Source: Streptomyces sp. (GTDB lineage Bacteria > Actinomycetota > Actinomycetes > Streptomycetales > Streptomycetaceae). Taken from it: a stretch of 64,000 bases of DNA. A program made the position numbers and the translations under genes. Where the stretch lies: positions 1 to 64,000 of the forward strand of contig JABFVM010000037.1 of NCBI GenBank assembly GCA_013362785.1, in the 5' to 3' direction. The notes below the pieces were generated by a model. The model ran no database searches, was not told the origin of the DNA, and was given only the letters and a program-made list of their open reading frames with translations. Shown here piece by piece: positions 1-64,000 of the stretch. Each line of letters opens with the position of its first letter. The first letter of the stretch is position 1.

Positions 1-219
1 GCGGACGTTGGCCAGTTCGATGCCGAGCGTGGCCTTCCTGGCGCCCTTGCGGGCCCGGTCCGCGAGATCGCTGCCGGGGTACCGGTCGAGCAGTTGCTCG
101 TACCGTGTCCGGGCCTTCTCCCAACTGCTGTCCACCATGAGGTCGTCCGCGCACCCGACCAGCGCGGCCGGCGCGGTCCGCTCGGCAGCGGGGCAGCACA
201 GCTCGCCGCACCGCCCCAC
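1..219 (-). CDS. Partial hypothetical protein, TPR-like fragment (3' end outside window)
   Basis: This minus-strand frame is open to the left edge and is not in the ORF track. It encodes a fragment containing WEKARTRYEQLLDRYPGSD followed by a basic helical stretch, the spacing and composition of a tetratricopeptide-like or tol-pal-like helix pair. An in-frame GTG at 219 sits inside the 8-bp tandem repeat, and an in-frame ATG lies at 138, so the start is uncertain. The product and family are not recognised, and the rest of the gene lies outside the window. The call rests only on the coherent protein-like composition of the frame. Confidence 0.45.
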   Translation of the reverse strand, partial: MGRCGELCCPAAERTAPAALVGCADDLMVDSSWEKARTRYEQLLDRYPGSDLADRARKGARKATLGIELANVR

Positions 220-245
220 GGCCCCACGGCCCCACGGCCCCACGG
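214..245. repeat. 8-bp tandem repeat, four perfect copies
   Basis: The unit CCCCACGG is repeated four times without error. Because 8 is not a multiple of three, a change in copy number would shift any reading frame through it. It lies at or just upstream of the possible start of the left-edge minus-strand gene. Confidence 0.85.
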
Positions 246-322
246 CCCCCGGCAACGAGCCCCGCGTGCAGCGGCGGGTACGCTGCCGAGCGATACGCCC
301 CCCTGCCTCGTACCCACCGCAC

Positions 323-392
323 GATCGCCACCGCCCGACTGCCACCACCCGATCGCCACCACCCGATCGCCACCGCCCGACCACCACCACCC
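323..392. repeat. 14-bp tandem repeat, five copies
   Basis: Five consecutive 14-bp units resemble GATCGCCACCRCCC, with one to three substitutions between units. They lie between the left-edge minus-strand gene and the first complete plus-strand gene. No gene function is implied. It may be a slippage-derived spacer. Confidence 0.8.
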
Positions 393-436
393 GACCGCCC
401 GCCGGACGTCCCCAAAGCCCTGAAAGCCGCACCGCC

Positions 437-1111
437 ATGCGACCGTTCGCACCGCCCCGCTCCTCCGCCGCCCCGGCGTACGGAGTGCTGCGCGGGATGC
501 GGGCGGGCATGCTGGCGGCGCTGTGCGTGCTGCTGCCTGTGGCCGGGCATGTGCTGTCGCAAGGGCACACACCGCGCTGGGCCGTAGTGGCGACCACGGG
601 CGTCGTCGGCGCCCTTGGTACGGCCGTCCTGACCCGGCGACGGCTCACCGACACCCAACTCCTCGTCGCCCTCGCCGCGGCGCAACTCGCCTACCACGCC
701 GTCTACTCGCTGCCCGGCGCCTGCGCCGCCGTCACCGCCCAGGGCGGCAGTAGCGTCGGGCTGTCCTGGCTGGTCGAACACGACACGGTCGCCGGCCCGC
801 CGCCCGGCATTCTGCTCGCCGGGCATCTGGTCACCCTGCTGCTCGCGGCCCGGCTGCTCGGCATCACCGAACGGCTGCTGTGGCAGGGCAGGCCCCTGCT
901 GGCGGCCGTACGCCGACTGCTGCTGTTCCTTTGGCCGCTGCTCGGCCGCACCAACGCAACGGGCCCGCAGGCCACCATCCGCACGAGCGTCGCGCCGCTG
1001 AGGTCGGCCGAGTCGGTGCGCCTCAACGAGGGCCGGGCACCGCCGCACCGGGGGATCAGTCCGCTCGCCCTTTCCCGGCCCCTGCCGCTCGGCGGTCCCT
1101 GCCTGCCCTGA
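437..1111 (+). CDS. Hypothetical integral membrane protein (paralogue of the gene at 1943)
   Basis: The ORF track begins at 8, but the membrane-protein composition begins at the ATG at 437 (MRPFAPP), giving 224 aa. About four hydrophobic segments are visible, followed by a basic, low-complexity C-terminal tail. The core RAGMLAALCVLLPVAGHVLS with the following PRW and TRRRL elements parallels RAGLFALVGSTLAALGHH, PWR and TRRRL in the protein at 1943, so the two are probably paralogues. Next downstream are a DsbA-like thioredoxin protein and, after the paralogue, YcnI. This suggests a shared envelope role, perhaps in copper handling, but the family is not characterised. No strong ribosome binding site is visible and an in-frame ATG at 497 is an alternative start. 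Confidence 0.6.
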   Translation: MRPFAPPRSSAAPAYGVLRGMRAGMLAALCVLLPVAGHVLSQGHTPRWAVVATTGVVGALGTAVLTRRRLTDTQLLVALAAAQLAYHAVYSLPGACAAVTAQGGSSVGLSWLVEHDTVAGPPPGILLAGHLVTLLLAARLLGITERLLWQGRPLLAAVRRLLLFLWPLLGRTNATGPQATIRTSVAPLRSAESVRLNEGRAPPHRGISPLALSRPLPLGGPCLP

Positions 1112-1178
1112 CGGGTAGCGCACGAGGACCAGACGCCACACCTCGGCGGGCCGGCCAGCCCACCCCCACCGAGGAATC

Positions 1179-1847
1179 ATGAACAAGTTCAAGAGGCAGT
1201 TGTTCGCCGTCGTCGTCCTCGTGGCCGGCTTCGCCGCCGCGTTCGGCTCCTATCTGCTGCTCAAGCCGGACGACCGCGGCAGCGGTGGTCTCGACGTGCG
1301 GCCGGTCGCGGAGGCGATGGCCGTGCGCGACAACAGCCACCGGCTCACCGCTCCGAAGAAGAGCGAACTGACCGTCGTCGAGTTCCTCGACTTCGAATGC
1401 GAGGGATGCGGCGCGTTCTACCCGGTCGTGGAGAAGCTGCGCGAGGAGTACGGCGACCGGGTCACCTTCGTCGCCCGCTACTTCCCCATGCCCGGCCACC
1501 GCAACGGCGAACTCGCCGCCCGCACTGCCCAGGCCGCGGCCCAGCAGGGCAAGTTCGAGGAGATGTACAGCAAGCTGTTCACCACCCAGAAGGAGTGGGG
1601 GGAGGCTCAGGAGTCGAAGCAGGACGTCTTCCGTGGCTACGCGAAGCAACTCGGCCTGGGCATGGGCGAGTTCGATGCCGCCCTCGCCGACCCGAAGGTC
1701 GCCGAGCGCGTCCAGGACGACCAGCGCGACGGCCTCGGCCTCGGTGTCCAGGGCACTCCGACCTTCGTCGTCGACGGGCAGATGATCCAGACACCCGGTT
1801 CCTACGCGGCGTTCAAGAAGCTCATCGACGCCCGGCTGGCCGACTGA
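1179..1847 (+). CDS. DsbA-family thioredoxin-like protein, membrane-anchored
   Basis: The 222-aa protein starts with a basic N-terminus and one hydrophobic segment (residues about 8-28) that acts as an uncleaved anchor or signal peptide. A DsbA/thioredoxin_4 domain follows, with the active-site motif CEGC at about residues 74-77 (FLDFECEGCGAFYP) and the cis-proline region GVQGTPTFVVDGQ near the C-terminus. DsbA-like proteins of actinobacteria oxidise or reduce thiols outside the membrane. The gene lies between the two related membrane proteins and just before ycnI, suggesting it services a thiol- or copper-related process there. The start is the ATG at 1179, preceded by GAGGAATC. Confidence 0.85.
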   Translation: MNKFKRQLFAVVVLVAGFAAAFGSYLLLKPDDRGSGGLDVRPVAEAMAVRDNSHRLTAPKKSELTVVEFLDFECEGCGAFYPVVEKLREEYGDRVTFVARYFPMPGHRNGELAARTAQAAAQQGKFEEMYSKLFTTQKEWGEAQESKQDVFRGYAKQLGLGMGEFDAALADPKVAERVQDDQRDGLGLGVQGTPTFVVDGQMIQTPGSYAAFKKLIDARLAD

Positions 1848-1942
1848 CCAGGACAACCGCGCCCGCGTGCCTGCCTTCCGCTGTGAACACCCCGCATCGC
1901 CCCGACGTATACGGCAGGGTGGCGACCGTGCCAGGTGATCGC

Positions 1943-2731
1943 ATGACGCCGTACGGCGGCCGGAGCGCGGGTGCGCGGCCGGGCCGTACGGGGGCGTCCG
2001 TGCGGGCCGGGCTGTTCGCGCTGGTCGGCAGCACGCTGGCGGCGCTGGGGCACCATGCGGTCGCCGAGGGCGCTGTGCCGTGGCGGCTGGTGATCGTCTT
2101 CGCGCTGGGGCAGTTCGCTCTGGTCCGGCCGGTCACCCGCCGTCGCCTGTCCCTGCCCGCGGTCGTGGCGTGCACGATCGTCGCGCAAGCCGCCCTCCAC
2201 CTCGCGCTGACTGCGGCCGGCAGCGCGCACCGCCCCGCCGGCGGTCACGCCGTACACGCTGCCGAGGGGCACAGCGCCCACCCGGCTCTCGGCGACGGGC
2301 ATGCCTGGCAGCACGCCTCGGCGGCCATGACCGCCGCCCATCTGGCCGCCGCGCTGGCGGCCGGCTGGCTGCTGCATCGCGCGGACGCGGCCGTGACGGC
2401 GGCGCTGATTGCCGTCCGCACACTGCGCCGGGCGGCCGCGGCGGCCGCCGCGACCCGGCTGGTTCCGCGACTTCGTACGACCGAGGTCACCGCGCCGCCC
2501 ATGCTGCGGCTGGTCGGCCGCTTCGAACTCCCCTCGGCGGCATGGACGTACACCCTGGAACACACGCTGGTGCGCAGAGGACCACCGGGACGCGCCCACG
2601 TCCCGCACCGTCCTCCCACCCGGGCCACGGCTTCGGCCCGCCCGGCATCACCTGCAAGGAGTTCCCCATGCCCGCATACCACCGCGCCCTCTTCGCGCGC
2701 CGCGTCGCGATCAGCGGTGCCGCCGCGCTGA
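1943..2731 (+). CDS. Hypothetical membrane protein with His-rich loop (paralogue of 437..1111)
   Basis: The ATG at 1943 (MTPYGG) gives 262 aa; a GTG at 1928 is an alternative start. Hydrophobic segments alternate with a His-rich loop at about residues 90-125 (GGHAVHAAEGHSAHP and GDGHAWQHAS) that could bind metal. The N-terminal half aligns by eye with the protein at 437. The C-terminal tail is basic and Pro/Ala-rich and overlaps the start of the ycnI-like gene by 64 bp in another frame, so its last 20 or so residues are less certain. The context with a DsbA-like protein and YcnI suggests a role in periplasmic metal, perhaps copper, handling. This is inference. Confidence 0.6.
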   Translation: MTPYGGRSAGARPGRTGASVRAGLFALVGSTLAALGHHAVAEGAVPWRLVIVFALGQFALVRPVTRRRLSLPAVVACTIVAQAALHLALTAAGSAHRPAGGHAVHAAEGHSAHPALGDGHAWQHASAAMTAAHLAAALAAGWLLHRADAAVTAALIAVRTLRRAAAAAAATRLVPRLRTTEVTAPPMLRLVGRFELPSAAWTYTLEHTLVRRGPPGRAHVPHRPPTRATASARPASPARSSPCPHTTAPSSRAASRSAVPPR

Positions 2732-3399
2732 CGGCCGTGCTCGCCGTGGCCGGACCGGCCGCCGCTCACGCGGAGGTCGAAGCCGACACCCCGCAGGCCC
2801 TCGCCGAGAACGTCACTCTGAGCTTCGTCTCCGAGGCGGAGTCCGCCAAGGCCGGCTTCGCCGAGCTGCGCGTCGTTCTGCCCGAGGGCATCGCGCCGAC
2901 GGACGTCACGCTCGGAAAGTCGCCCGAGGGCTGGAAGCTGAAGGCCACCGACGACGGCTACACCCTCGGCGGCCCCGCCCTGAAGGCCGGGGTCGACGCC
3001 GAGTACTCGATCAAGGTCCGCCAGCTCCCCGACGCCAAGGAGATCGCGTTCAAGACGGTCGAGACCTACAGCGACGGCGAAGTCTCCCGTTGGATCGAAC
3101 TGCCCCGTGACGGGGCCGAGTCCGAACAGCCCGCTCCCCTGCTGAAATTGAAGGCCGCGGCCCCGGGAGCCACACCCGTCGGCGCCGACCCCACGGCGGG
3201 CGAGGAACCCAGCCCGAGCCCGTCGGCCGCCGACCCGACCACGCCCGCCGCGACCCCGGCCAACGCCGACAAGGCAGCGGACGAGGACGACGGTTCCTCG
3301 ACGGGGGTGCTCGTCGGCGGTGTGGTCGTCGCGCTGCTCGTCCTGGGCGGCGGCGCCTGGTGGCTGGTCAAGCGCCGGTCGTCGGCGACCGGCGGCTGA
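2668..3399 (+). CDS. YcnI-like DUF1775 domain protein, membrane-anchored
   Basis: The 243-aa protein has a signal peptide ending near AGPAAAHAEV, a DUF1775/YcnI domain (residues about 32-170), an Ala/Pro/Ser/Thr-rich linker, and a C-terminal membrane helix followed by KRR. The mature N-terminus starts with His right after the cleavage site. In YcnI of Bacillus an N-terminal His is part of a mononuclear copper site (brace-like), so a copper chaperone function is likely. The ATG at 2668 is preceded by AAGGAG about six bases upstream, which fixes the start inside the end of the previous gene. Confidence 0.85.
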   Translation: MPAYHRALFARRVAISGAAALTAVLAVAGPAAAHAEVEADTPQALAENVTLSFVSEAESAKAGFAELRVVLPEGIAPTDVTLGKSPEGWKLKATDDGYTLGGPALKAGVDAEYSIKVRQLPDAKEIAFKTVETYSDGEVSRWIELPRDGAESEQPAPLLKLKAAAPGATPVGADPTAGEEPSPSPSAADPTTPAATPANADKAADEDDGSSTGVLVGGVVVALLVLGGGAWWLVKRRSSATGG

Positions 3400-3627
3400 A
3401 CGATCCGGTGAGCCCCTGCGGGGCGGCGAGCCCACCGCCCGCCGCCCTGCGGGCCGAACCGCCGGCTGAATGCCCGCTTCTCGTCCCCGGCGTGCGGCGG
3501 CGCACGCCGGCGTGAGACAGTCGGACATGCGCCCCCTATAGGCCGATTCACCACGGTCGACCCACCGTAGGTGGTGTACGCCATGTTGGCTGATCCTTAT
3601 CTTGCCCTTACGCTCTGGGACGACAAG

Positions 3628-3731
3628 GACGACGGCACCACGGAAGTCCGGTGCAAACCCGGCACGGTCGCGCCACTGTGTGCCGCCCCTCCCTCGGGAG
3701 GCGGCGGTGAGTCAGACCCAATGCCGTCGTC
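3628..3731 (+). ncRNA. Cobalamin riboswitch
   Basis: The leader contains the B12-box core GCCACTGTG (3672-3680), preceded by the typical GGAAGTCCGGTGCAAACCC segment and followed by GTGAGTCAGACC. A perfect 10-bp closing helix pairs GACGACGGCA (3628-3637) with TGCCGTCGTC (3722-3731), giving a compact element of about 104 nt. It ends 49 bp before the cbtB start. Riboswitches of this class normally repress expression when adenosylcobalamin is present, which fits control of a cobalt permease. Confidence 0.9.
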
Positions 3732-3780
3732 GCGTGCTCCACACGATCGCGGGACGCGTTGTTCCCGAGGAGGTCTCGCC

Positions 3781-4002
3781 ATGGCGCAGTCCACTGCCGC
3801 CCCTGCCCCCAGCACCCAGGTCGCCGTCGCACCCCTGCCGCTCAAGGTCATAGCCCCTTGGGCGGTGTTCTTCGGTGTCCTGATGCTCGTCCTGCTGTAC
3901 TTCGTCGGCGCCGAGCAGGGTGCCACCGCCGTCCTCTCGGGCGAGGAAGTCCACGAGTGGGTGCACGACGCACGCCACCTGCTCGGCTTCCCCTGCCACT
4001 GA
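3781..4002 (+). CDS. cbtB: CbtB, small subunit of predicted cobalt transporter
   Basis: This 73-aa protein has one membrane segment (WAVFFGVLMLVLLYFVGAEQ) and a C-terminal His-rich motif (HEWVHDARHLLGFPCH) typical of CbtB, where the His residues are thought to bind cobalt. The start is the ATG at 3781 with AGGAGG nine bases upstream. The longer ORF in the track runs into the riboswitch and is rejected. It is the first gene behind the cobalamin riboswitch and is followed 15 bp later by cbtA, so the two form a B12-controlled cobalt uptake operon. Confidence 0.92.
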   Translation: MAQSTAAPAPSTQVAVAPLPLKVIAPWAVFFGVLMLVLLYFVGAEQGATAVLSGEEVHEWVHDARHLLGFPCH

Positions 4003-4017
4003 GACGGACGGCACACC

Positions 4018-4773
4018 ATGAACTCTGCCATCGTGCGCGCCTTGTTGGTGCGCGGCATGCTCGCGGGCCTCGGCGCCGCGCTACCCGCCCTCGTCTTCGC
4101 CTACCTGGTCGGTGAGGGACCGGTGGACGCGGCGATCGCGTTCGAGTCGGCCAACTCTCATGAACACGGCGGGGAGGAACTGGTCAGCCGTACGGTGCAG
4201 TCGACCGCCGGTCTGGCCACGGGCGTCCTGGTCTTCGGCGTGGCGATCGGGGGCATCGCGGCCCTCGCCTTCTGCTTCGCCCTGGGCCGCATCGGCCGGT
4301 TCTCGGCCCGGGCCACCGCGGCCCTGACCGCGCTGGCCGCCTTCCTCCTCGTATACCTGGTGCCGATGCTGAAGTACCCGGCGAATCCGCCCGCGGTCGG
4401 CAACCCGGACACCATCGGCAAGCGCACCACACTGTTCTTCCTGATGATCGCGCTCACCGTGCTGTTGGGCATCGCGGCCGTTCTGCTCGGCCGCCGGCTC
4501 GCTCCGCGGTGGGGCAACTGGAACGCCTCCGTCGCCGCCGGTGCGGCGTTCGTGGCGGCGGTGACGGTCGCCACGGTGATCCTGCCGTCCGGGGACAACA
4601 CCCCGCACGGGTTCCCCGCCAACGACCTGTGGGAGTTCCGGCTCGCATCGATCGGCATGCAGGCGGTGCTGTGGGCGGGGTTCGGTCTGCTCTTCGGCTA
4701 CCTGGCCGAGCGCGTCCTCGAACCGAGGCAGCAGGAGCAGAAGGCCGGCCGAGTGCCGACACCGGTCGCCTGA
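4018..4773 (+). CDS. cbtA: CbtA, membrane subunit of predicted cobalt transporter
   Basis: The 251-aa protein has about five to six membrane segments and matches the CbtA family in length and pattern. Recognisable features are the N-terminal LVRGMLAGLGAALPALVFAY, an acidic/His stretch NSHEHGGEE that may be a metal-binding loop, and the central KYPANPPAVGNPDT motif that is characteristic of the family. CbtAB is a predicted cobalt transporter found downstream of B12 riboswitches. The gene is the last of the operon: a strong hairpin terminator follows at 4794. Confidence 0.92.
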   Translation: MNSAIVRALLVRGMLAGLGAALPALVFAYLVGEGPVDAAIAFESANSHEHGGEELVSRTVQSTAGLATGVLVFGVAIGGIAALAFCFALGRIGRFSARATAALTALAAFLLVYLVPMLKYPANPPAVGNPDTIGKRTTLFFLMIALTVLLGIAAVLLGRRLAPRWGNWNASVAAGAAFVAAVTVATVILPSGDNTPHGFPANDLWEFRLASIGMQAVLWAGFGLLFGYLAERVLEPRQQEQKAGRVPTPVA

Positions 4774-4793
4774 CGCGCGGAAGGCTGTGACTG

Positions 4794-4821
4794 GACCCGC
4801 CGGTGGCGCGACCGGCGGGTC
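4794..4821. terminator. Terminator between cbtA and the salicylate synthase gene
   Basis: An 11-bp perfect stem pairs GACCCGCCGGT with ACCGGCGGGTC around a 6-nt loop, and is followed on the plus strand by TTGTCGTTTT. It lies between two convergent genes and can serve both strands. Confidence 0.8.
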
Positions 4822-4856
4822 TTGTCGTTTTCTGTTCCTTCAGCGGCGCGGACCCG

Positions 4857-6148
4857 TCACGGCCGTCCCCCGTCCTGCGCGGGGACGAGGTGATGGGCGA
4901 CGCTGCGCAGCTTCTCGCAGGTCTCCTCGTGTTCGCGCTCGGGCCGGGAGTGCCGTACGAGACCGGCCCCGGCCTGGAGCCAGCAGCGGCCGTCCTGCTG
5001 GAAGACACTGCGCAGGACGAGCGCCGCGTCGAGGGCGCCGTGCGCGTCGCAGATCAGGACCGCGCCCGCGTACAGGCCCCGGGGGCCGCCCTCGAAGCCG
5101 CGGATGAGCGGGTAGGCGTGGGACTTGGGGATGCCGGTCGCCGTGACCGCGGGGAAGAGCGCGGCGAACGCCTGCCAGGGGCCGTGGCCCGGCCGCAGCC
5201 GTCCGTTGACCCTGGAGGCCAGATGCTGCACGGTGCCCCGGTCCAGCACCGCCATGTACTCGCTGACCACGGTGTCGTCGCACACCCGGGTCATCTCCTC
5301 CATGGCCAGCTTGACCGAGATGGCGTGTTCGTGGATCTCCTTGGGGTCGCTGAGCAGGTCGGTCCGCAGCCGGGCGTCCGCGGTGGCGGCACCGGTGCGG
5401 GCCCGGGTGCCGGCCAGGGGCCGGGTGGTGACCCGTCCGTCGGCGGTGACCTCGGCGACGGTCTCGGGGCTGAACCCGGTGGCCCGGATCCCGCCGAGAT
5501 CCAGCAGGAAGGAGCGCGCCGGGGTGTTGGCCCGGCGCCCGGCGACGTACGTGGCGACCAGGTCCACGGCGACCGGCACCGGCACACGCCGGGAGAGGAT
5601 CACCTTCTCCAGCGGCCCGGCGCCGCCCAGTTCCACCACGGCCGCGGCGACCGCTGCCCGGTAGTTGCCGGTGTCCTCCAGCGGGAGGGTGATCCGGTCC
5701 AGGGGCTGCACGGCGGTGCCCGTCGTGCGGACGAGCCGCTCCAGCTGTTCGAGGCGCCGCGCCGTGGTGGAGCGCAGGAGCACGCTCTCGCCGTCCGTGC
5801 GGACCTCGTCGGCGGGCACGATCAGGTGCAGCAGGGGATCGGTGTCCCCGGTGTCGACGCCCGCCAGCGCGACCCCCAGCTCGAACGAGGCCCAGCCGTA
5901 CGCCCGCCAGTCGGGCACCGTGACCGCCGCGAGGGCTTCCTCGACCCGGCCGAGGTCGCATGCCGCCGGGCCGTCCAGTCGTACGGAGGCCAGGGCGCCG
6001 CCGGCCAGGGACCACTCAGTGCCGCTCTCGTACACCACGTAGGGACGGAACAGTCCGCTGCGGCGAGCCGGGCCATCAGCAGCAGCGGTTCCTCGGCGGA
6101 CGGCAGCCGCGTTTCCAGGTAGCGATCGCAGTGCACGGGCCGGGTCAT
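4857..6148 (-). pseudogene. Salicylate synthase (MbtI/Irp9 type, chorismate-binding) with apparent frameshift
   Basis: Residues encoded from about 6050 to 4857 form a nearly complete chorismate-binding domain of the salicylate-synthase branch, including EKVILSRR, TRPLAGTRARTG, HASRV-like QHLASRVNG, LFPAVTATGIPK and RGLYAGAVL. The expected N-terminus (MTRPVHCDRYLETRLPSAEE) lies in another frame. It starts at the ATG at 6148, which overlaps the methyltransferase stop codon as ATGA, but shifts by one base near 6050-6065, just before GLFRPYVVYESG. The ORF-track start at 6341 lies inside the methyltransferase and is not credible. Either one base is missing from the assembly or the gene is a fresh pseudogene. 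An intact enzyme would convert chorismate to salicylate via isochorismate. Confidence 0.75.
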
Positions 6149-6957
6149 CGGGTGGCCTCCGTCGCTTCGGCGGGACGCCGCCCTCGCACGCTGACCAGCG
6201 GATAGGAGTTGACGACAAAGACGGGATCCGCCAACGCGGCACGGAACCGGGCCAGTTCGCGGCCCGTGATCCCCGCCGCGGCCAGGCCGCCCTCGACCTG
6301 GTCGGCGTTGTGCCGGTGCAGCGCGATACCGGCGCCGCCACCCGGCCACGCCTCGGCGTACACCGTCGCGGCGAGGTCGGTCAGCCCGGCCGCCCGCATC
6401 GCGCCGAACACGCGGCGGCCCCACAGCGGATCGGCACCCGCCTGCTCCAGCAGCCCCAGCAGCGTCGCGTGCACACGCTCGAAGACCCTCGCCGTCTCCT
6501 CGTCGGGCGCGGCCAGGACAGGTGTCCAGCCGCAGTCGAACTCCTCCAGGACCAGCCATCCGCCCGGCCGCAGCGCCGACACGAGCCGCCGCAGCACGCT
6601 GAGCCGCTCGGGCAGGTGCAGCAGTACCAGCCGTGCGTGTACGAGGTCGTAGCCGCTGCCGGGCAGCGGGGCACGGACGATGTCGTGCCGCAGCAGGCGC
6701 ACTTGGGGCGGGCGGGTCCGCGTGGCCGCCCAGCGCGGCTCCAGATCGGTGACCGTGACCTCACCGTCCGCTCCGACCCGCGCGCCGAGCCAGTCCCCGA
6801 GCGAGCCGCTGCCGCCGCCGACCTCCAGGCATCTCCATCCCGAGGCGACCCCGGTGAGCGCCAACTGCCGTGTGGAGAAGGGGTCGTAGCGCTCCTCCAG
6901 GACCGAGAAGCGGCCCGCCGTCTCGGCGGCGACGTTGCTGAAGAGGTAGCGCGACAC
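6145..6957 (-). CDS. SAM-dependent class I methyltransferase
   Basis: About 270 aa with a class I Rossmann fold. Motif I is LEVGGGSGSLGDWLG, the acidic residue ending strand 2 is in VTVTDLEPRW, motif post-I is LVHARLVLLHLPE, and a Leu-rich RPGGWLVLEE element follows. The GTG at 6957 (VSRYLF) has GAGGGG seven bases upstream and is preferred over the ATG at 6981. The stop overlaps the start of the salicylate-synthase gene as ATGA, so the two are co-translated. The substrate is unknown; O-methylation of salicylate or a derived compound would fit but is only inferred. Confidence 0.8.
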   Translation of the reverse strand: MSRYLFSNVAAETAGRFSVLEERYDPFSTRQLALTGVASGWRCLEVGGGSGSLGDWLGARVGADGEVTVTDLEPRWAATRTRPPQVRLLRHDIVRAPLPGSGYDLVHARLVLLHLPERLSVLRRLVSALRPGGWLVLEEFDCGWTPVLAAPDEETARVFERVHATLLGLLEQAGADPLWGRRVFGAMRAAGLTDLAATVYAEAWPGGGAGIALHRHNADQVEGGLAAAGITGRELARFRAALADPVFVVNSYPLVSVRGRRPAEATEATR

Positions 6958-7434
6958 GTTCACCCCTCGCGAAGCAGGCATACGGCCATGAAACGGCGCT
7001 CACGCGACAACGGAGAAGGCACAAGGCAGGGCGAGACGAGGCTCGGACACGAGCCCGGTGGGACTCCGTCGTTCCGCCTGCGAGACGTGCGCACGACATG
7101 CCCACAAGGAGCCCCCGGATCAGGTGACGGGACGGGACCCGGAACGTGAACAGCAGTCCGACATGCCGATAGACGCTCGGCCCCCACACCCCACCCGAGC
7201 GGCGCTGGTGCACCCGCACCGTCGAGTGGACGGCGCTTGCCGCACAGGGCAGTTGAGGCGCCCGTGGTGAGTTCTGCGTAACGAGCCGTTCACGACAGGC
7301 GGGGCTCCTGGGAAACAAGCGCTTCCTACCGTGTCCCGCCATGGACTCGGAGTTGTATACGCAGCCGGGCGCGACTGCACACCGATCGCTTCTGACGCCC
7401 CGCATCACCACCGCACCCCCACAGGAGGCGTGAC
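6958..7434. other. Intergenic region between divergent genes
   Basis: About 477 bp separate the methyltransferase (minus) from the NCS1 permease (plus). Open frames here give Cys/Arg-rich, protein-unlike translations, so I see no gene. The region must hold both divergent promoters. A clear ribosome binding site, CACAGGAGG, lies just before 7435. Confidence 0.6.
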
Positions 7435-9084
7435 ATGAGCACCACCGAGTCACAGCTGACAGCGGCAGACCCGTCGAGCGGCGCCACGGACCAGGCGGCC
7501 AAGGAAACCCTGGAGGACTACACCCTCCGCTTCGCGCCGCGCAGTTACCGCCGCTGGACCCCCATGGTCGTGGCCACCACGGCCCTCGGCGGCATCGCCT
7601 ATATGGCCGACTTCTCCATCGGCGCCGGCATCGGCCTGGCGCACGGCACCGGCAACGCGCTCGTGGCGATCGCGGTCGCCGCCGTCGTCATCTTCATCAC
7701 CGGCTTCCCCCTCGCCTACTACGGCGCCCGCTACAACATCGACCTGGACCTGATCACCCGAGGCTCCGGCTTCGGCTACTACGGCTCGGTCCTCACCAGC
7801 GTCATCTTCGCCAGCTTCACCTTCATCTTCTTCGCCCTCGAAGGCTCGATCATGGCCCAGGGCCTCAAGATCGGCCTCGGCATGCCCCTGTGGCTGGGCT
7901 ACCTGGTCTCCACGCTGATGGTGATCCCGCTGGTGATCTACGGCATGAAGGCGCTGAGCAAGCTCCAGGTGTGGACGACGCCGGTCTGGCTGATCCTGAT
8001 GGTCGCCCCGCTGGTCTACCTCGTCGCCACCGACCCGGGCACCGTCGACCGCTTCCTCTCCTACGCCGGCACCGACGGCGAGGGCGGCGTCAACACCGCC
8101 TCCGTGCTGCTCGGCGCGGGCGTCTGTCTGTCCCTGATCGCCCAGATCGGCGAGCAGATCGACTATCTGCGCTTCATGCCGCCCAAGACCGAGGCGAACA
8201 AGCGCAGCTGGTGGACCGCGGTCGTCATGGCCGGCCCCGGCTGGGTCGTACTCGGTGCGCTGAAGCAGGCCATCGGTGTCTTCCTCGCCGTCTACATCCT
8301 CGCCAAGGTCGGCCCGACGGCCGCGCCCGAGCCGATCCAGCAGTTCCGCGGCGCCTTCGACGCGATGATGCCGTCCTGGATGGTGATCCCGCTGGCCGTG
8401 GCCCTGGTGGTCATCAGCCAGATCAAGATCAACGTGACCAATGCCTACTCGGGCTCGCTCGCCTGGACCAACTCCTTCACCCGCGTCACCCGCCGCTACC
8501 CGGGCCGCATGATCTTCGTCCTGGTCAACCTGACCTTCGCGCTGGCCCTGATGGAAGCCGACATGTTCAGCTTCCTCAACAGCATCCTGGGCTTCTACTC
8601 GAACTGCGCCATCGCCTGGGTCGTCACCGTCGCCACGGACATCGGCATCAACAAGTACCTGCTGAAACTGTCACCGCTCCAGCCCGAGTTCCGCCGGGGC
8701 ATGCTCTACGCCGTCAACCCCGTGGGCGTCGTGGCCTTCGTCGCCGCGTCCGGCCTGTCGATAGCCATGTACTTCCACGGACTCGGCGACACCCTCCAGC
8801 CGTACTCCCCGGTCGCCGCGGCGCTGATCGCCTTCGTCCTCACCCCGCTGATGGCGATCGTCACGAAGGGCAAGTACTACCTGCGCCGTACCGACGACGG
8901 TATCGCCGAGCCACTGCTCGACGCGGAGGGCAACCCGAGCGGGACGACCTACGACTGCCACGTCTGCCACCAGCCGTACGAGCGCCCCGATCTGGCCGCC
9001 TGCCTGACCCATGACGCCGTCGTCTGCTCGCTGTGCCTGAGCACCGACAAGGTCGGGGACCACGTGCTGCCGGCGACTGCGTAG
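7435..9084 (+). CDS. NCS1-family purine/cytosine permease with Cys-rich C-terminal tail
   Basis: The 549-aa protein has about twelve membrane segments typical of nucleobase:cation symporter-1 transporters, with the family-like region FGYYGSVLTSVIF and a conserved NVTNAYSGSLAW segment in the middle. These transporters import purines, cytosine, hydantoins or similar compounds; the substrate cannot be read here. The final 40 residues are unusual: CHVC, then C with downstream His and a second CSLC pair (CHVCHQPYERPDLAACLTHD) form a possible zinc-ribbon. The ATG at 7435 has GGAGG nine bases upstream. The gene appears monocistronic, ending before the hairpin at 9144. Confidence 0.88.
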   Translation: MSTTESQLTAADPSSGATDQAAKETLEDYTLRFAPRSYRRWTPMVVATTALGGIAYMADFSIGAGIGLAHGTGNALVAIAVAAVVIFITGFPLAYYGARYNIDLDLITRGSGFGYYGSVLTSVIFASFTFIFFALEGSIMAQGLKIGLGMPLWLGYLVSTLMVIPLVIYGMKALSKLQVWTTPVWLILMVAPLVYLVATDPGTVDRFLSYAGTDGEGGVNTASVLLGAGVCLSLIAQIGEQIDYLRFMPPKTEANKRSWWTAVVMAGPGWVVLGALKQAIGVFLAVYILAKVGPTAAPEPIQQFRGAFDAMMPSWMVIPLAVALVVISQIKINVTNAYSGSLAWTNSFTRVTRRYPGRMIFVLVNLTFALALMEADMFSFLNSILGFYSNCAIAWVVTVATDIGINKYLLKLSPLQPEFRRGMLYAVNPVGVVAFVAASGLSIAMYFHGLGDTLQPYSPVAAALIAFVLTPLMAIVTKGKYYLRRTDDGIAEPLLDAEGNPSGTTYDCHVCHQPYERPDLAACLTHDAVVCSLCLSTDKVGDHVLPATA

Positions 9085-9143
9085 CCCATCACGGGTGGGC
9101 CGGCCCCGGCCCACCCCCGACAGGCCCGCCAAGAACGGCCGAA

Positions 9144-9174
9144 GGGCCGTTTCAGATTCTCTCTGAAACGGCCC
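9144..9174. terminator. Bidirectional terminator between the permease and tRNA-Pro
   Basis: A perfect 13-bp stem, GGGCCGTTTCAGA with TCTGAAACGGCCC, encloses a 5-nt loop. It lies 60 bp after the permease stop and 22 bp beyond the 3' end of the minus-strand tRNA. Confidence 0.85.
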
Positions 9175-9195
9175 CTGACCTGCGACTTCGTAAAG

Positions 9196-9269
<74 letters not shown>

Positions 9270-9380
9270 ATGCCCGTCTGACCTGGGGTTTCCCCCGGCC
9301 GAACGTGCAGGGAAACAATACCGCACTCGGGTCGGTGGTCGCGCACTGCTTTATGCGCCGCTTTATGCGCCGCGCGTGGG

Positions 9381-9740
9381 TCACTCCCCGGTCGGCAGAC
9401 CCAACTCGGGATAGGCGTCCAGCAGCCGGGGCGGGGCCGCCTGGCGCCAGGAGTCGGCGAGGATGTCACGCAGTTCGCTTTCGCCCTCCAGGGCGGTGAG
9501 CCGGACCCGCACCCAGGCGAACTGCGCCTCGTGGTCGGCGATCCAGAACTTCTCCGGCTCGGCCAGGACCAGTTCGTCGCGCTCCTCCTTGGGGCAGCGC
9601 ACCGCGATGGAGGTCTCCTCCTCGGGCAGCGTGGCGAACATCTTGCCCGCGACCCGGAACGTGGGCATGCTCCAGGCGATCTTCTCCGTCGTGTCGGGCA
9701 GAGAGAGGGCGATACGGCGTACGTCTTCGGCATCCTGCAT
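9381..9740 (-). CDS. MmcQ/YjbR family protein
   Basis: The ATG at 9740 (MQDAEDVRRIALSLPDTTEK) gives 119 aa, the usual size of MmcQ/YjbR proteins. The CyaY-like fold signature is visible in the sequence from ALSLPDTTEKIAWSMPTF to PEEETSIAVRCP and in the terminal ELVTLAWR-like region. The family is often annotated as DNA-binding, but no biochemical role is established. The TTG start at 9770 in the track adds ten residues unlike the family and is not used. Confidence 0.82.
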   Translation of the reverse strand: MQDAEDVRRIALSLPDTTEKIAWSMPTFRVAGKMFATLPEEETSIAVRCPKEERDELVLAEPEKFWIADHEAQFAWVRVRLTALEGESELRDILADSWRQAAPPRLLDAYPELGLPTGE

Positions 9741-9787
9741 GCAAGGCACCGTAGCGGCTGCCACTGACAATCACCTGGTGAGAGCGG

Positions 9788-10327
9788 TTACACCAACGTG
9801 CGCACAGGAGTTGGCCCGACGTACTTGTAGTAGATCGTCGTCGGCCGCAGCGCTCCGGCCGGGCTCGCCGCGAAGTCGGGGATCACCCCGGCCCGCGTCC
9901 AGCCGGCCGAACCGTACAGTCGCTCGGCGAGGCTGTCGGTCTCGGTGTCCAGGTGCAGGAGGGTGACTCCCGCGCCGATCGCCGCCTCCTCCGCGATCGT
10001 GAGCAGTCTGCGGCCGAGGCCCCGCCCCCGGGCCTCCCGGTGCACCATCAGCTTGACCAGCTCGGCCCGGTGGCGGCTGTTGGGCTTGTCGGGGAAGGCC
10101 AGACTGACCGTGCCGAGCGCCCGCTGCCCCTCATGGGCCGCCCACACCATCAGTCGCCCGGCGGCGACGGCCCCCGCGCGCTCCTCCCACCAGGCGATGG
10201 CCGCCGTACGGTCGAGGGGTGCGAGGAATCCGACGGAGGCGCCGTCCTCCACGGTGTCCACCAGCAGGTCCGCCAACTCGGATGCCTGGTCCAGCAGTTC
10301 GGCTTCGTTCAGGCGCGTCACGATCAC
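9788..10327 (-). CDS. GNAT-family N-acetyltransferase
   Basis: The 179-aa protein has the GNAT fold, with acetyl-CoA-binding motif A VHREARGRGLGRRLL in the middle and the C-terminal LYGSAGWTRAG motif B. GNAT enzymes transfer acetyl from acetyl-CoA to amines; the substrate is unknown. The GTG start at 10327 overlaps the stop codon of the XRE-cupin regulator as GTGA, so both genes form one coupled unit. The longer ORF in the track overlaps that regulator in another frame and is rejected. Confidence 0.88.
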   Translation of the reverse strand: MIVTRLNEAELLDQASELADLLVDTVEDGASVGFLAPLDRTAAIAWWEERAGAVAAGRLMVWAAHEGQRALGTVSLAFPDKPNSRHRAELVKLMVHREARGRGLGRRLLTIAEEAAIGAGVTLLHLDTETDSLAERLYGSAGWTRAGVIPDFAASPAGALRPTTIYYKYVGPTPVRTLV

Positions 10328-10914
10328 GGCAGCACCACCGCCAGCACGTAGCGCACCGGCCCGGGCCCCGCGCACCGGAACCGTGTCGGCCCCCACACCC
10401 GCATCCGCAGACAGTCCCCGGCACCGAGATGGTGCTCGGCCTCCTGCACCGTCACGTCGAGCTCTCCTTCCAGCACCCAGATGTGCTGCTCCAGGCCCGG
10501 CACGGGCGGCCGGTCGTAGGCGATGTCGGCGCCCGCCGTGAGCCGTCCCTCGACGATCTCGCCGCGGAGCCCGGCGTGCGGCGGCGACACGGACCGTCGC
10601 ACGAAACCGGCGGAACGGTCCTCCCACACCGGCTGCTCGGCCGACCGCACCAGCAGCGCGGGCTCGGACTCGACCTCACTGAGCAGCTGAGACATGGTCC
10701 GGCCGTAGACGTGGCACAGGCGGTTCAGCAGTGCGGCGGTGGGGCTGATCTCCGCACGCTCGGCGCGGGACAGGGTCGAACGGCTCACGCCGCTGCGTTC
10801 CGCCAACTCGCCGAGGGACCAGCCGCGTTCGGCCCGCAGCTCGGCCAGGCGGATGCCGAGACGGGCGTCGACCGGGTCCGGGACCGTGGGATCACCCGAG
10901 CTCTTCTGTTTCAT
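10324..10914 (-). CDS. XRE-family transcriptional regulator with C-terminal cupin
   Basis: This 196-aa protein has an HTH_3 domain at residues about 18-75 (RLAELRAERGWSLGELAERS followed by GVSRSTLSRAE) and a cupin sensor domain in the second half (LEQHIWVLEGELDVTV, HHLGAGDCLRM). XRE-cupin regulators usually bind a small ligand in the cupin and regulate a nearby gene, here the coupled acetyltransferase. The start ATG lies inside a large inverted repeat (10908-10942), which suggests autoregulation and perhaps a leaderless or very short leader. Confidence 0.9.
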   Translation of the reverse strand: MKQKSSGDPTVPDPVDARLGIRLAELRAERGWSLGELAERSGVSRSTLSRAERAEISPTAALLNRLCHVYGRTMSQLLSEVESEPALLVRSAEQPVWEDRSAGFVRRSVSPPHAGLRGEIVEGRLTAGADIAYDRPPVPGLEQHIWVLEGELDVTVQEAEHHLGAGDCLRMRVWGPTRFRCAGPGPVRYVLAVVLP

Positions 10915-10942
10915 ATCCGGGACGCTATCCCAGATATGAAAC
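10908..10942. promoter_or_regulatory. 35-bp inverted repeat, putative operator overlapping a start codon
   Basis: GTTTCATATC and GATATGAAAC are perfect 10-bp arms; inside them GGGA and TCCC extend the arm to 15 positions with a single mismatch, around a 5-nt centre. The start ATG of the XRE-cupin gene (10912-10914) is part of the left arm. The simplest reading is an autoregulatory operator for that regulator. Confidence 0.7.
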
Positions 10943-10960
10943 GACCGTGTTACGGGCGGC

Positions 10961-11863
10961 TCACTCCCCCGCCGCCTCCCCGAGCGCCTTCAGTACCGGT
11001 TTGATCAGCGGATGCTCCTCGGCGCCCCTGCGGACAGCCGCGAAGACCCGGCGTGTCGGCGCCACCCCGTCCACGGGCCGTACGACGACCCCCGCGAGGT
11101 CCATGCCGCGCAGCGCCGAGCGCGGCACGAGGGCCACCCCTGCGTCGGCCGAGGCGAGGGCGACAACCGCGCGGAAGTCGTCCGAGGAGTGTTCGAGGCG
11201 GGGCTGGAAGCCGGCGTTCTCGCAGGCCAGGACGACCACCTCGTGGCAGGGGTTGCCCGGGTACGGGCCGATCCACGGGTCCTTGGCCAGGTCGGCGAGG
11301 GGGATCTCGGCGGTGCCGGCCAGCCGGTGGGCGACCGGGACGACCGCGTCGAACGGCTCGGCGTAGAGCGGCACGTGGGTGAGACGCGGGTCGTCGGCGG
11401 GCGGCGCCCCGCGGTACTCGACGGCGACCGCCACATCCACCTGCCGGTCCAGCACCATCGGCAGGCTCGCATCGCCCTCCGCGTCCTGGACCCGGATCCG
11501 GATACCCGGCGCCGACACGCCCAGGCGGGCCACCGCAGGGGCGACGACCTGGGCGATCCCGGTCGCGAAGGAGGCGACGGTGACCGTGCCGGCCGCGCCG
11601 GAGCTGTATGCCGCGAGCTCGGCCTCCGCGCGCTCCAACTGGGCCAGGACCGCGTTGGTGTGGCCGAGCAGGATCTCGCCGGCCGGGGTCAGCCGTACGC
11701 CCTTGGCGCTGCGCTCGACAAGCCGGTGCCCGGTCTCCTGCTCCAGCGCGGCGAGCTGCTGGGAGACCGCCGACGGGGTCAGATACAGCGCGGCGGCAGC
11801 CGCCGTCACCGTGCGGTGGTCGGCCACCGCACGGAGGATGTGGAGCCGCCGCGCTTCGATCAT
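10961..11863 (-). CDS. LysR-family transcriptional regulator
   Basis: The ATG at 11863 (MIEARRLHILRAVADH) gives 300 aa. The N-terminal winged HTH covers residues 1-60 (TVTAAAAALYLTPSAVSQQL) and the substrate-binding domain follows, with DPRLTHVPLYAEPF near its hinge. It is transcribed in the same direction as tdh-kbl and starts 37 bp after kbl, so it may be cotranscribed with or act on the threonine catabolic genes. The ORF-track start 84 bp upstream would overlap kbl and is not supported. Confidence 0.9.
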   Translation of the reverse strand: MIEARRLHILRAVADHRTVTAAAAALYLTPSAVSQQLAALEQETGHRLVERSAKGVRLTPAGEILLGHTNAVLAQLERAEAELAAYSSGAAGTVTVASFATGIAQVVAPAVARLGVSAPGIRIRVQDAEGDASLPMVLDRQVDVAVAVEYRGAPPADDPRLTHVPLYAEPFDAVVPVAHRLAGTAEIPLADLAKDPWIGPYPGNPCHEVVVLACENAGFQPRLEHSSDDFRAVVALASADAGVALVPRSALRGMDLAGVVVRPVDGVAPTRRVFAAVRRGAEEHPLIKPVLKALGEAAGE

Positions 11864-11879
11864 GAGATCGATTGTCTCA
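11863..11879. promoter_or_regulatory. Small palindrome at the LysR gene start
   Basis: TGAGA and TCTCA flank a 7-nt centre immediately upstream of and touching the LysR start codon. It has the spacing of a short regulator half-site pair. Function is inferred only. Confidence 0.35.
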
Positions 11880-11900
11880 AATGCCCCCGTGCGGTCGGGG

Positions 11901-13094
11901 TCAGCCCTCCAGCTCGGCCCGCGCCGCGACGAAGGCGTCCACGGCACGGTTGACGTCGTCCGTCGAGTGCGCGGCGGACAACTGGACGCGGATCCGGGCC
12001 TGGCCCTGCGGCACCACCGGGTACGAGAAGCCGATCACGTACACGCCCCGCTCCAGCAGCAGCTCCGCCAGCCGGCCCGCCTTCGCCGCGTCGCCGATCA
12101 TCACGGGCGCGATGGCGTGCTCGCCGGGGAGGACCTCGAAGCCCTCCTCGGTCATCCGGCGCCGGAACAGCGCCGTGTTCTCGGCCAGCCGCACCCGCAG
12201 CTCGTCGGCCGACTCCAGCAGGTCGATGACCTTGAGGGAGGCCGCCGCGATCACCGGGGCCAGGGTGTTCGAGAAGAGGTACGGCCGCGAGCGCTGGCGC
12301 AGCAGGGCGACGATCTCGGCGCGGGCCGCCACATAGCCGCCGGAGGCACCGCCGAGGGCCTTGCCGAGGGTGCCGGTGATGATGTCGACGCGGTCCATGA
12401 CGCCGTGCAGCTCGGGAGTGCCCCGGCCGCCGGGGCCGACGAAGCCGACGGCGTGCGAGTCGTCGACCATGACCATGGCGTCGTAGCGGTCGGCGAGGTC
12501 GCAGATCTCGCGCAGCGGGGCCACATAGCCGTCCATGGAGAAGACGCCGTCGGTGACGACCAGCTTGCGTCGCGCGCCCGCGGCCTCCTTCAACTGCCGT
12601 TCCAGATCGGCCATGTCGCGGTTGGCGTAGCGCAGGCGGCGGGCCTTGGACAGGCGGATGCCGTCGATGATCGACGCGTGGTTGAGGGCGTCGGAGATCA
12701 CCGCGTCCTCCGGGCCGAGCAGGGTCTCGAAGACACCGCCGTTGGCGTCGAAGCAGGAGGAGTAGAGGATCGTGTCCTCCTGGCCGAGGAACGCCGACAG
12801 GCGGGCCTCCAGCTCCTTGTGCACCTCCTGCGTGCCGCAGATGAAGCGGACCGACGCCATGCCGTAGCCCCATCGGTCCAGGGCCTCGTGGGCGGCGGCG
12901 ACGACCTCGGGGTGGTCGGCGAGGCCGAGGTAGTTGTTCGCGCAGAAGTTGAGGACCTCGCCGGGGCGGCCGCCCGCGCTGACGTTGACGGTCGCGGACT
13001 GCGGGGTGTCGATCACACGCTCGGGCTTGTGCAGGCCGGCGGCGCGGATCTCGTCGAGGGTGGTGCGCAGGTCGTCGCGCACGGAGTCGAACAT
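11901..13094 (-). CDS. kbl: Glycine C-acetyltransferase (2-amino-3-ketobutyrate CoA ligase)
   Basis: The 397-aa enzyme is a fold-type I PLP enzyme of the alpha-oxoamine synthase family. Landmarks are [25 protein letters not shown], the PLP-contact region [11 protein letters not shown], and the PLP-lysine motif [15 protein letters not shown] near residue 247. It cleaves 2-amino-3-oxobutanoate with CoA to glycine and acetyl-CoA, the second step of threonine catabolism after Tdh. It lies 71 bp downstream of tdh on the same strand, and GGGAG precedes its ATG. Confidence 0.96.
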
Positions 13095-13165
13095 CTCAAA
13101 GCTCCCAGGGATGCAGAGGACTTACGCGGTGAGTCGCACAGTGGGTGACGCGACGCTACGCGGTG

Positions 13166-14194
13166 TTACGCGGTCCAGTCGAGGATGACCTTGCCACCGC
13201 GGCCGCTCGCCGCGTCGGCGAACGCCGCCTCGAAGTCGCGGTATCCGTATCGGCCGGTGATCACGGGCGCGAGGTCGAGGCCGCCTTCCAGCAGCACGGA
13301 CATCGCGTACCAGGTCTCGAACATCTCGCGGCCGTAGATGCCCTTGACGGTGATCATCGAGGTGACGATCCGGGCCCAGTCGACGGGGAACTCCTGGGCG
13401 GGCAGGCCGAGCATGGCGATACGGCCGCCGTGCGTCATGTTGGCGATCATGTCGCGCATGGCCTCGGGGCGGCCGGACATCTCCAGGCCGATGTCGAAGC
13501 CCTCGCGCAGGCCGAGTTCGCGCTGTCCGTCGGCGATGCTCGACCGCGACACGTTCAGCGCGAGGCTCACGCCCACCTTGCGGGCCAGCTCCAGCCGCTC
13601 CTCGCTCACATCGGTGATCACGACGTTGCGCGCCCCCGCGTGCCGGGCCACGGCCGCCGCCATCAGGCCGATCGGACCGGCGCCGGTGATCAGGACGTCC
13701 TCGCCGACCAGCGGGAACGACAGCGCGGTGTGCACGGCGTTGCCGAACGGGTCGAAGATCGCGGCCACATCGAGGTCGACGGGCACACGGTGCACCCACA
13801 CATTGCCGGCGGGCAGGGCGACGTACTCGGCGAAGGCCCCGTCCCGTCCGACGCCGAGGCCGACCGTGGCACGGCACAGATGACGCCGCCCGGCCAGACA
13901 GTTGCGGCACTTGCCGCACACCAGATGGCCCTCGCCGCTGACCCGGTCGCCGGGGTTGATGTCGGTGACGTCCCGGCCGGTCTCCACGACCTCGCCGACG
14001 AACTCGTGTCCGACCACGAGCGGCGTGCTGATCGCCTGCTGCGCCCAGCCGTCCCAGGACCTGATGTGCAGATCGGTACCGCAGATGCCGGTGCGCAGCA
14101 CCTTGATCAGTACGTCGCCGGGTCCGACGGCCGGTTCCGGGACGTCCGCGAGCCAGAGCCCGGGCTCCGCCTTCTCCTTGACCAGCGCCTTCAA
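13166..14194 (-). CDS. tdh: L-threonine 3-dehydrogenase
   Basis: The 342-aa zinc-dependent medium-chain dehydrogenase contains [11 protein letters not shown] with the catalytic Cys, GHEFVGEV, the structural-zinc Cys cluster [15 protein letters not shown], and the NAD-binding [12 protein letters not shown]. It oxidises threonine to 2-amino-3-oxobutanoate, which kbl uses. The start is the TTG at 14194 ([12 protein letters not shown]), with AGGAG nine bases upstream; this gives the usual family length. The ORF-track start at 14278 adds residues absent from the family. Confidence 0.94.
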
Positions 14195-14645
14195 CGCTAC
14201 GGCTCCTGAGGGTGAGTCCCGCCCGCGGGCATGCCTGAGCGGCCCGTGGTCGGGGAGAGGGGTGGAATCGCACTGCAATCTGCCGTACGGCGGCGCCCCG
14301 GTCCATCGAGGTTTTCTTAAGCGGCGCCACAGCTTTCCTTCACGCCCTCCGCACGCGCCCCATCACCCCCGCCGACCCCCCTCGAAATACGCGATCAGCC
14401 CCGGCTCCAGCGCACGCCACTTCCCGTACGGCACCTACCGCACACAGCGACTCGGTGGCCCCCATGGCCGCCACCGCCATCCGCGCGCCCACCGGGCCGT
14501 GCTGCGGATCGGCTTCCCGCACGACATGGTCGTAGTACACCCCAAGGCGCCCGAACCGCAGCGAGAATCGACGCAGGACGCCCGGACCGCCGAGGCCGGT
14601 CGCGACGCCCTCGCCCCGCGCTCGGCCGAATGACTGGAGCCGCTC
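14195..14645. other. Intergenic region, no recognised gene
   Basis: About 450 bp separate tdh (minus) from the GPP34 gene (plus) and must contain both promoters. On the minus strand two short protein-like stretches occur in different frames (near 14390 a piece reading VPYGKWRALEPGLIAYFEGG, and farther right VYYDHVVREAD), which could be remains of a decayed gene. No family is recognised, so this is a weak suggestion. Confidence 0.4.
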
Positions 14646-15251
14646 ATGACCACCGCACGGGACCTCGCGATCGTCGCCCTGGACCTGGCGCCGGACCACC
14701 CGGTGGAGCAGGGCGATCTGTCACTCGCGCTCGCGGCTGCCGAGGTGTTCGACCTCATCGAGGCCCGTGCCCTCGTCCTGGACGATGACCGCATCGCACC
14801 CAGCGCCCAGGCCCCGACGGGCGACCGGCTGCTGGACGAGGCCGCCTCCTCACTCATGCGGAACGAGCCGTACGAGTCGGTCGAGGACTGGCTCTGGCGC
14901 CGGGGCCGCGGACTGTCCGCGGCCTATGTCGCGGATCTGGAGAGCGTGGGTCTCACGGCCCGGCCGCGGGGGCGCCGGGTTCCGCTGCGGACCGGGTGGA
15001 CGGTGCCGGTCGACTCGGCGGCCCGGCAGCGGGCCGCGGAGCGGTGGGGAGCACGCGAACCGCTCCTGGTCGCCCTGGCGGCCGCTGCCGGGATCCAGGA
15101 CGAGTCGGCCGACAGCACCGAGAACCTCGCCGACGACACGGTCACAACCGTGCTGGCCGCCGTCGGCGACGCGGTGATGGAACTCGAAGCCGTACGGCAG
15201 CGGCGGGTGATCGAGGACGCCGCATTCGACAACGTGTGGCGCGGCTTCTAG
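14646..15251 (+). CDS. GPP34 (GOLPH3/VPS74-like) family protein
   Basis: The 201-aa protein matches the GPP34 family, bacterial relatives of eukaryotic Golgi phosphoprotein 3: MTTARDLAIVALDLAP at the N-terminus, an AAAEVFDLIEARALVLDDDRI segment, and the helical LTARPRGRRVPLRTGWTVPVD region with basic residues suited to phosphoinositide-like or membrane binding. Streptomyces genomes often carry several copies, some near conservon or regulatory genes. The bacterial role is unknown. The start ATG at 14646 is preceded by GGAG. Confidence 0.85.
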   Translation: MTTARDLAIVALDLAPDHPVEQGDLSLALAAAEVFDLIEARALVLDDDRIAPSAQAPTGDRLLDEAASSLMRNEPYESVEDWLWRRGRGLSAAYVADLESVGLTARPRGRRVPLRTGWTVPVDSAARQRAAERWGAREPLLVALAAAAGIQDESADSTENLADDTVTTVLAAVGDAVMELEAVRQRRVIEDAAFDNVWRGF

Positions 15252-15275
15252 GCACTGACGCTGAGCGGGCGCCCA

Positions 15276-15562
15276 TCATGGCCAGGCAGTTGCTCCGCAG
15301 GGGGGCAGGGGCTGAGTGTCGAAGATCTCCTGGAGGCGCCCGCGGACGGCCTCGGTCTGGTTGCTCAGTTCCAGGGTGAGATTCCCGAACAGACAGCCCG
15401 ACACGGTCGCGCAGCCCTCCTGAACGGCACGCTGCCCCCGCCTCCGTCTCCTCGAACAGCCGCCGAAGCCGCCGCAACGGCTCCCCGTCGCCGTACAGGA
15501 CCCGCGACCAGTCGCGCCGCTGCGCCGCCCAGTGCTCGTCGACGACGGCCGGGGTCTCGCCG
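15276..15562 (-). pseudogene. Decayed TetR-family regulator, C-terminal remnant
   Basis: Read in two frames on the minus strand, this stretch gives DEHWAAQRRDWSRVL and then, after a one-frame shift near 15430, QEGCATVSGCLFGNLTLELS followed by a short helical end and a stop codon at 15276-15278. The GCLFGNLTLELS motif belongs to the ligand-binding domain of the YxaF/TetR group. No helix-turn-helix part is present, so this is a truncated, frameshifted fragment of perhaps 95 codons. The ORF track does not show it because neither frame is long enough. Confidence 0.65.
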
Positions 15563-15573
15563 TCAGGGCACCG

Positions 15574-16152
15574 TCAGAGCAGCGGTAGCCCGTCCGCCGC
15601 CCGCCGCTCCAGCCTCACCACCAGGTCCGCCGCCGACGCCTTGATGGTGTCCAGCCCTGGCCTCCCCCACGGCCGCGGCTCCACGTCGACGACGCACACC
15701 GTGCCCAGCGCCATCCCCGTGGAGTCGATGAGCGGCGCGCCCAGATAGGACCGGATGGCGAACTCGTCGACGATCGGGTTGCCCGCGAACCTCGGATAGT
15801 CGCGGACGTCCTCCAGCACCAGCGCCTTGCGTCGGACGACCACATGGGGGCAGAACCCATGGTCGCGCTCCATGTGGCGCCCCAGCTCCGGCTTGGTGTC
15901 GTCGGCCCGAGTGAGGCGCACTGTGGTCCGCACATGCAGGCCGGCGAAGAACTGCCGGTGCTCGCCCATGAAGTTGACCATGGCGTACGGCGCCGCGGTG
16001 AGCTCGGCGAGCTGGCCCGCGAAGGCGTCCAGGGCCGGGTCGGGGCTCTCGCCCAGCCCCAGACTGAACAGCCGCTGTGCACGAGCGGGAGCCTCCTTGT
16101 CCTCGGGGGTGAGCAGCAGACGAGCGACCGGGCGGGGTGGGCCATAGCTCAT
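15574..16152 (-). CDS. GAF domain-containing protein
   Basis: The 192-aa protein consists essentially of one GAF domain from about residue 35 to the end (APYAMVNFMGEHRQFFAG, DHGFCPHVVVRRKALVLED, IRSYLGAPLIDSTGMALG). It has no output domain, so it probably acts through partner proteins. It follows cvnD by 61 bp on the same strand and is likely the fifth gene of the conservon operon. The ligand is unknown; such GAF domains bind heme, cyclic nucleotides or small metabolites. Confidence 0.85.
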   Translation of the reverse strand: MSYGPPRPVARLLLTPEDKEAPARAQRLFSLGLGESPDPALDAFAGQLAELTAAPYAMVNFMGEHRQFFAGLHVRTTVRLTRADDTKPELGRHMERDHGFCPHVVVRRKALVLEDVRDYPRFAGNPIVDEFAIRSYLGAPLIDSTGMALGTVCVVDVEPRPWGRPGLDTIKASAADLVVRLERRAADGLPLL

Positions 16153-16213
16153 GGGCGGATTCCGTCGCTGTGGGCGTGGGTCATATGCGGCTCCGTCGTG
16201 GTGTGTGCGGGTG

Positions 16214-16813
16214 TCACATGTGGGCGCCGTGGCTCGGCGCGGCTGCCGGGGTGTGGGCGATGAGGTGCCGTACGAGGGTCAGCAGGGTCTGCACACCGGA
16301 GCTGGAGATCCGGGCGTCGCAGCGGACGATCGGGATCTCCGGGTCGAGGTCGATGGCGGCGCGTACCTCCTCGGGGTCGTACCGGTACGAGCCGTCGAAC
16401 TCGTTGATCGCGACGATGAAACCAAGGCCGCGCTGCTCGAAGAAGTCGACGGCCGCGAAGCAGTCCTCCAGGCGCCGGGTGTCGGCGAGGATGACCGCGC
16501 CGAGCGCACCCTCGGAGAGCTCGTCCCACATGAACCAGAACCGTTCCTGTCCGGGTGTGCCGAACAGGTACAGGACATGTTCCGGATCGAGCGTGATGCG
16601 GCCGAAGTCCATGGCCACTGTCGTCTCGACCTTGTTCTCGACTCCTTCGAGGCTGTCGGTCGCGGCGCTGACCGTGGTGAGCAGTTCCTCCGTACTGAGC
16701 GGCGCGATCTCGCTCACCGCGCCGACGAAGGTCGTCTTGCCGACCCCGAACCCTCCCGCCACCAAGATCTTCAGTGCGGTGGGGAAGGGGTCAGAGCTGT
16801 CGTCGTAGTCCAT
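16214..16813 (-). CDS. CvnD-type small GTPase (conservon)
   Basis: The 199-aa protein has a P-loop GGFGVGKTT at residues about 20-28, a switch II-like FGTPGQERF and a base-recognition NEFD at the position of the usual NKxD. It belongs to the MglA-like conservon GTPases that work with CvnA, CvnB and CvnC as a membrane-linked signalling complex resembling a eukaryotic G-protein system. The start overlaps the end of cvnC by 23 bp. The final His-rich residues (HGAHM) are an idiosyncratic tail. Confidence 0.92.
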   Translation of the reverse strand: MDYDDSSDPFPTALKILVAGGFGVGKTTFVGAVSEIAPLSTEELLTTVSAATDSLEGVENKVETTVAMDFGRITLDPEHVLYLFGTPGQERFWFMWDELSEGALGAVILADTRRLEDCFAAVDFFEQRGLGFIVAINEFDGSYRYDPEEVRAAIDLDPEIPIVRCDARISSSGVQTLLTLVRHLIAHTPAAAPSHGAHM

Positions 16814-17162
16814 CGAGCACTGCCTCCAGAAGAGCCCGGTCAGTCGGGTTGTGGTGGAACTCGGGGGGCTTGGTGGTGAGCGCCCCGCCGTCGACGAGGT
16901 CCGACAGCAGCACCTTGGTGACCGCCGCCGGCAGCTTCAGCTGGGCGGCGACCTCGGCGACCGAGACGGGGGCGCGGCACAGGTCGAGTGCCTGCTCGTG
17001 CTCGGGGCCGAGGTAGCCGAGGGGGGTCGCCCCGGTGGCCATCACCTGCGACATCAGGTCGAGCGCGATGGTGGGCCTGGTACGGCCGTTGCTGACCGTG
17101 AAAGGGCGCACCAGCCGTCCGGCCGCGTCATCGAGCCAGGGCCCGTCGCCGGCCGCCGTCAC
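16791..17162 (-). CDS. CvnC-type DUF742 protein (conservon)
   Basis: The 123-aa product matches DUF742: GDGPWLDDAAGRLVRPFTVS followed by NGRTRPT at the N-terminus, then a winged-helix-like region VSVAEVAAQLKLPAAVTKVLLSDL. The GTG at 17162 lies two bases after the cvnB stop and gives the family's usual length; the long ORF in the track runs through cvnB in another frame. In conservons CvnC is thought to interact with the GTPase CvnD. Neighbour order and overlaps match the cvnABCD pattern. Confidence 0.88.
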   Translation of the reverse strand: MTAAGDGPWLDDAAGRLVRPFTVSNGRTRPTIALDLMSQVMATGATPLGYLGPEHEQALDLCRAPVSVAEVAAQLKLPAAVTKVLLSDLVDGGALTTKPPEFHHNPTDRALLEAVLDGLRRQL

Positions 17163-17164
17163 GT

Positions 17165-17599
17165 TCAAGGCCTCATCGCCGAGGGTTCGACGGAGTGCTG
17201 ACGGGGGGCGGTGACCAGGTACGGGCGGACGCTCTTGACCAGCATCGCCATCTCGTAGCCGAGCACGGCCGCGTCGGCCTCGCGGCCGGCCAGTACGGCG
17301 AGGCAGGTGCCGGATCCCGCCGTGGTCACGAACAGCAGTGTCGAGTCGAGCTCGACGACGACCTGGCGCACGTCCCCGCCGTCGCCGAAGCGGACTCCGG
17401 CGCTGCGGCCGAGGGAGTACAGGCCGGAGGCCAGGGCGGCCATGTGGTCGGCGCTGTCCGGGTCGAGGCCGTGAACCGACTTCACGAGCCCGTCGCAGGA
17501 GAGGAGTACCGCACTGGTCGTGTGCGGTACGCGCTGCACGAGGCCGCTCATCAGCCAGTCGAGATCGGAGACATGAGCGGTCGGCGCTTCGCTCGCCAT
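17165..17599 (-). CDS. CvnB-type roadblock/LC7 domain protein (conservon)
   Basis: The ATG at 17599 (MASEAPTAHVSDLDWLMSGL) gives 144 aa forming one roadblock/LC7 domain, recognisable by VPHTTSAVLLSCDGLVKSVH and ALASGLYSLGRSAG. Roadblock proteins associate with the small GTPase CvnD in conservons. The ORF track starts 96 bp upstream, but that part lacks similarity to the family. It is separated from cvnA by 92 bp, and cvnC follows two bases after its stop. Confidence 0.9.
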   Translation of the reverse strand: MASEAPTAHVSDLDWLMSGLVQRVPHTTSAVLLSCDGLVKSVHGLDPDSADHMAALASGLYSLGRSAGVRFGDGGDVRQVVVELDSTLLFVTTAGSGTCLAVLAGREADAAVLGYEMAMLVKSVRPYLVTAPRQHSVEPSAMRP

Positions 17600-17691
17600 G
17601 ATGGATCGACTCCTTGAGGTACGAATGTCTGCGGGAGCGCTGGAGACGGGGGTGGCCTTCCAGGCGGACTTCGAGCTGGTCAGGGGCGTGG

Positions 17692-20472
17692 TCATCCGGC
17701 CGGTGCGCTCCCGTCGTGCCGGGTGGTGTGGTCGGTGCCGTACCCGGACCCACCGTCCCGCCCACCGCGCACATCACGGGGCGGGGACGCGGGCCCGGGG
17801 TGCGTCTCGGTCATGTGGGCCCGGTCCATGGGCGAAAGGTCCATGGGCGGTCGGGTGGTCATGGGGGTCACGTCTGTGTGGAGTGCATCCGTGTGGAGTG
17901 CGTCCAGGGAGGTCGGGTGCAGACGTGGGGGTTGCGGGCGCCCCGTGTCGAAGTTCGTCGGCTCCAGCCGGATCGACGCCGGGCGCATGGACTCCAGGCG
18001 GGTGGGCTCGGGGGGCGTGGGGGCCGAGCGGGTCGGGGCCGGGGTGGGTGGCGTGGTGTCGGAGGTCGGGTGGAGTGAGTGGGGGTAGGGGGGTGTGGTC
18101 GGGTGGGTGGTGCTGGTCGGGGTGGCGGGGGTGTGGGCCGAGTCCAGGTGGGACGAGTTCATGTGGCCCAGGTCCGTGTGGCTCACGTCCATGTGTCCGG
18201 CGTCCATGTGCCCGGCGTCCATGTGGCCCGAGTCCTGGCGACCCCAGCCCAAGTGGGCGGACGTTGTGTGGCCCGAGGACATGTGGCCTGACGCCATGTG
18301 GCCCGACGCCGTCTGTGTCGCGCGGCTCGATGTGGTGTGCGGGGCGTCCATGTGGCCTGCGCCCGTATGCCTCGCATCCATGTGCCCGCCACCCATGTGG
18401 TCGCCGCCCATGTGCTCACCATCCATGGGTCCGGAATCCATATGCCGGGAATCCACGTGTCCGGCGCCCATGCGACCGGCGTCCAGGTGACCGGCGTCCA
18501 GGTGACCGGCGTCGAAACGCCCGCCCCCCAGATGGCCTGCATCCAGATGCGCCGCGTCCCCATGGCCTGCATCCAGCTGCGCCGCATCCACATGCCCCGC
18601 GTCCATGTGGGCCGCCTCCATGTGCGCCGCCTCCATGTGCTGCTGTGTCTCGGCGAGCCCAATGCCCCGCTGGAAGGCAGCCATCAGCCCCGGGTCGTGT
18701 CCAGCGATGACTTCGGATTCCTGACGCGGTGCGGGACCGTCACGGAGTTGGGGCGCGATGTGTTCCTGGGCGCGGCGGCGCGGCAGTTGGGGCTTGCCCA
18801 TGGTTCCGCGCACGGAACTGGCACGCGGCGTGGGCGGTGCGACGGTGTTCTCCGCGACGATCCGACGCTCGCCGGGCTTGATGCCGGGCACGGCCTCCGC
18901 CGGGTTGGCCCGCTCTGCGCCGGTACCGCGCACGGGCAGCGGTGCCGGTCCGTTGCCGTTGGCCCGCGGGGCCGTACCCCCCGCACCGGTCTGCGGCTGC
19001 TGCTGCCGACGCGACGTGCCGGACGACGCCTCGGCCGCACCGCGCTGCCCGCCTGCCGATGCGGCCGACGAAGGCTGCCGATGCTGCTGCGGCGGAACCG
19101 TCGTCTGCTGCGAACGTGCCTGCGGCGAGGAGTGCGGCGGCACGGATGCCTCCGCCGCCCCATGCGTCGGCGCCTGCACCTGCGTATGCGCCTGTGTCTG
19201 CGCGTGCGCCTGTGCCCGTGCATCCTGCGATTCCGGCGCCCGCCCCGAGCCTCCGCGCTCCCCCGGCTCCGTGCCCAACAACCCCTGCGGCACGACGAGT
19301 ACGGCCTGGACACCGCCGTAGATGTTGGTCTGAAGGCGCACATGGATGCCGTGCCGCTTTGCGAGCTGGGACACGACGAACAGTCCGATGCGCCCGTCCG
19401 CCAGCAGGCTGGCGACGTTGACCTGGTCGGGGTCGGCGAGCAGGGCGTTCATACGGTTCTGCTCGGCGACCGGCATGCCGAGGCCGCGGTCCTCGACCTC
19501 GACGGCGAGTCCCGAGGTCACGAGGTTGGCGCGAAGGAGTACTTGGGTGTGCGGGGCGGAGAACACCGTGGCGTTCTCGACGAGTTCGGCCAGCAGGTGG
19601 ATGACGTCGGCGACGGCGTGCCCGCGCAGGGTGCCGTCGATCGGCGGTACGAGCTTGACCCGCGAGTACTGCTCGACCTCCGCGATCGCCGAGCGCAGTA
19701 CCTCGGTCATGGAGACCGGGTTGCTCCACTGCCGGCGGGAGACGGCGCCGCCGAGCACCGCGAGGTTCTCGGCATGGCGCCGGATGCGGGTGGCGAGGTG
19801 GTCCACGTGGAAGAGGCCCTTGAGCAGGTCGGGGTCCTCGATCTCGTTCTCCAGCTCGTCGAGGATCGAGATCTCTCGGTGGACGAGTGACTGGAGGCGT
19901 CGGGCGAGGTTGACGAAGACTTCCAGCTTCTGTTCGCTGCCGGCCTGGCTGGAGAGCTGGGCGGCCTGGACGACGGCGGTGACGGCGCCGTCGTGGGCGC
20001 GGGCCAGATCGGCGGCGAGGAGTTCGAAGTCGTCGGCACCCTCGGGCGCACCGCTGCGCGACTTGCGCTTAGGCGGGCCGTCGCCGCGCCGCAGCGTCTC
20101 GACGAGGGCCCGCAGATCGGCTTCGCCGCGGGCGCTGCTGCGGCGCAGTGCGCCGATGCGGTCGCTCACGGACCTGGCGGTGCGGTTGGCGGCCACCGCG
20201 GCGATCAGGATGCCGGCCAGGGTCACCGAGACCGCACCGGTGAGCACGGCCCACAGGGTGAGGCTCGGCCGTGCTCCGGTGGTGCGCACGACGAACAGCA
20301 CGGCCGCGCAGGCGCTGAGAGCCACCGCGATGGGTGGCAGTACGGCCAGACGCAGCAGTTGGGGCCGTATATGGGTCTCGGGCAGCGCGGGTGCGGTGCG
20401 GGTGGCCGGGCGCCCGTGCCGCCCGCCCTCACGGCGGTCTGCGCGTGCGGCCGGGGCGCGGAGTTGAGACAT
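17692..20472 (-). CDS. CvnA-type sensor histidine kinase with pentapeptide-repeat tail (conservon)
   Basis: The ATG at 20472 (MSQLRAP) has GAGGA upstream and gives 926 aa. Order: basic cytoplasmic N-terminus; two membrane helices around residues 45-95 with almost no periplasmic loop; coiled region; a dimerisation/His-like region NLARRLQSLVHREISILDELE; HATPase domain with ENATVFSAPHTQV and DRGLGMP; a Gln/Ala linker. Then comes an unusual tail: about 33 degenerate pentapeptides of consensus H-[ML]-D-[AS]-[GA] at residues about 611-781, and a Pro/Thr-rich end. The core is a conservon kinase; the tail is not a usual part of CvnA and may bind metal or another partner. Confidence 0.9.
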   Translation of the reverse strand: MSQLRAPAARADRREGGRHGRPATRTAPALPETHIRPQLLRLAVLPPIAVALSACAAVLFVVRTTGARPSLTLWAVLTGAVSVTLAGILIAAVAANRTARSVSDRIGALRRSSARGEADLRALVETLRRGDGPPKRKSRSGAPEGADDFELLAADLARAHDGAVTAVVQAAQLSSQAGSEQKLEVFVNLARRLQSLVHREISILDELENEIEDPDLLKGLFHVDHLATRIRRHAENLAVLGGAVSRRQWSNPVSMTEVLRSAIAEVEQYSRVKLVPPIDGTLRGHAVADVIHLLAELVENATVFSAPHTQVLLRANLVTSGLAVEVEDRGLGMPVAEQNRMNALLADPDQVNVASLLADGRIGLFVVSQLAKRHGIHVRLQTNIYGGVQAVLVVPQGLLGTEPGERGGSGRAPESQDARAQAHAQTQAHTQVQAPTHGAAEASVPPHSSPQARSQQTTVPPQQHRQPSSAASAGGQRGAAEASSGTSRRQQQPQTGAGGTAPRANGNGPAPLPVRGTGAERANPAEAVPGIKPGERRIVAENTVAPPTPRASSVRGTMGKPQLPRRRAQEHIAPQLRDGPAPRQESEVIAGHDPGLMAAFQRGIGLAETQQHMEAAHMEAAHMDAGHVDAAQLDAGHGDAAHLDAGHLGGGRFDAGHLDAGHLDAGRMGAGHVDSRHMDSGPMDGEHMGGDHMGGGHMDARHTGAGHMDAPHTTSSRATQTASGHMASGHMSSGHTTSAHLGWGRQDSGHMDAGHMDAGHMDVSHTDLGHMNSSHLDSAHTPATPTSTTHPTTPPYPHSLHPTSDTTPPTPAPTRSAPTPPEPTRLESMRPASIRLEPTNFDTGRPQPPRLHPTSLDALHTDALHTDVTPMTTRPPMDLSPMDRAHMTETHPGPASPPRDVRGGRDGGSGYGTDHTTRHDGSAPAG
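18130..18642 (-). repeat. In-frame 15-bp repeat array coding for about 33 pentapeptides
   Basis: On the coding strand a degenerate 15-bp unit repeats roughly 33 times, encoding H-[ML]-D-[AS]-[GA] (examples: HMDAG, HLDAG, HMDSG, HMGGG). The period preserves the frame. One unit is expanded to eight residues near residue 720. The pattern resembles the pentapeptide-repeat beta-helix rule (small residue, polar, Leu) but with His in the polar position. It is part of the CvnA-type kinase gene, not a CRISPR. Confidence 0.85.
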
Positions 20473-21000
20473 CGGGGTCCTCGTACTGGTCCGTCGGTCG
20501 GGGCCTTGGGGCGTGCGCGCGGTCTGCGCGACCCGGGGCATGCGCCATCGCGATGTCGGTCGACAGAACCGACGAAATTCGGCTCCGTGTCGCCCGACGG
20601 ACACTCACAGTAGTCGCCTCCGCATCATGTGCGGTGGGCAGTTGACAAAGTCCCGCAGGCAGCGTCCCGCTCTGGTATGAGCTCTCGTACGACAGACCGA
20701 TAACCGGCCCTGCCGTTCGCCCGCATGAAGTCCCCGAATGATCAGACCTGGTCAGAAGTGGTCACGAGGAAAAGTCGGGGGTGGGGCACGTCATGTGCCC
20801 CACCCCTCGTGGACTTCCGTTTTTCGCGCTCGCCGACACCCCGGCCGGGACGGTTCGGCGCCGCGCACGTCCGGCTCCGCGCCCCCGGCACGTCACGGGC
20901 CGTATCGGCGCACGCAACCCAACACGCACCCCGCCCCGCTCCCACACGCCCGGCGTGAACCGACCCTCACGGGCCCTCGCGGGCGCGCGGAGGCTCCCTG
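20473..21000. other. Intergenic region upstream of the conservon
   Basis: About 530 bp hold the promoter of the conservon operon near the cvnA start and a strong hairpin at 20778-20806. Open frames here are Pro/Arg-rich and not protein-like. I see no other gene. Confidence 0.6.
20778..20806. terminator. Strong hairpin terminator after the MBL-fold hydrolase gene
   Basis: GGGGTGGGGCAC pairs perfectly with GTGCCCCACCCC around a 5-nt loop. On the minus strand it is followed by CGACTTTTCC, so it suits termination of the minus-strand hydrolase gene upstream. Plus-strand transcription also meets a TTTTT run about 15 bp later. Confidence 0.85.
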
Positions 21001-22194
21001 CTACACAGCCGCCGCGCTCTCCGGCTCCGGATCCGGTCCCGGCTCCGGAGCGATCGGCGGCCACGCCGGCCACCCCTCGGCGGGCGCCTCCGCCACGTCA
21101 CGCCACCACGGCGTCACCTGGGACAGGGAGGCCGGCTCGAAGGGCTCGCCGCAGCGGGGGGCGGCCAGCGTGACCCCGGCCTTGTGCGTGGCCCGCATCA
21201 TCCACTCCCCCGGCTCCGCCCACGGATGCGGCGCCAGATTGAAGGTGGCCCAGTGGATCGGCAGGAGGGCGCCCACGGTCGGATCGCCGCCCTGCAGATC
21301 GAGATGGGCCCGGACGCCCTCGTCCGGTGTCATGTGGATGTCGGGCCAGAAGTCCGAGTAGGCGCCGACCTGGATCATCGTGGCGTCGAAGGGCCCGTGA
21401 TCGGCGCCGATGTCCTTGAAGCCCTCGAAGTAGCCGGTGTCACCACTGTGGTAGATCCGGTGCTCGTCCGACGCGACGACCCAGGACGCCCAGAGGGTGT
21501 GCTGGGTGTTGCGCAGTCCGCGGCCGCAGAAGTGGCGGGCCGGGGTGGCGGTCAGGGTGAGTCCGCCGACCTTCGTCGCCTCGTGCCAGTCCAGCTCGCG
21601 CAGCCGGTCGGCGGAGACGCCCCAGTGTTCGAGGTGGGCGCCGACGCCGAGCGGTACGGCGAAGATCGTGTCCGTGCCGGCCAGCGCCTTGATCGTGGGC
21701 ATGTCGAGGTGGTCGTAGTGATCGTGCGAGATGACGACGACGTCGACCGGGCCGAGCGCGGCGAGCGGCAGCGGCACGGGGTGCAGCCGCTTGGGCCCGG
21801 CGAAGGGGAACGGGGAGCAGCGGTCGCCCCACACGGGGTCGAAGAGCACCCGGTGGCCGTCGATCTCCGCGAGGATGCTGGAGTGCCCCATCCAGGTCAG
21901 GCGCAGTCCGCCGGCGGGCGGCTTGGCCAGGTCGGCGTAGGTGGTGGGATGCACCGGCACGGTGCCCTTGGGGGAACGGCGGGGCCGGGTGTCCTTGTCG
22001 AAGAAGACCTTGGCGAACTCCAGCATCGACCCGGAGGGACGGGTCCGGGCGACGCCTCCCGGGTTCTGGAAGATGCCGTCCTTGAAGTGCGGCGATCTGC
22101 GGATGCGCGCCATGCGCTCACCGCTCGGATCCACGCCGAAGGCCTCGGGCCGCAGGGCGCTCAGCCCGGAGCTCGGGAAACGGAAACCGGCCAC
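21001..22194 (-). CDS. MBL-fold metallo-hydrolase (NAPE-PLD-like)
   Basis: The 397-aa protein has the metallo-beta-lactamase motif HDHYDHLD at about residues 154-161 (two-metal site) with downstream metal-binding pieces (GDTGYFEGF and PIHWATFNL). The early LTWMGHSSILAEIDGHRVLFDP is typical of the UlaG/NAPE-PLD-like group that hydrolyses phosphodiesters or lactones. The substrate is unknown. The GTG start has GGAGG eight bases upstream. It is divergent from the dehydrogenase gene at 22389. Confidence 0.88.
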   Translation of the reverse strand: MAGFRFPSSGLSALRPEAFGVDPSGERMARIRRSPHFKDGIFQNPGGVARTRPSGSMLEFAKVFFDKDTRPRRSPKGTVPVHPTTYADLAKPPAGGLRLTWMGHSSILAEIDGHRVLFDPVWGDRCSPFPFAGPKRLHPVPLPLAALGPVDVVVISHDHYDHLDMPTIKALAGTDTIFAVPLGVGAHLEHWGVSADRLRELDWHEATKVGGLTLTATPARHFCGRGLRNTQHTLWASWVVASDEHRIYHSGDTGYFEGFKDIGADHGPFDATMIQVGAYSDFWPDIHMTPDEGVRAHLDLQGGDPTVGALLPIHWATFNLAPHPWAEPGEWMMRATHKAGVTLAAPRCGEPFEPASLSQVTPWWRDVAEAPAEGWPAWPPIAPEPGPDPEPESAAAV

Positions 22195-22280
22195 GGTACC
22201 TCCAGGTGGAGTCGGTGAGGTCTTCCATTATGGTCGGCCCCTCCGACAACCCCGGGCGCCCCCTGTCGGTCGCCACTCGG

Positions 22281-22346
22281 CTGAACATTCATTCAGTACG
22301 TTGACATGTCCCCGCCTTGCCTCTGATACTGACCCATCGTTCAGTA
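22281..22346. promoter_or_regulatory. Two related inverted repeats, putative TetR operators
   Basis: CTGAACATTCATTCAG (22281-22296) and a 20-bp element starting TACTGA and ending TCAGTA (22327-22346) share the pattern of inverted TGAA/TTCA half sites. They lie in the divergent region before the dehydrogenase-TetR operon and are good candidate sites for the TetR regulator encoded at 23639. Confidence 0.5.
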
Positions 22347-22388
22347 ACCGCGCGCGGCACGCGGCCCCGCACTCCCGTCGGAGACCCC

Positions 22389-23567
22389 ATGACCACCCCA
22401 TTCCTGTCGCTCACCTGGACCGATCACGTCACCGGCCGCCAGGGCTTCCTGGTCGTGGACCGGCTGGTACGCGGCGTGTCCAGCGGTGGGCTGCGGATGC
22501 GGCCGGGCTGCACGCTGGAGGAGGTCGCCGGACTCGCCCGCGGCATGAGCATGAAGGAAGCGCTGCACTACGAGCCCGGGGCCCGCTACGTTCCCCTGGG
22601 CGGCGCCAAGGGCGGCATCGACTGCGATCCCCGGGATCCGGAGGCGTACGGGCTCCTGGTGCGCTACCTGCGGACCATGCGGCCGTACATCGAGAGCTTC
22701 TGGACCACGGGCGAGGACCTGGGTCTGACCCAGGACGTGGTGGAACGCGCGGCCGCGGAGGCGGGGCTCGTCTCGTCCGTCCAGGCCGTGTATCCGCTGC
22801 TCGACGACGAGGCCGGCGCCCGGCGGCGGCTCGCGGACGCGTTCGCCGTCGAGGTGGACGGGATCGGGCTGGACGAGCTGGTCGGTGGCTGCGGGGTCGC
22901 CGAGTCGGTGCTGACGGCCCTGGACCGGGCCGGTGTGCCGTACTGGAGGACCCGGGTCGCCGTGCAGGGGCTCGGGACCATGGGCGGCGCCACGGCGCGC
23001 TTCCTCACGCGCGCGGGGCTCACGGTCGTGGCCGTCGCCGACATCAAGGGCACGATCGCCAACCCGGCCGGCCTCGACATCGAGAGCCTGCTGGCGGCAC
23101 GGGACGCGTACGGCACCGTCGACCGTGCCGCGCTGCGCCCCGGGGACCGTGAACTGCCGGGCGACGCCTGGCTGGCGGCCGAGGCGGAGGTGCTGGTGCC
23201 GGCGGCCGTGTCGTACACGATCGACGCCGTGAACCAGGAGCGGATCACCGCCCGTTGGATCGCCGAGGCGGCCAACATGCCCGTACGGCACGAGGCGGAG
23301 GAACTGCTGGCCGCGCGGGGCGTCACGGTGCTGCCGGACGTGGTGGTCAACTCGGCCACCAACGCCTGGTGGTGGTGGACGCTGTTCGGCGACATCGGCG
23401 CGGACGCGGATCAGGCCTTCGACCACACGCGGCGCTCGATGCGTGCCCTGACGGACCTCGCGCTGGCCCGCGCCGAGGCCGACGGGACGACGCCCCGGGC
23501 CGCCGCACACGCCATCGCGGCGGACCGGCTGCCGGTGATCACCGAGCGCTTCGGATGGCACCGGTGA
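22389..23567 (+). CDS. Glu/Leu/Phe/Val dehydrogenase family protein
   Basis: The 392-aa protein has the two-domain ELFV dehydrogenase architecture. The N-terminal catalytic half shows RMRPGCTLEEVAGLARGMS, MKEALHYEP with a Lys, and GGAKGGIDCDP with the catalytic Lys. The C-terminal NAD-binding half shows GLGTMGGATARFLTRAG. These enzymes deaminate amino acids oxidatively; whether the substrate is Glu, Leu, Val or Phe is not clear. The ATG at 22389 has GGAG nearby. A TetR gene follows 71 bp downstream. Confidence 0.88.
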   Translation: MTTPFLSLTWTDHVTGRQGFLVVDRLVRGVSSGGLRMRPGCTLEEVAGLARGMSMKEALHYEPGARYVPLGGAKGGIDCDPRDPEAYGLLVRYLRTMRPYIESFWTTGEDLGLTQDVVERAAAEAGLVSSVQAVYPLLDDEAGARRRLADAFAVEVDGIGLDELVGGCGVAESVLTALDRAGVPYWRTRVAVQGLGTMGGATARFLTRAGLTVVAVADIKGTIANPAGLDIESLLAARDAYGTVDRAALRPGDRELPGDAWLAAEAEVLVPAAVSYTIDAVNQERITARWIAEAANMPVRHEAEELLAARGVTVLPDVVVNSATNAWWWWTLFGDIGADADQAFDHTRRSMRALTDLALARAEADGTTPRAAAHAIAADRLPVITERFGWHR

Positions 23568-23578
23568 CGGCGGACCGT

Positions 23579-23606
23579 CCCGAGCCTTGCCCGGCCGCGG
23601 CTCGGG
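23579..23606. terminator. Hairpin between the dehydrogenase and TetR genes
   Basis: CCCGAGCC pairs with GGCTCGGG across a 12-nt loop, 11 bp after the dehydrogenase stop. There is no U-run, so it may attenuate rather than stop transcription into the TetR gene. Confidence 0.45.
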
Positions 23607-23638
23607 GAGGGCCCGAGCCGAGGCCTTAGGGTGACGGA

Positions 23639-24259
23639 GTGGCAAGAGTGCGGTTGAGCGTGGCGGAGCGGCGTGAGGAGTTGCTGCGGGCCGCCGTGGA
23701 GCAGATAGAGGCGCGGGGCGTGGCGGCGGTGAGGATCGCCGACGTGGCCTCGGTGCTCGGGGTGAGCAACGCACTGGTGCTGTATCACTTCGCCACGAAG
23801 GAGAAGTTGGTCGCGGCCGCGTTCACCCATGCGGCCGAGGGCGACCTGGCCCGTCTGCGCCGGCTTCTCGGCCGCCGTACGACGGCGCTGCGACGGCTGC
23901 GGGCGGCCGTGCGCTGGTATGCGCCGACCGGTCAGGCCAAGGGCTGGCGGCTCTGGATCGAGGGCTGGGCGGCGGCGTTGCGCGAGCCCGCGCTGCAGGA
24001 GGTCACACGGGACCTGGACCGGCAGTGGAAGGCCGCCATCGCCGAGGTCATCGCTCAGGGCGTGGCCGCGGAGGAGTTCAGCTGTCCCGACCCGGCCGGT
24101 ACCGCGCTGCGCCTCACGGCGCTCCTCGACGGGCTCGCCGTACAGCTGACGTCGTATCCGGGGGCGGTGTCACGCGCGCGTGCCCAGGAGTGGGTGGACG
24201 AGGCGCTCGCCCGGGAACTGGGGCTGGAGCGGGCGGCGTTGACCGCGTCGGCGCGCTGA
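23639..24259 (+). CDS. TetR-family transcriptional regulator
   Basis: The 206-aa protein starts with GTG at 23639 and has a TetR helix-turn-helix at residues about 10-55 (GVAAVRIADVASVLGVSNAL, then VLYHFATKEKL). The C-terminal ligand domain is of the BetI-like type. It lies downstream of the dehydrogenase on the same strand, and inverted repeats precede that operon, so it most likely autoregulates the operon in response to the dehydrogenase's substrate or a related amino acid. The inducer is unknown. Confidence 0.92.
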   Translation: MARVRLSVAERREELLRAAVEQIEARGVAAVRIADVASVLGVSNALVLYHFATKEKLVAAAFTHAAEGDLARLRRLLGRRTTALRRLRAAVRWYAPTGQAKGWRLWIEGWAAALREPALQEVTRDLDRQWKAAIAEVIAQGVAAEEFSCPDPAGTALRLTALLDGLAVQLTSYPGAVSRARAQEWVDEALARELGLERAALTASAR

Positions 24260-24358
24260 GGTCGCCGATCGCCCGGCGGTCGGGGCCGCACGTGTACGAC
24301 AGCCGTGTGGGCCGCGCCCCCTCGGACAGGGCACGGCCCACTGGGCCGGGGCGCCGTC

Positions 24359-25192
24359 TCAGGCCACCGATTCGATCCGCATCTTGATGTCGTCCGGCGA
24401 CAGCGCGCCCTTGGCCGTCACATGGTCCCCGGACGACTCGCCGCGCAGGCGCCGCCCGATCCACGGCACCAGGTACTCGCGCGCCCAGTGGACGTCGTCC
24501 CGGCGGATCTCCAGGGTGCCGCGGGGCGGGAGCTGGGGCCAGGGCTGGTCCGGGTCGGCCGGGACCTCCAGACCGAGGACCTGTCCCGCGCGCAGCGCCA
24601 CACGCGTGTGCCCCTCGGGAGACAGGTGGAGCCGGTCGTCGTCCCAGGCCCGGCGGTCCTGGACGGTCTTCAGGGACCACAGGTCGAGCACCGGGCAGCC
24701 GTACCGGTCGGCGATGGCCCGCACATGTCCGTTGTACGTGGCGATCTTGCCGCGCAGATGCTTCAGCACGGGCACGCCACGTGTGTCGAAGCCGGTCGTC
24801 ACCATGACGGTGCCGACGGCTGAGGTGAGCCGGGCGATCGCCCGCTCGAAACGCTCGGCCACCTCGTCGGGGTCGGTGCCGGGCCGGATGATGTCGTTGC
24901 CGCCCGCGCAGAAGGAGACCAGGTCGGGGGCCAGTTCCGCGGCTTTCGGGAGCTGGTCCTCGATGATCTGGTCGAGAAGTCTGCCGCGCACGGCGAGGTT
25001 GGTGTAGTCGAAGTCGCCCTCGGGTCGCCGGTCCGCGAGAAGTACCGCGAACCGGTCGGCCCAGCCGACGAACGCCCCGTCGGGGCCGGGGTCGCCGACG
25101 CCCTCGGTGAAGCTGTCCCCCACCGCGACGTACGACCCGATCACTGCTCTGCTGTCACTCTTCGAATCGCCTGCCACACCGGCATGATTCAC
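24359..25192 (-). CDS. SGNH/GDSL-type hydrolase
   Basis: The catalytic domain shows block I YVAVGDSFTEGVGDP (nucleophile Ser), block III FCAGGNDIIRPG and the C-terminal DDRLHLSPEGH with the catalytic Asp/His. This places it in the SGNH family of esterases or lipases. No clear signal peptide is present, so it is probably cytoplasmic. The start is uncertain: GTG codons at 25192, 25177 and 25144 are all in frame. The long 724-aa ORF in the track runs through the next gene in another frame and is not used. Confidence 0.82.
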   Translation of the reverse strand: MNHAGVAGDSKSDSRAVIGSYVAVGDSFTEGVGDPGPDGAFVGWADRFAVLLADRRPEGDFDYTNLAVRGRLLDQIIEDQLPKAAELAPDLVSFCAGGNDIIRPGTDPDEVAERFERAIARLTSAVGTVMVTTGFDTRGVPVLKHLRGKIATYNGHVRAIADRYGCPVLDLWSLKTVQDRRAWDDDRLHLSPEGHTRVALRAGQVLGLEVPADPDQPWPQLPPRGTLEIRRDDVHWAREYLVPWIGRRLRGESSGDHVTAKGALSPDDIKMRIESVA

Positions 25193-25287
25193 CTTCGAAT
25201 GTGACTTACGCGACCGTAAGGAAGGGTTGACGGGCGGTGAGATAAGCCACTCCCAAAGTCTTGGCCAAACCTGGAATAAGCCCCTGA

Positions 25288-26001
25288 TCAGGGCTGTTGT
25301 GGACTCAACCGCCAGACTCGGAAGCCGCTGATCCTGAAGTGACTCCACGTCGTCCGGAAGGCGAAGTGCCCACCGGTGTACGGCTCCTGGTCGGTGTAGT
25401 CGAAGACGAGCCGCCCGTTGTTCCACCACTGGACGGTGGAGCCGTCGGAGACGACATGGACCCGGTTGGGCCGGTTGGGCACCAACAGCGGCTCGGTGTA
25501 GTCGTAGACCAGCGGACGGACCCCGGCCTCGCCGACGTAGCGGCGCAGGCGTGTCGTGGTGTTGTAGTTGGCGCCGTAACCGGCGTAGTACGTCTTGAGG
25601 TAGTCGTATTCGGCGAGCGCGCCGCCCCGTCGGGTGGCGAAGAGGTCGTCGGGGGACCGGACGTCGACGGCGTTCCAGAAGTTGTTGAGGTCGGAGACAC
25701 GGTCGTTGGGGCCGCCCTCGGAGACGGCGGTGGCCGTGTACTGGAGGAGGTACGGCCCTTCGAGCCGCTTCTTGAACCACACCGTGGCGCCGCTGGGTAC
25801 GTCGACCTCCAGCACTCCGTGTGACGCGGTGACGGTGCCGCCGTCCTGGAGTTCGGTCACCCACTGGCCGAGTCCGTGACGGAAGTCGTCGTGGGCGACA
25901 AGCCGGCGGTGGGGCGCCGCACCGGCCGGGCCCGCGGGAACGACTGTCCCCAGTGCGGCGCCGGCGGCCAGGATTCCGAACGCTCTGCGTGTGGTCGTCA
26001 C
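25288..26001 (-). CDS. Tat-exported DUF6250-like protein
   Basis: The GTG at 26001 (VTTTRRAFGILAAGAALG) is preceded by GAAGGAG and gives 237 aa with a twin-arginine signal peptide cleaved near PAGAAPH. The mature part is a beta-rich, aromatic-rich domain (WVTELQDGG, YLLQYTATAVSEGGPNDRVSD, GGHFAFRTTWSHFRISGF) resembling DUF6250, a domain found in extracellular carbohydrate-active proteins such as polysaccharide lyase-related ones. A LacI-type operator lies 47 bp upstream, which suggests sugar control. The exact substrate is unknown. Confidence 0.75.
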   Translation of the reverse strand: MTTTRRAFGILAAGAALGTVVPAGPAGAAPHRRLVAHDDFRHGLGQWVTELQDGGTVTASHGVLEVDVPSGATVWFKKRLEGPYLLQYTATAVSEGGPNDRVSDLNNFWNAVDVRSPDDLFATRRGGALAEYDYLKTYYAGYGANYNTTTRLRRYVGEAGVRPLVYDYTEPLLVPNRPNRVHVVSDGSTVQWWNNGRLVFDYTDQEPYTGGHFAFRTTWSHFRISGFRVWRLSPQQP

Positions 26002-26047
26002 GGGGGTGGGCTCCTTCGTCGGGCACGAACCGCCCAGGACATAGACG

Positions 26048-26059
26048 GAAAGCGCTTGC
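26048..26059. promoter_or_regulatory. LacI-family-type operator
   Basis: GAAAGCGCTTGC is a near-perfect palindrome of the LacI/GalR consensus (xAAxCGxTTx with central CG). It lies upstream of the minus-strand DUF6250 gene at a distance suitable for repression. The cognate LacI regulator is not in the window. Confidence 0.5.
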
Positions 26060-26120
26060 GCCATGCGGACGGAGATCACTCTCTCCCGCCGCTCCCGCGC
26101 TGTCGACACCCCCGGACACA

Positions 26121-26158
26121 CCGAAGGCCGGACCCGGGGATCGGGGTCCGGCCTTCGG
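26121..26158. terminator. Terminator after the M23 peptidase gene
   Basis: A perfect 15-bp stem CCGAAGGCCGGACCC with GGGTCCGGCCTTCGG encloses an 8-nt loop, 30 bp after the stop of the minus-strand peptidase. No U-run is visible on that strand, as is common in streptomycetes. Confidence 0.8.
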
Positions 26159-26187
26159 AGGCGTGTCAGGCGAGGCGGTCGGCGGGG

Positions 26188-27123
26188 TCAGCCGATGGCG
26201 ACGCCCTTGGAGCGGAGGTAGGCGACCGGGTCCACGTCCGAGCCGTAGTCCGGCGTGGTGCGGATCTCGAAGTGCAGGTGCGGGCCGGTCACGTTGCCGG
26301 TCGCGCCGGAGAGACCGATCTCCTGGCCCGCGGTCACGGTCTGGCCGGCCGAGACGGAGAGCGAGGACAGGTGGCCGTACTGGGCGTAGTAGCCGTCGGC
26401 GAGCTGGATGACGACCTGGTTGCCGTAGGCGCCGCCCCAGCCGGCGGAGACGACGGTGCCCGCGCCGACCGCCTTCAGCGGCGTGCCCGTCGAGGCGAAG
26501 AAGTCGACGCCGGTGTGGTAGCCGCTGGACCACATGCTGCCCGCCACCTTGTACGCGGTGGCGACGGAAGTGGCGTCCACGGGGGCGGAGAAGCCGTTGA
26601 CCGTGCTCGCGTTGTCGGCGGCCGTGGTCGCCTTCTTCGGCGTGGAGGACTTCGCGGAGGAGTCCTCCGAAGACGACTTGGACGACTTGGACGCCGAAGA
26701 GGAGGACGGGGCCGACGACTTGGGGGCGCTCGCCCCGGCCTTCTTGCCGCCGATCGAGAGCTTCAGGCCCGGGTGGATCAGCGACGGGTCGCTGCCGACG
26801 GCCTCACGGTTGTCGGCGTAGAGCTGCTTCCAGCCACCGTCGATGCTCTGCTCGTCGGCGATCTTCGCGAGGTAATCGCCGACCTTCACCGAGTAGGTGC
26901 GCACAGCCGTCTTCTTCTCGGTGGCCTTCTTCTCGACCGTCTTCTTCTCGACGCCCGGAAGGGACTGAACGGCCTTTTCCGAAACGGACTGCGAGGGAGC
27001 GGCGTGGGCGCCGGTGGCCCCGATGAGCGGGAGGGCGAGAGCGGCGCCACCGGTTCCGGCGACGGCGATGGAGCGGGTGAAGCGGGGGGACTTCGGGCGG
27101 CGGTGCTTACCCTTCGCGGGCAT
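26188..27123 (-). CDS. Secreted LysM-M23 peptidoglycan hydrolase
   Basis: The ATG at 27123 (MPAKGKHRRPK) has GAGAGGA upstream and gives 311 aa. Domains: signal peptide (cleaved near HAAPSQ), LysM module (YSVKVGDYLAKIADEQSI), Ser/Lys-rich linker, and an M23 peptidase domain with HTGVDFFASTGTP and the terminal HLHFEIRT, both carrying zinc ligands. It cleaves peptidoglycan cross-bridges or stems in the cell wall. The leader contains a c-di-AMP riboswitch, which in streptomycetes controls several cell-wall hydrolases. Confidence 0.93.
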   Translation of the reverse strand: MPAKGKHRRPKSPRFTRSIAVAGTGGAALALPLIGATGAHAAPSQSVSEKAVQSLPGVEKKTVEKKATEKKTAVRTYSVKVGDYLAKIADEQSIDGGWKQLYADNREAVGSDPSLIHPGLKLSIGGKKAGASAPKSSAPSSSSASKSSKSSSEDSSAKSSTPKKATTAADNASTVNGFSAPVDATSVATAYKVAGSMWSSGYHTGVDFFASTGTPLKAVGAGTVVSAGWGGAYGNQVVIQLADGYYAQYGHLSSLSVSAGQTVTAGQEIGLSGATGNVTGPHLHFEIRTTPDYGSDVDPVAYLRSKGVAIG

Positions 27124-27136
27124 GGCGAATTCCTCT

Positions 27137-27320
27137 CCGGCGCCTACGAGGTGAGCTGTCGGGTGCGGGCTGGAGATGCCCGGTCGCGTGGGGACGCGAC
27201 TTGACCCCAAGCCTGTTCCGGAGACCGGAACAGGCGGTTGTACCTGTGGGTCCCCCGCTCCTGCCATGGTCGGGTGAGTTTGCGCGGGTTCCGGTCGGCG
27301 GCAGGATTCGGCGTCCGTCC
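27137..27320 (-). ncRNA. c-di-AMP (ydaO-yuaA) riboswitch
   Basis: Read on the minus strand, the leader shows the class signature in order: GCAGGAGCGGGGGACCCACA, GGTACAACCG, a variable hairpin (CTGTTCCGG/CCGGAACAG), TTGGGGTCAAG, and the closing GACAGCTCACCTCGTAGGCG just before the ribosome binding site. This matches actinobacterial ydaO elements upstream of cell-wall hydrolases, which lower expression when c-di-AMP is high. The exact 5' boundary is approximate. Confidence 0.85.
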
Positions 27321-27593
27321 GGATTGGTTGGGAACGTAAGCGAGGAAGACGCACGGGAACAAGTGAGAGGTTCCGTCCGAATGCGTTCCTGTTGATCCCT
27401 TGTGGGAATTACCGGTCACCCTGTGTGAATTATAAGTGCGTCGCCCTACTCAAAACCCCTTGAAAAGCATGTGAATTACGTGGACATGACGGGCGACACA
27501 CGGTCACGAATATGACGCTCCTCACGTGACACCACCCCAGCCGCCTTTTACTCAGAGCGAGTTGGAATTAAGGCGCCAATTCGGACAGAACCC
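27321..27593. other. Intergenic region, promoter of the M23 peptidase
   Basis: This 270-bp AT-richer stretch lies upstream of the riboswitch and after the minus-strand alpha-galactosidase, and should contain the riboswitch promoter. I see no gene and no clear operator. Confidence 0.5.
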
Positions 27594-29681
27594 CTAGATG
27601 CGACGCAGTCGGATAACTGCCGCATCGAGGTCGCCACGCAATCCGGTGAATAGTCCGTGATGCTGCAATACGGCACCTCGATGAACTTCGCCCGTTTCGC
27701 GGCATTCATACGACGCTGTCGGGTCCAGCCCGCGCAGCCGCAGCGCCGGCGCGGCCTCGCCGTAGCTCTGCGCCTGGAGCCAGGCGAGGACGACGGTCTC
27801 GTCGCCGAGCACGTACTGCACGGCGCTCAGCCCACCCCTCGGGGGCCGTAGCCGGTAGAGGTCGCCGCGCTGCACGACGGGCCGGATCTCCTTGTAGAGC
27901 TCCACCCACTCCCGCGCCTCGGCGAGCTCCTCCTCGCTCCACTGCGCGAGGTCGCCGCCGACGCCGAGCACCCCGGCCATGGCGCTCACGAACCGGAAGC
28001 GCAGCGAGCTGACCCGGCCGTTGAGCTGGTTGTTCGGGCTGTCGGTGACCCAGGCGGCCATGACCCGCGCCGGATGGATCTGACTGAAGCCGTGCTGGAT
28101 GGCGAGCCGGTCGAGCGGGTCGGTGTTGTCGGAGGTCCACACCTGGTCCGTACGGCTCAGCACGCCCAGGTCGATCCGTCCGCCACCGCCCGAGCAGGAC
28201 TCGAAGGCGACGCCCGGATGGGCGGCCCGCAGCCGGTCCAACAGGGCGTAGAGGGCGTGCACATGGTCGACCCAGAGGCGTTGCGGGTACGGCTCACCGG
28301 GCCAGCCCGCGTCGCTGAAGCAGCGGTTGAAGTCCCACTTCACATAGTCGATCGGGGCGCTGGAGAGGAGCCCGTCGAGCTGGCCCCAGAGGTACTCCTG
28401 GACGTCCTCGCGGGCCAGGTTCAGTACGAGCTGATTGCGGAACTCCGTCCGCTTTCGTCCGGTCTGGTACTGCACCCAGTCCGGGTGGGCGCGGTACAGC
28501 TCGCTGTCCGGATTGACCATTTCCGGCTCGACCCAGATACCGAACCGCATGCCGAGGGCGTGTACGTAGTCGGCGAGGGGCTTGAGGCCGGACGGGAAGC
28601 GGTCGGGGTTGGGGGTCCAGTCACCGAGCCCGGCGCGGTCGCTGGTGCGCGCCCCGAACCAGCCGTCGTCGACGACGAACAGCTCGACGCCGATCGTCGC
28701 GGCCCGCCGGGCGAGGGTGCCCTGCTGCTCCTCGGAGATGTCGAACTCGGTCGCCTCCCAGGAGTTGAAGAGCACGGGCCGGTCCTGATCGGCGTCGGGG
28801 ATCACATGCGCGCGCTGGTAGGCGTGCCAGGCGCGGCTCGCGCCCCCGAAGCCGCCGTCGCTCCACAGCCCGGCGAAGACCGGCGTCACGAACGACTCCC
28901 CCGCCGCCAGCCGCAGCAGCCCGGAGTCGTCGTACCCGGCCCCGCCGGTGATCTGCACGCGCGCGTCCGGCAGCTGGGCCACCGCGATCCGCCAGGACCC
29001 CGACCAGGCGAGGGCGCAGCCGTACACCTCACCGCGCTCCTCGGTGGCGTCGGTGTCCAGGGCGACCCAGGGCAGGAGCGGGTGCCCGGTGTGGCCGCGG
29101 CGGCTGCCGATGACCTTCTCACCGTAGGTGAGGGGCGTCCGCGCGAGCCGGGACTCCGCGGCCCAGCGCCCGTGCAGCTGCGACAGCCGCCAGTCCTCGC
29201 GGTCGGGCAGGGTCCAGGTGGCGGAGTCGGCGCGCAGCAGCTCCAGGCCGGGCCCCTGGTTGTCCAGGGTCACCCAGCGCTCCACGACGTCGCCGCGCAT
29301 CCGGTAGTGCAGCGTGATGCCCAGTCCGCCGTCCCGGAACCGCAGCCGCAGCTCCTCACTCCCGGCGTCCTCGGTGCCCTCGGTCCCGTACGCCTCGAAG
29401 GCCCACTCGGTGCCGCGCCGCTCGTCGGTGCGCACGGACAGGGCAGGCCGTACGAAGCGGGGGCCACCCTCGACCGGGTACTCCTCGTGCCCGTCGAGCC
29501 GGGACTCGAAGCCGCGGTAGTCCGGGAGCGGGCGCGCGGCCAGCTCCTCGGCGTCGGCGAGCGCGATCCGCGGGCCCCAGTGGAGGTGCAGCAGCTCGTC
29601 GTCCTCCGTGAGATGGAGGGCGTAACTGCTGGTCGGCCCGGAAAGAACCCAGGTGCGTCCGCGGTCGGAGATCTCCAGCAT
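27594..29681 (-). CDS. GH36 alpha-galactosidase
   Basis: The 695-aa enzyme has the GH36 layout: an N-terminal beta-supersandwich, a TIM barrel, and a C-terminal beta domain. Catalytic motifs are KWDFNR with the nucleophile Asp near residue 450 and WTSDNTD with the acid/base Asp; CSGGGGRIDLG is also characteristic. No signal peptide is evident, so it probably hydrolyses imported alpha-galactosides such as melibiose or raffinose in the cytoplasm. The ATG at 29681 has GAGGG upstream; the track's start 33 bp farther is not needed. Confidence 0.92.
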   Translation of the reverse strand: MLEISDRGRTWVLSGPTSSYALHLTEDDELLHLHWGPRIALADAEELAARPLPDYRGFESRLDGHEEYPVEGGPRFVRPALSVRTDERRGTEWAFEAYGTEGTEDAGSEELRLRFRDGGLGITLHYRMRGDVVERWVTLDNQGPGLELLRADSATWTLPDREDWRLSQLHGRWAAESRLARTPLTYGEKVIGSRRGHTGHPLLPWVALDTDATEERGEVYGCALAWSGSWRIAVAQLPDARVQITGGAGYDDSGLLRLAAGESFVTPVFAGLWSDGGFGGASRAWHAYQRAHVIPDADQDRPVLFNSWEATEFDISEEQQGTLARRAATIGVELFVVDDGWFGARTSDRAGLGDWTPNPDRFPSGLKPLADYVHALGMRFGIWVEPEMVNPDSELYRAHPDWVQYQTGRKRTEFRNQLVLNLAREDVQEYLWGQLDGLLSSAPIDYVKWDFNRCFSDAGWPGEPYPQRLWVDHVHALYALLDRLRAAHPGVAFESCSGGGGRIDLGVLSRTDQVWTSDNTDPLDRLAIQHGFSQIHPARVMAAWVTDSPNNQLNGRVSSLRFRFVSAMAGVLGVGGDLAQWSEEELAEAREWVELYKEIRPVVQRGDLYRLRPPRGGLSAVQYVLGDETVVLAWLQAQSYGEAAPALRLRGLDPTASYECRETGEVHRGAVLQHHGLFTGLRGDLDAAVIRLRRI

Positions 29682-29861
29682 CAAGCCCTCACACATTCGA
29701 ACAGGTCCGATCAAGCCCCAACATCATCAAGGCGCGGGAGCCTCCGATGCAACGCCTGTGGACAACTCATTGCCTCAGGAAGCCATGTCGTATGGTCGAG
29801 ACCGCACCCCGTCGGCAGCACCGCCGAGCCGCGTCGGCGGGGCCGACTGGGAGGAGCCCCC

Positions 29862-30659
29862 GTGACGCAGCAGATCCCGTCGACCGAGCCCGAGCTGGCC
29901 GGTGTCCGCAACTTCCGCGATGTGGGCGGCCTGCCGACGGTGGACGGACGGCGGGTGCGGTACGGAGTGCTGTTCCGCAGCGGCCACCTCGCGCACGCGA
30001 CCGAGGAGGACGCCGCCTTCCTCGGCTCCCTGGGCCTGCACACGGTCTTCGACTTCCGCAACGCGGCCGACCAGAAGCTGGAGGGGCCGGACGTCGAGCT
30101 GCCGGGCGTACGCAATGTGAACCTGCCGCTGAGCGACCCGGCGGACGGGGCGGAGTTCTGGAAGATGGTCCGCGACGGCGACCTCGACCAGCTGCAGGAG
30201 ATCCTCGCGGACGGCAAGGCCGCGCACCGGATGATCACCTCGTACCGCACGATGATCAAGGAGCGCACCGCCGAGCACTCCCAGGTGCTGCACTCGCTGG
30301 TGGAGGACAGCGTCCCCGCCCTCATGCACTGCGCGGCCGGCAAGGACCGCGCCGGCCTGTCCATCGCCGTGACCCTGCTCGCCCTCGGCGTCGAGCGCGA
30401 GGCGATCCTCGCCGACTACCTGGAGTCCAACGCCAAGCACCGCCGCTACAAGGTCAAGCGCAGCGGCAGCGGTGCGTCGGTCTACTCCCCCGAGGTCATG
30501 GAGCTGCTCAACCCGCTGTTCGACGCGCGTGCCGAGTATCTGACGGCGGCCTTCGAGACGATCGAGGAGACGTGGGGCGGCGTCGACGCCTACCTGGAGC
30601 AGGGCCTGCGGCTCGCCCCGGAGTCCCGGGAGCGACTGCGGGAGCGGCTGCTCGACTGA
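29862..30659 (+). CDS. Protein tyrosine/serine phosphatase
   Basis: The GTG at 29862 with GGGAGGAG upstream gives 265 aa. The active-site loop HCAAGKDRAG (the Cys-x5-Arg signature) is near residue 155, and the N-terminal NFRDVGGLPTVDGRRVRYGV is diagnostic for the Y_phosphatase3 family related to tuberculosis PtpB and plant-type phosphatases. Substrates may be phosphoproteins or phosphoinositides. The long 861-aa ORF in the track enters it in frame from the antisense of the alpha-galactosidase and is not real. Confidence 0.92.
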   Translation: MTQQIPSTEPELAGVRNFRDVGGLPTVDGRRVRYGVLFRSGHLAHATEEDAAFLGSLGLHTVFDFRNAADQKLEGPDVELPGVRNVNLPLSDPADGAEFWKMVRDGDLDQLQEILADGKAAHRMITSYRTMIKERTAEHSQVLHSLVEDSVPALMHCAAGKDRAGLSIAVTLLALGVEREAILADYLESNAKHRRYKVKRSGSGASVYSPEVMELLNPLFDARAEYLTAAFETIEETWGGVDAYLEQGLRLAPESRERLRERLLD

Positions 30660-30689
30660 CGTCCGGTCACCGGCGACCGCCCGGCGTGC

Positions 30690-30809
30690 CTACTTCGCGC
30701 CTGCCTCGAACAGGAAGTAGACGAAGGCCGCGAAAACGTGTCCCACGGCGATGTAGATGATGAGCCGCACCCACAGGGCGCGCGGGAACCTGTCCTCGAA
30801 GTTGCTCAT
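30690..30809 (-). CDS. Small membrane protein, DUF6126-like
   Basis: This 39-aa protein (MSNFEDRFPRALWVRLIIYI, then AVGHVFAAFVYFLFEAGAK) has one membrane helix. Its ATG overlaps the stop codon of the XRE-cupin gene as ATGA, so the two are translationally coupled. Such small proteins are recurrent partners of XRE-cupin regulators in Streptomyces and are annotated DUF6126 as I recall. No biochemical role is known; a membrane anchor or ligand-sensing partner is possible. Confidence 0.8.
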   Translation of the reverse strand: MSNFEDRFPRALWVRLIIYIAVGHVFAAFVYFLFEAGAK

Positions 30810-31429
30810 GGTGTCTCTCCAGGGGTGGGCCCCAGGCACAGCGTGGCCGTGGGGCTCTGCAACAGGGTGTGGACGAAGAGGAGCTCGACCCCGCCCTCGT
30901 CCTGGGCCGCGATGCGGTGCGGGGTGAGCGAGTCGAAGTGCGCGCTGTCGCCGGGCGCGAGCCGGTGCGTGGTGTCCCCGAGGCGCAGCCGCAGCCGCCC
31001 CTGGAGGACGTAGAGCCATTCCTCGCCGGGGTGCACGCGCACGATGTCGCCCTGCGAGCCGTACGGCACATGGACGCGCAGGGCCTGCATCCCGCGGCCG
31101 GGCGAGCCGGCCTGCCAGTACGTCCAGCCGCCTGCGGCGGTCGGCTCCATGTCGGCGGCGCGCACCACGGCGTCCCGGTCGGCGACCGTCTCGCCGAGCA
31201 GTTCGGAGACGGTCGTACTGTAGATACGCGCGAGCGCGAGCAGCATCGGCAGCGAGGGCTGACGCTGCCCGGTCTCCAGCCGGGAGAGGTGGGCGGGCGA
31301 CAGCCCGGCGGCGCGGGCCGCGGCCTCCAGAGTGAGGGCGGCGCGGCGCCGCAGCGCGCGGAGCTGGGGCGCGACCACGGGCAGGGCGCCCTGGTGTTCC
31401 GCCGAGGGCTCCGTCTCGGAAGAGCTCAT
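30806..31429 (-). CDS. XRE-family regulator with cupin domain
   Basis: The 207-aa protein has an HTH_3 domain (LRALRRRAALTLEAAARAAG followed by LSPAHLSRLETG) and a C-terminal cupin (VHPGEEWLYVLQGRLRLRLG, HRLAPGDSAHFDS). It is coupled to the 39-aa membrane protein by an ATGA overlap. Two 15-bp palindromes immediately upstream (31450-31484) are candidate autoregulatory operators. The position next to the hopanoid operon raises the possibility that it also responds to envelope lipids, but nothing in the sequence shows this. Confidence 0.9.
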   Translation of the reverse strand: MSSSETEPSAEHQGALPVVAPQLRALRRRAALTLEAAARAAGLSPAHLSRLETGQRQPSLPMLLALARIYSTTVSELLGETVADRDAVVRAADMEPTAAGGWTYWQAGSPGRGMQALRVHVPYGSQGDIVRVHPGEEWLYVLQGRLRLRLGDTTHRLAPGDSAHFDSLTPHRIAAQDEGGVELLFVHTLLQSPTATLCLGPTPGETP

Positions 31430-31449
31430 GCCTCCATTCAGCCGGAGCC

Positions 31450-31484
31450 TTGCCTTTGCGGCAAATTCCTTGCCTCAGAGGCAA
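31450..31484. promoter_or_regulatory. Two 15-bp palindromes with 20-bp centre spacing, putative operators
   Basis: TTGCCTTTGCGGCAA (31450-31464) and TTGCCTCAGAGGCAA (31470-31484) share TTGCC/GGCAA arms; the second is a perfect palindrome. Their centres are 20 bp, about two helical turns, apart and 20-50 bp upstream of the XRE-cupin gene. This is the classic layout of cooperative operator pairs. Confidence 0.7.
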
Positions 31485-31485
31485 A

Positions 31486-31553
31486 GTTCCGTCGGCATGC
31501 CTGGGCGCGGGCCGCGCTCGTTCCGTCGGCATGCCTGGGCGCGGGCCGCGCTC
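31486..31553. repeat. Perfect 34-bp tandem duplication
   Basis: A 34-bp unit starting GTTCCGTCGGCATGCC occurs twice back to back without a mismatch. It fills the space between the operators of the XRE gene and the end of hpnO. Perfect identity indicates a recent duplication or functional constraint. Confidence 0.9.
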
Positions 31554-31562
31554 ACACCGCGT

Positions 31563-32948
31563 CTAGCGGTTGGCGACCGCCTGCTTGATCAGCGTCTTCC
31601 CGAAGTCCCACATCAGCCCGCTGCCGCTGTGCGCCTCGTCCATCACCTCCGTGAAGGCGTCGACGAACCGGTCCACCTCCCGCTCACCGATGATCAGCGG
31701 CGGGATCAGCTTGATCACTTCCAGGTGGTCCCCGGAGACCTGGGTGAGGATGCGGTGCCGCTGCAGCAGCGGTACGACGACCATCTGGGCGAACAGGCCC
31801 TTGCGCGCGGCCTGCAGCATGGTCCAACGGCCGCGCAGCCCCAGCGACTTGGGCCGGCCGAACTCGATGCCGACCATCAGCCCCCGGCCGCGCACATCGG
31901 CGAGCAGTTCGTACTTGTCGGTCAGCGCCGCGAGCCGGGACCTGAGCTGCTCCCCGGTCGCCCGCGCGTTCGCGACGATCTGCTCGTTCTCCATGACGGA
32001 CAGGACCGCGAGCCCGGCCGCCATGGCCTGGGCGTTGGACCCGAAGCTCGCCGAGTGGACCAGCACGCGGTCCATGGACGAGTAGACCTTCTTGAAGATC
32101 CAGTCCTTGCCGAGCGTGGCGCCCACCGGCACATAGCCCCCGGAGAGCGCCTTCGCCACGCACACCAGGTCCGGCTCGACACCGTCCTCGTGCTGGTAGG
32201 CGTAGAAGTCCCCGGTCCGGCCCAGCCCGGTCTGCACCTCGTCGGCGATGAGCAGCGCCTTGTGCTGGTGCAGCAGCTCCTGGGCGGCCCGCAGATAGCC
32301 GGGCGGGGCCTCGTGCACGCCCTTGCCCTGGATCGGTTCGACGATCAGGGATGCGACGTCGCCCTTCTTCAGCTCCCGCGCCAGGGCGTCGAGATCGCCG
32401 AGCGGTACGGCCGTGTCGGGCAGCAGCGGGGCGAAGCCGTCCCGGAAGCCGGACTCGCCGTTGACGGACAGGGAGCCGGTGGTCAGGCCGTGGAAGGCGT
32501 GGTCGCAGTACAGGATCCTCGGCTTCCCGGTGACGAACCGCGCGAACTTCAGCGCGGTCTCCACCGCCTCGGTTCCGCTGTTGCCGAAGAACACCCGGTC
32601 CAGGTGCGGGCTGTGTGCGAGGAGCCGCTCCGCCAGCAGCCCGGGCAGCGGCTGGCAGTCGAAGCGGGTGAGGTCGGCGAGCTGGGCGTCGAGGACGTCG
32701 TGCAGCGCCTTGCGGACGACGGGGTGGTGGCGCCCCAGGCCCATCACCCCGAACCCGGCGAGCATGTCCAGGTAGTCGTCGCCGTCCGCGTCCCAGAAGT
32801 AGGCGCCCTCGGCCCGCTCGTAGACCTTGTCGAAGCCGATGGTGTGCAGCATGCGCGGGAGCTGGTGGTTCAGGTACCGCGTGTGCAGCTCGTAGCGCTC
32901 GGCTCCGCGCTCGGCGAGGAGGTGGCCGAGGTCGAACTCGGTGGTCAT
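31563..32948 (-). CDS. hpnO: HpnO, hopanoid class III aminotransferase (aminobacteriohopanetriol formation)
   Basis: The 461-aa fold-type I PLP aminotransferase shows [18 protein letters not shown], the PLP-contact [12 protein letters not shown] and the PLP-lysine segment [14 protein letters not shown]. In hopanoid clusters HpnO converts formylhopane-derived ribosylhopane to aminobacteriohopanetriol. It is the last gene of the operon; its ATG overlaps the dxs stop as ATGA. The length and the context of shc and hpnG/hpnH support the assignment over an acetylornithine-type aminotransferase. Confidence 0.9.
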
Positions 32949-34906
32949 TCGGCTTTCTCCTTGGCTGGCACGACGGTACGACCGTCATGGCTGCCGTCGG
33001 CCCGCTCCGGGCCGGCGACCAGGCTCTCCTCGGGCTCCTTGAGGGCCAGGCTCGCGCTGATCCGGCCGGCGACCTCGACGGGCGTGAGCCCGATGTCGGC
33101 GAGCACCTCGCCCCGCTTGGCGTGCGCGAGGAACTGCTCCGGGATGCCGAACCGCCGTACCGGCACATCGACATCGGCGTCGCTCAGCGCCAGCGCCACG
33201 GCGGCGCCCACCCCGGACGAGCGGCTGTTGTCCTCGACGACGGCCGCCAGCCGGTGCTGTGCGGCGAGGGGCGCGAGCGCGGGGTCGACGGGCTTGACCC
33301 AGCGCGGGTCGACGACGGTGCAGGTGATGCCGCGTGCCTCCAGCAGCTCGGCCGCCTGGAGGCAGACCGGGGCCATCACGCCGACGGAGACCAGGAGGAC
33401 GTCGGCCTCCTGCGCCGACCGGTGCAGCACGTCCAGCCCGCCCACCCGGTCGACCGCCGGGATCGACGGCCCGACCGACTCCTTCGGGAACCGCACGAGC
33501 GTCGGCGCGTCGTCGCAGGCCACGGCCTCGCGCAGCTGCGCTCTGAGCTGGTCGGCGTCGCGTGGCGCGGCGATCCTGAGGCCGGGGACGACCTGGAGGA
33601 TCGACATGTCCCACATGCCGTTGTGGGAGGGCCCGTCGGCGCCCGTGACGCCGGCCCGGTCCAGCACGAACGTCACTCCGCAGCGGTGCAGCGCGACGTC
33701 CATCAGCAGCTGGTCGAAAGCGCGGTTCAGGAAGGTGGCGTAGACGGCGACGACCGGATGCAGCCCGCCCGTCGCGAGCCCCGCCGCCGACACGGCCGCG
33801 TGCTGCTCGGCGATCCCGACGTCCCAGACACGGTCCGGGAACCGCTCCGCGAACTTGCCGAGGCCGACCGGGTGCAGCATTGCCGCCGTGATCGCCACGA
33901 CGTCCGCCCGCTCCTCCCCGATCCGCACGATCTCGTCGCCGAACACCGAGGTCCAGGACGGCCCGTTGGACGGCGCGAGCGGCTCACAGGTCAGCGGGTC
34001 CATCACACCGACGGTGTGGAAGTGGTCCTCCTCATGGGCGAGGGCGGGTTCATAGCCGCGCCCCTTCTCCGTGAGGCAGTGGATCAGCACGGGCCCGTGG
34101 AAGCGTTTCGCACGCCTGAGCGCGGACTCGACGGCGCCGATGTCGTGTCCGTCGATCGGGCCGACGTACTTCAGACCGAGGTCCTCGAACATGCCCTGGG
34201 GTGCGAAGGCGTCCTTGAAGCCCTTCTTCGCGCCGTGCAGGGACTCGTAGATCGTGTTGCCCACGAGCGGGGTCCGCAGCAGTACGTCCTTGCCCCAGGC
34301 CAGGACCTGCTCGTAGCTGTCGGTCGTGCGCAGTGTGGCCAGGTGGTTGGCGAGACCGCCGATGGTCGGCGCGTACGACCGTTCGTTGTCGTTGACGACG
34401 ATGATCAGCGGCCGGTCCTTGGCGGCGGCGATGTTGTTCAGCGCCTCCCAGGCCATCCCGCCGGTCAGCGCCCCGTCGCCGATGACCGCGACGACGTGTC
34501 CCTTCTCCCCCTGCACCTGGCGGGCCTTGGCGAGGCCGTCGGCCCAGCCCAGCGCGGTGGAGGCGTGGCTGTTCTCGACGATGTCGTGCTCGGACTCCTC
34601 GCGCGAGGGGTAGCCGGACAGGCCGCCCTTTCCGCGCAGCTTGGAGAAGTCCTGACGCCCTGTCAGCAGCTTGTGCACATAGCTCTGGTGACCGGTGTCC
34701 CAGACGATGCGGTCGGCCGGCGACTCGAAGACCCGGTGGAGCGCGATGGTCAGTTCCACCACGCCCAGGTTGGGCCCGAGGTGTCCGCCGGTCCTGGCGA
34801 CCGCGTGCACCAGGAACTCCCTGATCTCGTCGGACAGTTCACCGAGTTCCGCCTCGGACAGCGCCTTCAGGTCGCGTGGTCCCCGGATGCCTTCCAGAAT
34901 CGTCAC
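32945..34906 (-). CDS. dxs: 1-deoxy-D-xylulose-5-phosphate synthase
   Basis: The 653-aa thiamine-diphosphate enzyme has N-terminal [20 protein letters not shown] and [16 protein letters not shown], the ThDP-binding [15 protein letters not shown] with a downstream NDN, and the transketolase C-domain ([26 protein letters not shown]). It makes deoxyxylulose phosphate from pyruvate and glyceraldehyde phosphate, the entry step of the MEP pathway. Its place inside the hopanoid operon, ahead of hpnO, indicates a dedicated precursor supply. The ORF ends with a basic and acidic tail longer than usual. Confidence 0.94.
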
Positions 34907-34937
34907 GCTCGGGCCCCCTCTCGGTCCGTGCCTTGCC

Positions 34938-36113
34938 TCAACTCACGGTCACTGCTGGTGTCCCCGTGACGGTGGGGGCGCCCGATGCGGCCCCGTCCTG
35001 CTCCATCTGCTCGGCGATCTTCATCGCCTCTTCGATCAGCGTTTCGACGATCCTGGACTCGGGGACGGTCTTGATGACCTCGCCCTTGACGAAGATCTGC
35101 CCCTTGCCGTTGCCGGAGGCGACCCCGAGATCCGCCTCCCGGGCCTCGCCGGGGCCGTTGACCACACAGCCCATGACGGCTACCCGCAACGGCACCTCCA
35201 TGCCTTCCAGGCCGGCCGTGACCTCGTCGGCCAGCTTGTAGACGTCGACCTGCGCACGCCCGCACGACGGGCAGGAGACGATCTCCAGCCGCCGTTGCCG
35301 CAGGCCCAGCGACTCCAGGATCTGGATGCCGACCTTGACCTCCTCGACGGGCGGCGCGCTCAGGGACACCCGGATCGTGTCGCCGATCCCCCGCGACAGC
35401 AGCGCGCCGAAGGCGACGGCCGACTTGATGGTGCCCTGGAAGGCGGGCCCGGCCTCGGTCACGCCGAGGTGCAGCGGGTAGTCGCACTCCTCGGCGAGCA
35501 GCCGGTAGGCGTTGACCATCACGACGGGGTCGTTGTGCTTGACCGAGATCTTGATGTCCCGGAAGCCGTGCTCCTCGAAGAGCGACGCCTCCCACAGCGC
35601 GCTCTCCACGAGCGCCTCCGGAGTCGCCTTGCCGTACTTCTGCAGCAGCCGCTTGTCCAGCGACCCGGCGTTGACCCCGATCCGGATCGGCGTGCCGTGG
35701 TCCTTGGCGGCCCGCGCGATCTCCTTGACCTTGTCGTCGAACTGTTTGATGTTGCCGGGATTGACGCGTACGGCCGCACAGCCGGCCTCGATCGCGGCGA
35801 ACACGTACTTGGGCTGGAAGTGGATGTCAGCGATCACCGGGATCTGCGACTTGCGAGCGATGGTCGCGAGCGCGTCGGCGTCGTCCTGCGTCGGACAGGC
35901 CACACGCACGATCTGGCAGCCGGAGGCCGTGAGCTCGGCGATCTGCTGCAGGGTGGCGCCGATGTCCGACGTACGGGTCGTCGTCATCGACTGCACCGAC
36001 ACCGGGGCACCGCCCCCGACCGCCACCGGGCCGACCTGGATCCGCCGCGCCACACGTCGTTCGGCGATCGGCCGGAGGGGTACCTCGGGAACGCCCAAGG
36101 GGATGGCGGTCAT
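34938..36113 (-). CDS. ispG: 4-hydroxy-3-methylbut-2-enyl-diphosphate synthase (GcpE)
   Basis: The 391-aa enzyme has the TIM-barrel domain with [12 protein letters not shown] and VRVNPGNI, and the C-terminal iron-sulfur domain with the three cluster ligands in [11 protein letters not shown] (two Cys) and CVVNGPGE (one). It reduces methylerythritol cyclodiphosphate to HMBPP in the MEP pathway. It starts four bases after hpnH ends and is followed by dxs after 31 bp. A second MEP enzyme in the hopanoid operon points to precursor supply for squalene. Confidence 0.95.
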
Positions 36114-36117
36114 GGTG

Positions 36118-37140
36118 TCACTCCCGGTTTCCGGAGACCGTCTCGCGCAGGGCGCGCAGCGACTCCTTGAGCGAGCCCATGGTGGCGAGGACGGCGGTGG
36201 GCTCGTAGCCGCAGTGCGCCATGCAGTTGGCGCAGCGCGGGTCCTTGCCGCGGCCGTACTTGTCCCAGTCGGTGTCCTCGATCAGCTCCCGGTACGTCGG
36301 GACGTACCCGTCGCTCATCAGGTAGCAGGGGCGCTGCCAGCCGAACAGCGAGTAGTTCGGGATCGCCCAGGCGGTGCACGGGAAGTCGACCCTGCCCTCC
36401 AGGAAGTCCAGGAAGAGCGGTGAGTGGTTGAGCCGCCAGCGGCGTCGGTTGCCGCCCGCGAAGGCCTTCCTGAACAGCTCGCGGGTCTGCTCGACGCCCA
36501 GGAAGTGCTCCTGGTCGGGGGCCTTCTCGTAGGCGTAGGCGGGCGAGATCATCATCTCGTCGACCTTGAGGTCGTCGTTGAGGTAGTTCAGGACCTCGAT
36601 GATCGTCTGCGGGGTGTCGGTGTTGAAGAAGGTCGAGTTGGTGGTGACCCGGAAGCCGCGCCGCTGGGCCTCCTTGATGGCCTCCACGGCCTCGTCGAAC
36701 ACGCCCTCCTTCGCCACGGACTCGTCGTGGCGCTCGCGCAGGCCGTCGATGTGCACGGCGAAGGCGAAGTAGGGAGAGGGCTCGAACTTGTCGATCTTCT
36801 TGCGCAGCAGCATGGCGTTGGTGCACAGGAAGACGTATTTGCGCTTGGCCACGAGCTGTCGCACGATCTCGTCGATCTGAGGGTGCATCAGGGGCTCACC
36901 GCCGGCGATGGACACCATCGGCGCGCCGGATTCGAGCACCGCTCCCACGGCCTGCGCGACGGGCATGCGCTGCTTGAGAATTCCGGCCGGGTGCTGGATC
37001 TTGCCGCAGCCCTCGCACTTCAGGTTGCAGGCGAAGAGCGGTTCCAGCTCGACGATGAGCGGAAACTTGTCGCGCCTGCGGAGCTTCTGTTCGGCCAAGT
37101 AAGTAGCGACCTTGATGGACTGACGCAGCGGCATGGCCAT
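36118..37140 (-). CDS. hpnH: HpnH, adenosylhopane synthase (radical SAM)
   Basis: The ATG at 37140 has AGGAGGTGA eight bases upstream and gives 340 aa. The radical-SAM cluster motif CNLKCEGC (Cys at residues 38, 42, 45) is followed by a SAM-binding [11 protein letters not shown], and a C-terminal Cys-rich segment [10 protein letters not shown]. HpnH joins 5'-deoxyadenosine to diploptene, making adenosylhopane, the first step of C35 hopanoid side-chain extension. The ribosome binding site lies inside the end of hpnG, five bases apart. Confidence 0.95.
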
Positions 37141-37145
37141 CTGGC

Positions 37146-37787
37146 TCACCTCCTGGGGAGCAGCAAAGAACGGTGCCATTCATAGAAAGCGGGCAGAACG
37201 GTACGAAGAACACGGAAAGCTGATATTCCACCGCGCAACGTGCCGATCCGGACGAGTTCATGTTCTGGAGCGTCCACGACCACCCGGACGGCCGCAACCG
37301 GGCGCTCGCCGGTTCGTACGGCGCTCAGTAGCGTGGCCGCCGACTCCATGTCGACCGCGATTGCGCCGGTCGTGAGCAGACCGGACCGTTCCTGACCTTG
37401 GACGACATGATCGGAGCCGGTGAGCGGTCCGGTGTGGACGGTGCGGCCGGGAACGGCGCGCACGAGCTCTTTGACGAGTAGGTCGGTCCCTACGCACGGA
37501 ATGGTTCCCGCCGGATCCCGGGTCTCCTCGGCGACGACCAGATCGCCTGGGTGCATACCGGGGGCGAGCCCCGCGCAGAAGCCGGTGGCGAGCACGGCGG
37601 CCCCGTCGAGCGCCGGGTCGGCCAGGACCCGGGTGACGGAGCGTTCGGCCGCCCGGGGACCCATGCCGGTACGGAGCACGGTGACCGGCCCGCCGGCCCC
37701 GCCGCGCTCGCTCGTGCGCAGGGCGAGCTGCTCGATGCCGAGCGCGCAGGCGATCAGCAGCGGGGCCGGGGCGGGCTGTGGGCTCAT
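37146..37787 (-). CDS. hpnG: HpnG, hopanoid-associated nucleoside phosphorylase
   Basis: The 213-aa protein has the purine-nucleoside-phosphorylase-like fold: ATGFCAGLAPGMHPGDLVV and IAVDMESAATLLSAV, the latter carrying the conserved ME/ribose-contact region. HpnG removes adenine from adenosylhopane, leaving ribosylhopane phosphate. The ATG shares its A with the shc stop (TGATG). The ORF-track start at 38474 is a frame artefact over shc. Confidence 0.9.
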   Translation of the reverse strand: MSPQPAPAPLLIACALGIEQLALRTSERGGAGGPVTVLRTGMGPRAAERSVTRVLADPALDGAAVLATGFCAGLAPGMHPGDLVVAEETRDPAGTIPCVGTDLLVKELVRAVPGRTVHTGPLTGSDHVVQGQERSGLLTTGAIAVDMESAATLLSAVRTGERPVAAVRVVVDAPEHELVRIGTLRGGISAFRVLRTVLPAFYEWHRSLLLPRR

Positions 37788-39802
37788 CAGCTCCCCTTGG
37801 CCTCGGCGAGCGGTTTCCCGGGCTTCTCGGCGAAGGGCTCGCCGTGGACGTACCGGCCGAGCGCGGTGAGCGGGAAGACCTGCCGGTAGAGGTGGTAATT
37901 GATCGAGAAGTCCCAGGGGAACCCGGTGCCGGTGAAGTACGGCTCGTCCCAGGAGCCGTCCGCCAGCTGGGTGGCGGCCAGCCACTCGATTCCGCGTTCG
38001 ACCGCCTTGGAGTCCTTCTCCCCCGCCGCCAGCAGCGCCATCAGCGCCCACGCGGTCTGCGAGGCGGTCGAGGCGCCCTTGCCGCTCCACTCCTTGACGT
38101 ACTTGTAGGAGCGCAGGTCCTCGCCCCAGCCGCCGTCGTCGTTCTGGACGGACTCCAACCAGGTGACGGCGCGGCGGATCGCCGGGTGCGAGCCCGGGAA
38201 CCCGGCGGCCACGAGGGCGGGGACGACGGATCCGGTGCCGTAGACGTAGTTCACGCCCCAGCGCCCGAACCAGGAGCCGTCCGGTTCCTGCTCGGCGAGC
38301 AGCCAGCGGATGCCGCGCCGGGTGCGCGGGTCGTGGGCGAGGCCCTCGACCGCGAGCATCTCGACGACATGTGCGGTGACGTCCGCCGACGGCGGGTCGA
38401 TGACCTCGCCGAAGTCGCAGAACGGCAGCCGGTTCGGGAACGGGCTGGTGTTGTCGACGTCGAAGGCGCCCCACGCGCCGTTGCGCGACTGCATCCCGAG
38501 ATTCCAGCGCACGCCGCGCCCGATCGCCCGCTCCACCCGCTCCGGGTCGTGGTGGCGGACCCGGCGCAGCGCGAGGACCACCTCGGCGGTGTCGTCGATG
38601 TCGGGGTAGTTGTCGTTGTGGAACTCGAACGCCCAGCCGCCCGGCGGCAGTTGGGGCCGCTTGACCGCCCAGTCACCGGGCCGGACGATCTCCTCGCCCA
38701 GCATCCAGTCCGCCGCCTTCACCAGCTGCGGATGATCGGCGGGCACGCCCGCGTCCACGAGCGCGATGGTCGCCAGGCAGGTGTCCCAGACCGGCGACTG
38801 GCAGGCCTCGATCATCCGGGCGCCGTCCTCGCGCCAGACGGCGAAACGGTCCAGTGACGCCAGCCCCTCGCGCATCACCGGGTGTTCGAGGTCGTAGCCG
38901 AGCAGCCGCAGCGCGATGATCGAGTACACCGCCGGCGGCTGGATGCCGCCCCAGCAGCCGTCGTTCTCCTGCCGCTCGATGATCCAGCGGGCGGCGCTGT
39001 TCATGGCCGCCTTGCGCAGCCGGCGCGGGGCGACCTTGCGCAACTGGTGCAGCGCCTTGTCGAGCCGCTGGAAGGCGCCGTCCCAACTCGCCGCCGGAGC
39101 AAGGGGCTTGAGTGGGTTGGGGTTCGCCGGGTCGGTGTGCAGTTCGTCGAGCGGGAACGGCGCGGGCCGTACCGGGCGCTTCGCGGAGACGATCGTCAGC
39201 GGGACGATGGTCTGCCGGGCCCAGCAGCCGAAGTCGTAGATGTTGAGCGGGACCCACTTGGGGAAGTAGATGAGCTCCGGCGGGAGTTCGGGCAGGTCCT
39301 CCCACTTCCACCAGCCGAACAGGGCCAGCCAGATCCGGGTGAAGACCCGGGCCGCGGCGATGCCGCCCTGCTCACGGATCCAGGCGGAGGCCCTGGCCAT
39401 GTGGGGGGCGTCCGGCGCGTCGCCGGCCAGGCGGAGGGCGACGTACGCTTCGATGGTGGCGGAGAGCTCGCCGGGCGCGCCGTAGAAGGTGCCCCAGGTG
39501 CCGTCCTCACGCTGCTCTCCCCGGATGAAGAGCGCGGCGGCCGTCGTGGTCCTCTCGTCCCGGATCCCTAGGAACTGACGAAGCAGCAGATCCTCGGCGT
39601 CCATGGTGACGTTCGTTTCGAGGTCGCCCTTCCACCAGCCCTGGGCGTCCTGCTTCGCCAGCAGGAAGTCGGTGGCGCGCCGCACCGCGCGCACGGCGGC
39701 GTCGTGTACCCCGGCCGCCCCAGGGGTCTCGCTGTCGGTGTCGCTGGCCGCGGCTGCCCGGGGCGGCAGCGCCCCGGTGCTTCCGTCGGTCGTCGCTGTC
39801 AT
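37787..39802 (-). CDS. shc: Squalene-hopene cyclase
   Basis: The 671-aa enzyme has the terpene cyclase catalytic motif DIDDTA at about residues 400-405 and numerous QW motifs (QDAQGWW, QNDDGGWG, QEPDGSWFGRWG, QLADGSW). It cyclises squalene to hopene and hopanol at the membrane. The ORF starts with MTATTDGS, and a 140-bp gap separates it from the polyprenyl synthase upstream. An internal promoter may exist in this gap, but no clear box is seen. Confidence 0.97.
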   Translation of the reverse strand: MTATTDGSTGALPPRAAAASDTDSETPGAAGVHDAAVRAVRRATDFLLAKQDAQGWWKGDLETNVTMDAEDLLLRQFLGIRDERTTTAAALFIRGEQREDGTWGTFYGAPGELSATIEAYVALRLAGDAPDAPHMARASAWIREQGGIAAARVFTRIWLALFGWWKWEDLPELPPELIYFPKWVPLNIYDFGCWARQTIVPLTIVSAKRPVRPAPFPLDELHTDPANPNPLKPLAPAASWDGAFQRLDKALHQLRKVAPRRLRKAAMNSAARWIIERQENDGCWGGIQPPAVYSIIALRLLGYDLEHPVMREGLASLDRFAVWREDGARMIEACQSPVWDTCLATIALVDAGVPADHPQLVKAADWMLGEEIVRPGDWAVKRPQLPPGGWAFEFHNDNYPDIDDTAEVVLALRRVRHHDPERVERAIGRGVRWNLGMQSRNGAWGAFDVDNTSPFPNRLPFCDFGEVIDPPSADVTAHVVEMLAVEGLAHDPRTRRGIRWLLAEQEPDGSWFGRWGVNYVYGTGSVVPALVAAGFPGSHPAIRRAVTWLESVQNDDGGWGEDLRSYKYVKEWSGKGASTASQTAWALMALLAAGEKDSKAVERGIEWLAATQLADGSWDEPYFTGTGFPWDFSINYHLYRQVFPLTALGRYVHGEPFAEKPGKPLAEAKGS

Positions 39803-39942
39803 GGCTTCCCCTTCGTGCAGTGCTACTGGCTGTGCGTCTGCTGTGGGTCCGCCGTCGGCCGGTGCGCTGTGTCCAGCTGCACCGGCCGGCGACTACGCGA
39901 GGGCTATTCGACCGATACTGATCATCTCTTTTCGCCCGGTGA

Positions 39943-41079
39943 TCATCTCTTCCGTACGACGACGAAGTCGGCCAGCGCCGTGAACTGCGCCCGCACCCGC
40001 TCGGGCATGTCGACGGCGTCGAGGGCCCCGACGGCGATGGTGTGCTGCCGGCGTGCCTCCTCGGTGGTCCACTCCCGGCCGCCCGCCTCCTCGATGAGGG
40101 CGGCGCGGGCCGCGAACTCCTCCTCGGAGAAGTTCTCGAAGTCGCTGCTCTTGGCGTCGGCGGCGAGGATCTCGCCGAGCCGCTCGGAGGCGGCGCCGCC
40201 CGCCGCGAGCGCGGCCACGACCGGCAGGGACTTCTTGCGCTGACGCAGATCGCTCCAGGTCTGCTTGCCGGTGGAGACCGGGTCGCCCCAGATGCCGAGC
40301 AGGTCGTCGACGGCCTGGAAGGCGAGGCCCAGGTGGTAGCCGTACTTCTCCAGGGTGTCGGCGGTGCGGTCGTCCGCACCGGCCAGCACCGCGCCGATGG
40401 AGCTGGCGCAGGCGATCAGGGCGCCGGTCTTGTTGCCCTCCATCTCCAGGCACTCCTCGACGCTGACGCGGTCGCGGTGCTCGTAGGAGATGTCCTGCGC
40501 CTGTCCGTCGATGAGGGCGCGGGTGGCGGTGGTCAGACGGCGGGTGGCGCGGCCCGCCTCGACGGTGCCGAGCTCCAGCAGCAGCTCGTTGGCCAGCGCG
40601 AACATGGCGTCGCCGACGAGGATCGCCTGGGCGGGGCCGTGCACCTTCCAGACCGTGTCGCGGTGCCGGCGCTGCTCGTCGCCGTCCATCAGGTCGTCGT
40701 GCAGCAGGGAGAAGTTGTGGACCAGTTCGACGGCCACGGCGCCGGGGATGCCGACCTCGGGCGCGGCACCGGTGACCTCGGCGGAGAGCACCGCGAGGGC
40801 GGGGCGTACGGCCTTGCCGCCGTCGCCCGCCGTGGGCTTGCCGTCGGCGTCGATCCAGCCGAAGTGGTAGGCGGAAACGGTGTCCATGGGAGGGGCCAGA
40901 CGATCGACGGCCGCCCGCAGTACCGGTGTGGCCAGGGTCCTACCGCGCTCCAGGAGCGCGGCCACGTCCACCGCGTTCTCTTGAGCGGCCTTCGAGGCCG
41001 GGGGCACAGTGGGCACAGTCTCTCCTCTTGTTGCGGTACCGGGGGTGCGGGGGCCTGCCGCCTGGCGCTCGTTCAGCAT
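39943..41079 (-). CDS. Polyprenyl (farnesyl-type) diphosphate synthase
   Basis: The 378-aa protein has the first Asp-rich motif LHDDLMDGD and the second FQAVDDLLGIWGD, with the conserved GKAVRPAL and QGQAQDISYE segments of trans-isoprenyl diphosphate synthases. It probably makes farnesyl diphosphate, the HpnD substrate. The residue before the first motif is bulky (HN-FSLL), consistent with a short product, but chain length cannot be read reliably. The ATG shares its A with the hpnE stop (TGATG); the longer track ORF is rejected. Confidence 0.9.
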   Translation of the reverse strand: MLNERQAAGPRTPGTATRGETVPTVPPASKAAQENAVDVAALLERGRTLATPVLRAAVDRLAPPMDTVSAYHFGWIDADGKPTAGDGGKAVRPALAVLSAEVTGAAPEVGIPGAVAVELVHNFSLLHDDLMDGDEQRRHRDTVWKVHGPAQAILVGDAMFALANELLLELGTVEAGRATRRLTTATRALIDGQAQDISYEHRDRVSVEECLEMEGNKTGALIACASSIGAVLAGADDRTADTLEKYGYHLGLAFQAVDDLLGIWGDPVSTGKQTWSDLRQRKKSLPVVAALAAGGAASERLGEILAADAKSSDFENFSEEEFAARAALIEEAGGREWTTEEARRQHTIAVGALDAVDMPERVRAQFTALADFVVVRKR

Positions 41080-42506
41080 CACGCCGCCTCCTCGACGTTG
41101 AAGAGGTGGCTGGGGCGGGGCCGGCCCAGGGCGCCCAGCGCGGCACCGGCCGCGCTGACGCCACTGCGGACCGCACTCTCCATGGTCGCGGGCCACCCTG
41201 TGGCGGTCCACGCTCCGGCCAGATAGAGACCGGGGGCCTTGGTACGGGCGCCGGGCCGCAGCCGTCCGACGCCGGGGGTGGGAGCGAAGGTCGCGGTGCG
41301 CTCCCGGGTCACGAAGAAGTCCTTCACCCGCGCACCGCGCGCCCTGGGCAACAGCCGCTCCAGCTCGGGCAGATAGCGCTCGCGCAGGGCGGCGACGGGC
41401 TCGTCGATCTCGTCCTGCGCGGCCGACTGGGACAGCGCGAGGTACTGGCCGCCGCGGAGCCCGGAGGCCTCGGTGCGGTCGAACACCCACTGGACCGGGG
41501 TGCCGAGGGCCGCGAAGAACGGCCTGGTGAGCACCTTGCGGTCGTAGACGACATGGACGTTGAGGATCGGCGCGGTGCCGATCTCCAGCAGGTCCTCCGG
41601 TGCGTCGAGGGCGCCCTCGGGCAGCAGGTCGTACGCCTCGCGCTGGGCGACGGCGAGCACGATGGTGTCCGCCCGGAGCGTCTCGCCGGGAACCTGGACG
41701 CTCCAACGTCCGTTCTCTTCAGGGGAGATGGAGGTGACGCGTGTACGGACCTCGATACGAACGCCCGCCGAGTCGAGCGCCTTGCGGGCCAGCCGGTCAT
41801 GCAGATCACCCAGCGGGACGTGCGCCCAGCCGATGTCGGCCGCGCCCGGGTCGGACAGCAGACCGGTCTTGAACACCATCGCGGCGAGCCCCAGTGAGGC
41901 GTCGCCCGCGACCGCGTTGAGGGTGGCGACCCCGACCAGGTCCCACAGTGCCTCGATGGCACGCGCCGACTGACCGTGCGCGGCCAGCCAGCCGCCGAAG
42001 TCCTGGGCGTCCAGGGCCGGATCGGCGAGGTCGAGCCCCTTGAGCGCGAGCGCGGCCCGCCCGACACTGGCGCGCTCGGCCAGTGACAGATGCGGATAGG
42101 TCGCGAGGCTCCGGCCCAGGTGCAGGGGTACGGGCAGCGCGTCGCGCCGCAGCCTGCCGAGCCGCCGTCCCTCGGGCTTGTCGACGTCGAGTACGGGCAC
42201 GTCGAGACGATCCTGCAGCGGCGCCAGCGCCGTTCCCTCGATGCGGTCGAGGAACCAGCGGTAGGCGGTGCAGCAGCGCAGGTACACGTGCTGTCCGTTG
42301 TCGACGGTGAGGTCGCCGCGCTGGAAGGAGAAGGCCAGGCCGCCCAGCCTCGGCCGGCCCTCGATCAGGGTGACGCGCACTCCGGCGTCGGCGAGCGCGA
42401 GCGCGGCGGTGATGCCGGCGAGCCCGCCGCCGACCACGACGGCGTCCCTCCCCGGGCGTTGCGGGATGTCCGCGAGCGGCTCTTGCGGCCGCGTGCCGTC
42501 GGTCAT
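41079..42506 (-). CDS. hpnE: HpnE, hydroxysqualene oxidoreductase (squalene-forming)
   Basis: The 475-aa FAD enzyme starts with the dinucleotide-binding VVVGGGLAGITAALALADAG, then RPRLGGLAFSF, VDNGQHVYL and the C-terminal FAD motif LYLAGAWTATGWPATMESAV. It reduces hydroxysqualene to squalene in the HpnCDE route. Its ATG overlaps the stop of the 47-aa DUF6380 gene as ATGA. Confidence 0.94.
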   Translation of the reverse strand: MTDGTRPQEPLADIPQRPGRDAVVVGGGLAGITAALALADAGVRVTLIEGRPRLGGLAFSFQRGDLTVDNGQHVYLRCCTAYRWFLDRIEGTALAPLQDRLDVPVLDVDKPEGRRLGRLRRDALPVPLHLGRSLATYPHLSLAERASVGRAALALKGLDLADPALDAQDFGGWLAAHGQSARAIEALWDLVGVATLNAVAGDASLGLAAMVFKTGLLSDPGAADIGWAHVPLGDLHDRLARKALDSAGVRIEVRTRVTSISPEENGRWSVQVPGETLRADTIVLAVAQREAYDLLPEGALDAPEDLLEIGTAPILNVHVVYDRKVLTRPFFAALGTPVQWVFDRTEASGLRGGQYLALSQSAAQDEIDEPVAALRERYLPELERLLPRARGARVKDFFVTRERTATFAPTPGVGRLRPGARTKAPGLYLAGAWTATGWPATMESAVRSGVSAAGAALGALGRPRPSHLFNVEEAA

Positions 42507-42646
42507 CGTGCACCCTCCCCTGCGCGACCGCCGTACCGGTGCTCGAACACCGGACGGCCGGTCGTCTCAGTCAGGGACGCCGCCCGGCGGCGGAGGGTTG
42601 CCCGCCACTTTTCGCCGGTGGCATCACCTTGGGCCGGAATGTCCAT
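42503..42646 (-). CDS. 47-aa DUF6380-like small protein in the hopanoid operon
   Basis: An ORF too short for the track starts at the ATG at 42646, whose A is the last base of the hpnD stop (TGATG), and ends with a TGA overlapping the hpnE start as ATGA. It encodes 47 residues beginning MDIPAQGDATGEKWRATLRR, basic and mainly helical, with ASLTETTGRPVFEHR following. I recall this as the DUF6380 family, frequent between hpnD and hpnE in Streptomyces. It is translationally coupled on both sides, so it is expressed in step with the enzymes. No function is known. Confidence 0.8.
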   Translation of the reverse strand: MDIPAQGDATGEKWRATLRRRAASLTETTGRPVFEHRYGGRAGEGAR

Positions 42647-43596
42647 CAGGCGCGCCTCCTGACGGTCCGTCGGGTCACATGCCGGGCGTCCAGACCGGAC
42701 AGGCCGCGCACGGCGACGTACGCCTTCTCGCGTCCGGGCAGGGAGACCCGGCCGCGCAGCACGGCCTCGGGGTCGCGCTCGATGCGGTCGAGGAGGCGGC
42801 GGTAGATGCCCGCCATGGCGGCGACACAGGCGCCGCTGCGCCGGTCGAGCATGGGGAGCAGCCGGTAGCCCTCGGCGAAAAGTGCGCGGGCCCGACGCAC
42901 TTCGAAGTGCACGAGGCCCGCGAAGTCGGAGCCCTCCGGTGGTGTCGGCCCGCTGAAGCCGGCCGAGCAGCCGAACTTGGCGAGGTCGTCGGAGGGCAGA
43001 TAGGTGCGCCCGCCCTCGCCGTCCTCGCGAACGTCCCGCAGGATGTTGGTGAGTTGCAGCGCGAGCCCGAGGGTGTCGGCGTACTCCGGGGCGCGCTCGG
43101 CGCCGCGCGCTCCGGGTTCGGTGCCGAACACGCCGAGCGAGAGCCGCCCGATGGCGCCCGCGACACAGCGGCAGTAGACCTTCAGGTCGTCCCAGGTCTC
43201 GTAGGTCTCGCCGCGCACATCCATCAGGACGCCGTCGATGAGTTCGTCGAGGCCGCCGAGCGGGATCGGGAAGGTGTCGGCGGCGTGGGCGAGGGCGACG
43301 GCCACGGGGTCGGTGTCGTCCTCGTCGACCGCGCGGTCACGGATCCGGGTCAGCAGCTCCCGGGTGTCCTCAAGTCTGGCGACCTTGACGTCGCCGGTCA
43401 GGGCGCCGTCGCCGATGTCGTCGACGCGGCGCGAGAACGCGTACAGCGCCGACATCGCGCGGCGCTTGGACGTGGGCAGCAGTCGGATGCCATAGGCGAA
43501 GTTACGGGCCTGCTGTCCGGTGACGGCCTCGCAGTAGCTGTAGGCGGCGAGTACCGGTGCGGACACGTGTGGTGCAGACTCCACGGTCCGGATCAC
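42646..43596 (-). CDS. hpnD: HpnD, presqualene diphosphate synthase
   Basis: The 316-aa protein belongs to the squalene/phytoene synthase family: Asp-rich motif SRRVDDIGD, the second QLTNILRDVRED, and YLPSDDLAKF. HpnD condenses two farnesyl diphosphates to presqualene diphosphate. The GTG start overlaps the hpnC stop as GTGA. It carries a regular length and lacks the reducing-step insertions of classical squalene synthases, matching the HpnCD division of labour. Confidence 0.94.
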   Translation of the reverse strand: MIRTVESAPHVSAPVLAAYSYCEAVTGQQARNFAYGIRLLPTSKRRAMSALYAFSRRVDDIGDGALTGDVKVARLEDTRELLTRIRDRAVDEDDTDPVAVALAHAADTFPIPLGGLDELIDGVLMDVRGETYETWDDLKVYCRCVAGAIGRLSLGVFGTEPGARGAERAPEYADTLGLALQLTNILRDVREDGEGGRTYLPSDDLAKFGCSAGFSGPTPPEGSDFAGLVHFEVRRARALFAEGYRLLPMLDRRSGACVAAMAGIYRRLLDRIERDPEAVLRGRVSLPGREKAYVAVRGLSGLDARHVTRRTVRRRA

Positions 43597-44492
43597 CCCT
43601 CTCCTCGCAGAGTCACGCCCACCTCACGCAGCAGCTGCAGCTTGCCGGCCTTGGGCGGGCCTGGAAGTACGTCGTATTCGGCGGCGGCGATCGCGCGGAT
43701 CGCCGCCCTTCCCCCCGCCACGAAACCCGCGAGCAGCAGCTTGAGCCTGCCGTGGACGCTACCCACCAGGGGGGTGCCTTCATTCAGGAGGTTCTGGGCA
43801 CGTTCGGCTTCGTATGCAACCAGTGCGCGCACCGATGCGCCTGCTGTTTTTGCCGCGAGATCGGTTTCCTCGACGTGGAAGCGCTTCATGTCCGCCGCGG
43901 GCAGATAGATCCGGTCACGGCCGAGGTCCTCGGCGATGTCCTGAAGGTGCTCGACGATCTGCAGCGCCGTGCACACCGCGTCGGAGCGGCGGATCCGCTC
44001 GGGGGTCGCCGTGCCGGTGACGGCGAGGACGAGACGGCCGACGGGGTTGGCGGACAGTTCGCAGTAGGCAAGGAGGTCGTCGTAGGTCTCGTACCGCCCG
44101 ACGAGCTGGTCCTGACGGTTGGCAGCGATCAGGCCGAGGAAGGGCTCGGGGGTCAGCGCGCCGCGGCGGACGGCCGGCTGCAGCCGGCGCAGCAGGGGGT
44201 GGCGCGGGGTGCCGTCGAAGACCCGGCGCAGGTCGGCCTCGAAGGCGTCGAGCAGAACCAGCCGGTCCTCGGCGTCCGCGGCCGACACGCCGAGCAGACG
44301 GGCGTCGGCGCCGCCGGGAGCGAGATCGCCGTCGCCGATGTCGTCGACGAGGCGGGCGAAGCCGTAGACGGCCATGAGGTCGGCGCGCCAGGCCCTGGGC
44401 AGGAAGAAAGGCGCCACGGGGAAGTTCTCCGCAGCGGCCTTGTCGAGTGTGCCGCGCTCCGGATCACCCGCGCGCGTGCCGGTTGCCGTCAC
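43593..44492 (-). CDS. hpnC: HpnC, hydroxysqualene synthase
   Basis: The 299-aa protein is another squalene/phytoene synthase family member, with FARLVDDIGDGD and LQDIAEDLGRDRIYLP. HpnC converts presqualene diphosphate to hydroxysqualene. It is the first gene of the hopanoid operon; the GTG start at 44492 has no strong ribosome binding site. Upstream of it is a 320-bp region with palindromes and presumably the operon promoter. Confidence 0.94.
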   Translation of the reverse strand: MTATGTRAGDPERGTLDKAAAENFPVAPFFLPRAWRADLMAVYGFARLVDDIGDGDLAPGGADARLLGVSAADAEDRLVLLDAFEADLRRVFDGTPRHPLLRRLQPAVRRGALTPEPFLGLIAANRQDQLVGRYETYDDLLAYCELSANPVGRLVLAVTGTATPERIRRSDAVCTALQIVEHLQDIAEDLGRDRIYLPAADMKRFHVEETDLAAKTAGASVRALVAYEAERAQNLLNEGTPLVGSVHGRLKLLLAGFVAGGRAAIRAIAAAEYDVLPGPPKAGKLQLLREVGVTLRGEG

Positions 44493-44810
44493 CGTGGACT
44501 GCCCGGGGCGGGGACGGCGCAGGCTGCTGCGTTCAGCTGGGGAGTTTCCGTAGCCATTGCCGTCACATCTCCCGTTCTACACCGACGACCCAATGCACAC
44601 TATTTCGGACACGCCGCCCGGCTGTCCGCGCCGCAGCCCGGAGAGAGGGGTGTCGCGCCTTATCGCCCCACTTGCCGTGTTTCGGTACCGGTACAGCTTA
44701 CGTTGTACAACGGGGCAAGGCCCGTGGGGGTGTCCTGCACATCACAACAACACACCGATTGGCGTCAAGATTCCTCGGGCCAGCCGGAGTTGACGTTTCC
44801 TTTGCAGACG
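44493..44810. promoter_or_regulatory. Promoter region of the hopanoid operon, with two palindromes
   Basis: This stretch contains the perfect 12-bp palindrome CGTTGTACAACG (44701-44712) and the 10-bp palindrome GTACCGGTAC (44685-44694), seven bp apart. No ORF is convincing here. They are likely parts of a regulator site, but no protein in the window is tied to them. Confidence 0.45.
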
Positions 44811-44844
44811 CGGGCCCCGCCGGAGACAGTTCCGGCGGGGCCCG
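44811..44844. terminator. Terminator after the ABC exporter ATPase gene
   Basis: A perfect 14-bp stem CGGGCCCCGCCGGA with TCCGGCGGGGCCCG encloses a 6-nt loop, 40 bp downstream of the ATPase gene and before the hopanoid operon promoter. It separates the two operons, which run in the same direction. Confidence 0.85.
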
Positions 44845-44883
44845 GGGAAGCCTTCTGGGCCGCACGGCCCATGTCCGGGTGGA

Positions 44884-45663
44884 CTACTTGCCCGTGAACT
44901 TCTCGTACTCCTTGAGGACCTCGTCCGTAGGCCCGTCCATCCGCAGCTCGCCGCGTTCCAGCCACAGGACGCGGTTGCAGGTGTCCCGGATCGACTTGTT
45001 GTTGTGGCTCACCAGGAACACCGTGCCCGCTTCCTTGCGCAGCTCACGGATCCGGGCCTCGGAACGCTTCTGGAAGGAACGGTCACCGGTGGCCAGCGCC
45101 TCGTCGATCATCAGGACGTCGTGGTCCTTGGCGGCGGCGATGGAGAAGCGCAGCCGGGCCGCCATGCCGGAGGAGTAGGTGCGCATGGGCAGGGTGATGA
45201 AGTCGCCCTTCTCGTTGATGCCGGAGAAGTCGACGATGCCCTGGTAGCGCTCCTTGATCTGCTCACGGGACATGCCCATGGCGAGACCGCCCAATATGAC
45301 GTTGCGCTCGCCGGTGAGGTCGTTCATCAGGGCCGCGTTCACGCCGAGGAGGGAGGGCTGGCCGTCGGTGTAGACCTTGCCCTTCTCCGGCGGGAGCAGG
45401 CCGGCGATGGCGCGCAGCAGGGTGGACTTGCCGGAGCCGTTGGAGCCGATGAGGCCGATGGCCTCGCCGCGGTAGGCGACGAAGGAGACGCCGCGCACGG
45501 CGTGCACCTTGCGCACACCCCGCTCCTCGCCGCGCTTGATGATGCGGCTCAGCGCCGCGGTGGCGCTGCCCTTGCCGGTCTTGGCGCCGTTGACGCGGTA
45601 GACGATGTGCAGCTCGTCGGCGATGACGGTGGGGATGTGGGCATCCGTGTTCTGCTCAGCCAC
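44884..45663 (-). CDS. ABC transporter ATP-binding protein, TagH/RfbE-like
   Basis: The GTG at 45663 (VAEQNTDAHIP) gives 259 aa. Walker A GSNGSGKST, signature YSSGMAARLRFSI and Walker B VLMIDEALATGD are typical of polysaccharide/teichoic-acid exporter ATPases, which share the N-terminal helical extension and MRTYSSGM seen here. It partners with the permease just upstream; eight bases overlap. The likely cargo is the polyol-phosphate lipid or glycopolymer made by the upstream genes. Confidence 0.92.
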   Translation of the reverse strand: MAEQNTDAHIPTVIADELHIVYRVNGAKTGKGSATAALSRIIKRGEERGVRKVHAVRGVSFVAYRGEAIGLIGSNGSGKSTLLRAIAGLLPPEKGKVYTDGQPSLLGVNAALMNDLTGERNVILGGLAMGMSREQIKERYQGIVDFSGINEKGDFITLPMRTYSSGMAARLRFSIAAAKDHDVLMIDEALATGDRSFQKRSEARIRELRKEAGTVFLVSHNNKSIRDTCNRVLWLERGELRMDGPTDEVLKEYEKFTGK

Positions 45664-46585
45664 GGCCGTACCTCTCTTCCGCCTTCCAGAAGTAGACGAA
45701 GCCGCCGACCGCGAACAGCACGGCCCAGCCGAGCGCGGCCGCCCAGACGTGGTGGGGGAGGTTCTCACGGCCGTAGCCGTCGATGAGGGCGAAGCGCATC
45801 AGGTCCATGTAGATGGCCGCCGGGTTCCACTGCAGGACGGTCGACACCCACTGCGGCTTGCCGGCCAGCATGATCGGGATGGAGAACATCACGCCGGACG
45901 CGTACATCCACGTACGCATCACGAAGGGCATGAGCTGGGCCAGGTCCGGGGTCTTGGCGCCGGCGCGGGCCATGATCAGGGCGAGGCCGGTGTTGAACAG
46001 GAACTGAAGGGCCAGCACCGGGAGGATCAGCACCCAGCTCGCCTTCGGATAGCTGCCGAAGCCGATCGCCACCGCGAACAGCACGATCATCGAGAACAGC
46101 AGCTGCTGGAGCTGCTGGAGCGCGAAGGAGATGGGGAGCGAGGCGCGCGGGAAGTGCAGGGCGCGGACCAGGCCGAGGTTGCCGGAGATCGCGCGTACGC
46201 CCGCCATCACCGAGCTCTGGGTGAAGGTGAACAGGAAGACGCCCGTGACCAGGAACGGGATGTACACCTTGCGCGGCATGCCGCGGTCGGCCTGGAGGAT
46301 CATGCCGAAGATGAAGAAGTACACGGCCGCGTTCAGCAGCGGGGTCGCCACCTGCCACAGCTGGCCGAGCTTCGCCTGGCTGTACTGGGCGGTCAGCTTC
46401 GCCCGCGAGAACGCGAGGATGAAGTGCCGCCGGTCCCAGAGCTGGCGGATGTACTCGAACAGCGAGGGCCGGGCGCCGCTCACGGACAGCCCGTACTTGG
46501 CGGCCAGCTGGGCCGCCGTGCGTCCCTCGTCGGGCGACGGAGGCGCGCTCACCGCGACCGAACCGTCGTGCGTTGTCTCACTCAC
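45656..46585 (-). CDS. ABC transporter permease, TagG-like
   Basis: The 309-aa protein has six or so membrane helices of the ABC-2 type, with the ABC2-membrane pattern RRHFILAFSRAKLTAQYSQA, then LGQLWQVATPLL, typical of TagG/Wzm polysaccharide exporters. With the ATPase at 44884 it forms a two-component exporter. A 96-bp gap follows the GT2 gene. The GTG start at 46585 is the only reasonable in-frame start near the first hydrophobic segment. Confidence 0.92.
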   Translation of the reverse strand: MSETTHDGSVAVSAPPSPDEGRTAAQLAAKYGLSVSGARPSLFEYIRQLWDRRHFILAFSRAKLTAQYSQAKLGQLWQVATPLLNAAVYFFIFGMILQADRGMPRKVYIPFLVTGVFLFTFTQSSVMAGVRAISGNLGLVRALHFPRASLPISFALQQLQQLLFSMIVLFAVAIGFGSYPKASWVLILPVLALQFLFNTGLALIMARAGAKTPDLAQLMPFVMRTWMYASGVMFSIPIMLAGKPQWVSTVLQWNPAAIYMDLMRFALIDGYGRENLPHHVWAAALGWAVLFAVGGFVYFWKAEERYGRG

Positions 46586-46681
46586 CAGTGGAAACTTTCG
46601 TCTTCGAGATGCGCAGCCTGTGCCGGCCTGGCATGTACCTGGGGCCGGGTTGCGGCCCTGTGGCTCTCAGGGTCGAGCTTG

Positions 46682-47554
46682 TCAGATGACCGGAGGTCGG
46701 CCCAGTCGAGTCAGCCGCCACACCGTACGCCACTTCATGGGCCTGCGGGGACCGCACGAAGTGGTCCAGCCTTCCCGGAATCCGCCGAACCATGCCCTCA
46801 GGGCGGAGCGGGAGGGGCGGCGGACGAGGGTGAGCAGCAGCCAGACGCCCAGATAGACCGGGACGAGGGGGGCGGGGAGGTTGCGGCGGGCGAGCCAGAC
46901 GCGGTTGCGGGCGACCATGCGGTGGTAGACCGCGTGCCGGGAGGGCGCGGTCGTCGGGTGGTACAGCACCATGTCGGACCGGTAGTCGATCATCCAGCCC
47001 GCGTCGAGGGCCCGCCATGCCAGGTCGGTTTCCTCATGGGCGTAGAAGAATTCGTCCGGGAGCCCGCCGACTTCGGCGAAGACCTGGGTGCGCACGGCGT
47101 TGGCGCCGCCGAGGAAGGTGGTGACCCGGGAGGAGCGCATCGGGTCGGAGGCGCGCAGCCGGGGGACGTGGCGGCGCTGGGTGACCCCGGTGTCGGGGTC
47201 GGCGATGCGGAAGCTGATGATGCCGAGCTTCGGGTCGGCCGTGAAGGCCTCGCGGCACAGCTCGGCGGTGTCGTGCTGGGCGAGGAGGCCGTCGTCGTCG
47301 AGGAAGAGCAATATGTCGACGTCGCGGCCGCTGGGGCCGAAGGCCTCGATGCCGACGTTGCGGCCGCCGGGGATGCCGAGGTTCTCGGGCAGCTCGATGG
47401 TGCGGACGCCCTCGGGGACGTCCGGGACCGGGGAGCCGTTGCCGACCACGACGACCTCGACGCGGTCGCCGTCCTGCTTGGCGACCGAGTCGAGGAGGGC
47501 GCGCAGCTCGTCGGGGCGGTTGCCCATGGTGATGATGACCGCGCCGACCTTCAT
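46682..47554 (-). CDS. Family 2 glycosyltransferase
   Basis: The 290-aa protein has a GT-A fold: MKVGAVIITMGNRPDELRAL at the nucleotide-binding start, the acidic DXD-like LFLDDDGLL, and FFYAHEETDLAWRA (acceptor/catalytic ED-like). A C-terminal hydrophobic segment may associate with the membrane. The GTG at 47563 would overlap the previous stop as GTGA and is an alternative start; the ATG at 47554 is used. It may glycosylate the exported product, but acceptor and sugar are unknown. Confidence 0.85.
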   Translation of the reverse strand: MKVGAVIITMGNRPDELRALLDSVAKQDGDRVEVVVVGNGSPVPDVPEGVRTIELPENLGIPGGRNVGIEAFGPSGRDVDILLFLDDDGLLAQHDTAELCREAFTADPKLGIISFRIADPDTGVTQRRHVPRLRASDPMRSSRVTTFLGGANAVRTQVFAEVGGLPDEFFYAHEETDLAWRALDAGWMIDYRSDMVLYHPTTAPSRHAVYHRMVARNRVWLARRNLPAPLVPVYLGVWLLLTLVRRPSRSALRAWFGGFREGWTTSCGPRRPMKWRTVWRLTRLGRPPVI

Positions 47555-47559
47555 GCCGT

Positions 47560-48339
47560 TCACTTCAGCCTGCTCGAAGCGAGGATGGACACGAGGTGCA
47601 GCACGGTCTGGAGCATGGCGATGCCGGCCAGCACCGCGACACCGAGCCGGGAGAAGAACAGGTCTCCGCGTACCTGGTCGGCGATGGCCAGCACCAGGAT
47701 CAGCAGCGAGGCCTCGATGCCGAGGATCAGCCGGTGGAACTTGAGCAGGGCGGCGGCCTTGCGGGCCAGCGCCATGCCGGAGGAGCGCATCTCGGAGGCG
47801 GCCTCCTTGACCGGCGGCATACCGTTCTGATGGCGGGCGACACCGACGAGGTCGGTCTCGGCCTTGATCAGGATGGCGCCGAGCGCGGCCAGGGTGCCGA
47901 GGAAGGCCCACAGCCAGTCGATACGGCCGCTGCCCCACAGGTCGGCGGCGCGCAGGCCGAAGCCGACGAGCACGGCGGCGTCGGTGAGGTAGGCGCCGAC
48001 GCGGTCCAGGTAGACGCCGCCCAGCGAGTACTGCTTGCGCCAGCGGGCGATCTCGCCGTCGACGCAGTCCAGCAGCAGGTACATCTGGACGCACACCACG
48101 CCGAGCACGGCGCCCGCGATCCCCGGCACCAGAAGTGCCGGGGCCGCGAGTACACCGAAGACGGTCATCAGGTACGTGAGCTGGTTGGGCGTGACCCTGG
48201 TGTTCACCAGGTAGCGGTCGACCCGCAGGGACACCTCGCGCATGTAGAGGCGTCCCATCCAGTGCTCACCGCTGCGCCGGTCCTTCACCCCCGCGGGGTG
48301 AACGACGGGGCGGAGTTCAGCTACCGATGGCCTTGACAT
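47560..48339 (-). CDS. CDP-alcohol phosphatidyltransferase-like membrane protein (variant catalytic motif)
   Basis: The 259-aa membrane protein shows the CDP-alcohol motif: DG-x2-AR-x8-G-x3-D (DGEIARWRKQYSLGGVYLD), but at the final conserved Asp position there is Ala (RVGA). The family consensus is DGx2ARx8Gx3Dx3D, where the last Asp is thought to be the catalytic base. The protein could therefore be a degenerate or divergent transferase, or use another residue. It overlaps the G1PDH-like gene by 23 bp and is in the same operon. Confidence 0.85.
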   Translation of the reverse strand: MSRPSVAELRPVVHPAGVKDRRSGEHWMGRLYMREVSLRVDRYLVNTRVTPNQLTYLMTVFGVLAAPALLVPGIAGAVLGVVCVQMYLLLDCVDGEIARWRKQYSLGGVYLDRVGAYLTDAAVLVGFGLRAADLWGSGRIDWLWAFLGTLAALGAILIKAETDLVGVARHQNGMPPVKEAASEMRSSGMALARKAAALLKFHRLILGIEASLLILVLAIADQVRGDLFFSRLGVAVLAGIAMLQTVLHLVSILASSRLK

Positions 48340-49378
48340 AGTCGGCGTAGATGTCCTTGATCTGGTCGGTTGTCAGGTCGAGGTGTTCGAGGATCGTGTA
48401 GCGGCCGGGCCGGGTCTGCGGAGCGAAGTCGACGGCGCGGACGAACTCGTCCACCGTGAAGCCGATCTCCTCCGGCAGCACCGGCAGCCCGTGCCGACGC
48501 AGCACCTCGGCCGTGTACTTCGACTCCTCGTGCGCTCCACGGAGGTACATCGCGAAGGCGGCGCCCAGGCCGCACTGCTCGCCGTGGCTCGCGGCGCGCT
48601 TGGGGTAGAGCAGGTCGAAGGCGTGGTTGATCTCGTGGCAGGAGCCCGAGGCCGGGCGGGAGTCGCCGGAGATCGACATCGCGATGCCGGTGAGGACCAG
48701 CGCCTCGGCGAGCACCTGGAGGAAGTCGTTGTCCCCGATGCCGCCCGGGTGACGGAGCACCGCCTCGCCCGCCTGGCGGGCCATGGCGGAGGCGAGGCCG
48801 TCGATCTTCTCACCGGTGACGCGGTTGGCCAGCTCCCAGTCCGCGATCGAGTTGATGTTGGAGATCGCGTCACCGATGCCCGCGCGTACGAAGCGCGCCG
48901 GTGCCTCGCGGATGACGTCGAGGTCGATGACGGCCGCGATCGGGTTCGGCACGCCGTAGGAGCCGCGGCCCGCGTCGTTGTCGAGGGTGGCGACCGGCGA
49001 GCACAGGCCGTCGTGCGCGAGGTTCGTCGGTACGGCGACCAGCGGCAGGCCGACCCGCGCCGCGGCGAACTTGGCGCAGTCGATGATCTTGCCGCCGCCC
49101 AGGCCCACGACCGCGTCGTAGTGGCCGGCCTTTATGTCGCCGGCCAGCCGGACCGCGTCGTCGAGGGTGCCGCCGCCGACCTCGTACCAGGTGGCGCCGG
49201 GCAGCGTCGGCGCGATCCGCTCGCGCAGCTTGGCGCCGGAACCGCCGCTGATGGCGACGGCGAGCTTGCCCGAGGTCGAGATCCGCTCGTCGGCCAGCAC
49301 GCACGCCAGATCGTCGAGGGCACCCGGGCGGATGTCCACGACGAGCGGTGAGGGGATGAGCCGGGTCAGTACTGGCAC
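48317..49378 (-). CDS. AraM/G1PDH-like iron-containing alcohol dehydrogenase
   Basis: The 353-aa protein is of the AraM/sn-glycerol-1-phosphate dehydrogenase group rather than GldA: GGGKIIDCAKFAA, PTNLAHDGLCSP, CHEINHAFD and SHGEQCGLG, which contain the probable metal ligands Asp/His/His. Such enzymes reduce dihydroxyacetone phosphate to sn-glycerol-1-phosphate. The GTG start at 49378 overlaps the cytidylyltransferase by 13 bp. Within this operon it probably supplies the alcohol phosphate that is activated with CTP. Confidence 0.85.
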   Translation of the reverse strand: MPVLTRLIPSPLVVDIRPGALDDLACVLADERISTSGKLAVAISGGSGAKLRERIAPTLPGATWYEVGGGTLDDAVRLAGDIKAGHYDAVVGLGGGKIIDCAKFAAARVGLPLVAVPTNLAHDGLCSPVATLDNDAGRGSYGVPNPIAAVIDLDVIREAPARFVRAGIGDAISNINSIADWELANRVTGEKIDGLASAMARQAGEAVLRHPGGIGDNDFLQVLAEALVLTGIAMSISGDSRPASGSCHEINHAFDLLYPKRAASHGEQCGLGAAFAMYLRGAHEESKYTAEVLRRHGLPVLPEEIGFTVDEFVRAVDFAPQTRPGRYTILEHLDLTTDQIKDIYADYVKAIGS

Positions 49379-50118
49379 GCGATCTCCCGTCCCTTGGCGA
49401 GATCGTCGTGGTTGTCGATCTCGACCCACTTGACGTCGCCGATCGGCGCCACGTCGATACGGAAGCCGCGGTTCACGAGCTCCTGGTAGCCGTGCTCGTA
49501 GAACTGCTGCGGGTCGGTCTCCCACACCGCCTTGAGGGCGTCGGCCAGCTCGGGGGCGGCGTCGCCCTCGATGAGGGTGACGCCGATGTACTCGCCGGTG
49601 GCCTCGGCGGGGTCCATCAGCTTGGTGATCTTCGTCATGCCCTTCTCGGGGTCGACGACGACCTTCATCTCCTCGTCGGCCAGGCTCTTCACCGTGTCCA
49701 GGGCGAGGATGATCTTCTTGCCGTCGCCGCGGGCGGCGAGCAGCGTCTTCTCGACGGAGACCGGGTGGACGGTGTCGCCGTTGGCGAGGATCACGCCGTC
49801 CTTGAGGGCGTCACGGCCGCACCACAGGGAGTAGGCGTTGTTCCACTCCTCGGCCTTGTCGTTGTCGATGAGGGTGAGCTTGAGGCCGTACTTCTGCTCC
49901 AGCGCTTCCTTGCGCGCGTACACGGCTTCCTTGCGGTAGCCGACGATGATCGCGACCTCGGTCAGGCCGATCTCGGCGAAGTTGCCGAGGGTGAGGTCGA
50001 GGACCGTGGGTTCGCCCTCTATGCCCGCAGGACCCACCGGCACCAGAGCCTTGGGAAGGCTGTCGGTGTAGGGGCGCAGACGCCGTCCGGCGCCGGCCGC
50101 CAGCACGAGGCCGATCAT
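49366..50118 (-). CDS. NTP transferase (phosphocholine/inositol-phosphate cytidylyltransferase-like)
   Basis: The 250-aa nucleotidyltransferase begins MIGLVLAAGAGRRLRPYTD (nucleotide-binding loop) with LPKALVPVG, and later NGDTVHPVS and GEYIGVTLI. Members of this family activate phosphorylated alcohols or sugars with CTP or other NTPs. The start overlaps the DUF5941 stop as ATGA. In an operon with an alcohol-phosphate dehydrogenase and two CDP-alcohol transferases, CTP activation of glycerol-1-phosphate is the obvious guess. Confidence 0.88.
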   Translation of the reverse strand: MIGLVLAAGAGRRLRPYTDSLPKALVPVGPAGIEGEPTVLDLTLGNFAEIGLTEVAIIVGYRKEAVYARKEALEQKYGLKLTLIDNDKAEEWNNAYSLWCGRDALKDGVILANGDTVHPVSVEKTLLAARGDGKKIILALDTVKSLADEEMKVVVDPEKGMTKITKLMDPAEATGEYIGVTLIEGDAAPELADALKAVWETDPQQFYEHGYQELVNRGFRIDVAPIGDVKWVEIDNHDDLAKGREIACQY

Positions 50119-51932
50119 GCGGGTTCTCCTTCATCGTGTACGGCGGGTGCGCCGCCCTTGTGAGCGGACACCCAGAAGCGGATGCTCTCGACGAGCACCA
50201 CGAGGGCCACGGCCACGGCGAGGGCCGTGAGCGCGACCTTGAACTGCGAAGCGGTGAGCGCGGCGGCCAGGACGGTGACGAGCAGCGTCCGCCCCTCGTG
50301 CCCCCCGACGGCGCGCACCAGCCAGACCGGTGGCGCTCCGGCGTTGCCGCGGATGCGGTACACCGTGTCGTAGTGATGGTAGGCGACGGCCGCCACCAGG
50401 CCGAAAGCCGCAGGAAGTGCTCCGTTTACCCCGGCTTTAACCGCGAGCGCGAGGACGGTGCAGTATTCGGCCGCCCGGAAGAACGGCGGCACCAGCCAGT
50501 CGAGAGCGCCCTTGAGGGGGCGGGCGACGGCGAGGCCCGAGGTCAGGGCGTATACGAGCGCGGCGACGACCGGCCAGGGCCCGCCGAAGTCGGTGAGTGC
50601 GGCCGTGGCGACGACCGCGGCGCCGCCGAGCAGGGCCACGGCGGGGACGGCGAAGCCGGGCAGGCGTCGCGCCGGGTTCTTGAGCGCCTCGGCGAGGCCC
50701 TGCGCGAGTGGCCCGGAGTCCGCGAGATCGGCCAGCGCCTGCGCGGCCCGGTCGGTGCGGTGGGCCCTGCGGGTCAGCGAGCGCAGCACACGGCCTGCGG
50801 TGGTGTAAGTGGCGGCGAAGGCGCAGCCGATGAGCAGGGCGTAGAAGGTGATGCGGGGGGTCGTGGCCGCCGTGAGGATCGCGATCATCGCCCAGCGCTC
50901 GCCGATCGGCAGCACGATCATCCGGCGCACCCATACCGTCCAGCCGACGCTGTCGAGCTTGTCGGAGAGGGCGGCCGTGGGGCTGGTGTTGGCGGTGGCG
51001 TCGTGGTTGGCCTCGTTGAAGGAGAAGTCCACGACGTGCCGGCAGGTCTGCAGGACCATCGCGCCGAGGGCGAGGGCCCAGACGTCGTCGCCGCCGCGTG
51101 CCGCGCCGAGGGCGAGTCCGGCGTAGTAGGCGTACTCCTTGGCCCGGTCGAAGGTGGCGTCGAGCCAGGCGCCGAGCGTGGAGTACTGCAGGGAGTAGCG
51201 GGCGAGCTGGCCGTCGGTGCAGTCCAGGACGAACGAGAAGATCAGCAGCAGGCCTGCCGCGACGAACCCGCCCCGGGTGCCGGTGGCCGCGCAGCCCGCC
51301 GCGATGAGCGCGGTGATCAGGGAGGCGGTGGTGACCTGGTTCGGGGTCAGCCCCCGGTGGGCGCACCAGCGGGCGATGTAGCGGGAGTAGGGGCTGATGA
51401 AGTGGGTCGTGAAGAAGCCGTCGCGGGCCTTCACGGCCGACTTCAGGCGTACGGCCTCGTCGTCGACGGCGGCGACGGCCTGCCGTGCCTCGTTGCGGGC
51501 CTGCGGGTCGGCCGGGACGGCGGCGACCAGGCTGCCGAGCTCGGGGCGGTGGACGTCGGTGCCGTCCTCGTCGAGGGCGGTGACGACGCGGTCGGCGAGG
51601 CTGTCGACGGCGACCGCCGTACCGCCGCCCGCGGAGGTCTCGCGGGCCATCGCGCGGGTCAGGGCCTTGCGGCCGGCCGGCTGGGCCGTCACGGCGCCCG
51701 GGATCGCGGCGAGCGGGAAGCGGGGGTCGGTGAGGCCGAGGCGCAGTGAGTGCAGGTGGCCGACGAAGCGGGAGTCGACCAGGGCGACGCGCTGGTCGCC
51801 GGGCACCTGGGCGAGGAGCGTCTCGGCGTCGGCCGGGTCGGCGGCGACCCGCACGTCGTAGCCGAGGGACCGCAGATCGCCCTCGATCGACGATCCGGGC
51901 ACCGGCTGACCGGTGAGGATGGCGGTCGACAA
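50115..51932 (-). CDS. DUF5941-type protein: CDP-alcohol phosphatidyltransferase with N- and C-terminal extensions
   Basis: The 605-aa protein starts with TTG at 51932 (GGGAG upstream). The first 170 residues form a soluble alpha/beta part (SLGYDVRVAADPADAETLLA) of unknown function; then the intact CDP-alcohol transferase motif DGQLARYSLQYSTLGAWLDA with ATFD (all catalytic Asp present); then several membrane helices. It probably transfers an activated alcohol phosphate to a lipid or polyol acceptor. First gene of the seven-gene operon. DUF5941 is the name I recall for the region; no experimental role is known to me. Confidence 0.8.
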   Translation of the reverse strand: MSTAILTGQPVPGSSIEGDLRSLGYDVRVAADPADAETLLAQVPGDQRVALVDSRFVGHLHSLRLGLTDPRFPLAAIPGAVTAQPAGRKALTRAMARETSAGGGTAVAVDSLADRVVTALDEDGTDVHRPELGSLVAAVPADPQARNEARQAVAAVDDEAVRLKSAVKARDGFFTTHFISPYSRYIARWCAHRGLTPNQVTTASLITALIAAGCAATGTRGGFVAAGLLLIFSFVLDCTDGQLARYSLQYSTLGAWLDATFDRAKEYAYYAGLALGAARGGDDVWALALGAMVLQTCRHVVDFSFNEANHDATANTSPTAALSDKLDSVGWTVWVRRMIVLPIGERWAMIAILTAATTPRITFYALLIGCAFAATYTTAGRVLRSLTRRAHRTDRAAQALADLADSGPLAQGLAEALKNPARRLPGFAVPAVALLGGAAVVATAALTDFGGPWPVVAALVYALTSGLAVARPLKGALDWLVPPFFRAAEYCTVLALAVKAGVNGALPAAFGLVAAVAYHHYDTVYRIRGNAGAPPVWLVRAVGGHEGRTLLVTVLAAALTASQFKVALTALAVAVALVVLVESIRFWVSAHKGGAPAVHDEGEPA

Positions 51933-52212
51933 CCGAACTCACTCCCTGGGTGCCGGCATGTCCGCGCCGGTCATGTACGTGGGTGGCGGCGCCCGTTGGC
52001 GGTGGCGACCGGGCGGCGTGTCGGCAGAGGCTATCGGACGTATGGAAGCCGACGTTCACCACCCGTTTGGCGGGGCGATCAACGCGGTTTGCCCAGAGCA
52101 ATGCCGCGATCATCATCGGGGATTCGGGGCCCCGCCCACAAACTCGTACTCACAGACGGGACATCGGGGACATTGGTTCCACCGCCGGTCCACCGGCATA
52201 GGGTGGGCGACC
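51933..52212. other. Divergent promoter region between the DUF5941 and epimerase genes
   Basis: About 280 bp with no convincing ORF on either strand; both operons must start here. I see no palindrome of note. Confidence 0.5.
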
Positions 52213-53196
52213 ATGACATGGCTGATCACCGGCGGAGCCGGCTACATCGGGGCACATGTGGCGCGGGCCATGACCGGGGCCGGGGAGCGGGTCCTCGTAC
52301 TGGACGATCTCTCGGCCGGGTATCCCGCGCGGCTTCCGGCGGACGTGCCGCTCGTCGAGGGTTCCGCGCTGGACGGCGGCCTGCTGAAGCGGGTGCTGGC
52401 CGAGCACGCGGTGTCGGGTGTGGTGCATCTCGCGGCGCGCAAGCAGGTCGGTGAGTCCGTGGCGCAGCCCACGCGCTACTACCGGGAGAACGTGGGCGGT
52501 CTCGCCACGCTGCTGGAGGCGGTCGCGGAGGCCGGGGTCGGGCGGTTCGTGTTCTCGTCGTCGGCCGCCGTCTACGGCAACCCGGATGTGGATCTCATCA
52601 CGGAGGACACCGCGTGCGCGCCGGTGAACCCGTACGGCGAGACCAAGCTCACCGGGGAGTGGCTGGTGCGGGCGGCGGGCCGGGCGCACGGTATCTCCAC
52701 CGTATGTCTGCGCTATTTCAACGTCGCGGGCGCCGCCGCGCCCGAGCTGGCCGACACGGGCGTCTTCAACATCGTCCCGATGGTCTTCGACCGGCTCACC
52801 CGCGACGAGGCCCCGCGGATCTTCGGCGACGACTATCCGACGCCGGACGGCACCTGCGTCCGTGACTACATCCATGTCGCCGACCTCGCCGAGGCACATC
52901 TCGCGGCGGCTCGGCGGCTGACCGCGGCGGACGCGAACGGCGACGCGGGCGGCGACCTGACGGTCAACATCGGTCGCGGCGAGGGCGTCTCCGTGCGCGA
53001 GCTGATCACGGTCATCGGTGAGGTCACCGGCGACCGGCGCCCCGCGGTCGTCGAGCCCCGGCGCCCCGGCGACGCCCCCCGCGCGGTCGCCTCGGCCGCG
53101 CTGGCCGCCGAGGAACTCGGCTGGACGGCTCGGCGCGGGGTACCCGAGATGGTCGAGTCGGCATGGCAGGGGTGGCTGCGGCACCGTCGGGCCTGA
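52213..53196 (+). CDS. UDP-glucose 4-epimerase-like SDR protein
   Basis: The 327-aa extended SDR has the NAD-binding TGGAGYIGAHVARAM, catalytic SSSAAVYG and YxxxK in NPYGETKLTGEWL, and LRYFNVAGA typical of GalE. It probably interconverts UDP-glucose and UDP-galactose. The ATG at 52213 begins at the Rossmann strand; the track ORF start at 51913 lies in the promoter region. It is divergent from the polyol-phosphate operon and may serve the same glycosylated product, but galactose metabolism is equally possible. A symmetric hairpin follows. Confidence 0.88.
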   Translation: MTWLITGGAGYIGAHVARAMTGAGERVLVLDDLSAGYPARLPADVPLVEGSALDGGLLKRVLAEHAVSGVVHLAARKQVGESVAQPTRYYRENVGGLATLLEAVAEAGVGRFVFSSSAAVYGNPDVDLITEDTACAPVNPYGETKLTGEWLVRAAGRAHGISTVCLRYFNVAGAAAPELADTGVFNIVPMVFDRLTRDEAPRIFGDDYPTPDGTCVRDYIHVADLAEAHLAAARRLTAADANGDAGGDLTVNIGRGEGVSVRELITVIGEVTGDRRPAVVEPRRPGDAPRAVASAALAAEELGWTARRGVPEMVESAWQGWLRHRRA

Positions 53197-53210
53197 TCAT
53201 CCGCAACGTC

Positions 53211-53239
53211 CTGACCTGCGTATCGTTTCCGCAGGTCAG
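53211..53239. terminator. Hairpin after the epimerase gene
   Basis: CTGACCTGCG and CGCAGGTCAG are perfect 10-bp arms around a 9-nt loop, starting 15 bp after the epimerase stop. There is no U-run; it is positioned as a terminator and immediately precedes the Zur-like box of the exporter gene. Confidence 0.65.
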
Positions 53240-53245
53240 GGCACA

Positions 53246-53260
53246 TGACAACGGTGTTCA
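53246..53260. promoter_or_regulatory. Zur-type box upstream of the zinc exporter
   Basis: TGACAACGGTGTTCA matches the actinobacterial Zur box (TGAAAACGGTTTTCA-like) at 13 of 15 positions and lies 94 bp before the CDF exporter start. In S. coelicolor Zur is reported to activate zitB at high zinc from an upstream site, which this arrangement would fit. Relation to this strain is inferred. Confidence 0.6.
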
Positions 53261-53353
53261 GTGCCGCGTTGCCCGATACCCCCCACCCGTAGTTCACTGT
53301 GATCCCGGACCGACATTCCGATCGTCTACGGACCGCAGAAGGGCGGCATTTCC

Positions 53354-54295
53354 ATGGGGGCTGGCCACGATCACGGCCATGCGCACGCGCACGCGCCGAC
53401 GACCGGCACGGCGGCGGCCGCGTACCGCGGGCGGCTACGGGTCGCGCTGTCGATCACTCTCGGCGTCATGGTGGTCCAGATCATCGGCGGTGTGGTCGCG
53501 GACTCGCTCGCCCTGATCGCCGACGCGGCGCACATGGCGACGGACGCGCTGGGCCTGGGCATGGCCCTGCTGGCGATCCACTTCGCGAACCGGCCGCCGA
53601 GCACGACGCGCACCTTCGGCTACGCCCGCGCGGAGATCCTCGCGGCCCTCGCCAACTGTCTGCTGCTGCTCGGTGTCGGCGGCTATGTGCTGTACGAGGC
53701 GATCCAGCGGTTCCTCACCCCCGCGGACACCGACGGCGGCCAGATGATCGTGTTCGGTGCGATCGGCCTGGTCGCGAACATGATCTCGCTGACGCTGCTG
53801 ATGCGCGGCCAGAAGGAGAGCCTGAACGTGCGCGGCGCCTTCCTGGAGGTGGCCGCGGACGCGCTGGGCTCGCTGGCGGTGCTGATCTCGGCGGCGGTGA
53901 TCCTGACCACCGGCTGGCAGGCCGCAGACCCGATCGCCTCGCTGGTCATCGGCCTGATGATCGTGCCGCGCACCTTCAAGCTGCTGCGCGAGACCCTCGA
54001 CGTACTGCTGGAGTCGGCGCCCAAGGACGTCGACATGGCGCAGGTGCGGGCCCACATACTCGCGCTGGACGGGGTCGAGGACATCCATGACCTGCACGCC
54101 TGGACGATCACGTCCGGGATGCCGGTGCTGTCGGCCCATGTGGTGGTGCGCTCCGACGTCCTGAACGCGATCGGCCACGAGAAGATGCTGCACGAGCTCC
54201 AGGGATGCCTGGGCGACCACTTCGACGTGGAGCACTGCACCTTCCAGCTGGAGCCGGTCGGGCACGCCGAGCACGAGGCCCGGCTCTGCCACTGA
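53354..54295 (+). CDS. CDF-family zinc exporter (ZitB-like)
   Basis: The 313-aa transporter has six membrane helices and a His-rich N-terminus (HDHGHAHAHA). Helix 2 carries the metal-site HMATD (H-x3-D) and helix 5 the VAADALGS segment. The cytoplasmic C-terminal domain (RAHILALDGVEDIHDLHAWT) is the CDF dimerisation fold. It exports zinc or similar divalent ions in exchange for protons. A Zur-like site and the name zitB in S. coelicolor (from memory) support zinc as substrate. Confidence 0.9.
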   Translation: MGAGHDHGHAHAHAPTTGTAAAAYRGRLRVALSITLGVMVVQIIGGVVADSLALIADAAHMATDALGLGMALLAIHFANRPPSTTRTFGYARAEILAALANCLLLLGVGGYVLYEAIQRFLTPADTDGGQMIVFGAIGLVANMISLTLLMRGQKESLNVRGAFLEVAADALGSLAVLISAAVILTTGWQAADPIASLVIGLMIVPRTFKLLRETLDVLLESAPKDVDMAQVRAHILALDGVEDIHDLHAWTITSGMPVLSAHVVVRSDVLNAIGHEKMLHELQGCLGDHFDVEHCTFQLEPVGHAEHEARLCH

Positions 54296-54508
54296 GGCCG
54301 AGAAGCGACTTCGGCACTGAAACAACCGTACGGTCCGATAAAACGTCAGTACGGGCGGAATGCAGCGATCCGGTGGTCGGTCGCGTCCTCATGCTCACAG
54401 CGCCCCCGCTGACGGTTCCGTGCCCGCCGCGCCGGGCACGATCAACTGCCGGGAGTGCCGGATTCGTACGGCACACTTGGGGCGCGAAGACCGATGCGAA
54501 GGATGGGT

Positions 54509-55102
54509 ATGCCGATCACACCTGCGACCGCGACGCACAGTCCGTCGAACGGCGCCGCAGACGCGATTTTGCTGGAACTGGTCGACGAGAACGGTGTGAC
54601 GATCGGCACCGCGGAGAAGCTCGCCGCCCATCAGCCGCCGGGACAGCTGCACCGCGCGTTCTCCGTGTTCCTCTTCGACGAGCACGGCCGGCTGCTGCTC
54701 CAGCAGCGGGCGCTCGGCAAGTACCACTCCCCCGGCGTGTGGTCCAACACCTGCTGCGGACATCCCTACCCCGGTGAGGCCCCCTTCGCGGCCGCGGCCC
54801 GGCGTACCCACGAGGAGCTCGGCGTCTCCCCGTCGCTGCTCGCCGAGGCGGGCACCGTCCGCTACAACCACCCGGACCCGGACTCGGGCCTGGTGGAGCA
54901 GGAGTACAACCACCTCTTCGTCGGCCTGGTCCAGTCCCGGCCCCGGCCGGACACGGAGGAGGTCGGCGACACCGCCTTCGTGACCTCGGCCGAACTGACC
55001 GAGCGCCACGCCAAGGACACCTTCTCGTCCTGGTTCATGACCGTGCTCGACGCGGCCCGCCCCGCGATCAGGGAACTGACGGGCCCGTCGGCCGGCTGGT
55101 GA
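54509..55102 (+). CDS. idi: Isopentenyl-diphosphate delta-isomerase (type 1)
   Basis: The ATG at 54509 with GAAGGA upstream gives 197 aa. The Nudix-like type 1 IDI pattern is visible: HRAFSVFLFD, the catalytic Cys in NTCCGHPYPGE, and the catalytic Glu in EYNHLFVG. It interconverts IPP and DMAPP, balancing the pools for prenyl chain synthesis. It is near but not part of the hopanoid operon. The longer track start adds residues from the promoter region. Confidence 0.94.
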   Translation: MPITPATATHSPSNGAADAILLELVDENGVTIGTAEKLAAHQPPGQLHRAFSVFLFDEHGRLLLQQRALGKYHSPGVWSNTCCGHPYPGEAPFAAAARRTHEELGVSPSLLAEAGTVRYNHPDPDSGLVEQEYNHLFVGLVQSRPRPDTEEVGDTAFVTSAELTERHAKDTFSSWFMTVLDAARPAIRELTGPSAGW

Positions 55103-55124
55103 GGGGCGCTCCTGAGCCCTGGAC

Positions 55125-55634
55125 CTAGGGCACGCCCACGGGCTTGAGCGGGACGGCGGCCCAGATCACCTTGCCGCCGCTCGCCGTGTGCTCGACGTCG
55201 CAGACGCCGCCCGCCTCCCGCGTGACCTCGCGCACCAGGAGCAGGCCGCGGCCGCCGGTCTGGCCGTGGTCCGCCTCCAGGGCGGTCGGGCGGTAGGGGT
55301 GGTTGTCCTCCACCGACACCCGCAGCCACTCGGCTCCGACGGCGACCTCCACGGCGAGCATCGGCGACAGCAGCGCCGCATGCCGTACGGCGTTCGTGAC
55401 CAGCTCCGAAACGATCAGCAGCAGTCCTTGGACGAGGTCGTCCGAGACCGGCACGCCCTGGCGGTACAGCAGGTCCCGGACGGCGTGCCGCGCCTGCGGG
55501 ACCGAGGCTTCGACGGCGGGAGCGGTGAACCGCCAGACGCCTTCGTAAGGCAGTGGATTCGGCGGCCGCTGACCGAGGGGCTCGTCCGCGTCGCCTGCTG
55601 GGCGTGGACCGGCCCCGCGCCCATGGTTCTCCAT
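55125..55634 (-). CDS. ATP-binding anti-sigma-factor-like protein (HATPase_c)
   Basis: The ATG at 55634 gives 169 aa; an upstream in-frame GTG cannot be excluded. The domain is the RsbW/SpoIIAB-like HATPase: N-box VSELVTNAVRHAA, G1-like VEDNHPYRP and a G2-like GGRGLLLVREV. Proteins of this kind in Streptomyces are numerous and bind sigma factors or act as switch kinases. No anti-sigma antagonist or sigma factor is adjacent, so the target is unknown. The gene appears monocistronic. Confidence 0.85.
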   Translation of the reverse strand: MENHGRGAGPRPAGDADEPLGQRPPNPLPYEGVWRFTAPAVEASVPQARHAVRDLLYRQGVPVSDDLVQGLLLIVSELVTNAVRHAALLSPMLAVEVAVGAEWLRVSVEDNHPYRPTALEADHGQTGGRGLLLVREVTREAGGVCDVEHTASGGKVIWAAVPLKPVGVP

Positions 55635-55808
55635 CGTCCGGTCGCCACCCTCGCGCTCGATTGTCACCACATGTCGAGTGTTGGTAACGCGCACGTCCGG
55701 ACCGTAGAACTGAACACAAGTCAGCAGGTATCGAGCGTTTCTGATCGTTGACGTATGACGGCGTCAGGTGGGGGACCGCTCCTGTCGCGCTGGTGCCGAC
55801 TTGGCGAA

Positions 55809-56435
55809 CTATTCGGGTTGTACGGGTTTGCCGCCGCTGTCGCCCGGTTCCTTCTGCCTGTCCCCTTCGGGGGGCATTTGCTCGGTGACCATGCTGACGA
55901 CCCGGCGCCCGCCGAAGCCGGTCGCGAGCAGGCCGAGTCCGTCGAAGAGCAGGGCGAGGGAGAAGAGGGTTCCGATGACGTATCTGCTGCTGGGCCAGGA
56001 ACTCAGCACCAGGATGCCCAGGAGCAGGTCGAAGGCGCCCTGCAGCAGGGTCCAGCCGAACTGCGGACCGCGTACCACCAGGCTGCCGACCAGCCGGAAC
56101 AGCCCGCCCGTCAGGAACAGCAGGGCGGCGAACATGGCCAGCGCCTCGGCCGCCGCCTCCGGTCTGCGAATCACCACCACACCGGCCGCGATGTTCAGCG
56201 CCGCGACCGCCACACCGAGCCAGAAGAAGTTGCTGCCGCGCGCCTGAACCGCGTGCAGCAGGCCGACGATGCCGCCGATCAGCAGCAGCCAGCCGAACAG
56301 AAGCATCGAGGTGAGCGTGGCGAAGCCGGTGTAGAGAAGACCGACGACTCCCGCGACCACCAGGATCACGCCCAGCGCCGCCAGCCAGCCGAAGCCGCGA
56401 CTCAGCTTGGCGGTCTCGCCCTTGTCTCCCCGCAT
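55809..56435 (-). CDS. HdeD family (DUF308) membrane protein
   Basis: The 208-aa protein consists of six short membrane helices in pairs (LAALGVILVVAGVVGLLYTG, LFGWLLLIGGIVGLLHAV, and more), the repeated pattern of HdeD/DUF308. It is related to E. coli HdeD, linked to acid resistance, but bacterial functions vary. The C-terminus is charged and cytoplasmic. The ATG at 56435 has GGAGG eight bases upstream and diverges from the enoyl-CoA hydratase at 56505. Confidence 0.85.
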   Translation of the reverse strand: MRGDKGETAKLSRGFGWLAALGVILVVAGVVGLLYTGFATLTSMLLFGWLLLIGGIVGLLHAVQARGSNFFWLGVAVAALNIAAGVVVIRRPEAAAEALAMFAALLFLTGGLFRLVGSLVVRGPQFGWTLLQGAFDLLLGILVLSSWPSSRYVIGTLFSLALLFDGLGLLATGFGGRRVVSMVTEQMPPEGDRQKEPGDSGGKPVQPE

Positions 56436-56504
56436 CCGGGGCCTCCTAGCGCTGCGGACCCCTTCTTGATCGTACGGTCATGCGGTGCGGCTAGCATCCG
56501 ACGC

Positions 56505-57254
56505 ATGGAGCCCCAGCTGCAGCACAGCGTCACCGACTCGGTCGCCACCGTCGTCATCCACCATCCGGCCAAGCGCAACGCGATGACGGCCGCGATGTGG
56601 CGGGCGCTGCCGCCGCTGCTCGACACGCTGGCCGCCGATCCTGCCGTGCGGGCGCTGGTGCTGACCGGTGAGGGCGGGACGTTCTGCGCGGGCGCCGACA
56701 TCTCCACGCTGCGGGGGTCGCCGCAGGAGGCACAGTCGCTGGCCGTGGCCGCCGAGGAGGCGCTGGCCGCCTTTCCGAAGCCGACGCTGGCGGCGATCCG
56801 GGGGCACTGTGTGGGCGGCGGGTCGCAGCTGGCGGCGGCCTGCGATCTGCGGTTCGCCGAGGAGGGGTCGCTGTTCGGGGTGACGCCGGCCAAGCTCGGG
56901 ATCGTGTATCCGGCGTCGTCCACCCGTCGGCTGGTGTCGCTGGTGGGGCCGGCCGCCGCCAAGTACCTGCTGTTCTCGGGCGAGTTGATCGACGCGGCGC
57001 GGGCACTGCGTACGGGTCTGGTGGACGAGGTGCTGCCGGAGGGCGAACTCGGCAAGCGGGCCGTGGAGTTCACCCGGATCCTGGTGTCGCGCTCACAGCT
57101 GACCCAGGCCGCGGCGAAGGAGTTCGCGAACGGGCGCACCGACCGGGACGAGCACTGGGCGGAGCAGGCCCGCGGCAGCGGCGACACCGCGGAGGGCGTC
57201 GCCGCGTTCCTGGAGCGCAGGCGGCCCCACTTCACCTGGACTACGTCAGGCTGA
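56505..57254 (+). CDS. Enoyl-CoA hydratase/isomerase family protein
   Basis: The 249-aa crotonase-fold protein shows HHPAKRNAMTAAMWRAL, the oxyanion-hole segments TFCAGADISTLRG and HCVGGGSQLAAACDLRFA, and SLFGVTPAKLGIVYP, where the usual catalytic Glu in the E-x-G-L-x-P-type pattern is replaced by Lys/Gly-type residues. It may be a hydratase or an isomerase of acyl-CoA. The stop region overlaps the DJ-1 gene by 14 bp in convergent orientation. Confidence 0.88.
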   Translation: MEPQLQHSVTDSVATVVIHHPAKRNAMTAAMWRALPPLLDTLAADPAVRALVLTGEGGTFCAGADISTLRGSPQEAQSLAVAAEEALAAFPKPTLAAIRGHCVGGGSQLAAACDLRFAEEGSLFGVTPAKLGIVYPASSTRRLVSLVGPAAAKYLLFSGELIDAARALRTGLVDEVLPEGELGKRAVEFTRILVSRSQLTQAAAKEFANGRTDRDEHWAEQARGSGDTAEGVAAFLERRRPHFTWTTSG

Positions 57255-57876
57255 AGCGGCTGTTGGTGCGGAACTCCTCCACGAGATGGGCGGGTGCCTT
57301 CTGCGGGGAGCCCGCGTCGTAGGGCGGCTGCGGGTCGTACTCGGTCAACAGCTGTACGGCCTGGGCGTGTTCGTCACCGGCGATCTTCCCGACCAGGGTC
57401 AGGCCCATGTCGATGCCCGCGGAGACACCGGCCGCGGTGAGGTACTTGCCGTCGGACACCACGCGCTCCCCCGTGGGCTCGGCGCCGTACGGCGGCAGGT
57501 AGTCGAGGGTGAGCCAGTGGGAGGTGGCGCGGCGGCCCTGCAGCAGGCCCGCGGCGGCGAGGATCAGCGAGCCCGAGCAGACGGAGGTCGTCCAGGTGCT
57601 GGTGGAGTCGGCGGTCCTGAGCCACTCCAGGAGGGTGTCGTTCTCGATCTCGGCGGGGGTTCCGGAGCCGCCCGGCACCACGACGACATCGGGGTGCGGC
57701 ACCTCGGCCAGGGTCTTGTCCGCCGTGATGGCGAGGAACCCGGTGTCGGCGCGCACGGGTCCGGCCTGCACGGCGACGAAGTCGACCCGCGCGTCCGGGA
57801 TACGGCTCAGGACCTCGTAGGGCCCGATGATGTCGAGGGCGGTGAAGCGGTCGTACAGGACCATCGCGATCTGCAT
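57241..57876 (-). CDS. DJ-1/PfpI family protein
   Basis: The 211-aa protein is of the DJ-1/PfpI group: MQIAMVLYDRFTALDIIGPY, VVVVPGGSGTPAEI, and the nucleophile Cys in TSVCSGSLILAAAGLL. Such proteins include isonitrile hydratases and putative amidases; the catalytic residue pattern matches the isonitrile-hydratase-like subgroup. The ATG at 57876 has GGGAA upstream. The AraC-DJ-1 gene upstream on the same strand may regulate it. The 842-aa ORF in the track is a chimera over the whole region and is not real. Confidence 0.88.
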   Translation of the reverse strand: MQIAMVLYDRFTALDIIGPYEVLSRIPDARVDFVAVQAGPVRADTGFLAITADKTLAEVPHPDVVVVPGGSGTPAEIENDTLLEWLRTADSTSTWTTSVCSGSLILAAAGLLQGRRATSHWLTLDYLPPYGAEPTGERVVSDGKYLTAAGVSAGIDMGLTLVGKIAGDEHAQAVQLLTEYDPQPPYDAGSPQKAPAHLVEEFRTNSRFSLT

Positions 57877-57929
57877 GGAGTTCCCTTTCCGGGGGGCTTC
57901 GGCTGTGCTTCGGCCGGGCTTGGGCCGGC

Positions 57930-58889
57930 TCACTGGACGGTCGTGGGGCGGAACCGGCGGCGGTACTCGGCCGGGGCCGTCCCGAGGCTCTTGACGAAGG
58001 CGCGCCGCATGGCTTCGGGGGTCCCGTAACCGCAGGCGCGGGAGATCTCCTCGACGCCGTCGTGGGTGTCCTCCAGAAGGCGGCGGGCGTGTTCGAGGCG
58101 GACCCGGTCGACGTACCGGCCGGGGGTCATGCCGGTCTCGCTCTGGAAGGCGCGGGCGAAGTGACGCGGCGAGAGGGTCGCGCGGGCGGCCAGTGACTCG
58201 ACCGTCAGATCGTCGTCGGGGTGCTCGGTGATCCAGCGCTGGACCTCCCTCAGAGGCTCGCGCTGCGCGGTCTGGGCGGCCAGCTGGGCGCTGAACTGGG
58301 CCTGGTTTCCGGGTCGGCGCAGGAAGACGACCAGGTGGCGGGCCAGGTTGAGGGCCACGTCGCGGCCGAGGTCCTCCTCGACCAGGGCGAGGGCGAGGTC
58401 GATGCCCGAGGTCACGCCGGCGGAGGTGGCGACATGGCCGTCGCGCACGAAGATGGGGTCCGGGTCGACCTCGACGGCCGGGTGGTCGCGGGCGAGCTTG
58501 TCGCAGTACGCCCAGTGGGTCGTGGCCCGGCGTCCGTCCAGCAGGCCCGCGGCGGCGAGCAGGATCGCGCCGGTGCAGACGGAGACCAGGCGCTCGGCCC
58601 GGGGGCCGTGCTCGCGCAGCCAGTCGGTGAGGGCCGGATCGGGGTTGCGAGTGCCGTTGCCGCCCGGGACGACGAGGGTGTGCGGGTCCTGGGTGTCGGT
58701 GAGGGACAGGTCCGGTACGAGGGTCAGGCCGCTGGAGGCGCGTACGGCAGCGCCGTCCAGGGTGGCCGTACGGATCCGATACGTGCCCGGAGTGTGCTTC
58801 TCGGCCCCCGCGAAGACCTCCAGCGGCCCGGTGACATCGAGGCTCTGCACATCGTCGAGGAGAACGAAGAGAACGGTTCGCTGCGCCAT
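57930..58889 (-). CDS. GlxA-like transcriptional regulator (DJ-1/PfpI + AraC)
   Basis: The 319-aa protein has an N-terminal DJ-1/PfpI domain (TVLFVLLDDVQSLDVTGPLE, VVPGGNGT, SVCTGAILLAAAGLL) and a C-terminal AraC HTH domain from about residue 220 (LSPRHFARAFQSETGMTPGR). This architecture is typical of GlxA-type regulators, where the first domain senses a ligand. The ATG at 58889 is the family start; the longer ORF of the track is antisense to the region to the right. It lies 53 bp upstream of the related PfpI gene. Confidence 0.93.
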   Translation of the reverse strand: MAQRTVLFVLLDDVQSLDVTGPLEVFAGAEKHTPGTYRIRTATLDGAAVRASSGLTLVPDLSLTDTQDPHTLVVPGGNGTRNPDPALTDWLREHGPRAERLVSVCTGAILLAAAGLLDGRRATTHWAYCDKLARDHPAVEVDPDPIFVRDGHVATSAGVTSGIDLALALVEEDLGRDVALNLARHLVVFLRRPGNQAQFSAQLAAQTAQREPLREVQRWITEHPDDDLTVESLAARATLSPRHFARAFQSETGMTPGRYVDRVRLEHARRLLEDTHDGVEEISRACGYGTPEAMRRAFVKSLGTAPAEYRRRFRPTTVQ

Positions 58890-59004
58890 GCCCTCGATTC
58901 TTCGGGGCGGGGACGGGTGGCCGCAATGACGAGCTTCCCACCTTTTCTGCCATGGGCTCGCGCGCACGGGAGCGGCGTACCAAGCGGTTGGTAACCTGCC
59001 GGAC

Positions 59005-59874
59005 ATGACTACTGCCGTTCTCGAACCCCGTGCCGGGCGCCGCTGCCACAACGTGCTCAACTCCCTGCACGCGACGTCGTACTTCGCTCCCGAGCTGGGC
59101 AAGGAATGTGGCGCCATCGGGATCACGCACCCCAGGGCCGTCAACTTCGCGGTGCGGGCGGCCGCGCTGGGGGCGGTGGGTGCCGGGGCGGTGACGGCGA
59201 CGTTCTACAACTACAAGTACGAATTGGTGGCGCGGCACGTCCCCGCGGTCTGGGCCGTCGCCTCGCCCGAGGAAGTGCTGGCGGCACGCACGCGTGCGGC
59301 CGACGGGGCGTTGCGGCGGTTGCTCGGTGCGGAGGCGGTGGCGTCGGCGGAGATGGGCGAGGCCGCGCGACTGGCGCTGCGGGCGGCCGAGGGGTGTTCG
59401 CGCAGTGCTCGGCCGTTGTACTCGGCGCACGCGGATCTGCCGGTGCCCGAGGAGCCGCATCTGGCGTACTTCCATGCCGCCACGTTGCTGCGTGAGCACC
59501 GGGGCGATGGGCATCTGGCCGTGTTGATGGCGGCCGGGCTCGATGGGCTGGAGGCCGTGGTGACGCATACGGCGACCGGCAAGGGCATGGCGCCGAAGTG
59601 GGTGTTCACCACGCGTGGCTGGGCTCAGGAGGACTGGGATGCGGCGTGTGGGCGGTTGCGTGAGCGGGGGCTGCTGGACGGGGCGGGGGATTTGACGCCG
59701 GCGGGTGTTGCGCTGCGTGAGGAGATCGAGGCCGAGACGGATCGTCTGGATCGGGGGCCGTATGCGCACCTCGGAGTGGACGGGGTTGCTCGGCTGACTG
59801 AGCTGGGTGCGGGGTTCGCTCGGGCCGTGGTGGGGGCTGGGGCGTTTCCGGTGGATCTGCTCGGCCGGGGGTGA
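59005..59874 (+). CDS. SCO6745-family protein
   Basis: The 289-aa protein matches the SCO6745 family: N-terminal RRCHNVLNSLHATSYFAPEL, FYNYKYELVARHVPAVW, AYFHAATLLREHRGDGH and the C-terminal GWAQEDWDAACGRLRERGLL of winged-helix appearance. Members are common in actinomycetes; the fold has been compared to MarR-like helical bundles but no function is established. The ATG at 59005 is preceded by a purine-poor spacer. Codon use becomes slightly less GC-rich toward the end. Confidence 0.88.
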   Translation: MTTAVLEPRAGRRCHNVLNSLHATSYFAPELGKECGAIGITHPRAVNFAVRAAALGAVGAGAVTATFYNYKYELVARHVPAVWAVASPEEVLAARTRAADGALRRLLGAEAVASAEMGEAARLALRAAEGCSRSARPLYSAHADLPVPEEPHLAYFHAATLLREHRGDGHLAVLMAAGLDGLEAVVTHTATGKGMAPKWVFTTRGWAQEDWDAACGRLRERGLLDGAGDLTPAGVALREEIEAETDRLDRGPYAHLGVDGVARLTELGAGFARAVVGAGAFPVDLLGRG

Positions 59875-59911
59875 GCTGTCGTCCCCAGACCCCCGCTCCG
59901 GCCCCTAAAGG

Positions 59912-60000
59912 GCCTTGTCCTCAAACGCCGGACGGGCTGAAAGAAAAGACCGGACGGTCTGAATGGAGAGACCGGACCGGCTGAAAGACCCGTCCGGCAT
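59912..60000. repeat. Streptomyces intergenic repeat with three ~22-bp degenerate direct repeats
   Basis: The element CCTCAAACGCCGGACGGGCT (plus strand) is followed by three imperfect 22-bp units starting GGACGG or GGACCG and containing CTGAA. I recall this motif, read on the other strand as CCGTCCGGCGTTTGAGGACAAGG-like, as a widespread Streptomyces intergenic repeat. It lies after the SCO6745-family gene and may act in transcription termination or RNA stability. Confidence 0.65.
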
Positions 60001-60078
60001 TTGCTCTGCTTGGCCTGCCCAAGGTGCGGTACCCGGTCCTCAGTCGGTCATCGTGACGGTTGAGGAGAGGTGAATCGC

Positions 60079-60210
60079 GTGTTCCGTGCAATCGCAGATG
60101 TGTTGCGGCAGATCGGCGGCGCCATAGCCACCGTGGTGACGTTGCCGTTCCGGGCTCTCGCCCGGCTCTTCGGCGGGGCCTCGGGAAGCACTCGCAGCCG
60201 CCGGGCCTGA
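60079..60210 (+). CDS. LPFR-motif small protein
   Basis: A 43-aa ORF starting with GTG at 60079 (VFRAIADVLRQIGGAIATVV then TLPFRALARLFGG) has AGGAGAGG upstream. The amphipathic hydrophobic helix and the LPFR motif match small proteins of unknown function widely conserved in Streptomyces. It is too short for the ORF track. It may associate with membranes. It is followed 103 bp later by tex. Confidence 0.75.
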   Translation: MFRAIADVLRQIGGAIATVVTLPFRALARLFGGASGSTRSRRA

Positions 60211-60313
60211 TTTCGTTCCCCCGCGACGGGCCGGGTTGGTGCCCTGATCCCCGGTTGTCGGTGTCACCTGCCACAATTGCCGCGCAACCTCAGTGAAAAG
60301 GCGGGACGGGATC

Positions 60314-62710
60314 GTGACGACACCCCTCGTAGGGTCCATCGAAGGCAGGATCGCCGCGGAGCTCGGCGTACGGGAGCGGCAGGTGAAAGCTGCCGTGGAG
60401 CTGCTCGACGGCGGTTCGACGGTGCCCTTCATCGCCCGCTACCGCAAGGAAGCGACCGAGATGCTCGACGATGCGCAGCTGCGCACGCTCGAGGAGCGGC
60501 TGCGCTATCTGCGGGAGCTGGAGGAGCGGCGGACGGCGATCCTCGACTCGGTGCGTGAGCAGGGCAAGCTGACCGAGGAGCTGGAGGCGCAGATCCGTGG
60601 CGCCGAGACCAAGGCGCGGCTTGAGGACATCTATCTGCCGTACAAGCCCAAGCGGCGGACGAAGGCGCAGATCGCCCGGGAGGCCGGTCTTGAGCCGCTC
60701 GCCGAAGGGCTGCTCGGCGACCCGGGCGTCGACCCGCTGGCGGCCGCCGCCGCGTTCGTCGACGCCGACAAGGGCGTCGCCGATCCGCAGGCCGCCCTCG
60801 ATGGTGCCCGGGCGATCCTCACCGAGCGGTTCTCGGAGGACGCCGACCTGATCGGCGAGCTGCGTGAGCGCATGTGGGTGCGCGGGCGGCTGGCCGCCAA
60901 GGTGCGGGACGGCAAGGAGGAGGCGGGCGCGAAGTTCGCCGACTACTTCGACTTCGCCGAGCCGTTCACCGAGCTGCCCTCGCACCGGATCCTCGCCATG
61001 CTCCGCGGTGAGAAGGAGGAGGTCCTCGACCTCGTACTGGAGCCGGAGGAGGCGGTCGAGGGGCCCTCGTCGTACGAGGGGATCGTCGCCCACAAGTTCG
61101 GTATCGCCGAGCGTGGACGCCCCGCCGACAAGTGGCTGACGGACACGGTGCGCTGGGCCTGGCGGACGCGCATCCTCGTGCACCTCGGCATCGACCTGCG
61201 GCTGCGGCTGCGGACGGCCGCCGAGGACGAGGCCGTGGGGGTGTTCGCGGCCAACCTGCGTGACCTGCTGCTCGCGGCGCCCGCCGGCACGCGCGCGACG
61301 CTCGGCCTGGACCCGGGCTTCCGTACGGGTGTGAAGGTCGCCGTGGTCGACGCGACCGGCAAGGTCGTGGCCACCGACGTCATCTACCCGCACGTCCCGG
61401 CCAACAAGTGGGACGAGGCCATCGCCAAGCTGGCGCGGCTGGCGAAGGAGCACTCGGTCGACCTGGTCGCGATCGGGAACGGCACGGCCTCCCGCGAGAC
61501 CGACAAGCTCGCCGGTGAACTCATCACCAAGCACCCGGAGTTGAAGCTCACCAAGGTGATGGTGTCCGAGGCGGGTGCCTCCGTGTACTCGGCCTCCGCG
61601 TTCGCCTCGCAGGAGCTGCCCGACATGGACGTCTCGCTGCGCGGCGCGGTGTCCATCGCCCGGCGTCTGCAGGACCCGCTCGCCGAGCTGGTGAAGATCG
61701 ACCCCAAGTCGATCGGTGTCGGCCAGTACCAGCACGACCTGTCCGAGGTGAAGCTGTCGCGCTCGCTGGACGCGGTGGTGGAGGACTGTGTGAACGGCGT
61801 CGGTGTCGACGTCAACACCGCCTCCGCGCCGCTCCTCGCGCGCGTCTCCGGCATCACCTCCGGGCTCGCCGAGAACATCGTGTCCCACCGGGACGCCAAC
61901 GGCCCGTTCACCTCCCGCTCACAGCTGAAGAACGTGGCACGGCTCGGCCCGAAGGCGTACGAGCAGTGCGCGGGCTTCCTGCGCATCCGTGGCGGCGAGG
62001 ACCCGCTGGACGCCTCCAGCGTGCACCCGGAGGCGTACCCGGTCGTGCGGCGCATGGTGAAGACGTCGGGCCAGGAGGTGGCCGCGCTCATCGGCAACAC
62101 GGGCGTGCTGCGCTCGCTGAAGCCGACCGAGTTCGTGGACGAGACGTTCGGTCTGCCGACCGTCACGGACATCCTGAAGGAGCTGGAGAAGCCCGGGCGC
62201 GACCCGCGTCCCGCGTTCAAGACGGCCACCTTCAAGGAGGGCGTCGAGAAGATCTCCGACCTCGCCTCCGGGATGGTCCTGGAGGGCGTCGTGACGAACG
62301 TGGCGGCCTTCGGGGCGTTCGTGGACATCGGTGTCCACCAGGACGGTCTTGTGCACGTCTCTGCGATGTCGAAGACGTTCGTGAAGGACCCGCGCGACGT
62401 GGTCAAGCCCGGTGACATCGTCAAGGTGAAGGTCCTCGACATCGACATCCCGCGCAAGCGGATCTCCCTGACGCTGCGGCTCGACGACGAGGCGGCCCCG
62501 CAGGGCCAGCAGCAGGGCGGGGGCGGCGGCGAGCGTCGCCAGCGCGGCGGGCGTCCGCCTCAGCAGCGGCAGGGCCGCGGCGCCGGTGGTGGCGGTGGCG
62601 GCGGTAACCGAGGGGGCGGTTCGCGCCAGGCCCCGCCTCCGGCCAACAGCGCCATGGCCGACGCGCTGCGCCGCGCGGGTCTCGTCGACCCCAAGCAGGG
62701 CAAGCGCTGA
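60314..62710 (+). CDS. tex: Tex, S1-domain RNA-binding transcription factor
   Basis: The 798-aa protein (GTG at 60314) has the Tex layout: N-terminal helical domain, YqgF-like RNase H domain ([20 protein letters not shown]), HhH region ([28 protein letters not shown]), and a C-terminal S1 domain at about residues 650-720 ([19 protein letters not shown]). A Gly/Arg/Gln-rich tail follows and is an actinobacterial addition. Tex binds nucleic acid and affects transcription; it is broadly conserved and usually non-essential. A terminator lies downstream. Confidence 0.95.
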
Positions 62711-62754
62711 CCCGGCACGCAGGGCAGGCGCCGAGCCTGTACTGACGCGACACG

Positions 62755-62796
62755 CGGGCCCGGCCCCTCCGGTACGACTCGGAGGGGCTGGGCCCG
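62755..62796. terminator. Terminator after tex
   Basis: A 17-bp stem with a single G-T pairing (CGGGCCCGGCCCCTCCG with CGGAGGGGCTGGGCCCG) encloses an 8-nt loop, 45 bp after tex. Confidence 0.8.
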
Positions 62797-62816
62797 TTCG
62801 CCCGTAGGGTGACCGC

Positions 62817-63377
62817 ATGCCGACATCGCGTGTCATCACCTGGGAAGTGTCGGAGAGCAAGGGCGTCGAGACCGCCTGGACCGAGCTCGGCGGCGATGTC
62901 CTGCGGGCCCGCGGCCGGGCGGTCGGGACGACGCCGGAGCCGTACTGGGTGTCGTACGAACTCGACACGGGCGCCCGTTTCGTGACGCGTCGGCTGTCCG
63001 TCCGCGTCGAGTCCGCGGGCGGCGTGCGCGCGCTCGATCTGCGGCACGACGGAGCGGGTCGGTGGACGGCGAACGGTGAGCGGCTGCCCGATGCCGACGG
63101 CGCACTCGACTGCGACCTCGGCCTGTGCCCGCTCACCAACACGATGCCGGTGCTACGGCATGGACTCCACCGGGCGCCCGGGGAACGGGAGTTGCTGATG
63201 GCGTGGGTGCCGGTGCCGGCTCTGGCCCTGCTGCCGTCGCGGCAGACCTACACGCATCTGGAGCGAGGCCGGATCCGCTTCGTCTCGGGGGACTTCCGCA
63301 GTGACATCGAGTTCGACGACGACGGCTTCGTCGTCGACTATCCGAGCCTGGCGACGCGACTGCACTCAGCCGCGTAA
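62817..63377 (+). CDS. Putative glycolipid-binding domain protein
   Basis: The 186-aa protein matches the glycolipid-binding family (PF06475): TELGGDVLRARGRAVG near the N-terminus, CDLGLCPLTNTMPVLRHGL in the middle, and WVPVPALALLPSRQTY with YTHLE toward the end. No signal peptide is seen. The family's ligand is presumed to be a glycolipid, but function is unknown. Confidence 0.85.
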   Translation: MPTSRVITWEVSESKGVETAWTELGGDVLRARGRAVGTTPEPYWVSYELDTGARFVTRRLSVRVESAGGVRALDLRHDGAGRWTANGERLPDADGALDCDLGLCPLTNTMPVLRHGLHRAPGERELLMAWVPVPALALLPSRQTYTHLERGRIRFVSGDFRSDIEFDDDGFVVDYPSLATRLHSAA

Positions 63378-63501
63378 TCCGGATCATCCGGCGGGCCACT
63401 GCGGCCCGTTGCGCCAAGTGCAGTAGCCCGAGCGGCCGACCGGATACGGGCGGGCGAGGCTGGACGCCCAGTCCTGTGTCCGCCGCCGCTCAGGAGAGCC
63501 G

Positions 63502-64000
63502 ATGCCGACCCCGTTGCGCCGCCGTCCCCCGTTCGGGCCCCGTCTGGGGACGGTCTCCCTCGTCGCCCTCTGTCTGACCCTGCTGTGCACGCTGTCCCCG
63601 GCCGCCGCGGAGCCCCGGCCGCAGCCCCATGACTCCCTCCAGCAGCAGCTGGACGAGCTGGTCCGTGCGCCGGGTGGCCCGCCGGGCGTCATCGCCGTTC
63701 TGCGCGACGGCAAGGAAAGCCGGGTCGTGCGGGCCGGTGTCGCCGAGCTGGGCAGCGGGCGCGGGCCCGAGGCGGACGACCACATGCGTATCGCCAGTAC
63801 GGCCAAGGCGTTCAGCGGGGCGGTGGCGCTGGCACTGGTCGACCGTCGCTATCTCAGCCTCGACGACACCCTGCGCGAGCGGCTGCCCCAGCTACCGCCG
63901 GCCTGGGGTTCCGTGACGCTGCGCCAGTTGCTGAACCACACCAGTGGCCTGCCCGACTTCGTCGAGGCACCGGCGTTCCTGAAGACCCTTCTCGCCGACC
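63502..64000 (+). CDS. Partial secreted serine hydrolase (beta-lactamase / D-Ala-D-Ala carboxypeptidase family)
   Basis: Starting at the ATG at 63502 (MPTPLRRRPPFGPRLG, AGGAG upstream), the frame runs off the right edge and is not in the ORF track. It has a signal peptide ending near SPAAAEP and a class C beta-lactamase-like domain start: GVIAVLRDGK, the SxxK-type STAKAF with nucleophile Ser, and the characteristic LLNHTSGLPDF. It is probably a D-alanyl-D-alanine carboxypeptidase or esterase acting outside the cell. Confidence 0.88.
   Translation, partial: MPTPLRRRPPFGPRLGTVSLVALCLTLLCTLSPAAAEPRPQPHDSLQQQLDELVRAPGGPPGVIAVLRDGKESRVVRAGVAELGSGRGPEADDHMRIASTAKAFSGAVALALVDRRYLSLDDTLRERLPQLPPAWGSVTLRQLLNHTSGLPDFVEAPAFLKTLLAD

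Follow-up and report, generated by a model that had tools for sequence, protein, structure and literature searches.

The C-terminal tail of a CvnA-type sensor kinase from Streptomyces sp. carries a pentapeptide repeat that lies far beyond chance expectation, yet the tail is fast-changing and the repeat does not look like a conserved sensor. We think it fairly probable that the pentads form a hypervariable, probably disordered cytoplasmic extension of the kinase: an acidic and His-rich spacer or entropic arm that grows by duplication of its units. No description of such a pentad tail was found in the searchable part of the conservon literature, in agreement with the sequence-only reading, which did not know the pattern from CvnA proteins, and a search for such repeats in Streptomyces or histidine kinases returned nothing relevant. 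Published work on CvnA8 used residues 81–505 and makes no mention of such a repeat (PMC13343842).

The repeat array and its conservon

The window, that is, the whole stretch of DNA analysed (64,000 nucleotides), contains an intact cvnABCD operon with an additional GAF gene, in the order cvnA-B-C-D-F and with cvnA first. A Pfam profile search identified HATPase_c (E = 5e-8) as the sole domain of CvnA, and the full-length structure model predicted two membrane helices (residues 79–108 and 115 onward) joined by a short loop; an extracytoplasmic sensor domain is absent. The identity of the kinase as CvnA, proposed from the sequence alone, is thus supported by both the HATPase_c match and the operon, in which genes for Roadblock/LC7, DUF742 and small-GTPase proteins follow the kinase gene and a GAF gene is present, as in CvnF-associated conservons (AGPS). 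Near the conservon, on the plus strand (14646–15251), lies a gene for a protein with a GPP34 (Golgi phosphoprotein 3-like) domain.

Table 1 Features of the conservon and of the CvnA tail (window coordinates; aa, CvnA residues).
Feature	Position	Strand	Description	Basis
cvnA	17692..20604	-	CvnA-type sensor kinase, 970 aa, GTG start	ORF
Membrane/kinase core	19273..20370	-	aa 79-444, strongly conserved	orthologue comparison
Conserved motif VRGTMGKPQLPRRRAQEHIAPQLRDGP	18733..18813	-	aa 598-624	invariant columns, 34 orthologues
Conserved motif GHDPGLMAAFQRGIGLAE	18649..18702	-	aa 635-652, predicted helix	invariant columns, tail model
Pentad block 1	18325..18639	-	aa 656-760, 21 units	sequence, register count
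Pentad block 2	18121..18300	-	aa 769-828, 12 units, last unit degenerate	sequence
Tail continuation	17719..18120	-	degenerate, Pro/Thr-rich, traces of 5-residue period	sequence, lag analysis
C-terminal peptide HDGSAPAG	17695..17718	-	aa 963-970, conserved	orthologue comparison
cvnB	17165..17599	-	Roadblock/LC7; start at 17599 inferred	PF03259, E = 8e-24
cvnC	16791..17165	-	DUF742; start approximate	PF05331, E = 1.5e-36
cvnD	16214..16813	-	small GTPase-like, C-terminus SHGAHM	PF03029, E = 2.4e-32
cvnF-type gene	15574..16152	-	GAF protein, beside cvnD	PF01590, E = 1.3e-13

About 33 degenerate pentapeptide copies had been reported for the tail, and we counted 33 in the same place on the minus strand, divided into two blocks (21 + 12) that are each in phase and are separated by an eight-residue spacer, RATQTASG, which shifts the register. 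The unit itself is loose: H[ML]D[AS][GA] is matched exactly in 8 units and H[MLVT][DEG] in 21, so that the regular periodicity originally described was borne out while the fixed His/Met/Asp pattern holds only approximately. All 28 His residues of the stretch of about 170 residues fall into two of the five registers, 17 in one and 11 in another, while the remaining three hold 0; no shuffle among 20,000 brought 17 His into a single register. Identity of the tail with itself at a lag of five residues was 0.35, against 0.09 expected (z = 17.4), with more peaks at 10 and 15, and at the DNA level the array was visible to TRF with a period of 15. Many units have a hydrophobic residue at one pentad position, and the tail contains no Cys. 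The roughly 140 residues after the pentads retain a degenerate five-residue period (for example, TRLES MRPAS IRLEP and LHTDA LHTDV).

In the repeat, the G+C content at the three codon positions is 0.74/0.51/0.82, close to the 0.77/0.48/0.90 of the kinase part, so the minus-strand frame is the coding frame of the repeat. An open antisense frame (17598–18710, plus strand) was rejected as a gene on the same codon-position G+C; a 15-bp period tends to leave frames open.

Orthologue comparison showed that the ATPase domain is followed by a variable linker and then by VRGTMGKPQLPRRRAQEHIAPQLRDGP and GHDPGLMAAFQRGIGLAE. The last motif conserved among CvnA proteins reads LPRR..Q..APQLR ... GHDPGLMAAFQRG, after which the pentad extension begins; a related LPRR...LR stretch is present in two paralogues (L002 and L003). 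Two strongly conserved motifs, PQLPRRRAQEHIAPQLR and GHDPGLMAAFQRG (18649–18813, minus strand), stand out in a C-terminal part of CvnA that otherwise varies, and are likely docking sites.

Turnover and constraint of the tail

To follow the tail among relatives, we searched 150 genomes of the genus with the kinase domain and found relatives in all, the best match being at least 79% identical in about 60. Tails were compared in two overlapping sets, about 70 distinct ones from these genomes and 80 from named Streptomyces records. The repeat, whose presence and copy number had been put forward as the comparison to make among CvnA orthologues, expands, shrinks and vanishes quickly. In 93 Streptomyces orthologues the extension measured 28–323 residues, and its lag-5 z exceeded 4 in 63 of them; 20 sampled orthologues stop within 45 residues past the conserved motif, and many diverged ones have no tail. 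One large Streptomyces clade has an extension with pentads that is closed by a conserved HDGSAPAG-like peptide. Orthologues with 95–100% identical kinase domains carry arrays from a couple of units to more than 30, and even kinases identical over 240 residues differ in the length and sequence of their tails. The units are lineage-specific (HMDAG here; HMERP, LTDMG, PMDST, SPMDV, THREP and AHGTP elsewhere), and His in the pentads is replaced by Pro, Arg or Tyr. On a kinase tree built by a short search, the presence of a His-pentad array (at least 8 units) required at least 20 changes, 8 of them forced by well-supported branches. In three orthologues (L053, L141 and L172) the reading frame of the tail is apparently shifted, by assembly error or by a real frameshift, and the shifted frames of L141 and L172 continue to where the following conservon genes lie.

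Among close pairs, 61 of 135 tail indels were multiples of five residues, compared with 9 of 132 linker indels (p = 2e-13), which indicates that 15-bp units are gained and lost. Successive His residues across the clade lie five apart in 573 cases, compared with 46 at four and 34 at six. The rate of change at codon positions 1 and 2, scaled to that of four-fold sites, was 0.05 for the kinase, rising to 0.16 for the conserved motif and 0.66 for the linker; in the pentads, with ratios that are rough at about 100 codons per position, it was 0.5–0.6 at His, about 1.1 at Met, 0.35–0.39 at the acidic position (Asp/Glu) and 0.7–0.9 at the two x positions. Relative to the x positions, the acidic position was slower (p = 0.008) and Met faster (p = 0.03), and His was not significantly slowed (p = 0.36). 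A ratio of 0.09 at His, indicative of strong selection, was discarded because the register had been chosen from those His residues themselves; leave-one-out phasing of the units gave the value of 0.5–0.6. Tails are nevertheless richer than linkers across the clade in His (8.9% versus 2.1%) and Met (5.0% versus 0.5%), a non-random composition that may reflect either continued copying of units or selection on composition. The array behaves as a hypervariable minisatellite, periodic and with unit-sized indels, varying between close relatives by whole units and under weak position-specific constraint.

The His-rich end of CvnD, which had been mentioned alongside the array, is present and is unrelated to it: the ending, usually (S/G)(H/Y)GAHM, is near-universal in orthologous CvnD proteins, including the partners of short-tailed CvnA, and a tie between SHGAHM and the CvnA array was rejected since the ending is conserved whatever the CvnA tail. 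The extreme C-terminus of CvnD (16214–16231, minus strand, and in the CvnD genes of L100–L179) is a candidate short interaction motif in its own right.

Related 15-bp units also occur outside cvnA. Apparently intergenic 15-bp arrays with the core CACATGG and 4–17 copies were seen in several Streptomyces genomes (L270, L271, L274–L279, L282–L284 and L286–L288), some between convergent genes and most in Streptomyces sp. DSM 110735. A family of small Streptomyces membrane proteins (L182, L195, L209, L212, L220, L221, L224 and L227), possibly copper-related, has a His/Met-rich loop (HMDMSHMDMSHTGMSHMDHM and similar) encoded by a 15-bp unit as in cvnA.

Spacer, metal ligand, DNA element or folded shaft

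The structure predictions are consistent with a disordered tail. The model of the tail, of low confidence, had a mean pLDDT of 45 (range 30–45), no strands and a single helix that coincides with the conserved motif; the full-length AlphaFold model gave pLDDT 30–40 in the pentads but did little better in the ATPase domain, which is folded, and this makes it weak support for disorder. Pfam also returned DUF2807 at E = 0.002, a score that falls short of the curated cut-off and was taken as low-complexity chance. The absence of strands, at the low confidence of the models, bears on the suggestion that the pentads fold as a right-handed quadrilateral beta-helix, a rigid shaft like that of pentapeptide-repeat proteins. 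Despite the period of exactly five residues and the recurrent hydrophobic position, we regard such a fold as exceedingly improbable: the Pentapeptide family of Pfam matched neither the window protein (E up to 10) nor any of 34 orthologues (E up to 0.1), and a sequence search of the PDB with the repeat returned nothing (E up to 1). At the position that should face inward, 24% of units have Thr, and Gly, Asp or Pro often stands two residues earlier.

A tail that responds to pH or to metal (Cu, Zn, Ni, Co), its regularly spaced His, Met and Asp binding the metal so as to alter the kinase state or to buffer the metal, is in our judgement quite unlikely. The 28 His with a spacing of five kept across the clade, the similar H-M-D/G units in the loops of the small membrane proteins, and the binding of Cu(II) by disordered His/Met-rich CopI peptides (PMC13308877) all speak for it, and weak metal binding by such chains is chemically plausible by analogy. 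However, metal-ligand residues are not conserved across orthologues, where Met changes at about the neutral rate, His is weakly retained and arrays are often short or absent; a dedicated receiver also fits poorly with copy numbers that range from few to more than 30 among near-identical kinases and with the lack of Cys. No metal transporter or resistance gene was found among the immediate neighbours identified, and a tail behind the kinase domain would be cytoplasmic. If the tail did bind metal, an actinobacterial G protein system would gain a direct cytosolic input.

The array could instead belong to a family of 15-bp CACATGG tandem repeats that acts at the DNA level, expanding or binding protein in coding and intergenic DNA alike; the protein sequence would then be a by-product, tolerated since units of 15 bp keep the reading frame. 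Arrays with CACATGG spaced at exactly 15 bp were found in 16 of 150 genomes and at 14-bp spacing in 0, many lie between genes as judged with a rough gene caller, and the alternation of M and T (CACATGG/CACACGG) is common to noncoding and coding arrays. In DSM 110735, about 10 arrays occurred in the 0.8 Mb read, and its intergenic tandem repeats peaked at period 15 (26, versus 1 at 14 and 7 at 16), intergenic status again resting on that gene caller. The search was, however, seeded on CACATGG with few controls (the reversed pattern and one other core), all matches in the genome that the window comes from, which is about 80% complete, lie inside cvnA, and the acidic codon is constrained there. 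We consider this origin unlikely; the arrays may represent either a common element acting at the DNA level or similar minisatellites that grew in parallel. A combination, in which CACATGG arrays of a Streptomyces clade have a DNA-level role, for example through a repeat-recognising protein, and cvnA took one in frame that doubles as DNA element and kinase tail, seems very doubtful.

We favour the disordered spacer. The pentads occupy the space between the last motif common to CvnA proteins and, in one clade, the HDGSAPAG end, where duplication and loss of 15-bp units, as indel sizes and copy numbers show, make the tail grow and shrink. Selection would keep loose properties, namely the reading frame, acidity and perhaps His content, and not particular units; it is observed at the acidic position and presumed for the reading frame and His content. 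Acting as a spacer or an entropic arm that perhaps also makes weak multivalent contacts, the tail could set the reach or crowding around the docking-like motifs, with a loosely tuned length, and the topology of the kinase would place it in the cytoplasm. Sensing would more likely be the task of the neighbouring GAF (CvnF) protein. The His and Met enrichment of the tails and a constraint on the acidic position beyond a spacer's need speak against a pure spacer. Little is understood about conservon kinases, and their unstructured ends have been ignored; our comparison points to the two conserved motifs and the HDGSAPAG end as the elements worth pursuing, and probably not to individual pentads. 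If the tail is a spacer, its length would be a natural tuning knob among near-identical kinases.

Comparison with known systems

In-frame minisatellites make hypervariable disordered tails of bacterial proteins, and the CvnA array resembles them in a unit that is a multiple of three, in copy numbers that differ between close relatives and in indels of unit multiples; it differs in keeping its composition, and its acidic position, better than expected under neutrality. With pentapeptide-repeat proteins (PF00805 and relatives) the tail shares the five-residue period but neither a profile match, suitable inward residues nor predicted strands. A pentapeptide-repeat protein, MfpA, does occur in the mycobacterial mfp conservon. 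Disordered copper-binding segments such as that of CopI (PMC13308877) likewise combine His and Met with acidic residues. CopI, however, is a periplasmic protein with a highly conserved inner segment, whereas the CvnA tail is variable, presumably cytoplasmic and a candidate metal binder.

The closest counterparts are conservons of Streptomyces coelicolor, in which no sensor domain is present in CvnA7 to CvnA13 and conservons 7 and 8 include a gene for a GAF protein (PMC8510531). An accessory role has been described for CvnF; the GAF protein CvnF8 binds and stimulates CvnA8, and unstructured terminal regions have been reported for both (PMC13343842). The window conservon matches Cvn7 and Cvn8 in its cvnA-B-C-D genes with a GAF gene, its HATPase domain, its two helices and its missing sensor domain, and is set apart from them by the long His/Met/acidic pentad tail of its CvnA (PMC8510531, PMC13343842).
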